Part shown: piece after piece, positions 1 to 64,000 of the stretch
Position numbering within the stretch: the first letter of the stretch is position 1
Layout of the letters: each line of letters begins with the position of its first letter
NCBI GenBank assembly: GCA_030437565.1
Contig: CP129291.1
Location: 310,001 to 374,000, forward strand
Length of the DNA: 64,000 nucleotides
Direction: 5' to 3'
DNA from: Terrilactibacillus sp. S3-3
GTDB taxonomy: Bacteria > Bacillota > Bacilli > Bacillales > Sporolactobacillaceae
Position numbers and translations under genes: made by a program
The notes under the pieces: generated by a model
What the model saw: the letters and a program-made list of their open reading frames with translations, nothing else
Told to the model about the DNA's origin: nothing
Databases searched by the model: none

Positions 1-360
1 CCCGATCCGATTTGTATAAAAAAGCGGAATCTTGTGTAAATAAACCGTGAAAAGTTGTAAATAAAAGTTCGAAAGTTGTATAAAAAGTCGGTCCAAACCC
101 CAGACCCGACCCAACTTGTATAAAAAAGCGGAAACCTTGTAAATAAACGATGAAAAGTTGTATATTAAAGTTCAAAAGTTGTATAAAAAGGCGGTCCAAA
201 CCCCGGGCCCGACCCAACTTGTATAAAAAGGCGGAAATCTTGTAAATAAACGATGAAAAGTTGTATATAAAAGTTCGAAAGTTGTATATAAACCGCAAAA
301 AGTTGAATAAAAAGTCGGGCCAAACCCCGTGCCCGGCCCGCTTGTAAAAAAAAAAAAGAG
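1..360 (+). repeat. Tandem array of ~104-bp units (array 1)
   Basis: Three and a half units start near 11, 115, 218 and 341. Each unit contains a first box resembling CTTGTATAAAAAAGCGG, three further TTGTA-(A/T)ATAAA boxes spaced 20-26 bp, then a GC-rich AAACCCC...GGCCCG segment. The third unit carries an extra box, making it about 123 bp. The same unit recurs at 8795-9212, inverted at 17166-18335, and in diverged form at 50930-51437. The array has no plausible protein. It is cut by the window edge. Confidence 0.9.
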
Positions 361-466
361 ATAAAACGTTCTCTGAAAAACGATTCACAACTTCAAGTTT
401 GGATGACCTGCCGAGTATTTATCTATGGCAGTAAGTTTTAAGTAATGATCGAACGAATTAAAGCGC

Positions 467-1664
467 TTACAAATTGATGTTTTGTTTATCTGCGGCTGGC
501 CGATAGCCATACAGCCATTCAACGACATCGTAGTCTGCGCGCCTCTCTTTTGCCAAGATAGGCATCGCGAAGCAAGGTAAAGACCGGATCATCGGCATGA
601 ATCATTTTTCCAAAAAGACGTGCCGTATTTTGTACTTTAGCTGATCGCGGTATCCGTTCTTCTTGATAATCATGAAAAGCTTTTTCGTAGTTTTTCTCCG
701 TATTTTTTCAGCATTGCAGTTAAATAGGATGAATCTTCTAATGCCTGGCAGCCGCCTTGGGCAATATATTGCAGCATTGGATGGGCGGCATCTCCCAGCA
801 AAGTCAAGTTTCCTTTTGTCCAATTATCAATGGGCCGGCGATCGTACATTGGCCAGCGAATCTGACGTTGAATAAAACTTAAAGCCTGCTGAACAAGGGG
901 GTGACAACCTTGGAATCTCCTTTCCATTTCCTCCGGGGTTCCCCAGTCATCGGAGTCTTCCTTGTACTCATAAGTTTCAAACACAACGACTTGATTGTAC
1001 AATTCACCTCTGCGAACCGGATATTGCACAACATGCAGGCAGGTGCGGGCCAATCCACATAATGACGTCATCCAACTCTGAATCCGCGAAATTTCTGTGA
1101 TCGGAATGGTGCCGCGGTAGGCAACGTATTTAGAACAAACCGGCTGATCATGACTGATTAGCTTGCGGACATTCGATCTCAGGCCATCTGCGCCAATCGC
1201 CGCTTTGCCAAAAAAATGTTCATTTCTTGAGTTTGTCGCGATCACGCCGTCCGCTGTTTCTTCCACGGATTCAATCAGTTGATTATTTAATAGAGTAATC
1301 GATGGATTTTTTTTTACATGCTTCTAAAAGCACTCTATGCAAATCAGAGCGGTGGATCACACAATAGGAAAAACCATATTTTTTTGTTTAAACGTCTCCC
1401 CTAAATCTAAGGGAGCTAATTCTTTTCCGGTGAAGGCATCTCGCAAAACGAGTCTTTTTGGATAGACGGTGTATTTATCTATTTCATCCAATAAGCCTAA
1501 TTTATTCAGAACGGCCATCGCATTAGGGGCTAATTGAATCCGGCACCAATTTCTCCGAACTCGGGTGCACGCTCAAGCACCGCTACTTTCCTGCCAATAT
1601 TAGAAGTTCCAAGTGCAGCCGCTAATCCGCCAATTCCGCCGCCAATAACAAGAATATCATTCAT
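467..1664 (-). CDS. 3-hydroxybenzoate 6-hydroxylase-like FAD monooxygenase (frameshifted)
   Basis: This aromatic-ring flavin monooxygenase probably converts 3-hydroxybenzoate (or a similar monohydroxybenzoate) to gentisate with NAD(P)H and O2 in the cytoplasm. The N-terminus has the FAD-binding GGGIGG motif, the middle has GADGLRSNVR, and the C-terminal half has GDAAHPMLQYIAQGG, typical of the salicylate and 3-hydroxybenzoate hydroxylase family. The reading frame breaks near 1537, at the A-runs near 1310 and 1380, and near 670. Joined, it gives about 400 residues, normal for the family. The start follows a good AAGGAGAGG site. It is the last gene of a minus-strand operon whose next gene is gentisate dioxygenase, which supports the substrate call. 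A salicylate 5- or 1-hydroxylase is the main alternative. Confidence 0.8.
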
Positions 1665-1694
1665 CAAAATATTCACCTCTCCTTATTGATTATA

Positions 1695-2812
1695 TTAAGC
1701 CGTCTTCGGCTTGAACTCGCCGGTTACTTCTTGATGACCGGTATATTGAACGAATTCTTGAGATTGTTCTAATCCGAATTTCTCCATAATAGGTAAATCA
1801 CTGCATGAGAACAGGAAAGAGTCTTCCGCTGCAACATGTTCATGCCAGGCCCAGTTTGGAATAACAAAATAATCTCCTTTGGACCAGTCGAATTTTTCGC
1901 CATTTATGATGCTGTAACCCGAACCTCTGAAAACATGATAGATGGTTGCATGCGTATGGCGATGGGCCTTCGAATGGAACCCTTTCGGCAGCTTTTGCAT
2001 CCAAGAGGCAATTGAAGCGTTGGCCGTCTCGCCATTTGACGGGTTGATGTATTCAACGGCATAGCCGTCAAATGGATCGGGATCAAAATGGCTCAGTCCT
2101 TCAATGGCATCCAGTGTGCGGTTCCACTTATAAGATGAAAGCGGAGCCACACTGGCATATCGATCCTGGATCGGCCTGGTCATCCCGCCTTGATAGCGCC
2201 CGGCCAAAAAGTTATCCGGTAATCTTGGGCGCTCAAGTTGATCCGGATAGGGTTCAAAAAAAGTGCCGCCCATAGAATAAACCATTGGGATATCCAGACA
2301 GTCCATCCAAATCATTGGCCCCTCACCGACATGTTCATGTCCATGCCATAGGTTCCCAGGGGTAATGAGAAAATCACCCTCTTCCATGAAGATCCGTTCA
2401 CCTTCAACAATGGTATAGGCCCCGTTGCCATTCGTGATGAAACGAAGCGCTCCTTGTGAATGACGGTGGGAAGGCGCTTTTTCGCCTGGAAGAATCAATT
2501 GTACGGCAGCATAAAGCGTTTGCGTCGTAGAGGCCCAGCCACGGCTGACGGTAAGTCAAACCGGGATTTTGAAAATAAATCGCCCTTCGTTCGCCGCCGC
2601 GTTCCGGAGTGAAAATATCGGCCGCTTCCATTAATTTTTTTTATAGATGACCTCCCATTTCCAGAGATAGGGCTGTGCTTGCGGAGTAGGTTCGCGATTC
2701 ATTAATGCCGGAATCGCTTCCCAAAGCGGCCCTAAATGATAGTCCTCAAGGTCTCTGTTAAAGTCTTTCACTAATTGGCTATGTGTCAATTTGTTTTTTT
2801 TCCGCCACACAT
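1695..2812 (-). CDS. Gentisate 1,2-dioxygenase (frameshifted)
   Basis: This bicupin Fe(II) ring-cleavage enzyme opens gentisate to maleylpyruvate. The N-terminal part (PLWEAIPALMN, PYLWKWEVI) and the cupin core SHRHSQGALRF, with HGHEH further on, are diagnostic. The second cupin contains FHSKAHRHTHATIYHVFRGSG. The main frame covers 1695-2498. The N-terminus continues in other frames through 2631 and 2812, broken near 2495 and at A-runs near 2640 and 2797. Joined length is about 370 residues, as in the family. It lies between the hydroxylase and the DinB gene, so substrate formation, ring cleavage, isomerisation and hydrolysis are encoded in one operon. Confidence 0.9.
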
Positions 2813-2823
2813 AAAATCCCCTT

Positions 2824-3327
2824 CTATTTATTTATTTGAAGTTTAGATAAATTGCGCTTTATTTGGCCTAAATGCTTCGCAATATGCTGGGCAATCAGAT
2901 GATCCACAATGAACGCAGCGGGTTTAGTCCCGAAGTTGGGGTTTTTGCTTTCAGCTTTAATTTTAAGTGTGTTTTCATCCAGTTTTCTCAGCTCTGTTGC
3001 CATGAAGCTTTTTTAATTCTTGAAGCGCATTCAGTTCAGTACATCGGAAACCGAACGCTCATCCGTCGTCTCCACAGCCTTTAAACGGGCTTCATCTTTT
3101 AATCCCCGTCCCCATTTAATCTGCGGATTAGACTGGATCTTCTTTATTTCTCCGATCCAATACGGGCCGACTTCCAGCACATGACAAAGAATCTGCATGA
3201 TCGACCATTCCTCTTCACTAGGCTTTTTACGAATGATCGCTTCTGTTAGTCCTTTCGTTGTCTCAATGATTTGCTCAAGTGACCGCTGAACGGAGTCAAT
3301 CGATTGTTGAATGTACGGATCGCTCAT
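2824..3327 (-). CDS. DinB-family protein, candidate maleylpyruvate isomerase (frameshifted)
   Basis: This is a four-helix DinB/YfiT-like metalloprotein of about 167 residues. One histidine is in ILCHVLEV (near residue 48) and a HxxxHxxxH stretch is near the C-terminus (DHLIAQHIAKHLGQ), which supplies the usual metal triad. One break occurs near 3035. Its TAATG overlap with the fumarylpyruvate hydrolase stop, inside the gentisate operon, puts it at the isomerase step. In actinobacteria the maleylpyruvate isomerase is a mycothiol-dependent DinB protein. Firmicutes make bacillithiol instead, and DinB proteins such as BstA are bacillithiol transferases. A bacillithiol-dependent isomerase is therefore my inference. 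A general thiol transferase is the alternative. Confidence 0.7.
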
Positions 3328-4286
3328 TATTTCTCCACCCCAATGGCCGCTTTTTTTACTTTGTTTTCCAGTATACCGATTTTGTCAATCGCAACCTTTA
3401 CAACATCCCCGTCTTTCAGGAACAGCGGCGGATCCTGAGCTGCACCGACTCCGCCCGGTGTACCGGTCAGGATGACATCCCCCGGTTCAAGCGTCATTAA
3501 ATGGGACAAGAATTCGACTAAATATTGAACGGAAAAGACGAGAGATTAGCCGTATTTGAACGTTGTCTTTCTTCTCCGTTTACGGTGACAACGAGTTCCA
3601 GACCGGAGGGATTCGTCAGCTCATCACTCGTTACGAGCCAAGGGCCCATCGGAGCCGATCCTTCAACCGTTTTTCCTTGAAGCCATTGAAGCGTTCGGCG
3701 TTGAATGTCGCGATAAGTGATATCATTGACAATGGTATAGCCGGCCACATAGTCAAGTGCGTCCGTTTGTGAAATGTTTCGGGCTCTCTTTCCAATGACA
3801 AAGGCAAATTCTCCTTCATAATCCAGCTGCTCTGAAATTGGGAAAAAAGGAATATCTTCTTCAGGACCAATAATCGTATTGGCAAATTTGGCAAAAATAA
3901 CCGGATAAGGCGGCAGTTCACGTTTCATCTCTAAAATGTGCTCGCGGAAATTATGGCCGACACAAATCATTTTTCCAGGACCCGGAACGGGAGCTTCTAC
4001 TTTGACATCTTCTAACTGATAAATGAGGGCTTCCCATCCCATCGTCTTCTTTTGCTTCTAATGCATACTCTATGGCTTCTTTTGCATAGGCGATGCTTTC
4101 CTTTCCACCCTGTAAAAATCCATTCATATCATTTGGAACATAGGCTTCCGCAATTTGCTGAGCTCGTATTTTTCCTTTTGACTCTTGAAGGGCAATGAAA
4201 GCACCATTCAAATCAATCACATGATGATGAACAACAGCGCCGATTTTAGAAACGCCTCTATGCGTGAATCCGATCAGTTTCATCAA
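3327..4286 (-). CDS. Fumarylpyruvate hydrolase (FAH family, frameshifted)
   Basis: This fumarylacetoacetate-hydrolase-fold protein probably cleaves fumarylpyruvate (or maleylpyruvate) to fumarate and pyruvate, the last step of gentisate breakdown. Characteristic segments are GKMICVGHNFREHILEMKRELP, the acidic metal ligands around LDYEGEFAFVIGK, the YTIVNDITYRDIQRR stretch, and PGDVILTGTPGGVG near the end. Three fragments (3951-4286, 3518-4042, 3327-3509) join into about 320 residues with breaks near 4040 and 3515. The family also includes 2-hydroxyhepta-diene-dioate isomerases, but the operon context favours the gentisate route. The start has an AAGGAGG site just upstream. Confidence 0.85.
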
Positions 4287-4308
4287 ATCTCCTCCTTTCC
4301 GGCAATGA

Positions 4309-4565
4309 CTATCCGAGCCATTCTTTTACCGTATAGTGACACTGGTTTTTTCTATATACATGGGGTCCATTTGTACAATTTTGTTGGCTTTTTCTAAGGC
4401 ATCCGTTTGAATGACATAAGCACCGCCGGTTTGGTCGGCAAAGCCGCCGGCATCATGCAAAATGTTTGATTGCCGCAGTTTTTGCAAATAATGTCGGTGA
4501 CCCTGAATGGAATCGCCGGTAAAGGATGGCTTTCTTGCAATCGTGACTAAAAACCTTTTCATCAA
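4309..4565 (-). CDS. YciI-like small protein, first gene of gentisate operon
   Basis: This is a short ferredoxin-like protein (MKRFLVTIARKPSF ... GGFADQTGGAYVIQTDALEKANKIVQMDP) of the YCII-related/muconolactone-isomerase-like type. The open frame stops at 4326. One base less in the GG of CGG/TAA would extend it to a VKEWLG-like end at 4309, typical of the family, so an indel is likely. It is the first gene behind the operon promoter at 4607-4636 and has an AAGGAGG ribosome site. Its role in the pathway is unknown. YciI-like proteins occur in aromatic and chloro-aromatic clusters. Confidence 0.65.
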
Positions 4566-4577
4566 ATCACCTCCTTT

Positions 4578-4636
4578 TTCACTAATATGAACTTTTGTTC
4601 ACTAATATGATACAAAGCTTTTTTGGACACTGTCAA
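4578..4636 (-). promoter_or_regulatory. Sigma-A promoter and twin operator of the gentisate operon
   Basis: On the minus strand TTGACA (4631-4636) and TATCAT (4607-4612) are separated by 18 bp. Two direct copies of a TTCA-N6-TGAA element (4578-4591; the second, at 4598-4611, has one mismatch) lie exactly 20 bp apart and cover the -10 and transcription start. This placement fits a repressor-type site for the divergent IclR regulator. The promoter is read from sequence. Its assignment to the regulator is inference. Confidence 0.7.
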
Positions 4637-4690
4637 CAGAAAAGTCTCAAAAATGTTATTTTTCTTAATAAATCAGTGGGTTTTATCCGG

Positions 4691-4719
4691 TCTGGACATT
4701 AAAAAATTCATGCTATAAT
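4691..4719 (+). promoter_or_regulatory. Extended -10 promoter of the IclR gene
   Basis: TGCTATAAT (4711-4719) is an extended -10 box. A weak -35 (TCTGGA, 4691-4696) sits 17 bp upstream. It points to the regulator starting at 4782, back to back with the gentisate operon promoter. Confidence 0.6.
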
Positions 4720-4781
4720 GAAGTCGGAAATCACTCGCTATTTTTCCATGTTTTAACATCAGCGTTCAGGAGGCCCGCTTT

Positions 4782-5559
4782 ATGGAAGTAAGAAAAAAAG
4801 GCTTAACGATTCAGTCCCTTCAGATAGGGATAGACATAATAGATGTCATTTCAAAACAGGGAAAACCATTAAAATTCACCGATATTCAGCAGCTTACGCA
4901 AATGACTAAAAGCAATTTGTATAAGTATTTAAATACCCTCGTTCAAACCGGACTTTTATATCGCGATAAAGCATCCGGTCACTATACTTTAGGAGCTAAG
5001 TTAATCCAATATGGGATGGCCGCAGCCGATCAAGGGATGCTCTGGCTCGCATTGTTCCTTTTCTTGAAAAAAAAAAATGAACCAGGAAACATTATGTACA
5101 GTTCTTTACGTGACATGGACCCATGAAGGACCCATGATTATAAAAATAGTGAACACGAATCCCGGGTTCAATATCGGGGCCCAAATCGGGACGATCCTTC
5201 CGCTGACCTCTTCGGCCGGAAAAATTTTTTTAGCTTTTGCAGACGAGATCATCACTCATAGCTGGAGAGAAAGGGAATCGCGCAAACGGCTTCCCGATCA
5301 GCTTCAAAATTTAGATCAAGAAATACGGCTGATTCAAAGAAGAGAAATCGCCTTTACGAAGGAACCGATTATTTCCTCCATATCTTCCATTTCTATTCCT
5401 GTTTTTAATTACGGTAAAAAACTTTTAGGTGCGGTCGTCATTGTAGGGTTTAATGAGCAGATTCCGACAAGTGAAGAGGACGAAACCAGCAAATATATAA
5501 AAGAAATGGGCAAAGAGATTTCAAAAATTTTTGGCTATGAAAAAAGTGATGATACTTGA
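4782..5559 (+). CDS. IclR-family transcriptional regulator (frameshifted)
   Basis: The N-terminus (residues ~8-75) is a winged helix: SLQIGIDIIDVISKQGKPLKFTDIQQLTQMTKSNLYKYLNTLVQTGLLYR. The C-terminal IclR effector domain follows, with ILPLTSSAGKIFLAF and a PVFNYGKKLLGAVVIVGF core. The frame breaks between 5060 and 5077 at a run of ten A's. Joined length is about 258 residues, normal for the family. It is divergent from the gentisate operon, with paired operator-like repeats between them, so it probably senses an aromatic acid and controls that operon. A strong terminator follows directly. Confidence 0.85.
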
Positions 5560-5573
5560 GATTCAGTGGCAGG

Positions 5574-5599
5574 GCGGGGATCATCCCCGCTTTTTTTTT
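5574..5599 (+). terminator. Intrinsic terminator after iclR gene
   Basis: GCGGGGATCATCCCCGC forms a seven-pair stem with a three-base loop and is followed by nine T's. Confidence 0.9.
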
Positions 5600-5671
5600 G
5601 TACTTTAAGAAAGAATAAAATTTCAGAGGAAAAAAGTATAAGTGCAACTAGGCCTCTGCCTGCGCCTGCGG

Positions 5672-5692
5672 CTTGCCAATCGGCAAGTTTTT
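5672..5692 (+). terminator. Short hairpin with T-run
   Basis: CTTGCCAATCGGCAAG folds into a six-pair stem followed by five T's. It is a weak terminator or leader hairpin between the iclR terminator and the acyl-CoA dehydrogenase gene. Confidence 0.4.
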
Positions 5693-5866
5693 CTTTATAG
5701 ATGTAAATTTGGGGTTGAACGTGAGCAGGGTGGTAACAGATACTGTACGATTTGCACGGAAACAGGTTTGCGTTTTCGATCACTTTGTAGCTATCCTTTT
5801 TCAAAACAAAAAAAATTATAATTTGAATTACAGGCATTTATATTTTGAACGATTGGGGGTTTAGAC

Positions 5867-7004
5867 ATGGACTTTAAATTCTCTGATGAACAAATCGCGA
5901 TTAAAACATTAGCCAAAACATTTGTGAACGAAGAAATGATGCCGAATGTAAGAAAATACGATGAAGAGGAAAGTTTTCCTGAAGGCATCATGCAGAAGTT
6001 AAGAGAATGCGGTCTCTTCAATTTAGCAATACCTGAGGCATACGGGGGACCGGGCATCGATAAAATCTCTCATGCGCTGATCGTTGAAGAACTTGCCAGA
6101 GGATGTGCGGGTGTGACGACTTCCGTGGAGGCCAATTCTTTATCGGCCTATCCCATCTTGGTAGGAGCGGATGAGCCCCTGAAGAAGAAATACTTAAGCC
6201 GATTAACAAAAGAGGGGAAGTATGCCTCTTTTGCGCTTACTGAACCGGAGGCGGGAAGCGATGTGCGCGGGATGTCCACTACAGTACGGAAAGTCGGCGA
6301 TGAATATGTATTAAACGGAGAAAAAAATGTTTTATTACCAATGCAAGTTACGCCAATTTCTTTGTTGTTTTAGCTAAAAACGAGGCATCGGAAGGATCAA
6401 GAACGTTTACCGCCTTGATTGTCGATCGGGATACGGACGGAGTGGAAGTAGGAAAAAAGGAAAAGAAAATGGGCATTCGGGCATCGAATACGGCGTCTGT
6501 CATCTTTAATGATGTTCGTGTGCCGGTGGAAAACCGGATTGCAAAGAGGGGGATGGCTTTAACATTTTTATGAAGGCGCTTTCATACGCGCGTCCGATCG
6601 TCGGTGCTCAAGCGCTGGGAATCGCACAAGGCGCGTATGAAGCCGCGCTCGCTTATTCCAAAGAAAGAAAGCAGTTTGGAAAACCCATTTCAAATTTTCA
6701 AGCGATTCAATTTATGCTGGCGGATATGGCAATGACGATCGAAGCCGCCAGATTGCTTGTTTATAAGGCAGTTTCATTGCTTCAGGAAGGGACCCCTTCT
6801 GCCGCCAGCTCGTCATTTGCTAAATGTTTTGCTGCCGATACGGCTGTGAAAGTCGCCGGCGATGCCGTGCAAATTCACGGCGGTTACGGCTTTATACGTG
6901 AGTATGCCGTTGAAAAATATTACAGAGATGCGAAAATCATGCAAATCTATGAAGGAACCAATCAGATTCAACGTGTCGTGATTGCGAAAGAGATTTTGTC
7001 TTGA
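5867..7004 (+). CDS. Acyl-CoA dehydrogenase (short-chain type, frameshifted)
   Basis: This FAD flavoprotein introduces a 2,3 double bond into an acyl-CoA. It has the family landmarks YASFALTEPEAGSD (N-terminal signature), the KERKQFGKPISNFQAIQF segment, and the C-terminal signature QIHGGYGFIREYAVEKYYRDAKIMQIYEGTNQIQR, including the catalytic-base Glu in YEGT. Joined length is about 379 residues, as in BCAD/AcdA-type enzymes. Breaks lie near 6325 (A-run) and 6548. The acyl-CoA synthetase gene follows on the same strand after 190 bp, so the two probably act on one carboxylic acid. Chain length and branching cannot be read from sequence. Confidence 0.9.
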
Positions 7005-7194
7005 ACGGCAAGTGACTGAACGAAGGATGTCCCGTTGAAAAAGAGATATTTCTATCATTCATTGACTCACAAACGAATCTTCATCAGCTTTCATGTTATC
7101 ATCCAGATATTGGAATTTAAGATCTTATTTGCGCCCTTTAGCGGTTAAATGATTAAAATCCTTAATTCATGATCATTAATAGGAGGTTGATTTG

Positions 7195-8788
7195 ATGAGG
7201 GATAAGATGAGTATGAGTGTCTCGAAGCTGTATGATCTTGCCCGGAAGAGGGAGCCTGAGCATGAGTGTTCATACGATGGATATGAAAAGGGTGTCGTAT
7301 CAGAAACTATGGGAGAGCTCGCTCTCTCTTGCGGCATCGATCCGCGAATTGGACATTCAAAAGGGAGACAAAATAGCCGTCTGTTTGCCAAACTGGAACG
7401 AATTTATTGTGATTGCTATGGCCGCCGCTCATCTTGGGGCTGTACTTGTCCCGTTCAATACGCGTTATCGTCAAGATGAAGTGGCATACATTTTAGGAAA
7501 CTCCGGGGCGAAGATCGCCTTTTTTACCGAAGAATTTGACGCATCAGCATCAGTCATGGTACCCAATTTGTTTCAGCGAAAGAGCAACTTCAAAGTTTAG
7601 AAAGATTAATTTCAGTTCGCAGTCAGATTGATGGGATGCTCAGTTATGAACAATTATTGAAAAAAAAATAAGCACACTTATTTTACCTCCGCGTCAATCG
7701 ATCCGGACAATGATGCCTTCATTATTCTTTATACATCAGGGTCAACAGGCACTCCAAGGGGGGGCGGTGCTGACCCACAGCAATGTGGTAAATATGGCTG
7801 TTATCAATGCGGAAGAGCTGAATTGTACAGCCGAGGACGTCTTTTTTTTTCTTGCTGTTCCCGTCTTTCATGTATTTGGCTTTGTCCCCGGTATTTTAAG
7901 CACGATCGCATCCGGAGCCCGTATGGTGTTAATGGAAAAATATAAACGAAAAGCCGCCTTAGAGTTGATCGAATCGGAAAAGGTGACGGTGAAATACGGC
8001 GTACCGACCATGTTTATCTTGGAACTCTCCTATAAGGACTTTACAAAGTATGATTTATCCTCTTTAAGAACAGGAATCATTGCTGCTGCACCATGCCCTG
8101 TCGAAATAGTCAAAAAGATCCGTTACGAGATGGGCTGCGACATTATGATTGCCTATGGCCTTAGTGAAACATCGCCCTGTCTGACGATGACCCGTTTCGA
8201 TGATTCGGATATTATTCGTGCCGAGACGGTTGGCAGACCTCTTCCGGGTGTCGAATTGAAAATTGTCAATGAAAATCGGGAAGAGGTCGGAACGGGGGAA
8301 GTAGGTGAAGTGGCTTGCCGAAGCCTCGGGCTGATGAAAGGATACTATAAGATGCCTGAAAAAACAGCCGAAGTCATTGATGAAAACGGGTGGTTCTACA
8401 CAGGGGATATGGGAACAATAGATGAAGAGGGTCATCTCCGAATGATCGGACGCAAAAAGGAAATGATCATTCGCGGAGGATTTAATATTTATCCTAAGGA
8501 AGTGGAGGAAGTTCTCTATACACATCCGGATGTGATGGAAGTGGCGATTGTCGGCCTGCCCGATACGGTTTTAGGCGAAGTTTCCTGTGCGTGTGTGTGA
8601 AGCTCAAAGCCGGTGCGACTATAGAGGCAGGGGCTTTAATTAAGTTTGTAAAAGAACAGGTTGCCGATTACAAAGTTCCGGATAAACTGCTTATAGTGGA
8701 TCGTTTTCCAATGACGGCGAGCGGGAAAATTATGAAAATCGCTCTGCAAAACAAATTAAAGGAATCATTAAAAGGTGAGCTGAGATAA
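7195..8788 (+). CDS. Acyl-CoA synthetase, AMP-forming (frameshifted)
   Basis: This ANL-superfamily ligase activates a carboxylic acid to its CoA thioester with ATP. Visible motifs: the P-loop-like YTSGSTGTP (near 7733), AYGLSETSP (A5), GWFYTGDMG (A7), GRKKEMIIRGGFNIYP (A8 hinge) and the catalytic lysine near the C-terminus in PMTASGKIMK. The N-terminus KLYDLARK ... VSYQKLWESS is of the long/medium-chain YngI/LcfB type. Breaks occur near 7250, 7560, 7665 and 8595. Joined length is about 530 residues. The start has AGGAGG seven bases upstream. It is probably co-expressed with the preceding acyl-CoA dehydrogenase. Substrate is unassigned. Confidence 0.88.
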
Positions 8789-8794
8789 AGTGAC

Positions 8795-9212
8795 TAGGCC
8801 CGGTCCGCTTGTATAAAAAAGCAGAAATCTTGTCAATAAAACGTGAAAAGTCGTATATAAAAGTTCGAAAGTTGTATAAAAAGTCCGGCCAAACCCCGGG
8901 CCCGGTCCGACTTGTATAAAAAAGCGGAAGTCTTGTAAATAAAACGTGAAAAGTCGTATATAAAAGTTCGAAAGTTGTATAAAAAGTCCGGATAAACCCC
9001 AGGCCCGGTCCGACTTGTATAAAAAAGCAGAAATCTTGTCAATAAAACGTGAAAAGTCGTCGTATATAAAAGTTCAAAAGTTGTATAAAAAGACCAGCTA
9101 AACCCCGGGCCCGGTCCGACGACTTGTATAAAAAAAGCAGAAATCTTGTCAATAAAACATGAAAAGTCGTATATAAAAGTTCAAAAGTTGTATAAAAAGC
9201 CCGGCTAAACCC
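8795..9212 (+). repeat. Tandem array of ~104-bp units (array 2)
   Basis: Four units have first boxes at about 8808, 8911, 9014 and 9123. It is the same family and strand sense as array 1. It begins seven bases after the stop of the acyl-CoA synthetase gene and ends before a terminator hairpin. No coding content. Confidence 0.92.
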
Positions 9213-9265
9213 CTAAAGTTTGTCTAAGAAAACGATATATGCCCGATTAAAATAGCTGTCACGAA

Positions 9266-9303
9266 AAAGGAACTCCGTATTTGCGGGAGTTCTTTCTTTT
9301 TAA
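9266..9303 (+). terminator. Hairpin terminator after array 2
   Basis: GGAACTCC and GGGAGTTCT pair around a short loop, followed by a T-rich tail. It is placed so that transcription from the acyl-CoA synthetase gene would run through the whole repeat array before ending here. Confidence 0.7.
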
Positions 9304-9418
9304 TTACCTAAAAAATGTAAGTTGTTTCAAATGTCGATTAGAAGGCAATGAAAGGACATAAGAGGACATTTCATTTGCAGAATATTCGATCGTCAATAAT
9401 AAAGGAGAGGGAGGGTTT

Positions 9419-11624
9419 ATGATGTCCGATCAAGCGATGAAAAAGGTGGAAGAGCATTTACGAACAACGTCGCGACAGCTTATTAAGTTCGATACTGAAG
9501 AAGAAGCCCTGCAATATCTGACGGATTCTTTTCGGGCTAAATTTAATTGTGATTTGGTGGCGCGTTATTCTGATTGAAAATGGAAAGCTTACGGTGAAGG
9601 CTTGGAGCGGAATTTTTACATTACTGAAGGATCTTTTTCCCCTTCCGGAAGATGAATGCCGGGAATTTCTTGATCACAGTATGACTTATGAAACAGCAGA
9701 GTCCCTTGTGAGAAATCCTTTATTGGAAAAATTAAAGCAAACAGACGCGGAAACATGGTTTACAGTTCCGTTAATAGACGAAAATCAACACTTTGGTTTT
9801 TGCATCGTCAGCTATTTATATCAAGTGCCTTTGCTTGATATGAACGAATCATTCGATGAGTTTGGAAAAGATGTCGCATCGGTGATGAGGATGGTTAGAA
9901 GAAAAGAAGCTCAGTTGAAAAAAATAAAAGAATTCGAGTGGTTCGGCAATAGTCTTTCACTTGATGTTCCGCTTGAGCAGCACTATTCTGAACTGACAAC
10001 TCGGGCGGGAGTGGGAACGAAAGCGGATTTCGCGTGTATTTACCTATATAATGAAAAGAAAACGGTTTTGTCTTCCAACCTCCATCGTATGGAGAAATGG
10101 AGCAAACAACCAAAATAGACATTAATGAACATCTGCTTTTAGAAGATTACTTTCCATTTTTAGAAAGGATTGGAGGAAAGCAGCTGACCATTCCGCTAAT
10201 CATCGATTTGAAACCGGTCGGCGTCCTGCATATAGAGAATAAAAAAGAAAAGACATTTACTAAAGATGACCTTGATATATTGGCATTCCTCGCCAAACAC
10301 TTTACCGCGTTACTAGAAAATGTTCGTCTATATAATAATGAAAAAGACCGCAAAGATCGGCTTCAGTGTTTGCTGGAATTTCAACAAGACCTGATAAAGG
10401 AAACGGCGGAAGATGAAAACTTTGACGGGATCACTTCGATGCTCTATAAGCTCTTTCAGAATTCCGTTATCCTGTTCAATCCATTCATGCAGCCGATTTC
10501 AATAGAGATTCAAGAATCAGAGAAAACAGCTGATTTACTTAGTGAATTAATCATACGGGCAAAAGAAGAAAGAATGAAAAATAAGGGTAAACAAATGTTC
10601 ACGGTCCGGCATCCTTATGAAAAAAAAAGTATTTTTGCTTTTTGGCTGATAAAAACGAGCGGGCGATTACTCGGCTATATGGTGATCGAGCGAACCATGG
10701 AAATGACCGATGAATTTGATCAATTGACCATCGATGTTGCCCGAAATATATGTTCCATTCAATTTATTAAACAGATGCTTGTACTGGATGCGAAAGAACA
10801 GGAAAAGGATGAGTTTATCGGCCATTTACTGACAAAAACAATAGAAAACAAAGAGAAGATCCTTCAATATGCGAGCCTCCTCCAATGGGACCCTTTTCGA
10901 AGTCACCAAATCGCCGTGATGTCACTTTTACCGGTGGAAAATGATTGTGAGGAAAACAATTTTCTAAAACTGCAAATAAAGAAATCACAAATCTGGGCAT
11001 TTATAAAAAAGCGTCTAACGGATTTTTCGCGAAAAATCATCACGGCTTCTTATGAGGATGGGCTATATTTTGATCGCCCCAAATCAAAATAAAGACATCG
11101 ATATGAAAAAGTTTTGGGGCGATTTATTTAAAAAAATGAAGCAATGGATAGCTAATGAATTCACCGGATGTACCCTTTTAATGGGAGTCGGCGGGACAAC
11201 CGCGAAGGTTGAAGATTACTATGAAAGCTATCAGCAGGCTTTGCAGGCACTTAAAGTTGTAGGCAGCCGTTTTCAAGATATTGGCTTTTTTTTTTTTGAG
11301 GAACTTGGTTCTTATGTGATTCTCCATCATTTAGAGCATACAATAGCCGTCGATTTATTTGTAAAAAAACAGCTTGAGCCATTGATCAGCTATTCAAAAA
11401 AGAGGCATATAGACCTCTGTCATACCCTTCACGTCTTTTTGAAAAACAACGGAAACGTGAAGAATACGGCTAAGGATCTTTATATGCACAGAAGTTCTCT
11501 TCTATACAGGCTGGAGAAAATTCAAACCTTATTATCGTTAAACCTTAGTGACTCTGAAGTGCGTTTTAATTTAATGATGGCATTGAAACTCTATGATATG
11601 TATGGAGAAAAAGTGGAAGATTAG
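9419..11624 (+). CDS. GAF / PucR-type helix-turn-helix regulator (frameshifted)
   Basis: This large cytoplasmic regulator is about 735 residues when joined. The first half holds two GAF-like segments; KQLTIPLIIDLKPVGVLHIENKK is a typical GAF strand pair. The C-terminus is a PucR/CdaR helix-turn-helix: LCHTLHVFLKNNGNVKNTAKDLYMHRSSLLYRLEKIQ. Breaks lie near 9575, 10095 and 11060. The start has AAGGAGAGGGAGG upstream. Its neighbours are the acyl-CoA dehydrogenase/synthetase pair upstream and a YbgC-type thioesterase downstream, so it may respond to a carboxylic acid or its CoA ester. No operator is evident. Confidence 0.8.
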
Positions 11625-11730
11625 CTTTTGAACACCATCATTTTGTCCAAAAATAAATCTCTTTTTCGTGCTTTATGCGGGTGCCATCCCCCTGGGAAAA
11701 AGGATTACAATAAAGTGAAACTTCAATTAG

Positions 11731-11932
11731 TGGGGGCTTTCTTCTATCCCCGCTGATTGTTAGTTGCGGCCCACAGGACGTGGGTCACACAGACGTTGCC
11801 ACAGGATGTGGCGCCTTTAGTCTGTGTTCCGAAGATCGGGCTTTTACGGGCAGTTGTCTCCCATCTATCCTTCTTCGAATTCATTGAGGCCTTGAGGCGG
11901 GAGTCTTTACTGCCCCCTTAAAGCGGGATAAA
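11731..11932 (+). ncRNA. Candidate structured RNA with two ACAGGA hairpin loops
   Basis: No gene occupies this stretch, yet it is dense with stems. Features in order: GGGG/CCCC hairpin at 11732-11751; CCCAC-AGGAC-GTGGG at 11770-11784; GCCAC-AGGAT-GTGGC at 11798-11812 nested inside CACAGAC/GTCTGTG (11788-11794 with 11820-11826); CCGA-AGA-TCGG at 11829-11839; and a long stem pairing GGGCAG (11848-11853) plus CTCCC with GGGAG and CTGCCC (11910-11915). The two loops match the CsrA/RsmA site consensus ACARGGAUGU. The strand is inferred from that match. I do not recognise a named family. Confidence 0.6.
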
Positions 11933-12040
11933 TTTACAGGGGGTTATTCAGTTACTTGCTTACGGGCGGTCCGGGACGTGGTAAAGAGATATTGGAAAGC
12001 GATGATTATCAATATTTTAATGAAGAAAGAGGGATGAGAG

Positions 12041-12449
12041 ATGAGCAAATACGAATTTTCAAGTAAGATGGGGCGAAACGGATGCGGCGGGTATTGTTTA
12101 TTATCCTAATTTTTATAAATGGATGGATGAGGCGACACATCATTATTTTAGAGAGATCGGCTATCCAACAAGCAAACTATTTTTTGATCAACAAGTGAGC
12201 GTGCCATTATTGGAAGCGCATTGTGTGTTCAAAAAACCGCTGTTATTCGAAGATCGAGTCGTTGTAGAGAGTTCTATTAAAGAGCTGCATAATAAGGTTA
12301 TCAATATTGGCCATACATTCAAAAGAGGGGAGCAGACAATCGCGGAAGGTTATGAAATCAGGGCATGGACATCTTTTAAGGGGGGACTTAAGGCGCAGCC
12401 GATTCCGGACGAAGTTCGGGAAAAAAATGCTGACAGGATCCTTACATGA
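12041..12449 (+). CDS. Acyl-CoA thioesterase, YbgC/4-hydroxybenzoyl-CoA type (frameshifted)
   Basis: This hotdog-fold thioesterase hydrolyses acyl- or aroyl-CoA. The N-terminal signature VRWGETDAAGIVYYPNFYKWMDEA holds the catalytic Asp of the YbgC/4HBT family. It reads in frame only if one T near 12059 is removed. Joined length is about 135 residues. The start codon at 12041 follows a GGGATGAGAG stretch. It overlaps the end of the convergent MRJP-like gene. Together with the dehydrogenase and synthetase upstream it may recycle CoA from dead-end thioesters. A tandem of hotdog enzymes is present nearby (14612). Confidence 0.85.
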
Positions 12450-13895
12450 AAGAAATCGTTGATTGCAGGTTTTTTTTAAGTTCAAAAAATGTTCGTGAAA
12501 TGATCTTAATGCGGCCAGGACGCTGAACTTTGGATTCCTTTCATTCATATCTGCCGGTGGATATAAATACGATTTCATTTCTGTTCCGACAAAAGCTTTC
12601 CAGACAATGAAATTGTACGGGTAGTTCCAATCTATTTCCCGCTGCTCGTTAGTAAATATTTGGTGAAGGCGGTTGCTGTTAAAGATAATCGAGCCGTTTT
12701 GGTCAAAGGCAACGCCGTCGACCCACAGCATGAAATCGTCCGATAATAGTGATTGAAAATTGCCGTTTTTAGGGGTATAGATGCCAATGCCTTTCCCTTC
12801 AAGCATCGTATAAAGCACATTTCCTTTATTGTCGGCGTGCATGCCGTCCGTTGTGGTATGTTTGCTGCCGAGCCGCCGCACGGCGCGGCTGATTTCTTCC
12901 AAAGGAGCGGCGAAATTTCGCAGGATGGTGGTATCAATGGCATATAGGTTGCGCCCGGTCACTGAGCAGTAATACAAAGTCGACCGGTCTACGGACAGGG
13001 CAATGCCGTCGGCTCCGATTTTCATGGGCTGATCATTAAAGACGGCCGGTTGATCATCAATTTCAAAGATAAACCCAGGCACGTCCTGCGTACTGATGTG
13101 TCTGTCCAGCACCCGCCTGAATGTCCTTTCCCGCATGTTGTACACGATAATGCCGCCGACAATCGAGTGGCCGGGGCTGCCGCTGCCCGAATCCGTGATA
13201 TAGGCGAATCCATTTTGATTGTCAACGACTATGTCATTTAAAAATGATGTACGGCTCGGTGCCGCTTCTTCAGGAAATGGGATCGAATTAATGATGTTAT
13301 TCGTATTTAAATCCCAAATCACCAGTTTTTGTGAACCGGCACCTGCCGGTTCAAAGGCTAACTTTCCTTGGTCAAGCATCCACAAATGATTATTCTCATC
13401 AATTTCGTAGCCGAGTACAGATTGCAAGGCGCGAGAGTCTCTCGGCTGATTCCATTCCCAGCTGGGAAACGCCTCCAACAGGAACCTTTTTTTTTTTTTT
13501 TGACAATACGGTTCATTGTCGAAGGAATGCCCCCCGCCCAGCGCGGAGGAGCAGTAGTAATGGCCTTTTTGGTCAACCTTGATTCCGGCGGGCATCGCCT
13601 TTCGCCAATACTGATTGTGCTCAAACACCTGTCGCATCGCCGGATTCGGAAAATCCCAGTCTAAATGATTCCAGTGAAAAATCATTTCATATTTAATCGG
13701 CCTCGATTTCTTATAGTTTTTTTTTCCCTGAACGGGCCGGATACCGGTTTGCTGTACAGAAAACGCCGGATAAACCGCGGGTGTTTGATAAGGCTTTTGA
13801 ACGTATGGACTTCTTTGATAAAACGGATCATGAAACGGGATTTGACCATAAGGAAGCCCGCTGTATTTTTTAAATAAATTCTGAGGTTTTTCCAT
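12442..13895 (-). CDS. Major royal jelly protein / Yellow-like beta-propeller protein
   Basis: The protein resembles the MRJP/Yellow family: a WNHLDWDFPNP start, LLEAFPSWEWNQPRD, the VLGYEIDENNHLWMLDQGK blade, LNDIVVDNQNGFAYITDSG and KIGADGIALSVDRSTLYYCSVTGRNLYAI. These are six-bladed propellers found in insects and sporadically in bacteria. No signal peptide is visible. The first 50 residues are rich in Pro, Tyr and Gln, unlike the secreted insect proteins. A run of 15 A's (minus strand) near 13487 encodes an odd KKKK and may be an indel. The open frame runs on to 12243 antisense to the thioesterase gene. Correcting the A-run near 12472 gives a stop at 12442, which I prefer. Function is unknown. 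Confidence 0.75.
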
Positions 13896-13980
13896 GCTGA
13901 ATCTCTCCCTGACCGTTGATAGGCAATCGTCCTCTTTAGATCTATGCTCACATGGAAAAAATTATTTTAGAGAAACGCAT

Positions 13981-14030
13981 CAGAAGACTCCAACTTCAAG
14001 CGTCGCTAAGTTGGAGATAAATGCCGGCTG
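13981..14030. repeat. Dispersed hairpin repeat, copy A
   Basis: A stem of CTCCAACTT with AAGTTGGAG is flanked by CAGAAGA on the left and an AATGCCGGCT end on the right. A near-identical 48-bp copy lies at 39055-39102. The layout resembles orphan right ends of IS200/IS605-type elements, but no tnpA or tnpB is nearby. Confidence 0.7.
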
Positions 14031-14086
14031 ACGGTTATAAGGCTCAGCAGCAGCCGAGCAATTTTCCCGGTCATTGCAAGATCAGA

Positions 14087-14121
14087 AAGGCCCCTCTCTT
14101 TGTTTGAGAAGAGCCTCTGCC
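14087..14121 (-). terminator. Hairpin terminator of small membrane protein gene
   Basis: On the minus strand AGGCTCTTCTC and GAGAGGGGCCT pair imperfectly around a short loop and are followed by TTTCT, just downstream of the gene ending at 14159. Confidence 0.6.
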
Positions 14122-14158
14122 GTTTCCGACCGACCGGCTGCAGCATGTTAGCGCTTTC

Positions 14159-14335
14159 TTAAAGACACAAAATCCAAATCGTAATAACAATACCAACAAG
14201 GCTGAAGACAATGTTCCAAACCTCAAAAGCTTTTGTAGCACCATCACCATGGCTGGTTTTCGGGTAAGCCGTACCGGCAACTAGGAGAATAAGGACAAAA
14301 ACAATCAATGCGGCCCAAGTTAAACCTGTCAACAT
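14159..14335 (-). CDS. Small membrane protein, 58 residues, two TM segments
   Basis: The sequence begins MLTGLTWAALIVFVLILLVAGTAYPKTSHGDG and continues FEVWNIVFSLVGIVITIWILCL, giving two hydrophobic helices joined by a short polar loop. AAGGGGGAATG precedes the start. A terminator follows. The family is not recognised. Such small double-span proteins are common in Bacillales. The larger overlapping frame in this place is a shadow. Confidence 0.6.
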   Translation of the reverse strand: MLTGLTWAALIVFVLILLVAGTAYPKTSHGDGATKAFEVWNIVFSLVGIVITIWILCL

Positions 14336-14535
14336 AACGACATTCCCCCTTAGTTTTTTTATACAACCTATTGTTAAAACGACAATATGTGTCGTGTGAC
14401 CTTATTATATTAGGTGGATGACAGGATTATGACTGCTGCTTTTTAGAAGATCGGCCGGCTATCATAAAAGTTGAAATCTTAGGCAGAACCGCGCGTCCCA
14501 AGTTTTTAACCGCACAGAATTTGGAGCAGAAAAGT

Positions 14536-14569
14536 AAAAAGCCGAGATTTATCTCGGCTTTTTTTTTAA
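14536..14569. terminator. Bidirectional terminator
   Basis: AGCCGAGAT and ATCTCGGCT form a nine-pair stem with A's on one side and nine T's on the other. It ends the PaaI-like gene (minus strand). Confidence 0.85.
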
Positions 14570-14611
14570 GCTGCTGAACCTGCCGGGCGGTCAAAGCCTC
14601 CGGTGCCGGCT

Positions 14612-15093
14612 TCATTTCTTTTTGAAAGTATCAGGCATTACGACGGCGATGACTTCTCCATGAGCGCAAAGGCTGTCATTTGCGAATACCTCTGTCTCTA
14701 CCTTCCAGCGTTTTGGATGAATCTCCGTGACATGACCAACGGCTGTCAACGGGACATTGTCCGGGGTTGGTTTTAAAAAATTCACTTTTAGTGAAGCGGT
14801 TACAAAACGAGGCGGCACCGAGCCATCGCCAACATCATGGCCGTTTTTGCGGTGCAGCGCAAGTGATGCTGATCCGGTTCCATGACAATCAATGAGTGAC
14901 GCAATTAAACCGCCGTAAACAAATCCCGGGATCGCTTTATGCTCCGGCCGCGGCTTATAAATGGTCCGCGTTTGTTCACCATGCCAGCCGGTGCGAAAAT
15001 GGTGGCCGGCTTCGTTTAACCGTCCACACCCGTAGCACCATGCAAAATCATCCGGTAATCATCTTGAATAGCTTTTACAATTGTTTCTTCCAT
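14612..15093 (-). CDS. PaaI-like hotdog thioesterase (frameshifted)
   Basis: This is a single hotdog domain of about 160 residues. WCYGCGRLNEAGHHFRT and PGFVYGGLIASLIDCHGTGSASLAL carry the Asn/Gly and Gly-Gly landmarks of the PaaI family. The C-terminus reads GHVTEIHPKRWKVETEVFANDSLCAHGEVIAVVMPDTFKKK. One base is missing near 15045 (QDDYPDDFAWCYG). The start follows an AAGGGAGG site. It probably hydrolyses acyl- or aroyl-CoA esters in the cytoplasm. Confidence 0.75.
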
Positions 15094-15321
15094 TATTTTT
15101 CCTCCCTTTTTCCAAAAGTATGATCACATCATCATTCATATACCCCGGATTGGGCGATTTACCCGCCGATTTGAAATAAGTTTCGAATTTGGCCTGTGAC
15201 CTGGAAGAATCGTGGATAAAGTGCGGCCACTTGATCAAAGTAACTAGGCACGATCATATCCATTCATACCGCCTATTATTGGATAAGGTTCTGTCCATTT
15301 CCGTTTTTGAATGATCTAATA

Positions 15322-15678
15322 TCATTGATGCAGAAAATCATTTTCGTTAGATTCAAAAAATGTTTTATTGGAGTCTATGTAACCTTTTTTTTTTCTTAAT
15401 ATATTTTCCATGTCTAATGTTTTAGGCTTATATCCTTTTTTCAGTAATTGCTGTATGTTCAATTTATTGTATGTTAAACCAAATATAATAGATAAAACTA
15501 TGCCGGATGCATAGCCAATGATTACTGATAATATTTTCAACGCTAATAGGATTCCAAACCATGTCCAATCTTTTCTAAACAAGGCGGGAAAAAAAAAAAA
15601 AAAAAAGAAAGTGGTCCAACTGAATCCAACTTTGCGTTTCAGGCTTTTTCCATCCTTGTTAACCAATATTACATGCAT
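15322..15678 (-). CDS. DUF2628-like membrane protein
   Basis: About 118 residues. KVGFSWTTFFFFFFFPALFRKDWTWFGILLALKILSV is a conserved start of DUF2628 proteins, and LTYNKLNIQQLLKKGYKP matches their typical end. It has one or two TM segments. The run of 17 A's (plus strand 15589-15605) encoding the Phe stretch is likely mis-sized by a codon or two. The usual sequence there is closer to LFFGFFP. Function is unknown. Confidence 0.65.
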   Translation of the reverse strand: MHVILVNKDGKSLKRKVGFSWTTFFFFFFFPALFRKDWTWFGILLALKILSVIIGYASGIVLSIIFGLTYNKLNIQQLLKKGYKPKTLDMENILRKKKGYIDSNKTFFESNENDFLHQ

Positions 15679-15879
15679 CTACTTTCAACCTCCTAAAAAC
15701 AGATTTTGTTTTCAAAACATACTATTTATACTAATATTTTACACTAAAATGATGAAGAGATATAAAATTTAGATAAATGTAAACTGATGTAAAATTCAAA
15801 AAGGAGATGAAAGGACTGGTGAACGGGAGAGATCAGAAGCAAAACTTTTAGCCATCTGCCGGATTAGTCTTTATTAGCT

Positions 15880-15936
15880 GAAATAAGCGGCGACTGGTTT
15901 CGGCCGTTCATTGCCGGAAGAGTTGCCGCTTATTAA
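15880..15936. other. Long inverted repeat downstream of YdcZ gene
   Basis: AATAAGCGGCGAC and GTTGCCGCTTATT face each other across about 28 bases. It can form a long hairpin and lies just beyond the stop of the YdcZ gene at 15977, so it may act as a terminator or mRNA-stabilising end. Confidence 0.45.
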
Positions 15937-15976
15937 TAAATCAATGCACCATACTGGTTGAGCACCAGACTTTCGC

Positions 15977-16459
15977 TCAAAAATGCTGGATCAGAATAAT
16001 ACCGGCAACCATCAGTGCCAGACCTGCGAGCCGCTGCCAGTTAATTTTGTGGCACGGAACACCGAACCAGCCGAAATGATCAATAATGAGCGCAATCATC
16101 ATTTGCCCGCAAAGAATGGCGACAACGGTCAGAGCGGAACCGAGCAGCGGCAGCAGCAAGATGTTCGACAGGACAAAAATGACACCGAGCGGACCCCCGA
16201 GCCATTGCCACCAATAGGTTTGATGAAAGAAGCGCCGATTGAAGCGGAAGCCGCGATCGGCAATCAGTGTCACCAGTAATAGAAGAAGGGTTCCTGATGT
16301 GAAAGACAGCAGGGCGGCGACAAGAGGCGACCCCACGGCGATGTGCAGCCGGGCGTTAACCGCCGTCTGAACGGGAGAAGCCATCCCGGCCGCTATTCCC
16401 CAAAGAAGACATACAGATGTGACGATCCATTTTCTTTTGGCCAATTCAATCTTCTCCAT
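15977..16459 (-). CDS. YdcZ-family (DMT superfamily) transporter subunit, copy 1
   Basis: This is an intact 160-residue protein with four to five TM helices: LLWGIAAGMASPVQTAVNARL, LVAALLSFTSGTLLLLLVTLI, the FVLSNILLLPLLGSALTVVAILCGQMMIALIIDHFGWFGVP signature of the DUF606/YdcZ family, and LAGLALMVAGIILIQHF. It starts immediately after the stop of its paralogue (TGA then ATG). The pair are therefore translated together and may form a heteromeric transporter, as split DMT proteins do. Substrate is unknown. Confidence 0.85.
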   Translation of the reverse strand: MEKIELAKRKWIVTSVCLLWGIAAGMASPVQTAVNARLHIAVGSPLVAALLSFTSGTLLLLLVTLIADRGFRFNRRFFHQTYWWQWLGGPLGVIFVLSNILLLPLLGSALTVVAILCGQMMIALIIDHFGWFGVPCHKINWQRLAGLALMVAGIILIQHF

Positions 16460-16911
16460 TCAAAATTTATTCATTAAAATAATCCCGGCAATCAGACAAA
16501 CGACGCCAATTAATCTCAGCAGACTGAGGTCATGGACGGGAACGCCGAACCAGCCCGAACTGGTCGATACAGATCGCCATGATCATTTGCCCGCACAGCG
16601 TTGCCACTACCGCGGGAGCGGCACCTAAACGCGGCAGCAGCAAAATGTTGCTCGTTAGGTAACAGACACCGAGTACACCACCGCCGATCCAGATCCACCA
16701 GGGATTGGTATAAAAAGTTTTTAGCGGGAAAGACAAATGGTGATCGATCACAAAAACCAAAATCAATAGAGTCAACGTCCCGGTCAAAAACGAAATGAAA
16801 GCCGCAAGAAAAGGCGACCTAACCGTTCGGCCGAGTCCGGCGTTAATCGAAGTCTGAATCGGGACGCTTGTCCCGGCGATCAGGCCGGAAATCAGAAAAA
16901 AAAAAAATCAT
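16460..16911 (-). CDS. YdcZ-family (DMT superfamily) transporter subunit, copy 2 (frameshifted)
   Basis: It is a paralogue of the following gene, sharing SGLIAGTSVPIQTSINAGLG, TSNILLLPRLGAAPAVVATLCGQMIMAICIDQFG and a GVVCLIAGIILMNKF end. The frame breaks near 16545, and the first codons contain a run of 12 A's (plus strand), so the exact N-terminus is uncertain. It is the first gene of the two-gene operon. The gene abuts the intergenic region that contains array 3. Confidence 0.78.
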
Positions 16912-17165
16912 AAGAAAAACTCCTTATCTGTTTAGCATCTTTATTTAAAGAGAAAGAAGCGGGAGCGAAGAAGGGAAAATTTTTCTCATATTCAACTACT
17001 TAATAAGAACAAAGGACTACCGTTTTTTTACATTAAACATGACGAGTTGTCAAGCTAATTGCATGATCGCTTATGAAGGAACGGCAGGATTTTTCGGCTA
17101 AATCGTCGGGCTTATGGCGGTCGGAGCGCGAAATTGGCGCGGCGAGGTTTTCGTTTTGCAGAGAA

Positions 17166-18335
17166 CTTTATACAAGTCTGACCGGGCCTGGGGTTTATCC
17201 GGGCTTTTTATACAACTTTCGAACTTTTATATACGACTTTTCATCGTTTATTTACAAGACTTCCGCTTTTTTTTTATACAAGTCTGACCGGGCCTGGGGT
17301 TTATCCGGGCTTTTTATACAACTTTCGAACTTTTATATACGACTTTTCATCGTTTATTTACAAGATTTCACCTTTTTTATACAAGTCTGACCGGGCCTGG
17401 GGTTTATCCGGGCTTTTTATACAACTTTCGAACTTTTATATACGACTTTTCACGTTTTATTTACAAGACTTCCGCTTTTTTATACAAGTCTGACCGGGCC
17501 TGGGGTTTATCCGGACTTTTTATACAACTTTCGAACTTTTATATACGACTTTTCACGTTTATTTACAAGACTTCCGCTTTTTTTTATACAAGTCGGACCA
17601 GGTACGGGGTTTATCTGGGCTTTTTATACAACTTTCGAACTTTTATATACGACTTTTCATCGTTTATTTACAAGATTTCAGCTTTTTTTATACAAGTCGG
17701 ACCGGGTACGGGGTTTATCTGGGCTTTTTATACAACTTTCGAACTTTTATATACGACTTTTCATCGTTTATTTACAAGACTTCCGCTTTTTTTTTATACA
17801 AGTCGGACCGGGCCTGGGGTTTATCCGGGCTTTTTATACAACTTTCGAACTTTTATATACGACTTTTCACGTTTTATTTACAAGACTTCCGCTTTTTTAT
17901 ACAAATTGGGCCGGTCTTGGGGTTTATCCGGGCTTTTTTATACAACTTTCGAACTTTTATATACGACTTTTCACGTTTTATTTACAAGACTTCCGCTTTT
18001 TTTTATACAAGTCTGACCGGGCCTGGGGTTTATCCGGACTTTTTATACAATTTCGAACTTTTATATACGACTTTTCATCGTTTATTTACAAGACTTCCGC
18101 TTTTTTTATACAAGTCGGACCGGGCCTGGGGTTTATCCGGACTTTTTATACAACTTTCGAACTTTTATATACGACTTTTCATCGTTTATTTACAAGATTT
18201 CAGCTTTTTTTTTATACAAGTCGGACCGGGTACGGGGTTTATCTGGGCTTTTTTATACAACTTTCGAACTTTTATATACGACTTTTCATCGTTTATTTAC
18301 AAGATTTCAGCTTTTTTATACAAGTCGGACCGTAC
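17166..18335 (-). repeat. Tandem array of ~104-bp units (array 3, inverted)
   Basis: About eleven units occur, with TATACAAGTC-type boxes near 17168, 17275, 17378, 17483, 17585, 17689, 17794, 17898, 18005, 18109, 18215 and 18317. It is the reverse complement of arrays 1 and 2. Units are 80-95% alike, differing in T-run length and in CGTTT versus ATCGTTT. Long open frames across it are translation artefacts of the repeat. Confidence 0.95.
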
Positions 18336-18436
18336 CCGGGTTTGAACCCCTGCTTTTGATCAATCAACTTCCGATGGCTTGGACACCGTATCAACGTTCT
18401 TAATTCGAGGCCTAAACTCACGCCCTAAAATGAACT

Positions 18437-18471
18437 AAAAAAGGACTGCTTCGTTAAAAAGCAGTCCTTTA
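18437..18471. terminator. Bidirectional terminator
   Basis: AAAGGACTGCT and AGCAGTCCTTT form an eleven-pair stem. It stands between the flavoprotein gene (minus) and array 3. Confidence 0.85.
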
Positions 18472-18549
18472 ATCTTCTATTCGTTTTAAAAAACTTTGGC
18501 CGGACGACTCGATAATTGTTATGGCCTGGGGTTGAAATTGCCCGCCTTC

Positions 18550-19982
18550 TCAACTCATGGCTTGCTCTTGTTTCGGCCATTCTCCGATGAATTCCTCTTC
18601 ATCATAGGCAAAGAAATCTTTAAGATTATCTTCTTGATCATCAAGGAAAAGCTGATCGGCAACTTCCGACACGAGTCTCGGCAGACCATATTTCATACCC
18701 GAAAGTGCTGCGGCGGTTAGGCCGCAGCTGAGAATAGCAGAATAGTTGAAGGCGAACAGCCCGTGCAGCAGTTCTTCCCCTTCTTTGTCGCGGCTTAAGA
18801 AACGATAGCCGGGAGAAAGGTAAGGATGCGCATCAAGCAGCGGGTTGGCCTTCTCCTCAGGGGCTTTGTAACGGTCACCCCAGCGGGCAATGTGGCTTTC
18901 AACAAGACGCAGTTCGGGGCGCAAATCCGGATTGGTGAGCAGACCGGTGGCGATAATCAAAAAGTCGAAAGTAGATGTCCCCTGAGGCGTCGTAACCGCG
19001 GCACCGCCGCCTGCGGCTTTCACATCCAGCCATGGCGCCTCCAAATGCAGATGAAAACCGGGCCGCGCGGATGCCCGCCCGAAAGTGTCGTTGGTCGGCG
19101 GCTGATTGAATTTAAAGAAATGGGACATCACTGCATATTTATCGGCGTCCGCAAGAGCATGGAAACGCTCGATCATGCCGGACACTTCCATCTGGCGAAT
19201 CGGATTGACGCGCGGCAGCTGCTTGCGGCGGACAAAAACATGAGCTTCAGCCGCACCGTTTGTCAAAGCGAAGTTGGCATTATCGAAGGCCGATGCGCCG
19301 CCGCCTAAAATACCAATTTTCTTGCCCTTAAGTGAATCAAAATCGATTATTTCTGAGGTGTGGGCATAGAGGGAATGAGGTAAATGATCGGCAATCATTT
19401 GCGGCACGTGCCATTCGCCGCCGCCCTGAATGCCGGTCGCGAGTACAACTTTTCGGGCCAGCAAAACATCCGATGGAGCTCCCGTCCCTTCGATATGAAG
19501 TTTGTAAATTCCCTCATCTGCCGGATCGATCAGTTTCAGCTTCACCTCGTTGATAACGGGTAAATGGAGCACGTTCCGATACCAGTGCAGATAGTCCATC
19601 CAATCTCCTCGTGGAATTTTATCCAGCGCCTCCCATCCTTCCGGCCCGAATTGTGCTTCCCACCATGAGCGGAAGGTTAGAGAAGGTATGCCGAGATCGA
19701 TCGGAGCCAAATGCTTGGGTGTCCGCAGGGTCATCATCCGGGCATAGGTGATCCATGGTCCCTCCAGTCCTTCACGGTTTTCATCAATGACGAGGATATT
19801 GGATATTCGCTGGCAGAGAAGACCGAAGGCAGTGCTCAACCCGCTTTGGCCGCCGCGACGACATCACAACATCATAAACATGCCCTTCCGGCGATTGCCT
19901 GCGGTGCACCCAGTCCGGACCGCCGAAGCCGAGATAGGAGAGATCGGTTTTTTACGCGTTCGTTTAAAGCCTCTAAGCTCAT
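18550..19982 (-). CDS. Flavin-containing NAD(P)-binding monooxygenase-like protein (frameshifted)
   Basis: This two-dinucleotide-fold protein is about 477 residues when joined. An N-terminal stretch (EALNERVKK ... YLGFGGPDWV) is followed by an FAD Rossmann segment broken near 19850. Next come GILGGGASAFDNANFAL (NADPH-binding GGG), the ATG motif LIIATGLLTNPDLRPEL, and a C-terminal FNYSAILSCGLTAAALSGMKYGLPRLV. It resembles the SidA/FMO-like group annotated as NAD(P)/FAD-binding oxidoreductases. Substrate is unknown. The preferred start at 19982 has AAAGGGATG upstream. GC content is higher than its neighbours. Confidence 0.7.
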
Positions 19983-20209
19983 CATCACTCATCCCTTTCA
20001 AGATTTGAATCGATTCTCACATCGTTTGTCATATATATTAACGCTGATGTTTTATTATTAATTGCGAATTGTCTAAATTTTATCAAGCGAATTATTCAAG
20101 ATGACTAGTGGGGACTCTGAATGGTGTTTAAAAGTTAAAGATGAAAGGACTGCGGCCGATCGGATACGCCGCCGAAAAATCGTACACCCGCCGCCGAGCG
20201 ATGAGAAGG

Positions 20210-20862
20210 CTAATTCACTTTGGAAGAATCTTTTTGCCCGTGATGTTGTTGGGGTTGAGTGTTTATTTTAAAGACGGCATTTGCCTGCTTAATTTGAATA
20301 AATGCCAGCAGCTGTTCGGCCATATAGGCGGAGCTGTATTTAAAAAACCGCTGTTTACCCAGTCAACAATCATGCCCAAGATGGCATAGGCCTGATAACT
20401 GGCATAAAGCTCCGTATTGATTTCAGAATTTGGCCGGCAGTTGATGAAGTCCTGCAAAGCAAGTTTCTTTAGCTCATCGCAGATCCTGCCTTGAAAACCG
20501 GACAGGACATTGGATTTTACAATCAATGTGTAAAAATGCGAATGCTTGGCAACATGGTCAAAGACTTTGATCGCGGAAGATGTCAGATTTTGCAGATCAA
20601 AAATCTCGGCATTTTTGTATGGTTCACGATAAGAAGCAATCAAATCGGTGATGACATCATCGATTATTTCCTGAAGGAGTTCTTCCTTGTATTGATAATG
20701 GCGGTAAAAGGTGCCGCGATTCAAGCCGGCAAGGCGGACAATATCGGTGATGGTGATGTCTTTAAATTTCTTGCTTTGCATTAGTGTGAGAAGGGAGCGT
20801 TTTAAAACGCCCTTGGATCTTAATATTCTTCTGTCGATATCAGCCGGAATTTCAGGCATCGT
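20210..20862 (-). CDS. TetR-family regulator (frameshifted near C-terminus)
   Basis: The N-terminal HTH is classical: FKDITITDIVRLAGLNRGTFYRHYQYKEELLQEII. The C-terminal domain is of the TetR_C_8/ YbiH-like type. A T-run near 20343 breaks the frame. The corrected protein continues YSSAYMAEQLLAFIQIKQANAVFK to a stop at 20210. I chose the start at 20862 because GGGGGG lies eight bases upstream, although earlier in-frame starts exist. It is divergent from the SDR gene at 21034 and probably controls it. Confidence 0.8.
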
Positions 20863-20971
20863 GCTGCCCCCCATGTGTATATAAAATGCCACAAAAAGTT
20901 CGTTAATGAACAAAACGTTCCCCATTTGCTGATTGAACGCCTATTATGAGACCATTATACTATTTATAAGA

Positions 20972-20987
20972 TGTTAGTTAATCAACA
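20972..20987. promoter_or_regulatory. Possible TetR operator between tetR and SDR gene
   Basis: TGTTAGTTAATCAACA is an imperfect palindrome with TGTT/AACA arms and a TTAA centre in the divergent intergenic region. Confidence 0.4.
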
Positions 20988-21033
20988 TCTGTTCAATATT
21001 TCAATGAAAAATCGAATGATTGGAGGAATGGTG

Positions 21034-21797
21034 ATGAAGCTTCAAGATAAAGTGGCGATTGTGACGGACGGGCGCGGGTTCAGGCATGGGCAAGGCTATT
21101 TCTATTCTTTATGCCGGAGAAGGAGCAAAAGTCGTGGTCTCGGATATTAACGAGGATGCGGCAAAACGCGACGGCGGAAGCAATCAAAGCGGCCGGCGGA
21201 CAAGCTGCCGTTGTCGCGGCTAACGTTGCGAAGGAAGAAGACATTCAGAACCTGATTGATACAGCCGTCGGTACATACGGCACATTGGATATTTTGGTCA
21301 ACAATGCCGGCATCATGGATAATTTCGTGCCGGCCGCTGATATAACGGATGAATTATGGGAAAGAGTTTTTGCGATAAACACAACGGGACCGATGCGCGC
21401 AATAAGAAAAGCGCTGCCGATTTTTCTTGAAAAAGGGGCGGGCATAATTGTAAATATCGCATCCGTCGGCGGTTTGATGGGTTCCAGAGCCGGAGCCGCC
21501 TATACGGCATCCAAACATGCCATTGTCGGTCTTACGAAAAATGTCGGCTTCCAGTATGCGAAATCAGGCATTCGCTGCAATGCGATTGCTCCGGGCGGTG
21601 TAAATACAAATATAGGTGCAACGATTAAAAACCCTAATAAGTTTGGCATGGAGAGGGCCATGGCGGGAGCCAATCTGAATCCCAGAAGCGGTGAACCGGA
21701 AGAGGTTGCCAAGGTTGCATTATTCCTCGCTTCGGATGACGCCAGCTTTGTGAATGGCACCGTCATAAGGGCGGACGCCGGCTGGACGGCTTATTAA
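21034..21797 (+). CDS. Short-chain dehydrogenase/reductase (frameshifted)
   Basis: This is a classical SDR of about 255 residues. The cofactor motif near 21065 reads TGAGSGMGKA after frame correction, followed by NNAG (residues ~90), the YTASK catalytic Tyr/Lys with the upstream Ser in VNIASVGG, and a C-terminal DGG-like VIRADAGWTAY end. Breaks lie near 21068 and 21165. AAGATTGGAGG precedes the start. It resembles FabG/3-alpha-hydroxysteroid-type alcohol dehydrogenases. Substrate is unknown. It is regulated, by inference, by the divergent TetR gene. Confidence 0.85.
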
Positions 21798-21859
21798 AGC
21801 TCACAGCCAATCAGGCTATTTTAGACTTAAAACGCAATGAGAAAATAATGCTATATACA

Positions 21860-21905
21860 GCAACCCTCGATCATGCTTAGCGCAAAATCGAGGGTTGCTT
21901 AGGTT
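21860..21905 (+). terminator. Terminator after SDR gene
   Basis: GCAACCCTCGA and TCGAGGGTTGC form an eleven-pair stem around a 17-base loop, followed by TTAGGTTTTT. Confidence 0.85.
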
Positions 21906-21953
21906 TTTAAAAGATGGGGTAAAAAAATGAAAGCGACACGGCTTTCAAATGGG

Positions 21954-22184
21954 TTAGTCTTGGGTTTCCTGATAAGGCGCTTCATCCTTAAGTTCTTCCC
22001 GCGAGCCTTCGATAGCTTGCTCACGGCGTTCATTTTTCGCTTCGATTTGCTCTTTTTCTTCTTCACTTATTTCATCGCTGTGTGCTTTAACGTAGTCTCT
22101 TGCTTCATCCATATTTTGCAGTGTATTGCCGATTGCATGTTCAATTTTTTCTTTGTTGTCGGAACGATCATCCGGTTTTGCCAT
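21954..22184 (-). CDS. tlp: Small acid-soluble spore protein Tlp
   Basis: It is a 76-residue, highly charged, helix-forming protein. The MAKPDDRSDNKEKIEHAIGNTLQNM start and the KNERREQAIEGSREELKDEA end match the Tlp family of minor spore core proteins made in the forespore. AAAGGAGG lies upstream of the start. The gene is monocistronic, intact, and the best evidence in the window that the host makes endospores. Confidence 0.9.
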   Translation of the reverse strand: MAKPDDRSDNKEKIEHAIGNTLQNMDEARDYVKAHSDEISEEEKEQIEAKNERREQAIEGSREELKDEAPYQETQD

Positions 22185-22369
22185 TTTTTATGCCTCCTTT
22201 GTTATCACTGCATGTAGTATGCCACCTGAAATGCAAAGATATGTATAAATAGCTGAAAAATATGGAAGACAACCTGGAAGGAGTGGTAAACGGGATCCGA
22301 AGAATAGATGGGACTATATGTTGAGCCGTGAGCAAAAGAAAACTGTCATCTTTTTAAGTGAAAGAGATT

Positions 22370-22413
22370 AAAAGAGCCCTCTTTGTTTCATTTTATATCA
22401 GGAGGGCTTTTTT
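22370..22413 (+). terminator. Hairpin terminator upstream of ABC operon
   Basis: AGCCCTC and GAGGGCT pair around a 20-base loop, followed by six T's. It insulates the ABC exporter promoter from upstream transcription. I saw no gene between 22185 and this site. Confidence 0.7.
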
Positions 22414-22446
22414 GTTGTTAAAGGAAAACCCGATAAAAAGCTGCTG

Positions 22447-22494
22447 TTGACCAGATGGTCAATGCGTGCTATATTGTTACTGACCGAGTGGTCA
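22447..22494 (+). promoter_or_regulatory. Sigma-A promoter with two TetR operator palindromes
   Basis: TTGACC (22447-22452), a 17-bp spacer and TATATT (22470-22475) form a near-consensus promoter. TGACC-AGAT-GGTCA (22448-22461) overlaps the -35. TGACC-GAGT-GGTCA (22481-22494) covers the transcription start. The TetR gene is the third gene of the operon, so autorepression is likely. Confidence 0.88.
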
Positions 22495-22521
22495 ATGCGA
22501 CTTGAAAAGGAGGGCATGAAG

Positions 22522-23415
22522 ATGGCGGTTATTGACTTAAGCTATATCAGCAAAATTTTGGCAAGTTTGCGGCGGTTAAAGATCTGTCGCTGACTGTTGA
22601 AAAAGGGGAGTTTTTTGGTTTTATCGGCCCGAATGGCGCGGGAAAATCAACAACCATTAATATGCTTTTGAATTTCATCAAACCTAGCGGCGGGAAGGTG
22701 GCATTATTCGGCCGGGAAATGCCGTCCGGAAATGTTGCTGTGAAGAAAAATATCGGTTATGTGCCGAGTGATGTCCGTTTTTATCCGCAGCTGCACGTAG
22801 AGGACTTGATTCGATACACATTCGATTTTCACCATATAAAAGAAGATAAAAAGGAAGTCGATAAACTGTGCGAAATGTTCCAAGTGGAGCGCAAGAAAAA
22901 ATTCGGTGATCTCTCACTTGGAAACAAGAAAAAAGTGGCCATTGTTTGTTCGATGATCCATCAGCCGGAGCTGTTGATTTTAGATGAACCGACGAATGGT
23001 CTTGACCCGCTGATGCACGCCCGATTATTTCGGCTTATGAAAGAAAAACAGCGGCAAGGGTGACCGTCTTCTTATCAAGTCACAATTTAAAAGAAGTCGA
23101 AGATTATTGCTCGAAAGTGGCTTTTATCAAAAACGGCCGTCTGATCGGTGTCGAGGATCTGACGAAAGTGAAAAAAAAAAAATGAAAGTCATTACTTTGA
23201 AAGGGCAGAACCTGCCGATTCAGCAAATGAAGGCATTGGGTGCTGAATGCTTAACCCAAACGGACGGCGAGGCCAGGTTTTTGTACGAAAAGGGTCTGGC
23301 ACAGCTTTTTTCAACATTGTCGAACCTTGCGCCTGATCTCGATGATGTCACCGTCACGAATCGCGATCTTGAGGAACAATTCATGGCAATGTATGAAAAC
23401 AAGGAGGGAGAATGA
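22522..23415 (+). CDS. ABC exporter ATP-binding protein (frameshifted)
   Basis: This is a CcmA-type ATPase of about 298 residues. Walker A is GPNGAGKST, the signature is SLGNKKKVAI (a shifted form of LSxGxxxR) and Walker B is LLILDEPTNGLDP. The H-loop follows after a break near 23060 (SSHNLKEVEDYCSKVAFI), and a C-terminal QLFSTLSNLAPDLDDVTVTNRDLEEQFMAMYE is typical of DrrA-like exporters. Other breaks lie near 22558 and 23170 (ten A's). I chose 22522 because AAAGGAGG is eight bases upstream; ATG at 22516 is too close. Its stop overlaps the permease start. Confidence 0.9.
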
Positions 23416-24229
23416 TGAGGACTCTTTTTAGGCTGGAATGCAAGACCCATACAAAAAGTCTGCTGATCTGGATCATTGTCGTGGCGGTGCTGACGTTCGG
23501 GCTGATGTCGCTTTTTCCATCGATGAAAGACACGATGAGTCAGATGAATTTGAATGCCATGCCGAAACAGATGATGATGAAGGCTTTCAATTTATCTAAC
23601 TTGTCAGTGCTTTCCACAATTGACGGTTATTTCAGTTATGAGTTTCAATATATCATGATTGCGACCGGCATTTTTGCCGCAATGCTGGGTACGGGCGCGC
23701 TTGCCGGAGAAGAGGCTGAAGGGACAATCGGTTATCTGTATGCCCAGCCGATTTCACGGAGTTCGATCGTTTCCGCGAAGATGCTGTCAACCGCCTTACT
23801 GTACACTCTTTACTGGGTTGTGTCTATCACGATTGCCTTTTTAGTCTGTCTCATTTTTAAAGAATCGGGCGCTTCGGTGCACAAGCTATTTAAAGATTTT
23901 TTTCGCTGCTGGCTCTCGCCGGCTGGGTGATGGGACTCACCTTTCTCAGTGTCGGTTTTCTGCTTTCAGCCATGCTGTCATCGAATAAACCGGCGACATC
24001 TCTATCGCTGGGACTTTTTTTTTTGACTTATATCATGGGGATTGTCGGCAAGTTGAAGGATGTTTTTCAATTTTTCTTGTCTATTTTTTCTCCAGTTGAG
24101 GCGGCACTGCCGAGCAACGTATTTAAAAACGGCATTGAGGGCAAATATATGCTGACCGACTGGATTGTGATCATAGTCTGCTGTTTGCTGACATTCTTGA
24201 TTTACCGGAGGAAGGATTTGAAAGTCTAA
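23412..24229 (+). CDS. ABC-2 type exporter permease (frameshifted)
   Basis: This is a six-TM ABC-2 permease of about 272 residues. The first helix follows LECKTHTKSL. GALAGEEAEGTIGYLYAQPISRSSIVSAKML is the conserved cytosolic helix of this class. The frame breaks near 23900, then continues LAGWVMGLTFLSVGFLLSAMLSSNKPATSLSLGLFFLTYI to the end. It overlaps the ATPase gene by four bases and is followed immediately by the TetR gene, so these make a small-molecule efflux operon under TetR control. Confidence 0.87.
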
Positions 24230-24849
24230 ATGCCTAAATCAAAGGAACAAACGATTTTAGAGGCAGCCATTCATGAATTTTCTGAGCAGGGATTTAACAA
24301 GGCGTCAACCAATCATATTGCTAAGCTGGCTCATACATCCAAAGGGCTGATTTTTCACTATTTCGAATCGAAGGAGAAGCTCTACGAAGCATGTGTTCTC
24401 CATGCGATTGATTTCACGCTTAAAGAACTCGATTTTGAAAACTGGCCGATGACTGGTCATATGATTGACGATCTTCGCTTTTATTGCGAGACCGAACTGC
24501 GCTTTTTGAAAAAGTATCCGGATATTTACCCTCTGCTGGCGGAATCAATGATTCATCCTCCTAAATGTCCGGACAAATGGCCGAATTGTATGAACGCTTA
24601 AAAGGAATGAGTGCGCAGTTCTTCACAAGAATGATTGGCCGTCTCGATTTAAAAGAGGATGTCGATACCGATATTCTTCAGGCGGTCATTCAATCTCATT
24701 TGAATTATTATGAAAGCCGGGCAATAGGCTACTCAAAGCAGCATCCGAAAGCCGCTGCAATGGAGAGCTTCATGCCGTTTTTCGAACAGTTTCTCGCCAT
24801 GATCGCGATGAGCCTCAGGGGACTATTGAAAGATGATGGAAAAGGCTGA
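24230..24849 (+). CDS. TetR-family regulator of the efflux operon (frameshifted)
   Basis: The N-terminal HTH reads ILEAAIHEFSEQGFNKASTNHIAKLAHTSKGLIFHYFESKEKLYEAC. The ligand domain continues in a second frame after a break near 24560 and ends FFEQFLAMIAMSLRGLLKDDGKG. Joined length is about 206 residues. It starts at the base after the permease stop, so it is the last gene of the operon and probably binds the two TGACC-N4-GGTCA palindromes at 22448-22494. Confidence 0.87.
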
Positions 24850-25200
24850 GTGTACTTTAAGGTCGCCAAAACAGCAAAAGACCAAAAAGAATAATCGGCT
24901 GTACAATTTAACTCTCATCCAACATACCTTTTGTCGAGAAGATGAGCAGAAATAGATTGATCCAAATGTTCATGATACTGAACCACTCTAAATGTTTATG
25001 TAGTCTTATGACGCTAGCACGAGGCATATGAAGTATCCAAGAATGTCAGTTTGACTTGGTTACAGCACAATGCCTCCTATCATATCCAATGATTTTAGAA
25101 AGTAAATATGGCAGCGCCTGAACGGTGTTTTCCGTCTAAAATACTTAGCTTTTTTTAGGCTTAAGATGTCTTTCAGACCTGCTGTAATCAGCTTTGTCGT
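24850..25200. other. Intergenic stretch, no gene recognised
   Basis: The 350 bases after the efflux operon hold no convincing gene or terminator. A 61-codon minus-strand frame at 25060-25245 runs into the repeated IS-end-like segment and has no ribosome site. I regard it as chance or as part of IS debris. Confidence 0.5.
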
Positions 25201-25255
25201 GTTTGTGTAAAATGTTTCTCGGTGGATGATTAGGAGGCTGATCACCTATCCATTT
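25201..25255 (+). repeat. IS-end-like direct repeat, copy A
   Basis: About 50 of 55 bases match 32896-32950, in the same orientation. The shared core contains AATGTTTCTCGG-GGATGAT and CTGATC...ATCCA. A truncated transposase starts 90 bp downstream of copy A, so the segment is probably the left end of that element. Confidence 0.65.
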
Positions 25256-25346
25256 TAGAACAGATCACTCTGGACGAAAAAGAGAAGACTCTGTATTCTA
25301 AATGTACGCTGTCCAAGGCGAGTACATAAAGAATGGAGCCTTCTTA

Positions 25347-25651
25347 ATGGCAATTATAAAAGATTTGTTCGATATTTGGAAAAAAAAAAAGAATCTTATT
25401 GATTTTGAGACTGGTGCGGTTCAAGTCATGTATGAGTGGAGTGTCAGGCCGTTGGACGAATGCTTACAGATATGAACCGTGCCTTGACTCGGCTGAAACA
25501 GAAGGAGGGATGGAAGGTCGAGCGGACAGACGAACGGACGCTGCAGTTTTTATTTGGCCCCGTGACTTTTTCTCATACGTTGATGTTCGCCCCGAACCAG
25601 CAGAGTGCCTACCCTTTGGACAAAGAGCGCTTTAAAGAAGCCTTAAATTAA
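25347..25651 (+). pseudogene. Truncated ISLre2-family transposase (UPF0236-like)
   Basis: Only the N-terminal ~100 residues remain: IIKDLFDIWKKKKNLIDFE, then in a second frame GRMLTDMNRALTRLKQKEGWKVERTDERTLQFLFGPVTFSHTLMF...YPLDKERF. This matches the start of ISLre2-type transposases, which are normally about 450 residues. A frame break lies near 25440 as well. The rest, including the catalytic part, is missing. The fragment marks the left border of the AT-rich island. Confidence 0.65.
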
Positions 25652-25805
25652 CTTTAGCACAGCTTTGTATTAAAATATGTGCAAAAATTAAAGAAAATGA
25701 TAATCGCGATCATCTTGACCCGTATTATCAAATTTTAAATTGTAGGGTAAATTTAAAAGGGCATGCACTTGCTGTATGCTCTTTTATCATCAAACAGTCA
25801 TTATT

Positions 25806-25837
25806 AATAAAAAAACCCCTCCTATACAAAGGAGGGT
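25806..25837 (-). terminator. Terminator of the alkA-like gene
   Basis: On the minus strand CCCTCC...GGAGGGG pairs around TTTGTATA and is followed by a run of seven T's, 50 bp beyond the stop of the minus-strand gene. Confidence 0.85.
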
Positions 25838-25888
25838 GGTCGGATAAGGAGTAAAGACCCTTTTAATGGATTCGGTTGATATGGGCAA

Positions 25889-26593
25889 TTACAAGTTAAT
25901 TATACAAGATTTGCTGTTAATGTCAAGAAAATTCCTAATCTTCAAAATATATTTCTTTTCTATTCTTTTGAACTCTTTATGATGATCCAAATGCTTTTGG
26001 GCTATTTTCATTTTTACCCCCCAAAATCGTAATAAATTCAAATCAGATCTCTCCAGATAAAAAGTTGCGTATGCTTCCCATCCGGACCAATGGGAACCTA
26101 AGATCTTTACTTCATCTGGTTTTGGTTTTTCTTGTAGCTGCAATCGTGCTTTAATTGCATTCTGAAGGCCGATATCCCCAATCGGAAAAGCTCTTTGATC
26201 TCTAAGGCATCGCATCATTACATAGTTGGCTGACCAGTCTCCAATGCCTCGTATATTTGTTAATTCCCTCAAAGCTTTTTTACGATCTAGAGACACAAGA
26301 TATTGTTTGCTTAATTCACCAGAACGCATTTTTTGTGCGACACCTATAATGTATTCAGCCTTTTTCCTCGAAAATTAAAGGGCAGTGAGGTCATTTAAAG
26401 ATAAATTTGCTATATCCTGTGGACGTGGAAAAAGCCAATATGTTCTATGTTTTATCCGGTACGGTTTGCCAAACCTTTTAACAAATCTATTTTTTAAAAG
26501 ATAGGCAAAGGTCAAGTTTATTTTATGCCTGGGGTTTGGTTTTTTGGCAGGCACCAGGGGGATAACAATAAATTTTTGTTGTTCGTACACCAA
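25889..26593 (-). CDS. DNA-3-methyladenine glycosylase II (AlkA-like), 5'-truncated and frameshifted
   Basis: This is a base-excision repair glycosylase of the HhH-GPD superfamily. The helix-hairpin-helix LTNIRGIGDWSANYVMMRCL and the catalytic-Asp segment AFPIGDIGLQNAI are clear. QINLTFAYLLKNRFVKRFG-like sequence precedes it. The frame breaks near 26375. The N-terminal domain of about 110 residues found in AlkA (and in AdaB-AlkA fusions) is missing: upstream of 26593 the frame is unrelated, and only 50 bp separate it from the next gene's stop. The truncation fits damage at an island border. Confidence 0.75.
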
Positions 26594-26643
26594 TAAAATA
26601 ATTATTGCTCTCTTGCAGGTCTATCTTAGCTGGCTCCAATATT

Positions 26644-27791
26644 TTATGATTTAGCACTTTTTTCTTTTTTGTCTCTTAGCCTCATATACAAAAGGCAGCT
26701 TATAATTACAACTAAAGGAATGATTATAGATGCGCCAATGAATGGATACGCTGCTAAGCATAGAATACAGGAGATAAAAGCAGCAATTTTACCAAAAACA
26801 TGTTTAATTAGCTTAACCCCAGCGGCGGTCCCTATAACATAGGTCGCAATGGCTAAAGAATTCGGCACAAATACTAGTTTGTCTAAACCAATATTAAAGA
26901 TATAGCTAACGGCTAAGCCCAATACTGAGAATATTCCAACGAATAATACCGAGCGTCGAGGAACTGAATTTCCATCTAAATAATCCAGCCATTTAGGTGC
27001 AACTTTGCTATGTGCTAATGAATAGCCCAAACGGCTGATGCCCGCAATAAGGCATTTTTTTGTTCCTAGGCAAATCGTAAATGCAACAATTCCTGTTACC
27101 CATGCACCATTTAGTCCTGCAACCTTTCTTACAACTTCAGCTAAAGAAGCATTATTTAGAGATTGCGAGGCGGAGGAGCTGCTCCCTGGACTATAAGAAT
27201 GAGTTCCAATAACGGCTAGTGCAATACCAATATATAAAATACCAATTACTACGATTGCACCCAAGGTTGATCCCATAATGTTCTTCTTTTTTGGATCTTT
27301 AAATTCAGGAGCCAAGCTGGATATAGCTTCCCACCCAAACATAGACCAAAAAATTAACATTGCGGATTGACCAATAGGTACGATGTTATTTTTATTAAGT
27401 TCAAGATTTATGTGGCCATACTGAATATGAGGCAAAGAAAGGACAATTGTGCCCAATAGAATTAAAAACGTTAAAGACGCAGTTATAAGTTGTACTTTCC
27501 CACTTGTTTTGATCCCATAATAATTTCCTATTGTTGCTATTAGAAGCACACAAGTGCAATAGCGTAAGCAGCAATTTTGGGCAAATGAAAAGCAAAGGAT
27601 ATGTAAACTCCGCCAGTGAGTGAAACAAGAATCTGCCCAAAGCTTCCTGCAATAAAAAACAGCCATCCTGATAAGGAACCTACATAGCGACCAAATGCCT
27701 CCTCGGCAAAAGTTGAAATACCTCCAGCGCTTGGGTAATCAATGGATAAAAAAGCAAAAGTACAAGCTAATGGTATACTCAGCAGAACCAT
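26644..27791 (-). CDS. APC-family amino-acid permease, N-terminus missing, frameshifted
   Basis: Ten or so TM helices remain of a usual twelve: MVLLSIPLACTFAFLS (normally the second helix), YPSAGGISTFAEEAFGRYVGSLSGWLFF (conserved APC loop), FWSMFGWEAISSLAPEFKDPKKKNIMGST, then C-terminal helices ending RLRDKKEKSAKS. One break lies near 27550. The first helix with its Gly-rich G(S/A)G motif is absent. The frame ends about 45 bp from the end of an IS256-family element, so the insertion or an associated deletion probably removed it. Likely an amino-acid importer or exporter linked to the operon on the other side of the IS. Confidence 0.8.
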
Positions 27792-27869
27792 AATAATCCA
27801 CGAAATGATTGCGCTTGTGGGTCAAGTTTTTTTTTTATGTGTAAATTCACCTTAGCTAAGATAGAGTGA

Positions 27870-29106
27870 TTATCCTGGATAAAGAGTTGTTACGTTACTC
27901 GAACGATCAGGTGATTTTGGCTGTTTGGCCCTCCATTCAAAATAGTCTTCCATTTTCAGATAGTGGCGTCCTTCTATCCATTTTTCGTCCTTCTCCATAA
28001 GAACAGAGCCCATCAGACGAATCACAGATTGGCGGTTAGGGAAAATACGGGATAACCCGTTCCCGACGGCGAAATTCCTCATTGAGCCGTTCCATCCCGT
28101 TAGTTGTCCGGAGGCGACGTCGATAGGGTTCTGGTAGAGGAAGCACCGCCGTCACGTCATCAAAGGCATCCTCCACAAGCTCCGTCACTTTTGGTGCTTT
28201 GTCCTGATAATCCTTTAGAAAAGCATTAAGCAAGGTTCGAGCGACTTCCAGATTCGGCGCATAGAGAATCGCCTTCACTTGTTCGGTTCCTTCGCTTTTG
28301 AGAGCTTTTGGCAACCGATCATGGACATTGCGCAGGAAGTGAGCCTGACACCGCTGCCAAGTAGCCCCTTGAAACGCTTTTTGAACCGCACTCACGAGAC
28401 CGCCGTGGTCATCGCTGATCACCATGTCAACGCCTTTTAGACCGCGTGATTTCAGCCAGTCAAAATAATTTTTCCAGGCGTCGGTGCTTTCGCTGTCATC
28501 GATTTTCAGACCTAGAATCGTTCGGTATCCTTTGTCGTTGATACCGTAGCTGATCAGCACGCCACAGGAGCGGACACGCCCGTTTTCTCGTACCTTCGTA
28601 TAAACCGCATCAACGAATAGGAACGGATAGTTGCCCCTCAAAGGACGGTTATTCCAGCCTTTAACCACTGGATCCAGCTGCCCGCAAAGATCCGATACAG
28701 TCGTTTTCGAAAAGTCTGTGCCACAAAGCTCTTCAGTAATTTGACTTACGCGACGTGTGGAGACGCCGTTAATAACCATCTCCATTAGGGATAGAACCAG
28801 CGCCTGCTCACTGCGCTGGTAACGCTTAAAGAGATCAGTAGAAAAATGGCCATTACGCAGGCGGGGAACATTGAGTGAAAGAGTACCCACGCGCGTCTTG
28901 AGTTGACGGGGATACGAGCCGTTACGGTAGTCCGTCCGTGCCTCACTGCGTTCGTACTTTTCGGCGCTCACCTGCTCGCCGGCCTGTGCTTTTAAAACTT
29001 GATTTAAAATCGTCTCCAAAAGGATATTCATGCCCGATTCTTTAGAATTACCAAGAAATAATTGATGCAAAAGTTGCTCATCTAGAGTAATCTGTAATTG
29101 AGTCAT
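27870..29106 (-). CDS. IS256-family transposase (one frameshift)
   Basis: This is a mutator-type DDE transposase of about 411 residues: the start MTQLQITLDEQLLHQLF, catalytic Asp in YPFLFVDAVYTKVREN, second Asp in VDMVISDDHGGLVSAVQ, the C-x-H motif WQRCQAHFLRNV, and the catalytic Glu in TNGMERLNEEFRRRERVI. A single extra base near 28040 splits off the last 70 residues (NRQSVIRLMGSVLMEKDEKW). The ribosome site and start are normal. It is otherwise complete and could be active if the break is an error. Confidence 0.93.
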
Positions 29107-29213
29107 CCCGAAATCTCTCCTTTAGAATTGGTTTGGTTAACTCTATTCTAACTAAGATGACGGGCTCTCATTTTCTATGAAAAAAATGAAAGAGACGAGT
29201 AAATAAAATCCTG

Positions 29214-29257
29214 CTGTTTTTCTGGAGGGGGCTGGCCAGCCCCCTCCAGAAAAACAG
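29214..29257. repeat. Perfect 44-bp palindrome upstream of transposase
   Basis: The segment equals its own reverse complement without a mismatch. The arms read CTGTTTTTCTGGAGGGGGCTGG and its complement, with the centre between 29235 and 29236. It lies inside the IS, about 110 bp before the transposase start. It would act as a strong hairpin in both directions. Confidence 0.9.
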
Positions 29258-29304
29258 AAACCCGGTCTAACATTTTCTCATATTCAGATAACCCTTTTTA
29301 CACA

Positions 29305-29692
29305 ATTATACTGGCTCAACTAAATAGAGCAGGGTACTACTTAAAAAATGTCATGTAAAGTTCCACGATGAACGAAAAAAAAACTTTTTTTATCAAATGA
29401 ATTTCCATATTACTACAAAAATATTTCAAATTTACACGCCTAGGTAACCTTGATTACACCATTAGTATAAGTAAAGATTATGCTTCTTTATGATTAGAAA
29501 TAATCAATTATTGTTAGTTTTTAGCTTATTGCAAAGTACTTACATAGCATAGCTATTTTAATGTGTTGGCCGCTATTGATTATCCCGAAATATGTCAAAT
29601 ATGCACGCCAATTACACGTTTAAAACATAGCCAAGAGGTCGGGATAATGTTAAATTTGTTACTACAGCGATAATTAGAAAGGAGGAATATAC
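29305..29692 (+). promoter_or_regulatory. Leader of the cupin/MetRS-like operon with paired repeats
   Basis: There is no gene in these 388 AT-rich bases. Two 22-bp direct repeats (29419-29440 and 29588-29609; 19 of 22 identical, ending CACGCC) and a 10-bp inverted repeat (ATTATCCCGA at 29579-29588, TCGGGATAAT at 29639-29648) precede the operon. An AGAAAGGAGG ribosome site lies at 29677-29686. Confidence 0.6.
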
Positions 29693-30087
29693 ATATTTGT
29701 TAGACCACTTGATCGAGACGATTTAAAATTTGAATATGATCTCTATGCACAAAGAAACTTTCCGTGGAAAAAAACGTAGTTGATCCGCCATTCGGGGGGC
29801 GCGTGGTGTGTTTTAAATCCAGGACAAAAATCTCTTCCCCATGATCATGACGAAAAGGAAGTTTTTATGATTGTAAAAGGGGTTGGAAGAGCACAGAGCG
29901 GAAACGAGGAACGGGAAGTTAAAGTTGGCGATTTCGTTTATTTCCCACCCTTCACTGAACATAGTATTACAAATATTGGGGAAGAAAGCTTAGAATTTAT
30001 AAGCATCTGGTGGGATGGTCAGCCTTCTTTGAAAGAAACATCTTCTTCGAAACAGTTATTAATAGTGGGGGTGTTAAAAATGGATAA
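29693..30087 (+). CDS. Cupin-domain protein (frameshifted)
   Basis: A small single-cupin protein of about 130 residues. After FVRPLDRDDLKFEYDLYAQRNFPW, the cupin motif 1 reads LPHDHDEKEVFMIVKGVG and motif 2 is FPPFTEHSITNIG, giving a full His/His/Glu/His metal set. The frame shifts near 29778. The apparent start is ATA at 29693 behind AAAGGAGG, so the real start codon may be misread. One frame runs without stop into the MetRS-like gene (a fusion). An alternative frame stops at 30087, overlapping its start. I prefer two coupled genes. Confidence 0.7.
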
Positions 30088-31749
30088 GAAAAGATTCATT
30101 GTTACAGCTGCTCCTCCTACATCAAATGGAGACTTACATATTGGGCATTTAGCCGGACCATTTTTGGGAGCCGATGTTTTTTCTCGGATTCAGCGTATGC
30201 TAGGAAATGAGGTTCTTTATATTTCCTACGGAGATGATTACCAAGACTATGTTGACAGAAAAGAGGTAAAATAAAAAAAAAATCTCACAAGAAGTCGCTG
30301 ATTATTATACAGAGGCAATGAGAAAAACTTTAAAGTTGGCCAAAATGATTCCTGATTATTTTGAAGGCTCAAGCAAAATCGTTAGCCATAAAAAAAAAAT
30401 TATGAAGGAGATTTTGTAACGACCTTTATAAAAAAAGGAGATCTTGAACTTAAACAAGTCTCCACCTTTTATTGCCCTAAGTGTGAACGATATTCCTACG
30501 AGGCTTTTTCGCGTGGGGAATGCCAATATTGCGGTAGTTCATCTGACGCCAACAACTACTGTGAAAATTGCGGGCTTCCCCAAGAGTCTGGAAAGCTAGT
30601 TGATGCAAAATGCGTAACATGTGGAAATAGTATGGAGTTAAAAAAGGAGATAAGAATTTATTTTTCTTTAACAAAATACCACGACCTATTAAATCGTTAC
30701 ATTGAAGACAGAAATTGGCGAAGTGATGCTAAGGCATTGTGTCTGGAGATCCTTAATAACAAAATAGATGCCCCTGTAAGCAGAAGGGGGAAGCTAGGGG
30801 TAAAAATCCCACTCCAAAACTTGGAAGAGCACATTTTAGATACTTGGTATGGCGGACCTGCTGGTTATATCAGCGCGTCTATTGATTGGGCTTCTAAGTC
30901 GACTGATAAACATAAATGGAAAAGTTATTGGTTATCTAAGGAAACCAAATGGGTTGCTTTCGTGGGATTTGATTGCACTTTTTCCCATGGCATATTTTAT
31001 CCTGGAATGCTCATGGCACAAGCGAAGTATGTTTACCCGGATACCGTTGAACAAATAAATTCTACGGACTTGACGGGCAAAAGGTATCAACGAGCAGAAA
31101 CCATGCAATTTGGGGAGATGATATATTCAGTCTTATTGATCCAGACGTAGTGCGCTTATATCTATCCTCAACAGCACCGGAAAACAACGAAACCGATTTT
31201 AAGGTTAGTGATTTCAAACAGTTTGTTAACGATAAACTAGGAGATAAATGGAACAACTGGCTGGTTGGATTATTTGATATTTCATCGAGGTTTGGTAGCC
31301 TGCGAACACAGCCAATAAATGCGGCCATTTCAACTGAAAACTATCCGAACAAAATTAAGGGTTATTTAGAACAAATTGCTCATTGTTTCGATACAGAGGA
31401 ATTTTCACTTCAAAAAATAGCTCGATCTATTTTGGCTATTGCAAATGAGGGTATTCTCCATTTTAATTACATTACCCGGAATTTAAAAATTGATGCTGTT
31501 GAACTTGAGAAAAATCTAACTATCGTACGATTATTGGGTATTACCTCAAGTCCAATCATGCCAGGCTTTTCTGAAAAAATTAAAAATGTTTTTCAAGAGG
31601 ATGTAGAGATTGATCACAGCTATATTTGGGATGATATTTACAAGGAAGTTAAAGTCTCTCCCCAAAAGATCAACGCTTTTTTTTTTGATAAATATGATGA
31701 TATTACGTTTGAAAAGTTGATATCAGGCAAAAAGGCAACGATACAATGA
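30080..31749 (+). CDS. Methionyl-tRNA-synthetase-like class I protein (frameshifted)
   Basis: It is about 556 residues when joined. The N-terminus has RFIVTAAPPTSNGDLHIGHLAGPFLGADV with an exact HIGH motif. A zinc-ribbon-like insert follows (YCPKCERYSYEAFSRGECQYCG ... CENCG ... CVTCG). The KMSKS position reads KVSTS, in KVSTSRNHAIWGDD. The C-terminal helical domain keeps the anticodon-binding fold (NDKLGDKWNNWLVGLF). Breaks are near 30270, 30405 and 31085. It sits in an operon with a cupin and a binding protein and is AT-rich, unlike a housekeeping metG. I infer a specialised paralogue that activates an amino acid for a small-molecule pathway or gives resistance to a synthetase inhibitor. A duplicated MetRS is the alternative. 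Confidence 0.75.
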
Positions 31750-32838
31750 GTGGTAAACAACATTTGATCGGTGCAGCTGGTGCGCTTACCGGAAAAAGGA
31801 CTGCCCAAACCAAACAATTTTTTATTATGGAACAAAGTTGGCCATTGATGTTTGGAATGAAGATCATGTTCAAAAGGCAGATTTAATTTGGGCCGATGAT
31901 ATGGCTGATCAAGAAAAAGCGACATCAGCGGCTGAATATTTAATAAAACACAACGTAGAAGGAGTTGTTGGCCATTTTAGCAGTATATGTGCCTTAAATG
32001 CGGCCCCTATATATTTGGAAAAGAACATCCCTTTGATTTTGCCAGCTGCGACGACCAGCCCAGGGCTTACAAGCCTAAAAAATGTTTTTAGACTGTGCGC
32101 AATGGACAATCAGTCCGCTGTTTTAATCAGCGAAATAGCTTTAAGAAAAATTAAATCGCAGCGTATATTATTGGTGAATGATGGTAGCTATTACGGATTT
32201 CATCATGTCAAAGGTATATATGATGAAATTAAAAGGAGGGCCAATGAAGAGATCGAAATCCTTATTCAAAAGTGGAAAAAAAAAAAAGACCAGAATCTGA
32301 TTGAATGCATGCTCAATTTTAATCCGGATTTGGTAGTGTTTTCAGGAAGATGCCACGTAGCAATTGATTTTTCTAAAGGCACTCATGAGATATTTTCAAA
32401 AATACCTGTAATCTTTGGAGATGATGTGATTGTCAAAGAGTATTTAGATAATGTGAATTTTCCATTAGGGTGGATTTGGGCTGTAGGCCCGCCGCCACTA
32501 ACTGAATATTCTGGTGCACTGGATTTTATAGAAAAATACAAAATGAAATTGGTTTTGAGCCTGGCTTTTATGCTGCTTCAACATATGCATCAGTCCAAAT
32601 ATTATTGCAGGCTTTGGATATAGCCAAGCTGTTTAACCAAGATTTAATCAACGTTCTCTATGCCAATCATTTTACAACAATACTAGGAAAAATAGAGTTT
32701 TTGGATAGCGGAGAAATGTCTCATATACCAATTTCGCTGCTGAAATTAGAAAATAAGCAATTCAACTTCAAAGATGGTCACGGATTAAATAACAAACACA
32801 ACAGTCCGTGGCCATCTTCATGTACAAGGTACAATTAG
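31746..32838 (+). CDS. Leaderless type-1 periplasmic-binding-fold protein (frameshifted)
   Basis: It has about 362 residues with the Leu/Ile/Val-binding fold: GAAGALTGKRTAQTKQF, YGTKLAIDVWNEDH, VEGVVGHFSSICALNAAPIYLEKNIPLILPAATTSPGLT, RILLVNDGSYYGFHHVKGIYDEI, and EPGFYAASTYASVQ. Breaks lie near 31825 and 32535. No signal peptide or lipobox precedes the fold and the ATG overlaps the MetRS-like stop (ATGA), so the protein appears cytoplasmic. AmiC-type sensors of amides have this arrangement. It may sense the product or substrate of the operon. A degraded lipoprotein is less likely given the coupling. Confidence 0.75.
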
Positions 32839-32895
32839 ATTTTAGTTTGAAGGCTGATCAATCGGGAATACTTAGCTGACTAGGGCCCCGGATTT

Positions 32896-32950
32896 GTTTG
32901 TGAAAAATGTTTCTCGGGGGATGATCAGGACTGATCGCTGATCCACTTTT
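32896..32950 (+). repeat. IS-end-like direct repeat, copy B
   Basis: It matches copy A at 25201 in the same orientation. No transposase follows. It forms the right border of the AT-rich island. Confidence 0.65.
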
Positions 32951-33124
32951 TAACATATTTTTTTGAAATAGATACGTGGTTTTTTGTCGTCGGTTGAAAG
33001 CGGGCGGCCGCGTCCGTTTTTAAGCCAAAGACTTATCACCGCTTTTGTGCATATATCTCCAATCTTTCAGGCAACACTATCGTTGTATTTAAAGGCTTGA
33101 TTGAGATTTGGAGGAGGACATAAA

Positions 33125-34780
33125 GTGAACGTTGGCCAATTTTTATTTGATTGCTTGAATGAAGCAGGAATCACGGAGATTTTTGGTGTTCCGGGAGATT
33201 ATAATTTTTCATTGCTCGATATCTTGGAGCATGAAAAAAAATCAATTTCATTAATTGCCGCAATGAGCTGAATGCCGGCTATGCGGCGGATGGATATGCC
33301 AGAGTCAAAGGTCTCGGCGCGCTGATCACAACATTCGGTGTGGGGGAACTGAGCGCCTGCAATGCGATCGCCGGCGCCTACAGCGAATCGGTTCCGATCA
33401 TCCATATCGTCGGCGCACCGAATACAATGGTTCAAAGTGAACATAAACAAATGCATCATTCGCTGCTTGATGGTAATTTTGATGTTTTTAAAAAAGTCTA
33501 TGAAAACATCACCGCTTATACCGCCGTTATAACGAGTGAAAATGCCGGGATTGAAATACCAAATGCGATACAAATCGCCTTGGAAACAAAAAAAAACCGG
33601 TTTTTATCTCGTTGTAGCGCTTGATGTTGCGATGAAGCCGATGCACTCGCGTCGGGCCGCTCCGGAAGTCAAGCAAACCAAGCGATCATCGTTAAAGGAA
33701 GCGCTTAAAAAAAAATCACCAAACTTTTGCAGCAGGCTAAGCGGCCGGTGCTAGTCCCCGATGTTTTTGTTGCACGTTATGGGCTGGAGGAAAAGGTTGA
33801 AAAAATGGCGGATTCGATGAAAATTCCCGTTGTCAATATGATGATGGGAAAAGGTGCATTTAATGAGCAGCATCCCAATTACAGGGGCTTTTATTGCGGA
33901 AAGCTTGGAAGTGAAGCGGTCCGGGAACTAGTTGAAACGGCGGATTGTATTGTTGCCATAGGAGCGATTTGGGATGACTATAATACAGGCTTGTTCACCG
34001 CTCAAATCAATCCGCTCTCGGTGATCAATATCATGCCGGATCACGTGAAGATCGGATGGCTGTCTATCCAAATGTCCTCATTCAAGATCTTTTGGAAGAG
34101 TTTCCTTTAAAAGCATGCCCGTCTCTCATCGCCATGCCGAAGCTGCCGTTTCCTTATGATGAAAACACACTCAATGAGAACAAACCGCTGTCGGCGAAAG
34201 ATTATTATCCTGAAATTCAGCAAATGATCAAGGAAGATGATATCGTCATTACCGAATCGGGCACGTTTGCCTGGGGGTTGGCCCAGGTGAAATTAAAAGG
34301 AAAGGTGACTTATCTCGCGCAGGGGGGATGGGGTTCAATCGGTTATGCTTTGCCGGCCGCATTCGGCGCCTACATGGCTGCTCCGAAACGCCGGGTCCTT
34401 CTTTTTACCGGCGAAGGCTCGCTGCAAATCAACGTCCAGGAATTAAGTTCTATGCTCGACAATGGCTGCAAACTGATTATTTTTGTATTAAATAATAAAG
34501 GCTATACCATTGAAAAGGAAATCAACCAGCCTTCAAAGACCGATTACAACAACAACATTCCAAATTGGGACTATCAAAAACTGCCGGAAGCATTCGGGCG
34601 CGAGGCTTATACCGTTCAGGTTCGCACAAACAAAGCATTTCATGATGCCGTTATTGAAGCGGAAAAAGCGTAAAAAAAAAACAGCTGTGCCTGATTGAAA
34701 TGATCACCAAACCAATGGATGTGCCTGAAATCGTGCAAAAGATGCACCAATTGGTAAAAAGATATGCAGAGCTAGAATGA
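33125..34780 (+). CDS. Thiamine-diphosphate keto-acid decarboxylase (indolepyruvate/2-oxo-acid type, frameshifted)
   Basis: This ThDP enzyme of about 550 residues decarboxylates branched-chain or aromatic 2-keto acids to aldehydes. The N-terminus carries the catalytic Glu region ([31 protein letters not shown]). [11 protein letters not shown] supplies the HH pair typical of pyruvate/indolepyruvate decarboxylases. The ThDP/Mg motif is [31 protein letters not shown]. Breaks lie near 33240, 33595, 33710, 34060 and 34672. GTG at 33125 follows GGAGGAGG. Acetolactate synthase lacks the HH pair, so KdcA/IpdC is favoured. It stands alone, just right of the island. Confidence 0.88.
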
Positions 34781-34818
34781 AGGTGTCCTGTTTATGACCC
34801 ACTTTTAAGACAAGAATC

Positions 34819-34863
34819 GCTCCGGATTAGACAGCTTAATTTTAAGCCGATCTATCCGGAGTC
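34819..34863 (+). terminator. Long hairpin after decarboxylase gene
   Basis: CTCCGGAT and ATCCGGAG plus inner AGCTT/AAGC pairs make a long imperfect stem. The T-run is short. The remaining sequence up to 35085 shows no convincing gene. Confidence 0.5.
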
Positions 34864-35085
34864 GTTATTATTCAAGTAAATCCCCAGGCAAAATCCTCAT
34901 CATTAATTTTCATATCGATAATAAGATAATCATACAGTCATTGTTTTTTGTTAACCCTTCAGCATTGGCAAAACAAAGGAGAACGGCAAGCAAGGCTTGC
35001 CTTACTAAATGTTCTGCTAGTTTTCCGGCACTTTCATTCCTATTTACACCCGGCGGGCTGAACGAGGCGGAGGAGGGGAGAGACG

Positions 35086-36095
35086 ATTTTTCTTACAAAA
35101 AAACGAGAAAACGCGTCAGTAAACAGGATAAAATCAGCAATAAAGAAAACAAGAAAAGCGCAAGGAACCGCGTCTCCTACTCGTGAGGAGGCGGCGCTGG
35201 TTCACTGGATCGGCAGCCAGACAATGGCAAGAAATAAAAATAATGTGACCCGGACAAAAGCTTATCTTGATTTCTATTTTCTTCATCCGGAAGTCCATTG
35301 GGCTTTTTTGGGCCATATGGTTTCAAGAAACGGCGGCTGGAACATGACAGATTTAAAGGGCGAGCTGTTATCCAGATTGCTGTCCAAAGAAGAAAAGCAA
35401 TCTTTTTTTGCTTTTTTGGAACGAGGCAACTGGCTGATTTTTCAGGACGTCTATCCGCAGTTTCTGCTTTATCAAGAAAGTTTGAAAAAAAAAATCAGCC
35501 GCTGTTTCATCTTTTTTCGCAATTTAATATCTCGATATTTATGGAAGCCGTCTGGAATGAATTTTGGCAGCATCACAGCGCTTATCTGTTGACTATCGCT
35601 ATGATTATAAATGAGCAAAGTTATTTAGAAAAAAGAGTCGTGCAAAATCCCCGGTATCAAGAAAAGGTGATGAAAACCTTTGAATTTAAACTGCAAGACT
35701 ATTTTTCTTTCAATCAAATTCTTTTCCCCTATTGGCAAAACGGCAGACTGAGATTGGCCGGGCAGACGCTTCACCAGTTCGGTTCATTGCATGAACGGAT
35801 CATGCTCGGCAAGCGTTTGTACCGGATTCTGTTTGACGATCAAGAACGATTAAAGCAAGTTGAAAAATGGGCTGGTAAAAAGCCGCATACCGGTTCAAGG
35901 AAGGATTATTGGCCGCATATATTCAACGATATTCATGAAGGTTTGCCGGGGGAAAAGTACCAGATTCGGTTAAAGTCATGCAAACTCAGGCAGGGGGCGA
36001 AGCGGATCTACAGCCCGGCTCTTGAAAATGTCTGGAGAGATGTCCGCCACGCAAAAGCTAGCGAGGGGATTGGTTTAAAGATTGGCGCGTCTTAG
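35086..36095 (+). CDS. DUF2515 (YppC-like) protein (frameshifted)
   Basis: It is about 335 residues. The diagnostic block NNVTRTKAYLDFYFLHPEVHWAFLGHMVSRNGGWNMTDLKGELL is followed by FFAFLERGNWLIFQDVYPQFLLYQES, a break at an A-run near 35495, and FMEAVWNEFWQHHSAYLLTIAMIINEQSYLEKRVVQNP. B. subtilis YppC is the relative I recognise. The family is confined to spore-forming Bacillales and its function is unknown. The N-terminus is uncertain: the conserved frame extends upstream to about 35086 behind AGGAGGGGAG, without a standard start codon, so an indel there is likely. Confidence 0.8.
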
Positions 36096-36140
36096 ACTAT
36101 TTTACTGAGTTAGACGAGACCATAAATGGAGAGATTGAAC

Positions 36141-36587
36141 ATGACTACTGTAAAACGCTTGAACGGCTCGAGCTCGCCGCCTTGGCGAAAAAGGTCCTTT
36201 CAGTATAAGATAAAGCGATTTATTCCGGCTGCTCTGTTTGCCTCTCTCACCGGCACGTATTTGGATTTGATTTTTGTGGGAAAGCAAGTATTTTTTTCCC
36301 CGCCCGCCCCCTTTTCGTCGGTCATGACGATCAATATTGCTTTTACATTGGCCGTTCTGCCGATCATGGCTGCGGTGTTTTTGCAGCTTATGGAAAAGCG
36401 GCATTTGCCAGGGAAAATGGCCATTATTCTTTTGATAAGTTTATTGATGTCAGTTCTGGAAAGGGTATCTGAAAGTCTCGGGTTATTTGTTCACTCCGAA
36501 AGCTGGAGCCATATGTATACGTTTTTCGGAACCTTTTTGTATTTAATTGCTGTTTATCAGTTTCATAATAAGTGGATGAGCCAGTGA
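36141..36587 (+). CDS. Four-TM membrane protein of unknown function
   Basis: It is 148 residues. After a basic N-terminus (NGSSSPPWRKRSFQYKIKRF) come four hydrophobic helices: IPAALFASLTGTYLDLIFV, TINIAFTLAVLPIMAAVFL, MAIILLISLLMSVLERVSE and MYTFFGTFLYLIAVYQF. It resembles CBO0543-type small membrane proteins, though I am not sure of the family. GGAGAG upstream favours the start at 36141 over 36126. The gene is intact and follows the DUF2515 gene by 45 bp. Confidence 0.7.
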   Translation: MTTVKRLNGSSSPPWRKRSFQYKIKRFIPAALFASLTGTYLDLIFVGKQVFFSPPAPFSSVMTINIAFTLAVLPIMAAVFLQLMEKRHLPGKMAIILLISLLMSVLERVSESLGLFVHSESWSHMYTFFGTFLYLIAVYQFHNKWMSQ

Positions 36588-36618
36588 AAAACGGAAATGG
36601 CTGAACGTATCCAACCGA

Positions 36619-37922
36619 TCATTTATCGCCCGATACCAGTGAAGAGATCCCTGTTTTTTGCTGCCTTTTTAATAATAAACTGCCGGCAAGGCCGCAGAAA
36701 GAGAAGAGGGCGGGTACAAGAAAGCCGTAGTGGTAACCGGCTGCGGGAAGGGCCTGCGTATGGAACGTTTCTAATACGACTCCGAACAGGATCGGAAGCA
36801 GCAGCGCGCTTAAGTACCCCCCTGTGTTGGCAAAGCCGGACACAACGCCGATTTCGCCGCTTTGAAACGACTCGCGGATGATCGAGAAGGTCAGCATGCT
36901 GGCGCCAAACCCAAATCCGATGAAAATGTAGAGCAGGAAAAGGATGGCGAGCGGTGGTTTGCCGCCCAAAAGAAAAAATGAGAGCCAGCTGGCGAACGTA
37001 ATCGCCTGGATGATGATATATAAGGTTTTTGTCTGTTTGAGATGTTCTGAAATGATGATGCGGTCAGCGGTGCGCCGGCGATTGAACCCAGAAGACCGGC
37101 CATGACGAGCTGGCTTGATGCCGTTCGTGTCAGGCCGTAGACGTCAATGCCGTATGGCACGGCCCAGGAGCCGATAAAAGAAATATAAGTGCCAGCAACG
37201 GCAAAATGGCAGAAGAAGACGGCCCATGCTTGTTTTTTTCCGGCAGACCTCGCCCAGAATGACCAGCATGTTTTTCCCGGCTTTTGCGTGAGAAGATGCC
37301 GTTTTCTTTTCTGTATGTACGGATGATTGGATCAGCCGGCTGCCTTTTTTTAGGATAATAAAACTGATGAAGGAGACGGCCAGAAGACAAATACCCAGAG
37401 AAAAAAAGGGAAAGCGCCAGCCCGCAAGGCCGATCCAATAGGCGAGCGGAACCGATGCGAAAATGGAGCCGAGATTGCCCGACATGCCGATCCAGCCCAT
37501 CAGCCCGGAAAAATTTTTCGCTGTGAACCATTTGCTCATGACAAGCACAATGTTGATAAAATCATCGCATCCCCTGATCCGACAAGTATGCGGGAGATAA
37601 AGAAGAGGAACTCATTCGGTGCAGTGCTGAACAAAAGCGTCCCTAAACCGTTCAGAGTAGTGCCGATGATGAGAAAATAAGCCGGGCCGAATTTATCGGC
37701 GAGCAGTCCCAAGGGGATCTGCAGCCCGGCATAAGCGAGAAATTGTATGCCTGTGACAAGCCCAATGGTTGAAGCACTCATGCGAAATGTATCCATCAGC
37801 TGATCGGTTATGACGCCGGGCGCGGTCCGTTGAGTCATAACGAAAAAGAACATGGCGATCATCGTAAAAAAGATGGCCCATCTGAATTTGCTTTGTTTGA
37901 TATCCAATCTTCTTTCCTCCAA
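36619..37922 (-). CDS. MFS transporter (frameshifted)
   Basis: This is a twelve-helix major facilitator of about 430 residues. The first helices and the loop motif LLADKFGPAYFLIIGTTLNGLG (motif A) are in the first frame. GWIGMSGNLGSIFASVPLAYWIGLAGWRFPFF follows. The C-terminal half ends FANTGGYLSALLLPILFGVVLE...FSFCGLAGSLLLKR. At least four breaks occur (near 37555, 37210, 37060 and 36970). The N-terminus MTQRTAPGVITDQLMDTFRMSASTIG resembles the NarK/glycerate-type MFS group. Substrate is unknown. Confidence 0.85.
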
Positions 37923-38085
37923 AGATGGCGAATGTGCCGCCTGGTTACAAATGCCGATTAAAATCGGAACGGCAGCCTGCTTAGAATAATCGGCTTTTCT
38001 GTTATATTTAGATGAAGCTTTCTATTGGATTCGACCGGCGATCCTTTCTTTATCATGGGTGCTCTCTTGACCGGTTTATGTCGCC

Positions 38086-38987
38086 TTATCCAACCAACAT
38101 GCTGAATTCTTTTAAAGTATCAAAGCTTTTTTTTTTTTCAGCTGTATCCCAATTGGACACGGCAGCATCGCCGGCGAGATCCAAGTGAAACCAAACCAAG
38201 TCCTGAAAGCGGCCGGCGATAACCATGCTCTGCAGCCCGGTTTTGTTATCTCTTACAATAAATTTGGCTTTTCCGCCGTGTTCACCGTTCCATTTTAGGC
38301 AGGTGTATCTTTGCTTTTTTTCAACATGAAGAAGCGGCAGAACATCTTCTTGATATAATACCAGCAATTCATCTAAAAGCTGCGTCTGTTTGGCGTGCAG
38401 CTGAGGGCAGGGGTGATAGTAATCGCCGGCGCCGTTCTTTTTACCAAACTTCGGGATGCCGGCTGCGGCAATCTGCGCAAGCCATCTTCTTTTTATTTCT
38501 TGAAGATGGGGCCGGTTTCTATCATTTCTTAAACCCCAGCCGATCAGAATCCAGGGTGACGCCGTAATTCATCGGCAGAAATGAGCGACTCATTGAGCAT
38601 CAATCTGCCGTCATCGACCAGCGCTTCAAATTCGCTGACAGCCGCGTCCGAGTTGGTTTCTTGCAGGTTGAATAGATTATAGATGTAGAGCCGGCCTTCA
38701 ATAGAAGAGCGGTCTTTGTATATTTTTTCGATGATTCGAATGAGCTGATTCATCGTCGGATCCGTTTGAAGCCGGCCCATTGCCGCACCAAAGCGGGTCA
38801 GCTTTTCTCTTAGTTCCGGATTGTTTGCGGCGAAACCGGCCGATCCGGGATTCAGCATCAGAACCGCTCCGAGAGACTCCTGAGAACGGCCCCATTGAAT
38901 GTATGCCGATGTTCGAAACGCATGCCCTCCGCGGAGCATAAATGAGCCAAAAGCTTTAGGCTGGTTCATTCCGCTATCACCTTCCAT
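38086..38987 (-). CDS. DUF1643-like protein (frameshifted)
   Basis: It is about 300 residues. SLGAVLMLNPGSAGFAANNPELREKL, YIYNLFNLQETNSDAA and WILIGWGLRNDRN give the MLNP...W(I/L)xWG pattern of DUF1643. The second half (LQEIKRRWLAQIAAAGIPKFGKK ... WNGEHGGKAKFIVRD) is in another frame after a break near 38545. The start could be 38987 or 38969 (MNQPKAFGSF). Function is unknown. Confidence 0.6.
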
Positions 38988-39054
38988 TTTTTGATTTGTG
39001 AAATGTACCCCTGCGCCATCATTTTGATTTTTTCTGCTTTCATTTTATCGTCGG

Positions 39055-39102
39055 CAGAAGACTCCAACTTCAAGCGTAGCTAAGTTGGAGATGAATGCCG
39101 GC
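39055..39102. repeat. Dispersed hairpin repeat, copy B
   Basis: It is the same CTCCAACTT...AAGTTGGAG stem with CAGAAGA and AATGCCGGCT flanks as copy A at 13981-14030. Only two or three bases differ. Confidence 0.7.
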
Positions 39103-39166
39103 TTTAATAGTTAAGGATGCCGCCATATCCACTCGGTTACCAAGCACCCGCTGGATAACTGACAAA

Positions 39167-39231
39167 TTGACAAAATTCAAATTTTGTGATAAACAAAATT
39201 ATAGTTAGCACTCTCGAGGATCGAGTGCTAA
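39167..39231 (+). promoter_or_regulatory. CIRCE (HrcA) operator and promoter of htpG
   Basis: TTAGCACTC-N9-GAGTGCTAA (39205-39213 and 39223-39231) is a perfect CIRCE element, the binding site of the heat-shock repressor HrcA. Upstream TTGACA (39167-39172) with TAAACA 17 bp further is a plausible promoter. The operator would cover the transcription start, 65 bp ahead of htpG. Confidence 0.93.
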
Positions 39232-39295
39232 AATGAGATTGTCTTGAAAAAAATATTTTATCATTCATCAATGGTTTGGAAGGGAGACGTTTTTT

Positions 39296-41191
39296 GTGGC
39301 AACAAAAGAATTTAAAGCAGAATCAAAAAAAAACTGCTGGATATGATGATTCACTCGATTTATTCTCAGAAAGAAGTTTTTTTAAGAGAGATCATTTCCA
39401 ATGCGAGCGATGCCATTGATAAAATTTATTACAAAGCATTGACTGATGAAGCACTAACATTTGATAAAGACAACTATTATATCAAAATAACGGCTGACAA
39501 AAAAAAAAAAGAACGCTGACGATCGCCGATACCGGGATCGGGATGACGACGAAGAAGAACTGGAAAATAATCTGGGCACGATTGCTCAGAGTGGTTCGCT
39601 CCAATTTAAAAATGAAAACAAAGCGAAAGACGGGTACGATATCATCGGCCAATTCGGCGTCGGTTTTTATTCCGCGTTTATGGTTGCCGATGTTGTCACT
39701 GTGATCAGCAAGGCACTGGGCAGCGATGAAGCCTATAAGTGGGAATCTCACGGCGTGGATGGCTACACGATCGAGCCATGCACAAAAGATTCGGTCGGCA
39801 CCGAGATTATTTTAAAACTAAAAGAAAACAGCGAAGATGAAAACTATGACGAATTCCTTGAAGAATATCGCTTGAGAGCGATTATTAAAAAGTATTCCGA
39901 TTTCATCCGCTATCCAATTAAAATGGATGTCACCGAAAGAAAAGCCAAAGAGGGCAAGGACGACGAGTTTGAAGAAGTAAAAGAAGAAAAAGTCATTAAC
40001 AGCATGGTTCCGATTTGGCGCAAGAATAAAAACGAGCTCAAGCCGGAAGACTATGAAAATTTTTATATGGAAAAGCATTACGGATATGACAAACCGCTCA
40101 AATACATCCATATCCACGCCGACGGGACGGTCAGATATCATGCCATCCTCTATATTCCGGAGAAAATTCCGTTTGATTATTACTCAAAGGAATATGAAAA
40201 AGGTCTGGAGCTTTATTCCAACGGTGTCCTGATCATGGAAAAATGTCCGGATCTGCTTCCGGACTATTTCAGCTTTGTCAAAGGGATGGTCGATTCGGAA
40301 GACCTGTCTCTGAATATCTCAAGAGAAATTCTGCAGCAAGACAGGTACCTGAAGCTGATCGCTAAAAATATCGAGCACAAAATCAAAAAAGAACTGGCCA
40401 AAATTATTAAAAGATAATCGCGAGCAATATGAAAACTTTTTATAAAGCATTCGGCAGACAGCTGAAATACGGTGTGTACAGCGATTACGGTACGCATAAA
40501 GATGTCCTCCAAGACCTGCTGCTGTTCTACTCATCTAAAGAAAAGAAGCTCGTCACGTCACGCTCGATGATGTATATGTATCGAGAATGCCGGAGGATCA
40601 AAAATATATTTATTACGCGGCCGGAGAAACGAATGAAAAGATCGACAAGCTGCCGCAGACTGAGCTCGTTGCCGAAAAAGGTTATGAAATTTTGTATTTC
40701 AGCGATGACATCGATGAATTTGCGATCCAAGTGCTAATGAAATATAAAGACAAGCCGTTCAAATCTGTTTCAAGCGGCGACTTAGGCATCGAAGAAGAGG
40801 AAGAAAAACAAACTGATGCCGAAGAAAAAGAAAAAACAAGTCGCTGTTCGAAGAGATGAAAAAAGTACTGGCCGATAAAGTCAAAGATGTCAAGGCATCC
40901 AAACGGCTGAAATCCCACCCGGTCTGCTTGGCAAGCGAAGGCCAGGTGTCGATTGAAATGGAAAAGGTATTAAGTGCGATGCCGGATAATCAATCGATCA
41001 AAGCGGATAAGATTTTGGAAATCAATGTCCATCATGATGTCTTCAAGTCATTGAAGAAAGCTTTTGAACACGACAAGGAAAAGTTCAGCCTGTACACCAA
41101 TTTGTTATATAGTCAAGCGCTGCTGATTGAAGGGCTGCCGGTTCAGGATCCCGTTGCGTTCACGAACGACATTTGCAAAATTATGGCTTAA
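39296..41191 (+). CDS. htpG: Chaperone HtpG (Hsp90, frameshifted)
   Basis: This is the bacterial Hsp90, an ATP-dependent cytoplasmic chaperone of about 630 residues. N-terminal ATPase motifs: [22 protein letters not shown] (after the A-run break at 39501) and [16 protein letters not shown]. The middle domain contains [39 protein letters not shown]. The C-terminal dimerisation region ends [24 protein letters not shown]. Breaks occur near 39330, 39505, 40417, 40560 and 40840. GTG at 39296 follows GGAAGGGAG. A CIRCE element controls it. In B. subtilis htpG is not HrcA-regulated. Confidence 0.95.
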
Positions 41192-41205
41192 TAGAAAGTC
41201 AGTTT

Positions 41206-41240
41206 AGGCTTTGCTCCATCTGGGGTAAAGCCTTTTTATT
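41206..41240 (+). terminator. Terminator of htpG
   Basis: AGGCTTTGCTCC pairs with GGGGTAAAGCCT, followed by five T's. Confidence 0.88.
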
Positions 41241-41416
41241 AGCACCTATGGAAGAGATGTCTGATTGATTGACGGATGTGTTTAAAAGCCATTTTGTGGC
41301 TGAAGCTAGTCAGCTACTATTTTTGAAACCGATGCCATAGTAAGATTTCCATATTTCTTAATTAACAGTATAATTATAAATGGAATCAAATATTAAATGG
41401 TGAGGAGCAGTCACTT

Positions 41417-42034
41417 ATGAGTACTATTGTTGATAAGTTTAAAGAAGTTCCAACAACAGCTATATCTGATGCAGTCAAAGGTCTCAATAATCTGGATCCA
41501 AAAATTAAGCCTCTGAAAGAAGAATACAAGCTGGCCGGACGGGCACTGACCGTAAAATGCCTGTCGGCGACAACCTTGCCGTACATAAAGCATTGAGGGC
41601 GTCAAAGCCCGGCGATGTCCTTGTTGTTGACGCTAAGGGAAATGAATACCGCGCGATCGCCGGCGACTTCGTTGTCGGTATGATGAAAACACTCGGCATC
41701 GCCGGGCTTGTGGTTGATGGTGTTGTCCGGGATGTTGCCGGCATTAAAGAATTGGACTTCCCTGTATTCAGCAGAGGCACGACGGTTGCGGCCAGCGGCA
41801 AAGCCGGCGTCGGCGAAGTCAACGTGCCGATTTCTGTCGGCGGCGCACCGGTTCACCCTGGAGACATTATTGTCGGCGACGTAGACGGCGTTGTGGTCAT
41901 CCCTCAAGCGCTTGAAGAAGAAATTCTGACAAAGGCATTGGACAAGATTAAAGAAGGACGAAGAAAGAGAAGCAAAAATATCAGGAAACAGAGAAGCGAT
42001 CATCAAATATTTGGATAAAATGCTGGCCAAATAA
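41417..42034 (+). CDS. RraA-like / 4-hydroxy-4-methyl-2-oxoglutarate aldolase family protein (frameshifted)
   Basis: It has about 205 residues. Motifs of the RraA/HMG-aldolase fold: TTAISDAVKGL, LAVHKALRASKPGDVLVVDAKG, GLVVDGVVRDVAGIKELDFPVFSRG (the Arg-Asp metal site) and VHPGDIIVGDVDGVVVIPQ. Breaks near 41563 and 41965 are repaired to an end IIKYLDKMLAK at 42034. Members lyse 4-carboxy-4-hydroxy-2-oxoadipate or decarboxylate oxaloacetate. Others bind RNase E, which this host lacks. An aldolase/decarboxylase role is more likely. Monocistronic with its own terminator. Confidence 0.85.
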
Positions 42035-42072
42035 ATCATTTAAAACGTCAGATTAAAAGATTAGCCAGAACA

Positions 42073-42107
42073 GCCCCTAAGATGTATTGTCTTAGGGGAT
42101 TTTTTTA
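42073..42107 (+). terminator. Terminator of rraA-like gene
   Basis: CCCCTAAGA and TCTTAGGGG form a nine-pair stem followed by seven T's. Confidence 0.9.
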
Positions 42108-42270
42108 AAAGGCACAATAGGTTTTCAATGGGTATCAAACAGCTTGACTGCTCACGTTTCCCGAGTTTCGAACACAAATTTTTCCAACCAGGCTCCTCAC
42201 TCATCAATCCGGTGGGTATAATTGGTACAGTGGACGAAATCAGGGGTCATCTTTTTTGGGGGGAATCAAG

Positions 42271-42719
42271 ATGAAAATAAAAAAAATTTTGAGTGAATCA
42301 AAGTATGATTATGACATCATTCAACATGATCAACCCATTTTGACGAGAGAGGACGGTGCCGAGTACCTCGGGATCGATATTAGCCAAACGGCTCCGACTT
42401 TAATACTCAAAACAGATAGGGGTTTTTTCGGATTGATTATATCCGGGAGTCGTGAACAGGTTGATTTTAATCAACTCGCGGCCCAATTAAATTGCAAGAA
42501 AGTAAAATTGGCTTCGGCAAAGGAAGTCAAGAAAGTAACGGGGTTCAGTGTAGGCAGCGTTGCGTTGCCTTAACCGGATTTAATTTGCCCTGTTTAATAG
42601 ACAAACGTCTATTCCGTTTTGATTTTATTTACGGCGGCACGGGTGAATCAACTTCCACTTTAAAGATTTCCCCGCATGCCTTATTGGAGCTCAACAAAAT
42701 TGTTGGTCTTATAGAATAA
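42271..42719 (+). CDS. YbaK/ProX-type aminoacyl-tRNA deacylase (frameshifted)
   Basis: It is about 149 residues when joined: a single YbaK domain with ILKTDRGFFGLIISGSREQVDFNQLAAQLNCKKVKLASAKEVKKVTGFSVGSVAL and the C-terminal half TGFNLPCLIDKRLFRFDFIYGGTGESTSTLKISPHALLEL. The frame breaks near 42567. These proteins clear mischarged tRNA (Cys-tRNAPro, Ala-tRNAPro) in trans. ATG at 42271 follows TTGGGGGGAATC. Confidence 0.8.
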
Positions 42720-42859
42720 TGCGGTTTCGTGTCTGGTGCAGTATGAGGATGCCGAAAACCCCGAAAAAATACTGATGATTCCGAATCTATCCGGCATGTA
42801 AACTGTAAAGATAGGTAAACGTTTTTTTAATTCGGTCATAACGTTCGGAGGGATATGAG

Positions 42860-42940
42860 ATGAAATATTTCTTGAGCGGCCGGCTTTTTCTTCTGGGTCT
42901 CCCGATCTTGGCAATGGGTATTTTATTATTTATTTTGTGA
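42860..42940 (+). CDS. 26-residue single-TM peptide
   Basis: MKYFLSGRLFLLGLPILAMG followed by ILLFIL is a basic start and one continuous hydrophobic helix. GGAGG lies seven bases before ATG and the frame ends in TGA. Such peptides can be membrane regulators or type I toxins. No antisense RNA promoter is evident. The 260 bases that follow to the IS1380 element hold no recognisable gene. Confidence 0.5.
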   Translation: MKYFLSGRLFLLGLPILAMGILLFIL

Positions 42941-43202
42941 AAAAGGTTGTAAGATCTTGCTGAAATTTGGAATAAAAGCTTGAAATCAGAGACGGTGAAG
43001 GTATAATAATTACTATAAAATTTGTCGCTTGCAAAAATTACAAATATTATGTGAATTATGATTTGCGAATGGGCCGGGTCATCGGTCACTATGAAACTTT
43101 TACATTCGGCTTATTCGCGAAAATATGGAAAATTCATTAATCCTGAATTATTCACAGCACACGATATGTAATAGTTGCTTAACCTTGATTGGCCGTCGTT
43201 TT

Positions 43203-44873
43203 CCTGGATTTCTTTTTTCACCTATTAGGTGAAAAAAGAAATGAAAAAGGGGCCCATTTTTTGTATGATAAAGTTATCCAAACCAAACATACAAAGGGGG
43301 CTCCTCATATGACTAGTTTAAATAAAAAAGCGTTTCAATTCAATAAAAAAGTAAAAGTTGATTTCTCAGGCGGTGCGCTTTCCTCTGATTCAGGCTTACT
43401 TCTGTACCGGGAATTTGATGAAAAGACAGGCTTCAGTCAGTTGGTTCAGGACAGGCTCAAAGTCAAAGACCCTGTTTCTCATACCGTTCACTCCAACGTA
43501 GAGGTGGTCATTCAGAAAATCTACCAGCACCTGGCTGGCTACCACACGGACGACCAGGCTGACGAACTGCGTACAGAGCCGGTATTTACGACGGTCACTG
43601 GAAAAGGACAGCTGGCTTCCCAGCCGACCCTTTCCCGGTTCAACCAACGAGTGGATGCCGAAACCGTTGAATCGCTTGAAACCATTAATCAGGCTTATCT
43701 GGATCATCTTTTTGCGTTGCGCCCAAGTACGCAAATGGTGCTCGACGTGGATTCGGCGAATTTCGAAACAGCTGGCAAACAGGAAGGAGCTGCCTTCAAT
43801 GCCCATTATCAGGACAACGGCTTTCATCCTCTCTTCTTATTTGATTCGCTGACCGGCTACTGTCTGAAAGCGGCATTGCGCCCGGGAAATGTCTATACTT
43901 CACGAGGCGTTGCCGACTTTATGCGGCCGGTGCTGGAACACTACCGGTCGCTCATCCCCGGACAGGATCTGGTACTCCGCGGGGACAGCGGATTCACCGT
44001 CCCCGGTTTATACAAACTGTGCGAGGAGAAGGACGTTTTTTATGCCATCCGTCTGAAGCGAACCGCAAGCTGGATGAAAAAAGCACAGAAGCAGGTCGAA
44101 GAACGTCAGAAAAAGCAGGCCATGCCGGTCGGGGCCCGGGCCGTATTTTACACGGAATTTTCGTACCGGGCCGCTTCCTGGGATCGTGCCCGGCGGGTGG
44201 TCGCAAAACTGGAGCGGCCGGAAGACGAACTGTTTTTCCAACCCACCTTTATCGTGACGAACATGACCCTTTCGGCTAAAAGAGTCGTCAAATTCTATCA
44301 GAACCGAGGCACGATGGAAAACCTGATCAAAGAAGGCAAAAACGGGTTTGCCTTTGACCAGTTGAGCAGTCACCGTTTTGAAGCGAACGCAGCCAAGCTG
44401 CAGATTCGGGTTCTAGCCAATAACATTCAGGCTGGTTTCCGTCTGCTTTGTCTGCCAAAGTCTTTGAAGAAAAAAGTGTGGCGAATGGATACCGTGCGTT
44501 TCCGGTTGATCAAGATCGCTGGGAGACAGGTTCACTCCGGCCGTTATCTGATTTTTCGACTCTGCAGCCACTGCCTTTATCAGAAAGCATTTTGGCAGAC
44601 GCTCACTAATATCAAGCGGTTGCCGACACCGGCGTAACGCTCATTCAAAAATCTGTTCAAATAGAACAACTCATTTGAGACAAACAGGATCAGTCTGCCT
44701 ATAGAAAAAAAAAAAAGCGTTCGGATCACACTGAAAGGATCAAAAAATGATCTTGATGACCGAAGAGCCGATCAGTGCCTCCATTTTGAATGTCGGCGAA
44801 TCAAAAAAAGTGAGATTTTCAGAGAAATCACCACTCAAAAACTTGGAGAATGACGCTTTATGAATAATTCAGG
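43203..44873 (+). mobile_element. IS1380-family insertion sequence
   Basis: The ends read CCTGGATTTCTTTT at 43203 and, inverted, CCTGAATTATTC at 44873. The left part includes a palindrome CTTTTTTCACC-TATT-AGGTGAAAAAAG. A single intact transposase gene fills the element. No clear target duplication was found. Confidence 0.8.
43309..44637 (+). CDS. IS1380-family transposase
   Basis: It is an uninterrupted 442-residue DDE transposase: FNKKVKVDFSGGALSSDSGLLLYREF (typical start), QPTLSRFNQR, the first Asp in TQMVLDVDSANFETAG, the second in GQDLVLRGDSGFTVPGLYKL, and the catalytic Glu region YQNRGTMENLIKEGKNGFAFD. AAGGGGG precedes the ATG at 43309. It is one of the few long frames in the window without an indel, as expected if other copies corrected the assembly. 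Confidence 0.95.
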   Translation: MTSLNKKAFQFNKKVKVDFSGGALSSDSGLLLYREFDEKTGFSQLVQDRLKVKDPVSHTVHSNVEVVIQKIYQHLAGYHTDDQADELRTEPVFTTVTGKGQLASQPTLSRFNQRVDAETVESLETINQAYLDHLFALRPSTQMVLDVDSANFETAGKQEGAAFNAHYQDNGFHPLFLFDSLTGYCLKAALRPGNVYTSRGVADFMRPVLEHYRSLIPGQDLVLRGDSGFTVPGLYKLCEEKDVFYAIRLKRTASWMKKAQKQVEERQKKQAMPVGARAVFYTEFSYRAASWDRARRVVAKLERPEDELFFQPTFIVTNMTLSAKRVVKFYQNRGTMENLIKEGKNGFAFDQLSSHRFEANAAKLQIRVLANNIQAGFRLLCLPKSLKKKVWRMDTVRFRLIKIAGRQVHSGRYLIFRLCSHCLYQKAFWQTLTNIKRLPTPA

Positions 44874-44989
44874 TTAATAAATGTTTTGAATTGGAATATT
44901 TACCTGAAAATTTTTTTATTGTAACAATCCAATTATTTATTTATTATAAAATAAGAGAGAAAAATAGAAAATTAAGCAGAATGGTGTCG

Positions 44990-45095
44990 ATGTTAATAGT
45001 TTCATGGGGGAGAGGTTCATGCTGATAACAGGAGACATCTCTGGCGGCCCCTCAAACGGTGTGTTTTTTTTTAAAAAAGGACTTTAGCAAATTAG
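44990..45095 (+). promoter_or_regulatory. Possible structured leader before amino-acid ABC operon
   Basis: GGGGGAGAG pairs with CTCT...CCCCTC around an inner arm, followed by a T-run and then a ribosome site 60 bases later. It could be a regulatory leader or terminator. I could not match it to SAM, lysine, glycine, T-box or other known classes. Confidence 0.3.
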
Positions 45096-45156
45096 CAAGC
45101 TGCTAAAAGTGCTTTAAATATAAATACTATTCAAAATAATTTGGGGGTCAATAAAG

Positions 45157-45967
45157 ATGAAGAAGTTTTCTGTTCTTACACTTGCTTTAATTTTTGCTTT
45201 GATTCTTTCTGCTTGCGGGACAAGCCAGGATAAAAACTCCGGTTCAAGTGAAAAATCGAAGGTCTTGAGGGTCGGCACGGATGCCGCTTATGCGCCGTTC
45301 GAGTACATGGACAAGGGCAAGATTGTCGGCTTTGATGTTGATTATTTAAAGGCGCTGGGCAAGGAAACGGGCTACAAATATCAACTGGTGAATGAAGGCT
45401 GGGATCCGCTATTTGTTGAACTGAAAAAGAAAACGTCTGATTTAGGTATTTCCGCTATTACCATTAATAATGATCGAAAGAAAACATACGATTTTTCATC
45501 ACCGTATTTCTTATCGACAAATAAAATTTTGGTAAAGCAAGGCAGCACAATTAAGAGTGCGGCTGATCTGAAAGGAAAAACCATTGCTGTTCAAAACGGG
45601 ACAACCGGCCAAGAGGCTGTTGAAAAACTCTTCGGCAAAAAAAAACAACTCGAATCTCAAAAAATTCAAAAACAACAATCTGGCGATCATGGAATTGCTG
45701 AACGGCGGTGCTGATGCCGTTGTTGCTGACAATACGGTCATTGAAGATTATGCGAAAAATAATCCGAAACAAAAACTGAAGGTTGTTGCCGACAAAAAAG
45801 CCTTTGCTGTTGAATACTACGGTTTAATGTTTCCAAAGGGAAGCAAGCTGACGCCTGATTTTGACAAGGCGATTGCTAAATTGTATAAAGACGGAACATA
45901 TGCAAAGATCTACAAGAAGTGGTTTAAAGTAGAACCGGATGTAAAAAATTTACAGGCCCAAAAATAA
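45157..45967 (+). CDS. Amino-acid ABC transporter substrate-binding lipoprotein (frameshifted)
   Basis: It is a polar-amino-acid (PAAT) binding protein of about 270 residues. The signal peptide is MKKFSVLTLALIFALILSAC with an LSAC lipobox, so it is anchored outside the membrane. The fold motifs are VGTDAAYAPFEYMDKGKIVGFDVDYLKALGK, SAITINNDRKKTYDFSSPYF, LKGKTIAVQNGTTGQEAV, and the C-terminal DKAIAKLYKDGTYAKIYKKWF. One A-run break lies near 45640. It is the first gene of a three-gene importer operon, separated from the permease by an attenuator-like hairpin. Confidence 0.92.
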
Positions 45968-45989
45968 GCCGCCTGAGCCTGGACATAGG

Positions 45990-46025
45990 AAAAAATGCGT
46001 AACCTGAGGTGTTACGCATTTTTTC
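45990..46025 (+). terminator. Intercistronic hairpin
   Basis: AAAAAATGCGTAAC and GTTACGCATTTTTT pair perfectly around CTGAGGT. Such a hairpin between binding-protein and permease genes usually raises the amount of binding protein. Confidence 0.9.
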
Positions 46026-46048
46026 GGTTAAAAAGAGAGGTAATTTGA

Positions 46049-46713
46049 ATGGTTTCGCTTTGCTTTGACATTATTATTGAATACGCTCCTTTGCTTCTTA
46101 AAGGGACATTGCTGACGATTGCATTGTCTGTATGCGGTGTGTTAATCGGAACCTTTTTAGGGCTATTCATTGGTTTGGAAAAAATGGTCAAAAATAAAAT
46201 TATTTCCGCTCCCTTTGTTTGTTATATCGCTTTTTTTTTAGGGGAACGCCTTTATTTGTGCAGATTTTGCTCGTTCATTTTGGCGTTGTACCGATTTTTC
46301 TTGGGAAAACAAATGGCATTCTTGCTGGCATCATTGCGCTGTCATTAAATTCAGCCGCGTATGTGGCGGAAATTGTCAGGGCGGGTATTCAATCGATTGA
46401 CAAAGGGCAGATGGAAGCCGCTCGCTCATTGGGGATGACGCATGTTCAGGCGATGAAGTATGTCATCCTGCCGCAGGCGTTTAAAAGAATGATCCCGCCG
46501 CTTGGCAACGAATTTGTCGTCCTCATCAAAGACTCTTCCCTGGTATCGGTTGTCGCGGCACCGGAGGAGCTGATGTACTGGGCACAGGCGATGGACGCTC
46601 AATATTTCCGCGTTTGGGAACCGTATCTCACGGCATCGCTGATCTATCTTATCTTGACGCTGTCTCTAAGCTTTGTGCTACATCGACTTGAAAGAAGGTT
46701 GGCGACGGAATGA
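46049..46713 (+). CDS. Amino-acid ABC transporter permease (frameshifted)
   Basis: A His/Glu/Gln/Arg-family permease of about 221 residues. LLKGTLLTIALSVCGVLIGTFLGL is the first helix pair. After a T-run break near 46230, FFRGTPLFVQILLVHFGV is the conserved loop. The EAA loop reads GQMEAARSLGMTHVQAMKYVILPQAFKRMIPPLGNEFV. The stop overlaps the ATPase start (ATGA). Confidence 0.92.
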
Positions 46714-47433
46714 TTAAGGTCGAGGACTTAAAGAAATCATTTGGCGAGAATGAAGTTTTAAAAAAAAATATCAATGTTGAAATCGAGCAGCAGGAAGTTG
46801 TTGTCGTGATCGGTCCTTCCGGGTCCGGAAAATCGACTTTTTTACGCTGTCTGAACGGACTTGAAGACATTACCGACGGCCATGTTTATATCGAAGGCGT
46901 TGATATCGCAGATAAAAAAAGCGACATCAATAAGATTCGGACAGAAGTCGGCATGGTCTTTCAACAGTTTAATTTATTTCCGCATAAAACCGTGATGGAA
47001 AATATTACGCTATCTCCCTTAAAGGTTAGAAAGATTTCAAAAGAACAAGCGCAGGAAAAAGGTGTCACTGTTGCGCAAAGTTGGTTTGGAAGATAAAGCG
47101 GATGTCTATCCAGATTCCTTGTCAGGGGGGCAGAAACAGCGGATCGCGATTGCCAGGGCCCTGGCGATGGAGCCGAAAATTATGCTCTTTGATGAACCGA
47201 CATCGGCGCTTGATCCGGAGATGGTTGGCGAAGTCCTCGATGTCATGAAACAGCTGGCAAAAGAAGGGATGACGATGATCGTTGTGACTCACGAAATGGG
47301 TTTTGCCCGTGAAGTCGGCGATCGGGTGCTGTTCATGGACGGCGGCTATATCGTTGAAGAAAACGTGCCGAGCGAACTGTTCGGCAACCCTCAGGAAAGT
47401 CGGACGAAAGCCTTTTTAAGCAAAGTGCTGTAA
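46710..47433 (+). CDS. Amino-acid ABC transporter ATP-binding protein (frameshifted)
   Basis: It is about 241 residues. Walker [11 protein letters not shown]-loop [14 protein letters not shown], signature LSGGQKQR, Walker [14 protein letters not shown] and the H-loop [11 protein letters not shown] are all present. The frame breaks near 47060. It is GlnQ/TcyC-like. With the two preceding genes it forms an importer for a polar or basic/sulphur amino acid; the substrate cannot be told from sequence. Confidence 0.93.
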
Positions 47434-47525
47434 GATTTTTCTTGGTGGGCAGATGCTTGGCTGATGACCAAGAGTTGAAAGCTTGTTTTTCATTCGGGGT
47501 GAATTTGAATTAAAATATAGTTGGG

Positions 47526-47562
47526 CGGAATCAAAACGATTCCGTTCATTTTTTTTTTTTTG
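47526..47562 (+). terminator. Terminator after ABC operon
   Basis: CGGAATC-AAAAC-GATTCCG is a perfect stem followed by TTCA and 13 T's. Confidence 0.9.
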
Positions 47563-47698
47563 TCTTTAAGGAAGCAATCTTAAATCTTCTTTATCAACTA
47601 ACGATGCAGCCCTTTTTTACCAATTACCTAAATGATCGCTTTTTTAATCCGATATAACCAGCGATAGGACAAATAGATTGGGAGAAAGGAAGTATAAG

Positions 47699-48820
47699 AT
47701 GAACGTCAGGTTGAAGCTGAACATTGTCATACTCGCACTTTTCATTCTGCCAGCTGCTTCATTCACGGCTTTTTCCTTGGCTCAAGGCTTTAACGGATGG
47801 GCAAGTTTGGTACAGCTCTTATCTGCAGTTGTGATGATTATCGGGTTCATCATCGTTAAAAGAGAGGTGAATTCGGCTAAGCCGGCGCCGGCGGTCCAGG
47901 TTAAAGAAGAGACAGCTGTTTCCAATAATGAACCTGTCTTTGAAGAATTGCGATCGCCCATTGCCGAATGGAATGCTACATTGGACGACTTTCATCATCG
48001 GCTGGAAACGCTCTCCGGTGTTGCTGAGGATATTTTAAAAGGAGCACAGATTCAAAGCAGCAATGTTGTGAAAAGCACGGATGCGATGACGGAGATGTCC
48101 AGTGGTATTCAACAGATTGCAGCCAACGCTGAAATCGTGTCCAGTACATCCAAAAATGCCTCGGATGCGGCCGAAGACGGTTTTCATTTAATCGGCAAAA
48201 TACTTGGCCAAATGGAGACGATTCATCAAACGGTCGAACAGTTGTCCGAAGTGATCACCGATATGGCCAGCCATTCAAATGAGATCAATCAAATTGTCAA
48301 TACGATTGAAGATATTGCCGGCCAGACACATCTACTTGCACTGAATGCAGCGATTGAAGCGGCGCGCGCCGGTGAACATGGAAAGGGATTTGCCGTTGTC
48401 GCCGGTGAGGTTGGAAAATTGTCCAAGCAGTCAACGGAAGCAACAAGCCAGATTTCTGAAATTGTCAGCTCGATTCAGCAAAATGTCGGCAAAGCGGTCG
48501 GGATGGCAACGAACGGTAAAAATGAAGTTTCGAATGGGATGACGGTTGTCGATGCTGCAAACAGGACTTTGAAGTCATTAAAAAGGAAGTCGGCGGGGCG
48601 TCCCAGCAAATTATGGAGATGTCCGCTGCTGTTCAGCAGTTATCAGCCGGTTCCGAAGAAATCCAAAATAACGGCCTTTACAATGAAAGTTCAGCAAGGC
48701 GGTACAGCGAAGATCACACAGTTAACGGAATCGCTTCAGGATTTCCAATCAGCCTTTGAAACGGCAGCAGGAAAATATCAAGACTTGCAAACCAATATAG
48801 AAACTAAAATAAAAAGATAG
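47699..48820 (+). CDS. Methyl-accepting chemotaxis-type transducer (double frameshift)
   Basis: Two N-terminal TM helices ([39 protein letters not shown]) lead straight into a cytoplasmic signalling domain with no extracellular sensor. The hairpin tip reads [43 protein letters not shown], the CheA/CheW contact site. Between about 48567 and 48672 the sequence makes sense only in another frame ([33 protein letters not shown]), so two compensating indels hide inside an open frame. The length of about 374 residues matches small transducers. AAAGGAAG precedes the start. Confidence 0.85.
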
Positions 48821-48832
48821 GAAGCGAGAAAC

Positions 48833-50023
48833 ATGAGTGAAGATATTTTTGTCAATGCCGCTTTACGGTCGGCTTTTTACCAAAAAAAAATTAGCTGGTG
48901 TTGCGCTTGATGATTGGAACAGCATCCCTTTTACAACAAAGGATGAGCTTCGCCGGGCGTCTGCTTATGATCTGCTCGGAGCGCCGATTGAAGAGATTGC
49001 GACGTATCATGAAACAAGTGGAACGACGGGCGTGCCCACTCCAAGCTGGTACAGTCACGCCGATACGAACCGGGAATTAGCGGTTATCCTTCGATCAAAA
49101 TTAAATCTTAAGAAGGATGATATTCTTTTGAACCGCTTTCCATTTGCGATGGCGATCCCTTCCTTTATTTTTTGTACTGGGCCTGCCAAAAGGTCGGTGC
49201 GGCACATATTGGTGCGGATAAGGCGAGTATGATTACGCCAGATCAGCGTATCGTCGAAATTATGCAGCGTGCCCACCCGACCATTTTGGCGTTATTGCCG
49301 TCTGAAGCGGAAAAAATATTCGAAGTGGCGAAGCAGCTTAATATTCCTTTTCCAACAAAGGGACTGCGGGTGCTGCTGTTAGCCGGAGAACTCGTTTCGC
49401 CAAAGCGGAAACAATATTTCGAAAAACTTTGGGGCGTACCCGTTTATACATTTTTTGGCAGCACCGAAACAGGCGGGATGTTTGTCAGTGGTGACGACGG
49501 CTGCTATCACTTGAACCATCCTAATGTACAGGTGGAAGTGGTCGATGATGCCGGTCGGCCGCTCGGCAAAGGCGTCCGCGGTCACGGCGTTTTCTCAACG
49601 ACAAGAGAAGGCATGCCGCTGCTCCGCTACTATAACCATGATTTGCTGGAAATCCGCGATGCCGCCCCTGATAGTGATGATCCGGCTCCCGTTTTGATTC
49701 ACTACGGCCGCGATACCGATACGATTGACATAAACGGGAAGTCGCTGACTTTTTATGACTTACAGGAATTTATCTATTCGCTCGATCATATTCCATTGTT
49801 GTGGAAAGTAAAACAAGCAGGCGATCACATCACGTTTATCCTTCAATACACAAACGACGTGCCGGTGACTGAGCGTGATATTCAAGAAGAGATTCGCCGC
49901 GTGCTTGATATTAAGGCCGACGTCAAACTGGAAGACATTATTCCGCTGAATAAACTCGTCGGCAAGCCGGTTTACAGCAAATATGTACATATTGAAAAAA
50001 CGGCCGCTGAAGAGAAAGTCTGA
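48833..50023 (+). CDS. PaaK-like AMP-dependent ligase (frameshifted)
   Basis: This adenylate-forming enzyme of the phenylacetate-CoA ligase type has about 396 residues. TYHETSGTTGVPTPSWYS is the P-loop, LLLAGELVSPKRKQYFEKLWGVPVYTFFGSTETGG is the A5 region, and RYYNHDLLEI and IDINGKSLTFYDLQEFIYS correspond to A7-A8. Breaks occur near 48890 and 49180. It is shorter than PaaK (about 430 residues). It begins 13 bp after the transducer gene, so the two are co-transcribed, which hints at a link between chemotaxis and uptake of the acid. Substrate is unknown. Confidence 0.8.
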
Positions 50024-50049
50024 TTGCCCCGCAAAATAATAGTCGGATT

Positions 50050-50077
50050 AAGGAGGAGGGCATCCCCTCTTTTTTAT
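50050..50077 (+). terminator. Terminator after PaaK-like gene
   Basis: GGAGGAGGG pairs with CCCCTCTT around CAT, followed by a T-run. Confidence 0.75.
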
Positions 50078-50238
50078 TTATGCTCGGTTTCCGTGACTAG
50101 GACTATTGTTCGGATGTGTACGGGGCGGTGAGTTAAAATAAGTGGATAAGTTAACAAAATATTCTTGTATTACTTGTCTTTTAGAAATAATTATAGGAAA
50201 CTATTGATATAGTCGTCAAAGTCGGAGGTGAGTGATAG

Positions 50239-50845
50239 ATGACACTTCAATGTGAATCTCTAAATTTACAGGACTATTTATCCGAAACGGATGAAGTGAA
50301 TTATAGTCACCCGCTTGTACAGGAAAAAGCAGCGGCGTGTTGCGGACATTATCAAACTGAAATTGAAAAAATTAGAGCCGCTTATGCATTTGTCAGGGAT
50401 GAAATCGACCATTCCTGGGATATTCAAAGCCATAAAGTGACCCGGACAGCGTCCGAAGTCCTCGAAGCAAGGGAGGGCATTTGTTACGCAAAATCTAATT
50501 TATTAGCGGCACTTTTACGTGCTCAAGGTATTCCCACCGGTTTCTGCTATCAGCGCTGACTTTGGGAGCGACTCCTGATACGGGCTATTGTCTTCATGCT
50601 TTAAATGCCGTTTACGTCCGCGGTCTGAGAAGATGGATACGATTGGATGCGCGCGGCAATAAGTCCGGCGGCAGGCCGAGTTCTCACTCACTAGCGAAAA
50701 ACTGGCTTTTCCAATAAGAGAAGTACTCGGTGAAAGAGATTATCCTTTGATTTACATCCGGCCGAATCCTAAAACGATGGCGGTATTAAGAGCCAGTACG
50801 GATGCGATAAACATGTATAAATATCATTTGCCTGAAATTATCTAG
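50239..50845 (+). CDS. Transglutaminase-like protein (frameshifted)
   Basis: It is about 202 residues. The cysteine-protease-like triad is complete: Cys in EAREGICYAKSNLLAALLRAQGIPTGFCYQR, His in GYCLHALNAVYV and Asp in RWIRLDARGN. Breaks are near 50559 and 50690; the corrected C-terminus ends STDAINMYKYHLPEII. No signal peptide is present. Such small proteins often act as cytoplasmic peptidases or amidases. A GGAGGTGAGTG site precedes the start. Array 4 begins 85 bp downstream. Confidence 0.85.
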
Positions 50846-50929
50846 TGATTGTGCAGGAATCCAAACAGGTTTGCAGGCTTAATCATAAGAATGATACATT
50901 TTGAGAATCTCTCAAACCTTGTCTCCCGG

Positions 50930-51437
50930 ACTTGTATAAAAAGGCAGAAAAGTTGTAAATAACGTGCAAAAGTTGTAAATAAGGCATCGAAAGTTGTTAA
51001 AATCATCGGCCGAAACCCGGTCCTGGCCCGGACTTGTATAAAAAAGCAGAAAAGTTGTAAAAAAATGCGCAGAAGTTGTAAATAAAGCATCGAAAGTTGA
51101 TCAAAACCCCGGCCGAAATCCGAGCCTGGCCCGGACTTGTATAAAAAAGCAGAAAAGTCGTAAATAAACCGTGAAAAGTTGTAAATAAAGCATCGAAAGT
51201 TGATCAATGCCTCAGCCGAAACCGAGCCCGGTCCGGACTTGTATAAAAAAGTAGAAAAGTTGTAAATAACGCGCGAAAAGTTGTAAATAAAGCATGGAAA
51301 GTTGTTAAAATCACCGGCCGAAACCCGGCCCCGGCCTAGACTTGTATAAAAAGGCAGAAAAGTTGTAAATACCCCGTGAAAAGTTGTAAATAAAGTATCG
51401 AAAGTTGATCAAATCCCCGGCCGAAATCCGAGCCTAG
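50930..51437 (+). repeat. Tandem array of ~103-bp units (array 4, diverged)
   Basis: Five units have first boxes at about 50930, 51032, 51133, 51236 and 51339. The design is the same as arrays 1-3 (CTTGTATAAAAA-GCAG, two GTTGTAAATAA boxes, AAAGTTG, GC-rich tail) but the sequence differs, including GTTGATCAAA in place of the last box. It follows the 3' end of the transglutaminase-like gene on the same strand. Confidence 0.92.
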
Positions 51438-51486
51438 CCCATTAATGAGCTGATAATTAAGATTTGAAAATGTTGATATTAAAGAA

Positions 51487-51592
51487 TAGACAGGCTGTTT
51501 CATGGTCAAAAAAAAGACTTATGAAACAGTCTTCCCTTTTTGATAACAGGGCCCATGCAGGAGTCCGATATACGGCTGCATGGGCCTGTTTT
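51487..51592. terminator. Two hairpins between array 4 and the valine operon
   Basis: GGCTGTTTCAT/ATGAAACAGTCT (about 51490-51533) and GGGCCCATGCAG/CTGCATGGGCC with TGTTTTT (51549-51588) stand between convergent transcription units and probably stop both. Confidence 0.8.
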
Positions 51593-52639
51593 TATAAACT
51601 AAAAAAGTGATCGACGCGTTTATCCGAAACGTCGGACAGATGCTTGAATTGATAGTTCGGGTGTTTGTCTTTGTCAACCAGCACTGAACGGATGCCTTCA
51701 AAAAAGTCGCCATGCCGTAAGAAATGTTTGGCAAGCGTTAAATCGGTTTCCAAACATGTTTTGAATGATTGGTTTTTACCGAGGAGAATTTGTTTTAAGG
51801 CAACCTTCAGTGAAACCGCCGATTTGGATAAAAGGATGTCTCGCGTTTTAGAAGCAAATTCACTGTCATCGGCTTCCAGCGAGGCTACGATCTCTTCAAC
51901 AGTTGGATAAGAGAAATGGCGATCGATATTTTCCTGCAAAGAGGCAAGCACGCCTTTGGCTTCAGGCGGCTCGGCGTATTCGGCTAAAAGCTGATTTAAA
52001 GCGGTTGGAACATCTTCCTTGTGCCAGTCCGTCTTTTCAACAACAGCGAAGAGCCTGCCTGCGAGCTTGCTGCTCGGTAAATAGTGATCGGCCGCGTGGA
52101 TAGCGATCACGTCGTCCGCTCCGATGATAGATGCGGTCAGCGCCAGGTAGCGGCCGGTCGCGCCGGGGGCCTTGTTGAAAAAATAGGGCGGCGCCGACGA
52201 AAAAAAAAAAACCAATATTCATCTCAGGCATTGCCCATTTTGTCCGCTCCGTCACGATCCGGTGGCTGGCGCCATAGGTTAACCCGATGCCGCCTCCCAT
52301 CACGATCCCGTCCAGCAAGGCGATCATTGGTTTGCCAAACCGGTAGACAAGCCAGTCCGTTTCATACTCTTCTTCAAAAAAGTGATCGGCCTTTTCAAGC
52401 TCAGTATCGCTGGCTCGCGCTTCGTAAAGCGCTTTAATATCGCCGCCGGCACAAAAGCCTTTTGAGCCGGCGCCTGTTATCAGAATGACCTTAATGGTAT
52501 CGTCCTGCTCCCATTCCGTCAATTTCTGTTTAATTGCCAGCAGCATATCAACTGAAAGGGCATTGATTGCTTTCGGCCGATTCAATGTAACCTTAGCCAG
52601 CCCGTTTGGATGTGTTGAAAAAAGCACATTTTCTGACAT
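51592..52639 (-). CDS. 3-hydroxyisobutyryl-CoA hydrolase (frameshifted)
   Basis: This crotonase-fold hydrolase releases 3-hydroxyisobutyrate from its CoA ester in valine breakdown. It has about 349 residues, the HIBCH length and longer than hydratases. Motifs: KVTLNRPKAINALSVDM, ITGAGSKGFCAGGDIKALYE, MIALLDGIVMGGGIGLTYGASHRIVTERTKWAMPEMNIGFF (the Glu of the HIBCH active site in MPEMNIG) and the C-terminal DFFEGIRSVLVDKDKHPNY. An A-run break lies near 52200. It is the second gene after the enoyl-CoA hydratase, 15 bp apart. Confidence 0.9.
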
Positions 52640-52654
52640 GGCGGTCGCCTCCTT

Positions 52655-53443
52655 TTAAGAGTCGGTAAATTCGGCTTTTCTTTTTTCAACAAATGCCTGA
52701 ACGCCCTCTTTTGCATCATTTGTCTCGAAGAGCTCGGCAAACAGTTTTCGTTCGCGTTCAAGTCCATTGGCCAGCGATTCGCGATACCCTTGCACGATAC
52801 TTTCGATCGCGCGGCTGACGCTTGTCATACTTTTGCCTTCAATAAATGACTGAGCGATGCTTTCAGCTGTCGAGAGTAAGTCCTCGCCTGGCACCGCGAG
52901 CTGCACGAGCCCGATTTCTTCTGCTTCTTTTCCAGTTAGCTGCTTGCTTGTCAGGATTAACTTTACAGCGGTCGCCAGTCCTGTCAGCCTGCTGAGCCGC
53001 TGCGTTCCTCCGAATCCGGGAATTAGCCCAAGTTTCAATTCAGGAAGGCCGAGGATGGCTTTTTCGGCCGCGATTCTGAAGTGGCAGGCCATCGCAATTT
53101 CCAGACCGCCGCCTAAAGCCGGACCATTGATCGCCGCAATGACGGGCTTTTTGAGCGACTCAATATCATTGCAAAGCATCTGCCCGGCCTCAGACATGGC
53201 GAATCCCTTTTCCTTATCACCGAGGGCGGATACGAACTCTTTGATATCGGCTCCCGCTGCAAAAAAAAAGCGGCCGGTGCCTGTTAAGATGATCGCTTTG
53301 GTCTCGCTATCTGCGGCCAGCTGTTTAAAAACGGCATGGAGCGCTTCAATACATGACGAAGACAGCGTGTTGGCCGGAGGGTGATTGATTTCGACCACTG
53401 CGAGATGATTGTGTTTGGATAACTTTGAAAACTCATTGACCAT
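52655..53443 (-). CDS. Enoyl-CoA hydratase (crotonase family)
   Basis: An intact 262-residue crotonase: VVEINHPPANTLSSSCIEAL, the oxyanion-hole LTGTGRFFFAAGADIKEF, GPALGGGLEIAMACHFRIA and LPELKLGLIPGFGGTQRLSRL with both catalytic Glu residues (ALGGGLE... and PELKLG). In this cluster the probable substrate is methacrylyl-CoA, hydrated to 3-hydroxyisobutyryl-CoA. The start at 53443 follows GAGGAGGTT. A sigma-54 promoter lies 32 bp upstream. The FFF in the oxyanion loop coincides with an A-run and may be slightly misread. Confidence 0.9.
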   Translation of the reverse strand: MVNEFSKLSKHNHLAVVEINHPPANTLSSSCIEALHAVFKQLAADSETKAIILTGTGRFFFAAGADIKEFVSALGDKEKGFAMSEAGQMLCNDIESLKKPVIAAINGPALGGGLEIAMACHFRIAAEKAILGLPELKLGLIPGFGGTQRLSRLTGLATAVKLILTSKQLTGKEAEEIGLVQLAVPGEDLLSTAESIAQSFIEGKSMTSVSRAIESIVQGYRESLANGLERERKLFAELFETNDAKEGVQAFVEKRKAEFTDS

Positions 53444-53474
53444 TGATATAACCTCCTCATGTCTATTAACTGTA

Positions 53475-53491
53475 TGCAATCATTATGCCAA
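53475..53491 (-). promoter_or_regulatory. Sigma-54 promoter of the hydratase/hydrolase operon
   Basis: On the minus strand TTGGCATAATGATTGCA fits TGGCAY-N5-TTGCW exactly, with GG and GC at the -24/-12 spacing. Confidence 0.85.
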
Positions 53492-53579
53492 ATGAAAAAC
53501 CCTATTCTGATGGGAAGCACCAAAAAGATAAGTGTCGACTTGTTTAGACAAATCAACAACAGATTCTTTGCGCAAAAGT

Positions 53580-53960
53580 TAACTTGACGGGCCCGAGTTC
53601 AGCCCCCGGAATCCGGGCTCTAATCAGAATTAGGACCGACGTCTATACAGTTGACCAATCAGGTTTCGGGGACAAGTCGGATAGGCGGCTGACCCCGGAA
53701 TCCCGAGCTGACCCGTCGGAACCAGTACCTGGATCTGCTGGAGCATCGGGTCTAAACTGCAGAACCTCGGGTCTAAACTGCAGAACCTCGGGTCTAAACT
53801 GTTGAACGCCGGGTCTAAACTGTTGAACGCCGGGCCTAAACTGTCGAACTTAGGCCCTAACCCGCCGAACCCGGGCCCTAACTTGTCGGACCGGGCTCGC
53901 TGCCTGTCGAATCCCTGACCTGCCGTATTCCGGGGGGTCCAGTTCCCGGCCCGAGCTTTA
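53580..53960. repeat. GC-rich stretch with 21-bp tandem repeats
   Basis: Seven 21-bp units (53748-53895) begin GGGTCTAAACTG-type and drift to GGCCCTAACCCG. They are preceded by about 165 bases of related but scrambled GGGCC/CTAA-rich sequence. The block lies in the gap between the hydratase operon and the activator gene and differs strongly in base composition from the AT-rich 53960-54340 that follows. The small open frame across it is a repeat artefact. Confidence 0.85.
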
Positions 53961-54341
53961 GCTTCATTTTTGCCAACAGTTTAAATGCCGATAGTCATCC
54001 CATGATCATACTTATTTGTAATATTTAATATAGTATGATAAGTTTGATTTATAACTGTATGGCTGTATATACAGTCGAGACAAAATGAAAAGCACGGATA
54101 TAGGAGTTATACCCGTAAATATGCATGGAATAACGGTTTTTCTATATGCGGATCATTTAGCCTAAAATTTTTTACTAAGATGTTTTAATAGTCATTTTTT
54201 GAAACCGTTTGCATGGGCGGCCAAAATTAGTGAATGAATGCTCAATCATTTTTCTGGCAAAGTTCAGCTTAATGTCTATATTCATGTCTATATTCCAAAA
54301 AAGGCTCCTGTACCTCATACCTTATAAAGGGGGATTAAAAA

Positions 54342-56138
54342 ATGATGACAAGCATTGATGGAGATTCGCTCAAGAAATGGATGGACAAAAAGCCGAGAAC
54401 GATCACTCAAAATGCAGCCATTCGAGAAGCGCTCCGTTTATTCGCCGAAACCGGCAAGACGGAACTGCCGGTTATTGAAGAGGAGCGCCTTGCCGGGGTG
54501 ATTAAACTTAAGGATTGTCTGGATGGCTTGGAAGCTGGAGCAGACAGACGGATGCCCATGCCCAGATAACCGATCTAGTCGAGTGTGACAACTATTCGGC
54601 AGGCGATGACTTAACTTTGATGGAGATGACTGATCATCCGTTTTATATTGTGAATGACAAAAGCGGAGCGCTTGAGGGGGTCATCGCCGGCAAACAATTA
54701 CTGGCACTGGCTGTCGATCAATATAAGGCGTTAAAAAAGTTAAATAAAGAAGTTGATTGGTTTAATTTGTGCTTTGATACGGCTTACGAGGGACTGGCGG
54801 TTGTCGATGATAAAGGGATTATCCGGATGTTTAATGAAACATACTGCCGCTATGTCGGCGTTACTAAGGAGGAGGCGATCGGCCGGCCGGTTGAGAAGGT
54901 TATAGAGGATACGCGTCTGCCGGTCGTCCTAAAAACGGGTGTTCCTGAACGCAATCAGGCTCACCGCCTGCAAGGCCAGGATCTGATTTGCCACCGCATG
55001 CCGCTCTGGAAAAACGGGCAGGTGGTCGGGGCGGCCGGTATGCTGATTTATGAGGCGTTCTGAAAAATCTACAAAGCACTTGAGCGGATGGCTCAGCTCA
55101 AGGACAGCGGCCGGACGGACGAATTTCTTAACGATGCAATGCAAAAAGTGCCGGAGAAAACGGTGCGGTTTGAAGACATTCTCGGCGAAAGCCCGGCTAT
55201 TTCCCATGCGAAAAAAATAGCCAGAAAAGCGGCGCAGTCAAGAGCCACGGTACTGATCACCGGTGAGAGCGGCGTCGGCAAGGAACAGTTTGCCCGCGCT
55301 ATTCATGATATGGGAATCACGAAAAAAGGCAATTTCATCAGCATCAACTGCGCGGCAATCCCTGAGAACCTGTTGGAATCGGAATTATTCGGCTATACGG
55401 AAGGCGCTTTTACCGGAGCAAGGCGGAACGGCAAGCCGGGAAAATTGGAACTGGCCCATAACGGCACGCTGTTTCTTGATGAAATCGGCGATATGCCGCT
55501 TTTTATGCAAGTCAAAATGCTGCGCGTTCTTCAGGAAAAAGAAGTGGAAAGAATCGCGCGCGATGAAACCCGTTCCTGTTCATTTCCGCCTGATTGCGGC
55601 GACGAATAAAAAATTTAAAACAGATGGTCGCGCGCGGAGAATTCAGAGAAGATCTCTATTATCGGCTCAATGTTATTCCTCTCAATATTCCGCCGCTAAG
55701 AGATCGGAAGCAGGATATCCCAATCATCATTGCCGATGTGCTGCCCAGACTATGTAAAATGTACAATATTCGTGAGAAAACGGTGGATAAAAGTGTGCTG
55801 CATCATATGTTCAGCTATGACTGGCCGGGAAACGTCAGGGAGCTGATCAATATATTGGAAAGACTCTTTGTTTTGACAAGTGAAACGCATATTCACGTCA
55901 AAGATTTGCCTAAAGATTTTTTTTCCGATTTTCGTCAGCAAAATACCGCGGCGCCAAGACTCCATCTCTTAAACGGACATATTGAAGCGATCCGCTCTCA
56001 ATTTGAAGAAGAAAAAAGATTAATAGAGGAAACTTTAGTTCAAGTAAACGGAATAAGTCCATGGCGGCCAGGCTGCTCGGCATATCAAGAGCCACGCTTT
56101 ACAACAAGCTATCCCGTTTCAAAGCCGCCGGTAAATAG
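54342..56138 (+). CDS. Sigma-54-dependent activator, CBS-PAS-AAA-Fis (BkdR-like, frameshifted)
   Basis: It is about 598 residues. Two N-terminal CBS repeats ([40 protein letters not shown]; second to ~residue 125) are followed by a PAS domain ([40 protein letters not shown]). Next comes the AAA domain with Walker A GESGVGKE, the sigma-54 contact EGAFTGARR, Walker [11 protein letters not shown], and [17 protein letters not shown] Fis-type HTH ends [22 protein letters not shown]. Breaks are near 54540, 55063, 55580 and 56050. It resembles BkdR of B. subtilis and should drive both flanking -24/-12 promoters, with CBS sensing energy status. Confidence 0.9.
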
Positions 56139-56198
56139 AAATGTTATCGCCCGGCGATTTTGTCGACCGCAACCGAACCTCAGCTTATCAATGTTCTC

Positions 56199-56222
56199 CG
56201 GCAGCCGGTTCCGGCTGCCGAA
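56199..56222. terminator. GC-rich palindrome after activator gene
   Basis: CGGCAGCCGG-TT-CCGGCTGCCG is a perfect palindrome 60 bases after the stop. The T-tract is poor (AACCTTCTTTCC). It may be a terminator or an activator binding site for the promoter 155 bp downstream. Confidence 0.55.
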
Positions 56223-56375
56223 CCTTCTTTCCACAAAACCGGCATGAACAAGCAAATAGCCGGCCCCAAGTTGCAATCTATTTTCGATTGTCAAGTACAC
56301 AATTCATTGTCAAATCGTTCAGCCATTTAGACAGTTCCCTTTGGAGGTTTTTCCCGTTTTAAAGACTATTTAGAG

Positions 56376-56392
56376 TTGGCATCTAACTTGCA
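56376..56392 (+). promoter_or_regulatory. Sigma-54 promoter of the acyl-CoA dehydrogenase operon
   Basis: TTGGCATCTAACTTGCA carries GG at -24 and GC at -12 with exact N5 spacing, 44 bp before the dehydrogenase start. It is nearly the same as the promoter at 53475-53491. Confidence 0.9.
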
Positions 56393-56435
56393 ACATTATT
56401 AGCGAACTACAATTAAACGGCGAGGGGGGATGGTG

Positions 56436-58143
56436 ATGAAGCAGGCGGAGCGACAGTTTCGAAGCGGCTTCTTGCCGGATCATGGATCAATGGCGAATCT
56501 CTTTACACCGGAGGATTTTGCCGATGATGAGGCGCTTATCGCGAAAACAACTTCATTTGTTGAAAAAAAGGTCTTGCCCCGGATGGAAGCGATTGAAAGC
56601 CATGATTACGCAGTCATTCGACAGCTGTTTCACGAAGCGGGCGAGATCGGCCTGTCGGCGATTGAGATCGCGGAAGCATTCGGTGGGCTTTCTTTAGGAA
56701 AGAAAATTGCCTGCCTTGTGGCGGAAAAAATGGGACCCGCAGGATCATTCGGTGTTTCTTTTAATATTCACACGGGCGTCGGTATTTTACCGTATGTCTA
56801 TTTTGGCACCGATGAACAAAAGCAAAAGTATTTGCCTAAGTTGGCCTCAGGAGAGTGGATCGGCGCTTATGCGTTAACGGAACCCGGAGCGGGATCCGAT
56901 GCGCTGAATGCCAAAACGACCGCCGTGTTGAATGACACCGGTACAGGATGGGTACTGAACGGTGAGAAACAATGGATCACAAATGCCCGAATCGCGGATG
57001 TTTTTGTTGTGTTTGCCAAAACAGAGAAGGGCATGACCGCTTTTATTGTTGAAAAAAAAGCTTTTCCGGGTGTTTCTGCCGGCGCAGAAGAAAAAAAGAT
57101 GGGCATTAAGGGCTCATCGACGGCGACACTGATTTTGGAAGACGTCGTCGTGCCGCGGGAAAATATCCTTGGAGAAATAGGCAAAGGCCATCATGTCGCC
57201 TTAAACATTTTGAATATGGCGCGGCTGAAGCTGGCGTTTCTCAATCTTGGCACCGCAAAGCAGGCGCTTCAATTGGCCGTCAATTATGCCAAAGAGCGCA
57301 GGCAGTTTCAAACGGCACTGATCGATTTTACGATGATTCAAGAAAAGGCGGCCGATATGGCAGTGGCGATTTACGGAGCGGAAAGTGCGGCCTATCGGAC
57401 GGTCGGGGTCGTCGAGCAAGACGTTCATGGACTCTGTTCGGCTGGCGAGCTTGTCAAAGTGCTGTCAAACTATGCACTGGAATGTGCAGCAAGCAAGGTT
57501 CGCTGTTCCGAAGTTCTCGATCACGTTGTTGACGAAGCTGTACAGATTCACGGCGCGGCTGCGGCTTCATGCAAGATTATCCTGTAGAGCGTCTATATCG
57601 GGACGCGCGCATCAGCCGGATTTTTGAAGGAACAAATGAAATCAATCGCCTGACGATCGCCAAATCGCTGTTAAAAAGAGTCGGTCGTAAAGAAGCGGCA
57701 GCTGATCCGACCGTCACGCCTTTGACAAAAAACGATCGCTATGTGCAAGCGGCGGAACAGCTTTTTCAATTTGCATTGAAAACGTTTTCTAACATAGATA
57801 CGGAAAAAGAGCAAGAGTATCTTCGTCTGCTGGCTGATATCACAACAGACATTTACGTCATGGAGTCGGCCGTTTTGCGAACGAAGAAAGCGGCGGAAAA
57901 AGATGGTGAACAAAGAGCAAGAATGAAGCAGCTGGCAACGGACATTCTTTGCGAGGAAGGCTTGCGGAAAGTGGAAACCGCCGCGATCTCGATCGTTTCC
58001 GGGGCGGTAACCAGTGAAAAAGACAGGCAAGTCATGCTTGACGAAATCCGGAATTTGCCGCGCTGCCGCTTTATGAAAATCTGTTTGTGAAAAAAAGGGA
58101 AATTGCCGCGCATATCAAGGATGAGTCGCGGTATGACTTTTAA
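56436..58143 (+). CDS. Acyl-CoA dehydrogenase, long FadE-like form (frameshifted)
   Basis: It is about 569 residues. The flavoprotein core has [61 protein letters not shown] and [19 protein letters not shown] with the catalytic Glu in IFEGTNE. A 180-residue C-terminal extension ([32 protein letters not shown]) is typical of the FadE/YusJ group of Bacillales. Breaks are near 57560 and 58065. In this operon it probably oxidises isobutyryl-CoA or related branched acyl-CoAs. The start at 56436 has GAGGGGGG six bases upstream. Confidence 0.88.
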
Positions 58144-58158
58144 ATGGGAGGGATCAGC

Positions 58159-59043
58159 ATGAAAGATATTGGTTTTATCGGACTCGGAAATATGGGCCTG
58201 CCGATGTCGGCGAATTTAGTTGAATCCGGTTTTAATGTATACGGTTCCGATCTGAACAAAGCGGCCGAAGCGGCTCTTGAAGAAAAGGGGGGCAAGATCG
58301 GTTTCACGGTTCCATATTTGGCGAAAACGTGCGATTTAATTTTTACAAGTCTGCCTTCTTCGGCTGCTGCCGAGGCGGTTTATCTGGGGGAAGAAGGGCT
58401 GATTGAAAACGGCCATCCCGATGTCATTTTGGTTGACTTGAGTACGGTCGCCCCTGAGGTGAATAGCAAAATTTCGGCAGCAGCGGAACAGCATGGGATT
58501 GATTTCCTGGCAGCCCCGGTCAGCGGCGGGGTGATCGGCGCGGTCAATCGCACGCTTTTCATGATTGGCGGCTCGCAAAAAGTGTATGAGCGGATTCTAC
58601 CTGTTGTCAATGTGCTGGGGGGAAAAACATTTTTCATGTCAATGAACAAATTGACAGCGGAACAAAAGTGAAGCTGATCAATAATCTATTGATCGGCTTT
58701 TACACGGCGGGTGTCAGTGAAGCACTTAATCTCGCCAAACAGAGCGGGATCGATCTGGACCAGTTATTTGACATGCTGGACGTCAGCTACGGGCAGAGCC
58801 GGATTTATGAACGACATTACAAGGAGTTTATTGCGGCGGAAAATTATGAGCCAGGCTTTGCTTTGAAAACTGTTAAATAAAGATATGCGCTTTGCGCTTG
58901 ATTTGGCTGAGAAACACAAACTGAACCTGCCGATCAGCCGGGCTTTGCTAGGTCTCTATGAAGAGGCGGAAAAAGACGGGCTGGGAGAAAAAGACATGGC
59001 TATTATTTATAAAAGAATTGCCGAACATTCCATTTCACAATAA
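58159..59043 (+). CDS. mmsB: 3-hydroxyisobutyrate dehydrogenase (frameshifted)
   Basis: It has about 295 residues. The Rossmann start IGFIGLGNMGLPMSANLVESGFNVYGSDLN, the substrate motif FLAAPVSGGVIGAV and the catalytic-Lys segment GTKVKLINNLL are those of beta-hydroxyacid dehydrogenases. It oxidises 3-hydroxyisobutyrate to methylmalonate semialdehyde with NAD+. Breaks occur near 58650 and 58878. It follows the dehydrogenase by 15 bp behind AAATGGGAGGGATC. The neighbours fix the substrate better than sequence alone. Confidence 0.9.
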
Positions 59044-59077
59044 CTCCAAATTTTATTAAATGAAAGGGGAATAAAAA

Positions 59078-60550
59078 ATGACAGCGACCGAAGTAAAAAA
59101 ATTGAAAAATTATATTGACGGGGGGGAGTGGGTGACACCGGAAGGCAGCGAAGTTGTCGAGGTGCCCAATCCGGCCACCGGCAAGACGATTGCCCATGTC
59201 TCCCTGTCTTCTCAAACAGATGTCGATCGGGCGGTGGCGGCGGCGAAAAAGACATTTGAAACATGGGCCGGTGTGCCCGCTCCGGAACGGGCCGGGTTAT
59301 TGTATCAATATCTGCAATTACTGAAAAAGCATAAAGAAGAACTGGCGAGAATCATCACGATGGAAAACGGCAAAACACTGAAGGATGCCAGAGGGGAAGT
59401 GCAGCGGGGCATCGAAGCGGCCGAGCTGGCGACATCCGCTCCAAGTTTGATGATGGGCGACGTGCTTCCGGGCATTTCGCGCGGGATCGACGGGTCGATC
59501 TGGCGTTATCCGATTGGCGTCGTGGCCGGGATCACGCCGTTCAACTTTCCGATGATGATCGATCCCCTCTGGATGTTTCCGCTGGCGACGGCATGCGGAA
59601 ACACGTTTGTACTGAAACCTTCGGAACGGACACCGATTTTAGCCGAAAAGCTTGTTGAACTATTTAGCGCGGCCGGTTTTCCAAAAGGCGTGTTGAATCT
59701 TGTCCACGGTGCCAAGGACGTGGTCAACCGTTTCCTTGATCATCCCGATATAAAGGCAGTCTCGTTTGTCGGCTCCGAACCGGTTGCCCGCTATGTCTAC
59801 CAAACCGGGACGGCAAACGGCAAGCGCGTTCAGGCGCTGGCCGGGGCAAAAAATCATGCAATTGTCATGCCTGACTGCGATCTGGATAAGACGATCCAGG
59901 GTGTGATCGGTTCGGCATTCGGCTCAAGCGGCGAACGCTGCATGGCCTGCTCGGTTGTCGCGGTCGTCGATGAGATCGCCGATACATTTATTGATCGGCT
60001 TGTTGCCGAAGCCCGCCAATTGAAAGTGGGTGACGGGCGCGATGAGGACAACTTCGTCGGCCCGCCGCTGATTCGCGAGTCTCACAAAGAACGCGTGCTC
60101 GGTTACATTGAAAGCGGTGTGAGAGAGGGAGCGGAGCTACTCGTCGACGGGCGTGATATCGACGGCGATCCCGGGGAAGGCTACTATGTCGGCGCGACCA
60201 TTTTTTTTGATCATGTCACGCCGGAGATGAAGATTTGGCAGGATGAAATTTTTGCCCCCGTTCTGAGCATTGTCAGAGTCAAAGATTTAGAAGAAGGCAT
60301 CCGGCTGACCAACCGCTCGAAATTCGCCAACGGCGCCGTCATTTATACGTCGAGCGGAAAAAGCGCCCAAAAGTTCCGCGACAATATCGATGCGGGGATG
60401 ATCGGTGTCAATGTCAACGTGCCGGCACCGATGGCCCTGTTCGCCTTTGCCGGCAACAAGTCTTCCTTCTTCGGCGACCTTGGAACAAACGGCAAAGACG
60501 GCGTCCAATTCTACACAAGAAAAAAGGTTGTCACCGAGCGCTGGTTTTAA
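59078..60550 (+). CDS. mmsA: Methylmalonate-semialdehyde dehydrogenase (CoA-acylating)
   Basis: An intact 490-residue aldehyde dehydrogenase: [74 protein letters not shown], and the catalytic cysteine in [15 protein letters not shown]. The FNFPMMIPLW and RCMA signatures are those of the MmsA/IolA group, which makes propionyl-CoA from methylmalonate semialdehyde, CoA and NAD+. It is the last gene of the sigma-54 operon, followed by a strong terminator. This long gene has no frame break. Confidence 0.95.
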
Positions 60551-60631
60551 TGTGAAAGAAAATCCGATAAACCTGTGTTCCTTTTGAAATGTCAGTCTCC
60601 TATCAATGGGCTACAAACTCACAACAATAAA

Positions 60632-60673
60632 ATGGTCAGTCTGATTTTTTAGACTGACCATCGCTTTTTTTTA
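60632..60673 (+). terminator. Terminator of the valine operon
   Basis: ATGGTCAGTCT and AGACTGACCAT form an eleven-pair stem, followed by CGC and eight T's. Confidence 0.92.
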
Positions 60674-60719
60674 AATAGACGTCAACGTCTGCTTTATACC
60701 TCTAAATAAGAATCATTTA

Positions 60720-61419
60720 AGCTAAAACATTTAAGCCAATGACTCTTTTAGTAGGTTCATCAATAAATAGAAAGACACGATCGCTTACGGTGCATAAATA
60801 TCTTAAGGCAATGTTTTCTTTTAATTGGTCCGTTCCCCACCAATAGGTCGGAGTAATATCAATACATCCATAACACCTTAAATAGGTTTCTCTTAGAAAT
60901 TCCCAAACTTCTTTAAATTTTTCCACCTCATCGGTATTTAGTTTAGGTATCATTCGGGAATCGACTTGGCATGTTAATGTTTGATTAATGACTCCGTGGG
61001 GAGGGTCATGTAAATCCCCATAAAATCCTGAAATAATTGGGTTCAGTGCATTTGAATAATACTTTTTCATTTATTTGCTGCCTAGAGCGATCAGCTAATT
61101 CTGTTAATTGAATTTCAAATGGAAGACTATTTTCCCTTTGCGGATCAAAAACACCTTTAACAGATTCAAAATTTAGAGCTAAAAACAATCAAGAACTCGT
61201 TGATAAATACTGTGATCCGGTATAGGTATGGTGGTAATAATATTTTTTTTCTTTTCCTAATGCATATTGAGCAATAAAAAACTGAGTCAATAGGGTCATT
61301 CGGTCAATTTTAAATTCATTGGGAATATCTCTAAAGTCAAAGTTGTCCGGCTGTTCTATAGAATGTATTTCTAATTCAAGATCTTGATTATAAATGTTTA
61401 GCCAATCTAGATTATCCAT
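60720..61419 (-). CDS. Hypothetical protein, interrupted by a stop and a frameshift
   Basis: It is AT-rich and not recognised. Joined product is about 233 residues: MDNLDWLNIYNQDLELEIHSIEQPDNFDFRDIPNEFKIDRM..., an in-frame TGA at 61189, FLALNFESVKGVFDPQRENSLPFEIQLTELADRSRQQINEK, a shift near 61075, then ISGFYGDLHDPPHGVINQTLTCQVDSRMIPKL ... WWGTDQLKENIALRYLCTVSDRVFLFIDEPTKRVIGLNVLA. It has no signal peptide or TM helix. The internal TGA is not at a homopolymer, so real decay is possible here. Could be an immunity-type protein, but that is a guess from size and context. Confidence 0.5.
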
Positions 61420-61478
61420 AAAAACAACTCCTATAATAAACCTATTGCTATTATAGCAAAAAGATCATGAAATCATTA

Positions 61479-62028
61479 CTAGATAATTTCTTCACCTATA
61501 TACACAGCATTTGATACTGGAGTGGTTAATTCTTTAAATTGAGTATTTCTACCATCTAACACTCCATAATATCTACTCTGTAAGTTCCCTTAGACAAATG
61601 ATAAAAATTAAATTGACCTCATGGAGTCTTTGTTGAAGGATTGAATCTTGGCGTTTCTGAATGATGAGTAACGGTATACCAACGGTGATCTTCGTAACTA
61701 TATTTTTGGAGATCACATCTTAGATTTGCTTTATAAACACGATCATTACCGCTAAATTTCCAGTTTGCCTCAAGATGTGTTGTGCTAACTGCTTAATTGT
61801 CATTGTTCCCCAATAAGATGGACCAGCTATTCGCATTTGTGGTCTCGAATTTGAAGTCTTTGAATAGGAGTCTGTTAAATTATTCCCAAATTGGCCAACT
61901 ATATTGCTTCCCTTTTCAATTGACGAATCTGTTGGTTTAGCACTAACATTTAAAGAAGTATCGGCAAAAGCCGAAACTGGAACTAATACCAAAAATACAA
62001 CAATCATTAAAGAAATAATTTTTTTCAT
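61479..62028 (-). CDS. Secreted hypothetical protein (frameshifted)
   Basis: It has a clear signal peptide, MKKIISLMIVVFLVLVPVSAFA, with cleavage after AFA. The mature part is ADTSLNVSAKPTDSSIEKGSNIVGQF..., broken near 61790, continuing RCDLQKYSYEDHRWYTVTHHSETPRFNPSTKTP and, after a TGA or shift near 61620, GQFNFYHLSKGTYRVDYYGVLDGRNTQF to a stop at 61479. About 180 residues with beta-rich character. The family is not recognised. It shares the AT-rich composition of its neighbour. Confidence 0.6.
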
Positions 62029-62471
62029 CTAAATTCCCCCTTTTTTCTTAATAACCAACATTATAGTCTAAATATTGAGAAAAAATATGTCTGATTTAGT
62101 CTAAAGGAAATTTTTTTTTTTGTATTATAACTCAACTTTTGCTATATTAACGAATACTCAGAATTGTATCCAAGGGAATAATGATGATCTAAACGATGAC
62201 TCTATCTATTTTGCAGATTTTATCCAGTTCATCCGAGGCTTTCAGCATCGATAGGTTTTTAGGTTTTATCTTAGTTTACTTGTTTTTTTACTCTCCATAA
62301 GAAACCGAATGCAATGAAACCATTTTTTAGGAGGCCCTAAGTATTGCTTTTGAATCAAAGGGTAAGTTGAATCGTTGAACAGTCGTTTCGAGCTTCTGCT
62401 AAATAAAAACAAACAAAACAGTTTGAATTAGGGACAAGAATTTGATTTTTAATAGCTCTTTCGCTCTGACC
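62029..62471. other. AT-rich intergenic stretch, no gene recognised
   Basis: Short frames in all directions are closed by stops. Some plus-strand segments (QILSSSSEAFSIDRFLGFILVYL) look like decayed coding sequence, but no family can be named. Confidence 0.45.
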
Positions 62472-62707
62472 ATGATTTCCGTCGCTGATAAACCAAAGTG
62501 GTTGGTAATAATTTGGATCATTATCCCTAGATCATTCTTGGTAACAATCTATCGAAAAGCATTGTCCCAATGTTGTTGGATGTCATCCAGTCAGAATCAC
62601 TTGTTCGGATACTGGGACTGTTCTCTTTAGTGATACTAATAGTGGAAAATGAATTAAAAAATCAGATAATTGATAATCTGATGGGCGGCCTGCTGCAACC
62701 TCAATAA
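62472..62707 (+). CDS. Small hydrophobic protein (frameshifted)
   Basis: It is about 78 residues: MISVADKPKWLVIIWIIIPRSFL, a shift near 62540, then GNNLSKSIVPMLLDVIQSESLVRILGLFSLVILIVENELKNQIIDNLMGGLLQPQ. There are two hydrophobic segments and a C-terminal amphipathic tail. It is followed at 17 bp by another small membrane protein behind AAAGGAG. Family unknown. Confidence 0.4.
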
Positions 62708-62723
62708 AGGAGTACAAGAAACC

Positions 62724-62914
62724 ATGTCAAAATTATTTTGCTATTAGTAGTTGCTTTTTTGTTTGACACGGCTATCATGGGCGGGTTTGGTACTTACAAA
62801 CTGATGGGACGAGATGCGGATCAAGCGGCAGAAACAACTCAGGCCCAACCGGTTTGGAAAAAATCGGAGGAAGCAACGCATCCGTTTGAAGTGGATGTTA
62901 AAACGGATAAATAG
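62724..62914 (+). CDS. Small single-TM protein (frameshifted)
   Basis: It is about 62 residues. MSK is followed by a helix (ILLLVVAFLFDTAIMGGFG) and a charged tail GRDADQAAETTQAQPVWKKSEEATHPFEVDVKTDK. One base is missing near 62737. AAAGGAG precedes the ATG. It probably anchors in the membrane with the tail outside or inside, undetermined. Possibly co-transcribed with the preceding small gene. Confidence 0.45.
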
Positions 62915-62984
62915 TAGAAATAAGCATTGAAGAGTTGATTCAGAAACTAAAAAAAGCCGGACGTATGCCCAACAAACAAAAAAA

Positions 62985-63025
62985 ATCCAAGAAGCGGTAT
63001 CTCCTTGATTTTTTTTTTTTTTTGT
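62985..63025. terminator. Bidirectional terminator
   Basis: AATCCAAGAAG and CTCCTTGATT pair imperfectly, with eight A's on the left and about fifteen T's on the right, between the small gene (plus) and the minus-strand gene ending at 63038. Confidence 0.8.
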
Positions 63026-63037
63026 TTTTACAAGTCT

Positions 63038-63683
63038 CTAAAATTTATTTGGAAATTGCTTGACGATGCCATGTCAGCGTGTCGGCTAATTTTATGACAT
63101 GATCTTCACCTTGATCGAAAGCCCGAATGTCCGCGTCCCAGTCTTTTTTAATTCTGGCCACAACTTGAGCGGCAGCAAAATCCAAATGCATGTATAACAG
63201 GTTCTTTAAATCGTTTTTAGACCAATTTGGATTGGCACTGCTGAGAAACTGGGCGATGTCATCGGCGTTTTTGTGCCATTCTGTATTGTATTTTTTTTAT
63301 ATTGGCCTGATCGCCTTTTTTGGCCGCATCCACCAGTTTTCCGGCAATCAGAATATGCTCTCTTAGCAGTTTTCCCAGTTTATTGCCTGCGGCTTCTCCG
63401 TAGTAAGGTTTGATGGCATTGCCGATATCGTCCTGGTTCTTCAACAGTCTTGTCAGCACTTTGTTTTGATCCTCAAGTTCGGCAATGGCGCTGACAAAAT
63501 AACTTCTTTCCCAAATGGTGTGTTCAATCCACAGTTTTCTTAAATCACTCTTAAGTTGAAAGGCCGATGGACCGAAAAATGATCTGGTGCCTGCGAGCCC
63601 TCTTGTGCTTCTGTTTTGATTGGCGAAAAGATTAGAGCAGCCAACATGAATAAAACCGTTAATTTTCCTAAAGCTTTTTTCAT
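63038..63683 (-). CDS. Exported helical protein of unknown function (frameshifted)
   Basis: The signal peptide is MKKALGKLTVLFMLAALIFSPIKTEA. The mature region is helical: LKSDLRKLWIEHTIWERSYFVSAIAELEDQNKVLTRLLKNQDDIGNAIKPYYGEAAGNKLGKLLREHILIAGKLVDAAKKGD, then in other frames WHKNADDIAQFLSSANPNWSKNDLKNLLYMHL and GIVKQFPNKF at the end. Breaks lie near 63550, 63290 and 63075. Similar Bacillus proteins of about 210 residues exist, sometimes labelled glycosyltransferases without basis. The upstream site is AGAAGGAG. Confidence 0.7.
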
Positions 63684-64000
63684 CCACTTTTTCTCCTTCT
63701 AAAGTTATAAACGCTTCGTCATTATTGTGGATGTTTTCAGTTATTTCATTCTTGTTAGTACAAATTACTTAAGATGTTCTGCTGCAATCACGAGGATAGG
63801 AAATATTTGGAAATATAATAAGATTTAGGGATGGTATTGGAAACTTGGTTTGAAGCTGGCGGCGGGTAAAATCAAGAAACGTGCGGGCCGAAGTTATCAG
63901 CTTGTCCAAACCACTGTTCCGACTATCGCGGTTTTTTCGGCGATACGGCTGCGGCGATTAGAACAAAGAGCACGGGAGTGAAATCAAATCAGGAACTACT
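63684..64000. other. Right-edge stretch, no gene recognised
   Basis: Presumed promoter region of the exported protein gene, then about 170 bases of higher GC that may be the start of another gene cut by the window edge. No frame could be supported. Confidence 0.4.

What the first reader, a model, noticed from the sequence alone, without database searches (positions are those of the whole stretch)
29693..32838. Unusual operon: cupin, MetRS-like class I enzyme, and a cytoplasmic binding-fold sensor
The MetRS-like protein keeps HIGH, a Cys4-type insert and an anticodon-like domain, but has KVSTS in place of KMSKS, and it sits on a mobile, AT-rich segment. It is translationally coupled to a type-1 binding-fold protein without signal peptide and to a cupin (possibly fused to it); an amino-acid permease lies beyond the IS. 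Such a set could make an amino-acid-derived small molecule from an activated amino acid or tRNA, sense it, and export it, or could give resistance to a synthetase inhibitor. I know of no described system with this composition.
Basis: partly seen in the sequence, partly recalled or inferred. Interest (0 to 1): 0.75.

Follow-up and report, generated by a model that had tools for sequence, protein, structure and literature searches.

The report
Hydrazine-making enzyme with cytosolic binding-protein partner
The three 'genes' are really two: a known kind of two-part enzyme that joins two amino-acid nitrogens into a hydrazine, and a coupled protein that looks like a nutrient-binding receptor but has no export signal; this receptor-like partner recurs beside the same enzyme in about ten bacterial genera and I found no description of it.

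Summary
Cupin and MetRS-like protein are one fused protein, cut up in this assembly by homopolymer frameshifts, followed through an ATGA overlap by a type-1 binding-fold protein without signal peptide. The fusion belongs to the hydrazine synthetase family (Spb40/PyrN/Tri28): same architecture, metal-ligand/glutamate motif, HIGH motif and zinc knuckle, and it groups with these enzymes away from housekeeping MetRS; metG lies elsewhere. So the core is described chemistry. What I could not find described is the partner: a cytosolic LivK/Atu2422-like protein occurs in 30 of 68 such loci (7 genera, all 23 Pseudomonas loci), in two Bacilli genomes and in the window, in none of 12 loci without cupin; these partners form a group apart from 28 mostly export-signal-bearing homologues (99/99 support). 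The amino-acid pocket is kept. Best reading: it holds an amino-acid-like substrate or the hydrazine intermediate inside the cell (inferred). This genome lacks the SidA-type N-hydroxylase, so the operon is either a remnant or uses another hydroxylamine. Interest moderate: known enzyme, apparently new conserved component.

The parts
29680..29685 (+). AGGAGG, putative ribosome-binding site of the fused gene
   Evidence: sequence
29693..30079 (+). cupin domain of the fused hydrazine-synthetase-like protein (reading frame changes twice near 29770-29815); HDHDEKE...H metal-ligand motif
   Evidence: Pfam PF07883 3.8e-16; alignments; motif
30080..31749 (+). MetRS-like adenylating domain of the same protein (frame pieces to ~30271, ~30273-30407, ~30392-31081, ~31084-31749); HIGH, paired zinc knuckles, KVSTS
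   Evidence: PF09334, A1/A2 alignments, tree
31746..32838 (+). cytosolic type-1 periplasmic-binding-fold protein (LivK/Atu2422-like, no signal peptide); start overlaps the previous stop (ATGA); two frame changes
   Evidence: PF13458, alignment A4, tree, overlap
28036..29106 (-). IS256-family transposase, upstream neighbour (not part of the operon)
   Evidence: NF033543 1.2e-107
26644..27791 (-). APC permease, YjeH-like (broken frame), divergent neighbour; link to the operon only suggestive
   Evidence: NF008245 1e-36; similar permeases in 5 of 84 loci

Best explanation
The locus encodes (1) a fused cupin-MetRS-like hydrazine synthetase: the MetRS-like domain adenylates an amino acid and passes it to the hydroxyl of an N-hydroxy-amino acid, and the cupin rearranges the unstable ester to an N-N bond; and (2) a dedicated cytosolic amino-acid-binding protein of the LivK fold, translationally coupled to the synthetase, belonging to a separate family found in many hydrazine-synthetase clusters. 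Shown here: family membership of the synthetase by architecture, key residues and tree; recurrence and separateness of the partner; absence of export signals in the partner; conservation of its amino-acid pocket. Taken from the literature: the chemistry of the family. Inferred: that the window protein is active when intact, and that the partner binds the substrate amino acid or the hydrazino-acid intermediate in the cytoplasm (buffering it or passing it to the FAD oxidase that is present in all 30 such scanned loci). In this genome the pathway looks incomplete.
For: Fused architecture, and intact fused relatives next to a lysine/ornithine N-monooxygenase and a DAO-type oxidase, as in the Spb pathway (PMC11705231). 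Metal-ligand/Glu motif H48-x-H50-xxx-E54...H88, same spacing as PyrN H50/H52/E56/H90 and matching RHS1 D63/H65/E69/H103; the RHS1 structure 5UQP is itself hit at 2e-7. MetRS tree: window + L087 100, in a 26-row set (98) of cupin-associated rows, apart from the housekeeping MetRS set. Partner: 30/68 loci with cupin, 0/12 without, all 30 also with N-monooxygenase and oxidase; start codons sit just before the first strand; the 24 partners are one side of a 99/99 branch against 28 homologues, most with visible export signals; best profile hits Atu2422 and LIV-binding proteins; AlphaFold pLDDT 91.6, TM 0.85 to alanine-bound Atu2422; pocket columns kept.
Against: No SidA-type N-monooxygenase anywhere in this genome (E 0.13 for the specific query, one weak unrelated PF13434 hit) and no DAO oxidase next to the operon. 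Streptomyces clusters lack the partner (0 of 16 loci), so it is not needed for N-N formation itself. Genes are frameshifted as assembled. No ligand was identified.
Confidence: 0.75

Rival explanations
1. In this genome the operon is a decaying fragment of a horizontally acquired hydrazine cluster, cut off from its N-hydroxylase and oxidase, and makes nothing.
For: No N-monooxygenase in the genome; scanned relatives with the partner all have N-monooxygenase and oxidase within 10 kb; low GC and adjacent IS256; rare in Bacillota (only 2 other genomes of 397 in the order sample and none in 398 of the phylum sample).
Against: Both coding regions are full length with catalytic residues kept and 43% identity to an intact relative; frame changes look like assembly errors shared by metG; the ATGA coupling is intact.
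Confidence: 0.45
2. The operon is functional but uses a hydroxylamine made by another enzyme or taken up, so that hydrazine synthesis works without a SidA-type N-hydroxylase.
For: Intact-looking catalytic motifs; 4 of 68 loci with cupin also show no N-monooxygenase in the stretch held.
Against: No candidate hydroxylase identified; the flavoprotein at 18550-19839 matches PF13434 only weakly.
Confidence: 0.25
3. The binding-fold protein is a sensor, like AmiC: it binds the product or precursor and controls expression.
For: Cytosolic, amino-acid pocket kept; an XRE/RNPP-type regulator sits upstream in L087.
Against: No AmiR/ANTAR partner seen; no regulator recurs among the loci read; the gene is placed among enzymes, beside oxidase or N-monooxygenase.
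Confidence: 0.25
4. An additional MetRS that gives resistance to a synthetase inhibitor.
For: Housekeeping metG exists elsewhere; paralogous MetRS resistance is known (general knowledge).
Against: Fused cupin; groups with hydrazine synthetases, not with MetRS; biosynthetic neighbours in relatives.
Confidence: 0.03
5. The binding-fold protein is an ordinary ABC-transporter binding protein that lost its signal peptide in this strain.
For: Same fold and 20-24% identity to LIV-type binding proteins.
Against: All linked members lack export signals and form one group; the genome has a separate LivK-type homologue that falls in the other group.
Confidence: 0.04

Closest known systems
Hydrazine synthetases Spb40, PyrN, Tri28 (fused cupin-MetRS) and RHS1 with its stand-alone MetRS-like partner
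   Same: Cupin + MetRS-like make-up, metal ligands and catalytic Glu, HIGH motif, zinc knuckle; relatives neighbour N-hydroxylase and DAO oxidase
   Different: Window locus lacks N-hydroxylase and oxidase; carries a binding-fold partner that I found in none of the actinobacterial clusters examined
por cluster of Pseudomonas orientalis (Por9, Por11)
   Same: Pseudomonas hydrazine-synthetase cluster; 23 of 23 Pseudomonas loci in my scan carry the binding-fold partner
   Different: I could not read the por gene list; presence of the partner there is inferred
Atu2422 (GABA/Pro/Ala-binding protein) and LivJ/LivK
   Same: Type-1 binding fold, amino-acid pocket including equivalents of F77, S79 and T102 by alignment
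   Different: Those are exported and serve ABC import; the hydrazine-linked proteins have no signal peptide and form their own group
AmiC (cytosolic amide sensor)
   Same: Cytosolic use of the same fold (general knowledge)
   Different: No ANTAR partner seen here; sits in a biosynthetic operon

Membership tests
Hydrazine synthetase (cupin/MetRS-like) | Cupin and MetRS-like domains fused or adjacent | tested here: met
Hydrazine synthetase (cupin/MetRS-like) | Metal ligands and invariant catalytic Glu of the cupin (PyrN H50/H52/E56/H90; RHS1 D63/H65/E69/H103) | tested here: met
   H48/H50/E54/H88 in the read-through protein
Hydrazine synthetase (cupin/MetRS-like) | ATP-site motifs of the MetRS-like domain (HIGH; lysine of the putative ATP-binding motif, PyrN K458) | tested here: inconclusive
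   HIGH and KVSTS present, the latter across a frame change; the match to PyrN K458 could not be aligned because the PyrN sequence was not held
Hydrazine synthetase (cupin/MetRS-like) | Groups with cupin-associated MetRS-like proteins and not with housekeeping MetRS | tested here: met
Hydrazine synthetase (cupin/MetRS-like) | Co-located N-hydroxylase (frequent in the family, not required by definition) | tested here: not met
   absent from window and genome; present in relatives
Hydrazine synthetase (cupin/MetRS-like) | ATP-dependent N-N bond formation | not testable with these tools
   needs an enzyme assay
Methionyl-tRNA synthetase | Curated MetRS models met at their cut-offs | tested here: not met
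   intact relative L087 scores 372.6 of 553, 257.8 of 336.35 and 291.9 of 587; window pieces far lower
Methionyl-tRNA synthetase | Charging of tRNA-Met | not testable with these tools
   needs an assay
LivJ/LivK-type ABC transporter binding protein | Export signal | tested here: not met
LivJ/LivK-type ABC transporter binding protein | Type-1 binding fold with amino-acid pocket | tested here: met
   (the model is of the relative L087)
LivJ/LivK-type ABC transporter binding protein | Adjacent ABC permease and ATPase of the same importer | tested here: not met
   no such genes adjoining in window or L087; the two ABC genes further down in L086 look like exporters

The most novel reading that the evidence does not exclude
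The cytosolic binding-fold protein is a dedicated, previously undescribed working part of a branch of hydrazine pathways: it captures the hydrazino acid (or the labile ester or the amino-acid substrate) and hands it to the oxidase or shields the cell from it, a new use of the amino-acid-receptor fold as an intracellular carrier of an intermediate.
Probability: 0.3. Interest if true: 0.7.

Novelty: new variant of a known kind. Interest (0 to 1): 0.5.

Why it matters
Nitrogen-nitrogen bonds occur in many bioactive natural products, and hydrazine synthetases are being developed as biocatalysts. A conserved partner without an obvious catalytic role, present in nearly half of the clusters scanned and in all the Pseudomonas ones, points to an unexamined step: how reactive hydrazine or ester intermediates are held or handed on in the cell. 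It also gives a sequence handle (cupin + MetRS-like + cytosolic LivK-like) for mining non-actinobacterial hydrazine clusters, and suggests a function for solved but uncharacterised cupins such as plu4264.

Tried and rejected
Housekeeping or auxiliary MetRS: rejected by tree and fusion. Phage or viral origin: no relative of either protein confirmed in viral contigs. Structured RNA (T-box and the like) upstream: nothing but an unrelated Bacillaceae-1 RNA at 11770-11836. Flavoprotein at 18550-19839 as the missing N-hydroxylase: only a weak partial match (28.7 bits against 296.5 for a true one). Promoter and terminator scan: no excess over shuffles. The first cupin motif pattern was too strict for Pseudomonas (HxQxxxE) and was redone. 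The KVSTS variant as a sign of novelty: KFSTS, KISTS and NLSTS are usual in this family. Literature on the partner: no open-access paper found that holds hydrazine, cupin, biosynthetic gene cluster and substrate-binding protein together; subscription papers were not searchable, so absence is not proof.

Full report
What is there. The window lies in a 3.6-Mb single-contig Bacillota genome rated 76% complete, in which many genes, including its own metG, are cut by frame changes. At 29693-32838 (+) the translations show a cupin, a MetRS-like protein and a LivK-like protein spread over all three frames. Cupin and MetRS join in one frame without a stop at ~30080, and the frame changes fall at homopolymer runs. 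Pfam and NCBIfam confirm the domains. The LivK-like protein begins at ATG 31746 inside the MetRS stop. GC is 37-40% against 43% in the window. Upstream are an IS256 transposase and, on the opposite strand, a YjeH-like permease.

Relatives. Searching the read-through protein in 299 genomes of the order gave housekeeping MetRS (26-31% identity) and two better hits, G024 and G068. There an intact 675-aa cupin-MetRS fusion follows a 440-aa N-monooxygenase and precedes a DAO oxidase. In the class, G428 has N-monooxygenase, fused synthetase (679 aa), LivK-like protein and oxidase in a row; G478 has cupin, MetRS, LivK-like protein, N-monooxygenase, class-III aminotransferase and oxidase in a row. G478 (L087) is the closest relative: 43% in the MetRS domain, 33-35% in the LivK-like protein.

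What the enzyme is. Fused or paired cupin + MetRS-like proteins are hydrazine synthetases: the MetRS-like domain condenses an amino acid with an N-hydroxy-amino acid using ATP, and the zinc cupin rearranges the ester to an N-N bond (PMC8664883; PMC11705231). The window protein has the motif HDHDEKE...H with the spacing of PyrN H50/H52/E56/H90 and RHS1 D63/H65/E69/H103; the solved RHS1 cupin (5UQP) is a direct hit, and the closest solved cupins are plu4264 (4mv2) and 4rd7. The Glu is found in 69 of 72 family cupins by pattern. In a tree of 66 MetRS-domain rows the window joins L087 (100) within a 26-row set (98) of cupin-associated rows; the housekeeping MetRS of the Bacilli fall in another set. 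Membership by sequence is met; activity is untested.

The partner. A genome-collection scan returned 80 loci. With profile searches in them, 68 have the cupin; of these 64 have the N-monooxygenase, 52 the oxidase and 30 the LivK-like protein; the 12 loci without cupin have none. The 30 cover seven genera: Pseudomonas (23 of 23), Burkholderia, Paraburkholderia, Rhizobium, Serratia, Pacificoceanicola and Cytobacillus; G428, G478 and the window add three more Bacilli genera. All 30 also have oxidase and N-monooxygenase. Streptomyces loci have none (0 of 16). Control loci around housekeeping MetRS (54 loci, 3-4.5 kb each) have no hit, though these are shorter. The usual Pseudomonas order is cupin, MetRS, oxidase, LivK-like, N-monooxygenase.

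These proteins start immediately before the first beta strand, whereas homologues elsewhere in the relatives and in the same genomes mostly show lipoprotein or signal sequences. In a 52-row maximum-likelihood tree the 24 linked proteins lie on one side of a branch (99/99) from 28 others; branches are long and the root is unknown, so a single origin is likely rather than proven. Their profile matches Atu2422, LivJ and LivK best. The AlphaFold model of the L087 protein (pLDDT 91.6) superposes on alanine-bound Atu2422 with TM 0.85. By alignment F75, S77, T100 and D223 of L087 correspond to F77, S79, T102 and an acidic residue near 226 of Atu2422, and A60, G73, H74, Y87, P97, R112, C114, G198, D223, D224 and F316 (L087 numbering) are invariant in 19 proteins including the window's. 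That these positions bind carboxylate and amine in LIV proteins is general knowledge; F77 bears on specificity, since the F77A mutant was solved with leucine (title of 3ipc).

How it works. Shown: family, recurrence, cytosolic make-up, kept pocket. Inferred: the partner binds an amino-acid-like ligand in the cytoplasm. Because it goes with the oxidase in all 30 scanned loci but is missing from Streptomyces clusters, I favour a carrier or buffer for the substrate or the hydrazine intermediate over a role in N-N formation itself (about one in three); a sensor is the main alternative (about one in four). The window genome lacks a SidA-type N-hydroxylase and has no oxidase beside the operon, so here the operon is either a remnant or depends on another hydroxylamine. 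Such synthetases are rare in Bacillota: two other genomes of 397 in the order sample and none in 398 of the phylum sample.

Limits. One scan of the genome collection, capped at 80 loci and biased to relatives of the query; Pseudomonas is over-represented. The literature search covers open-access papers only. The window proteins were read across frame changes for searches only; the structure model is of the intact relative.

Noticed in passing
window 29214-29257: Perfect 44-bp palindrome (22-nt arms, no spacer) between the IS256 transposase and the operon; single copy in the window. Could be a two-way terminator.
   Followed up: partly
whole window / G000: Many genes are broken by single-base homopolymer length changes; the assembly looks uncorrected (76% complete, metG with stops). 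ORF-based readings of this genome need care.
   Followed up: partly
PDB 4mv2/4q29 (plu4264) and 4rd7: Solved cupins with no function in their molecule names are the closest structures to the window cupin and may be hydrazine-synthetase cupins.
   Followed up: no
L142:12935-14230, L088, L089, L100, L150; window 26644-27791: YjeH-like APC permeases lie near hydrazine synthetases in 5 of 84 loci and in none of the shorter control loci; a possible transporter for the product or a precursor.
   Followed up: partly
L117, L145 (Pseudomonas): Clusters continue with an SbnA/SbnB-like region, an FAD/NAD(P)-binding protein and, in L117, a LysE-type exporter, hinting at a diaminopropionate-derived hydrazine product.
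   Followed up: no
window 18550-19839 (-): Intact flavoprotein oxidoreductase with only a weak N-hydroxylase match.
   Followed up: partly
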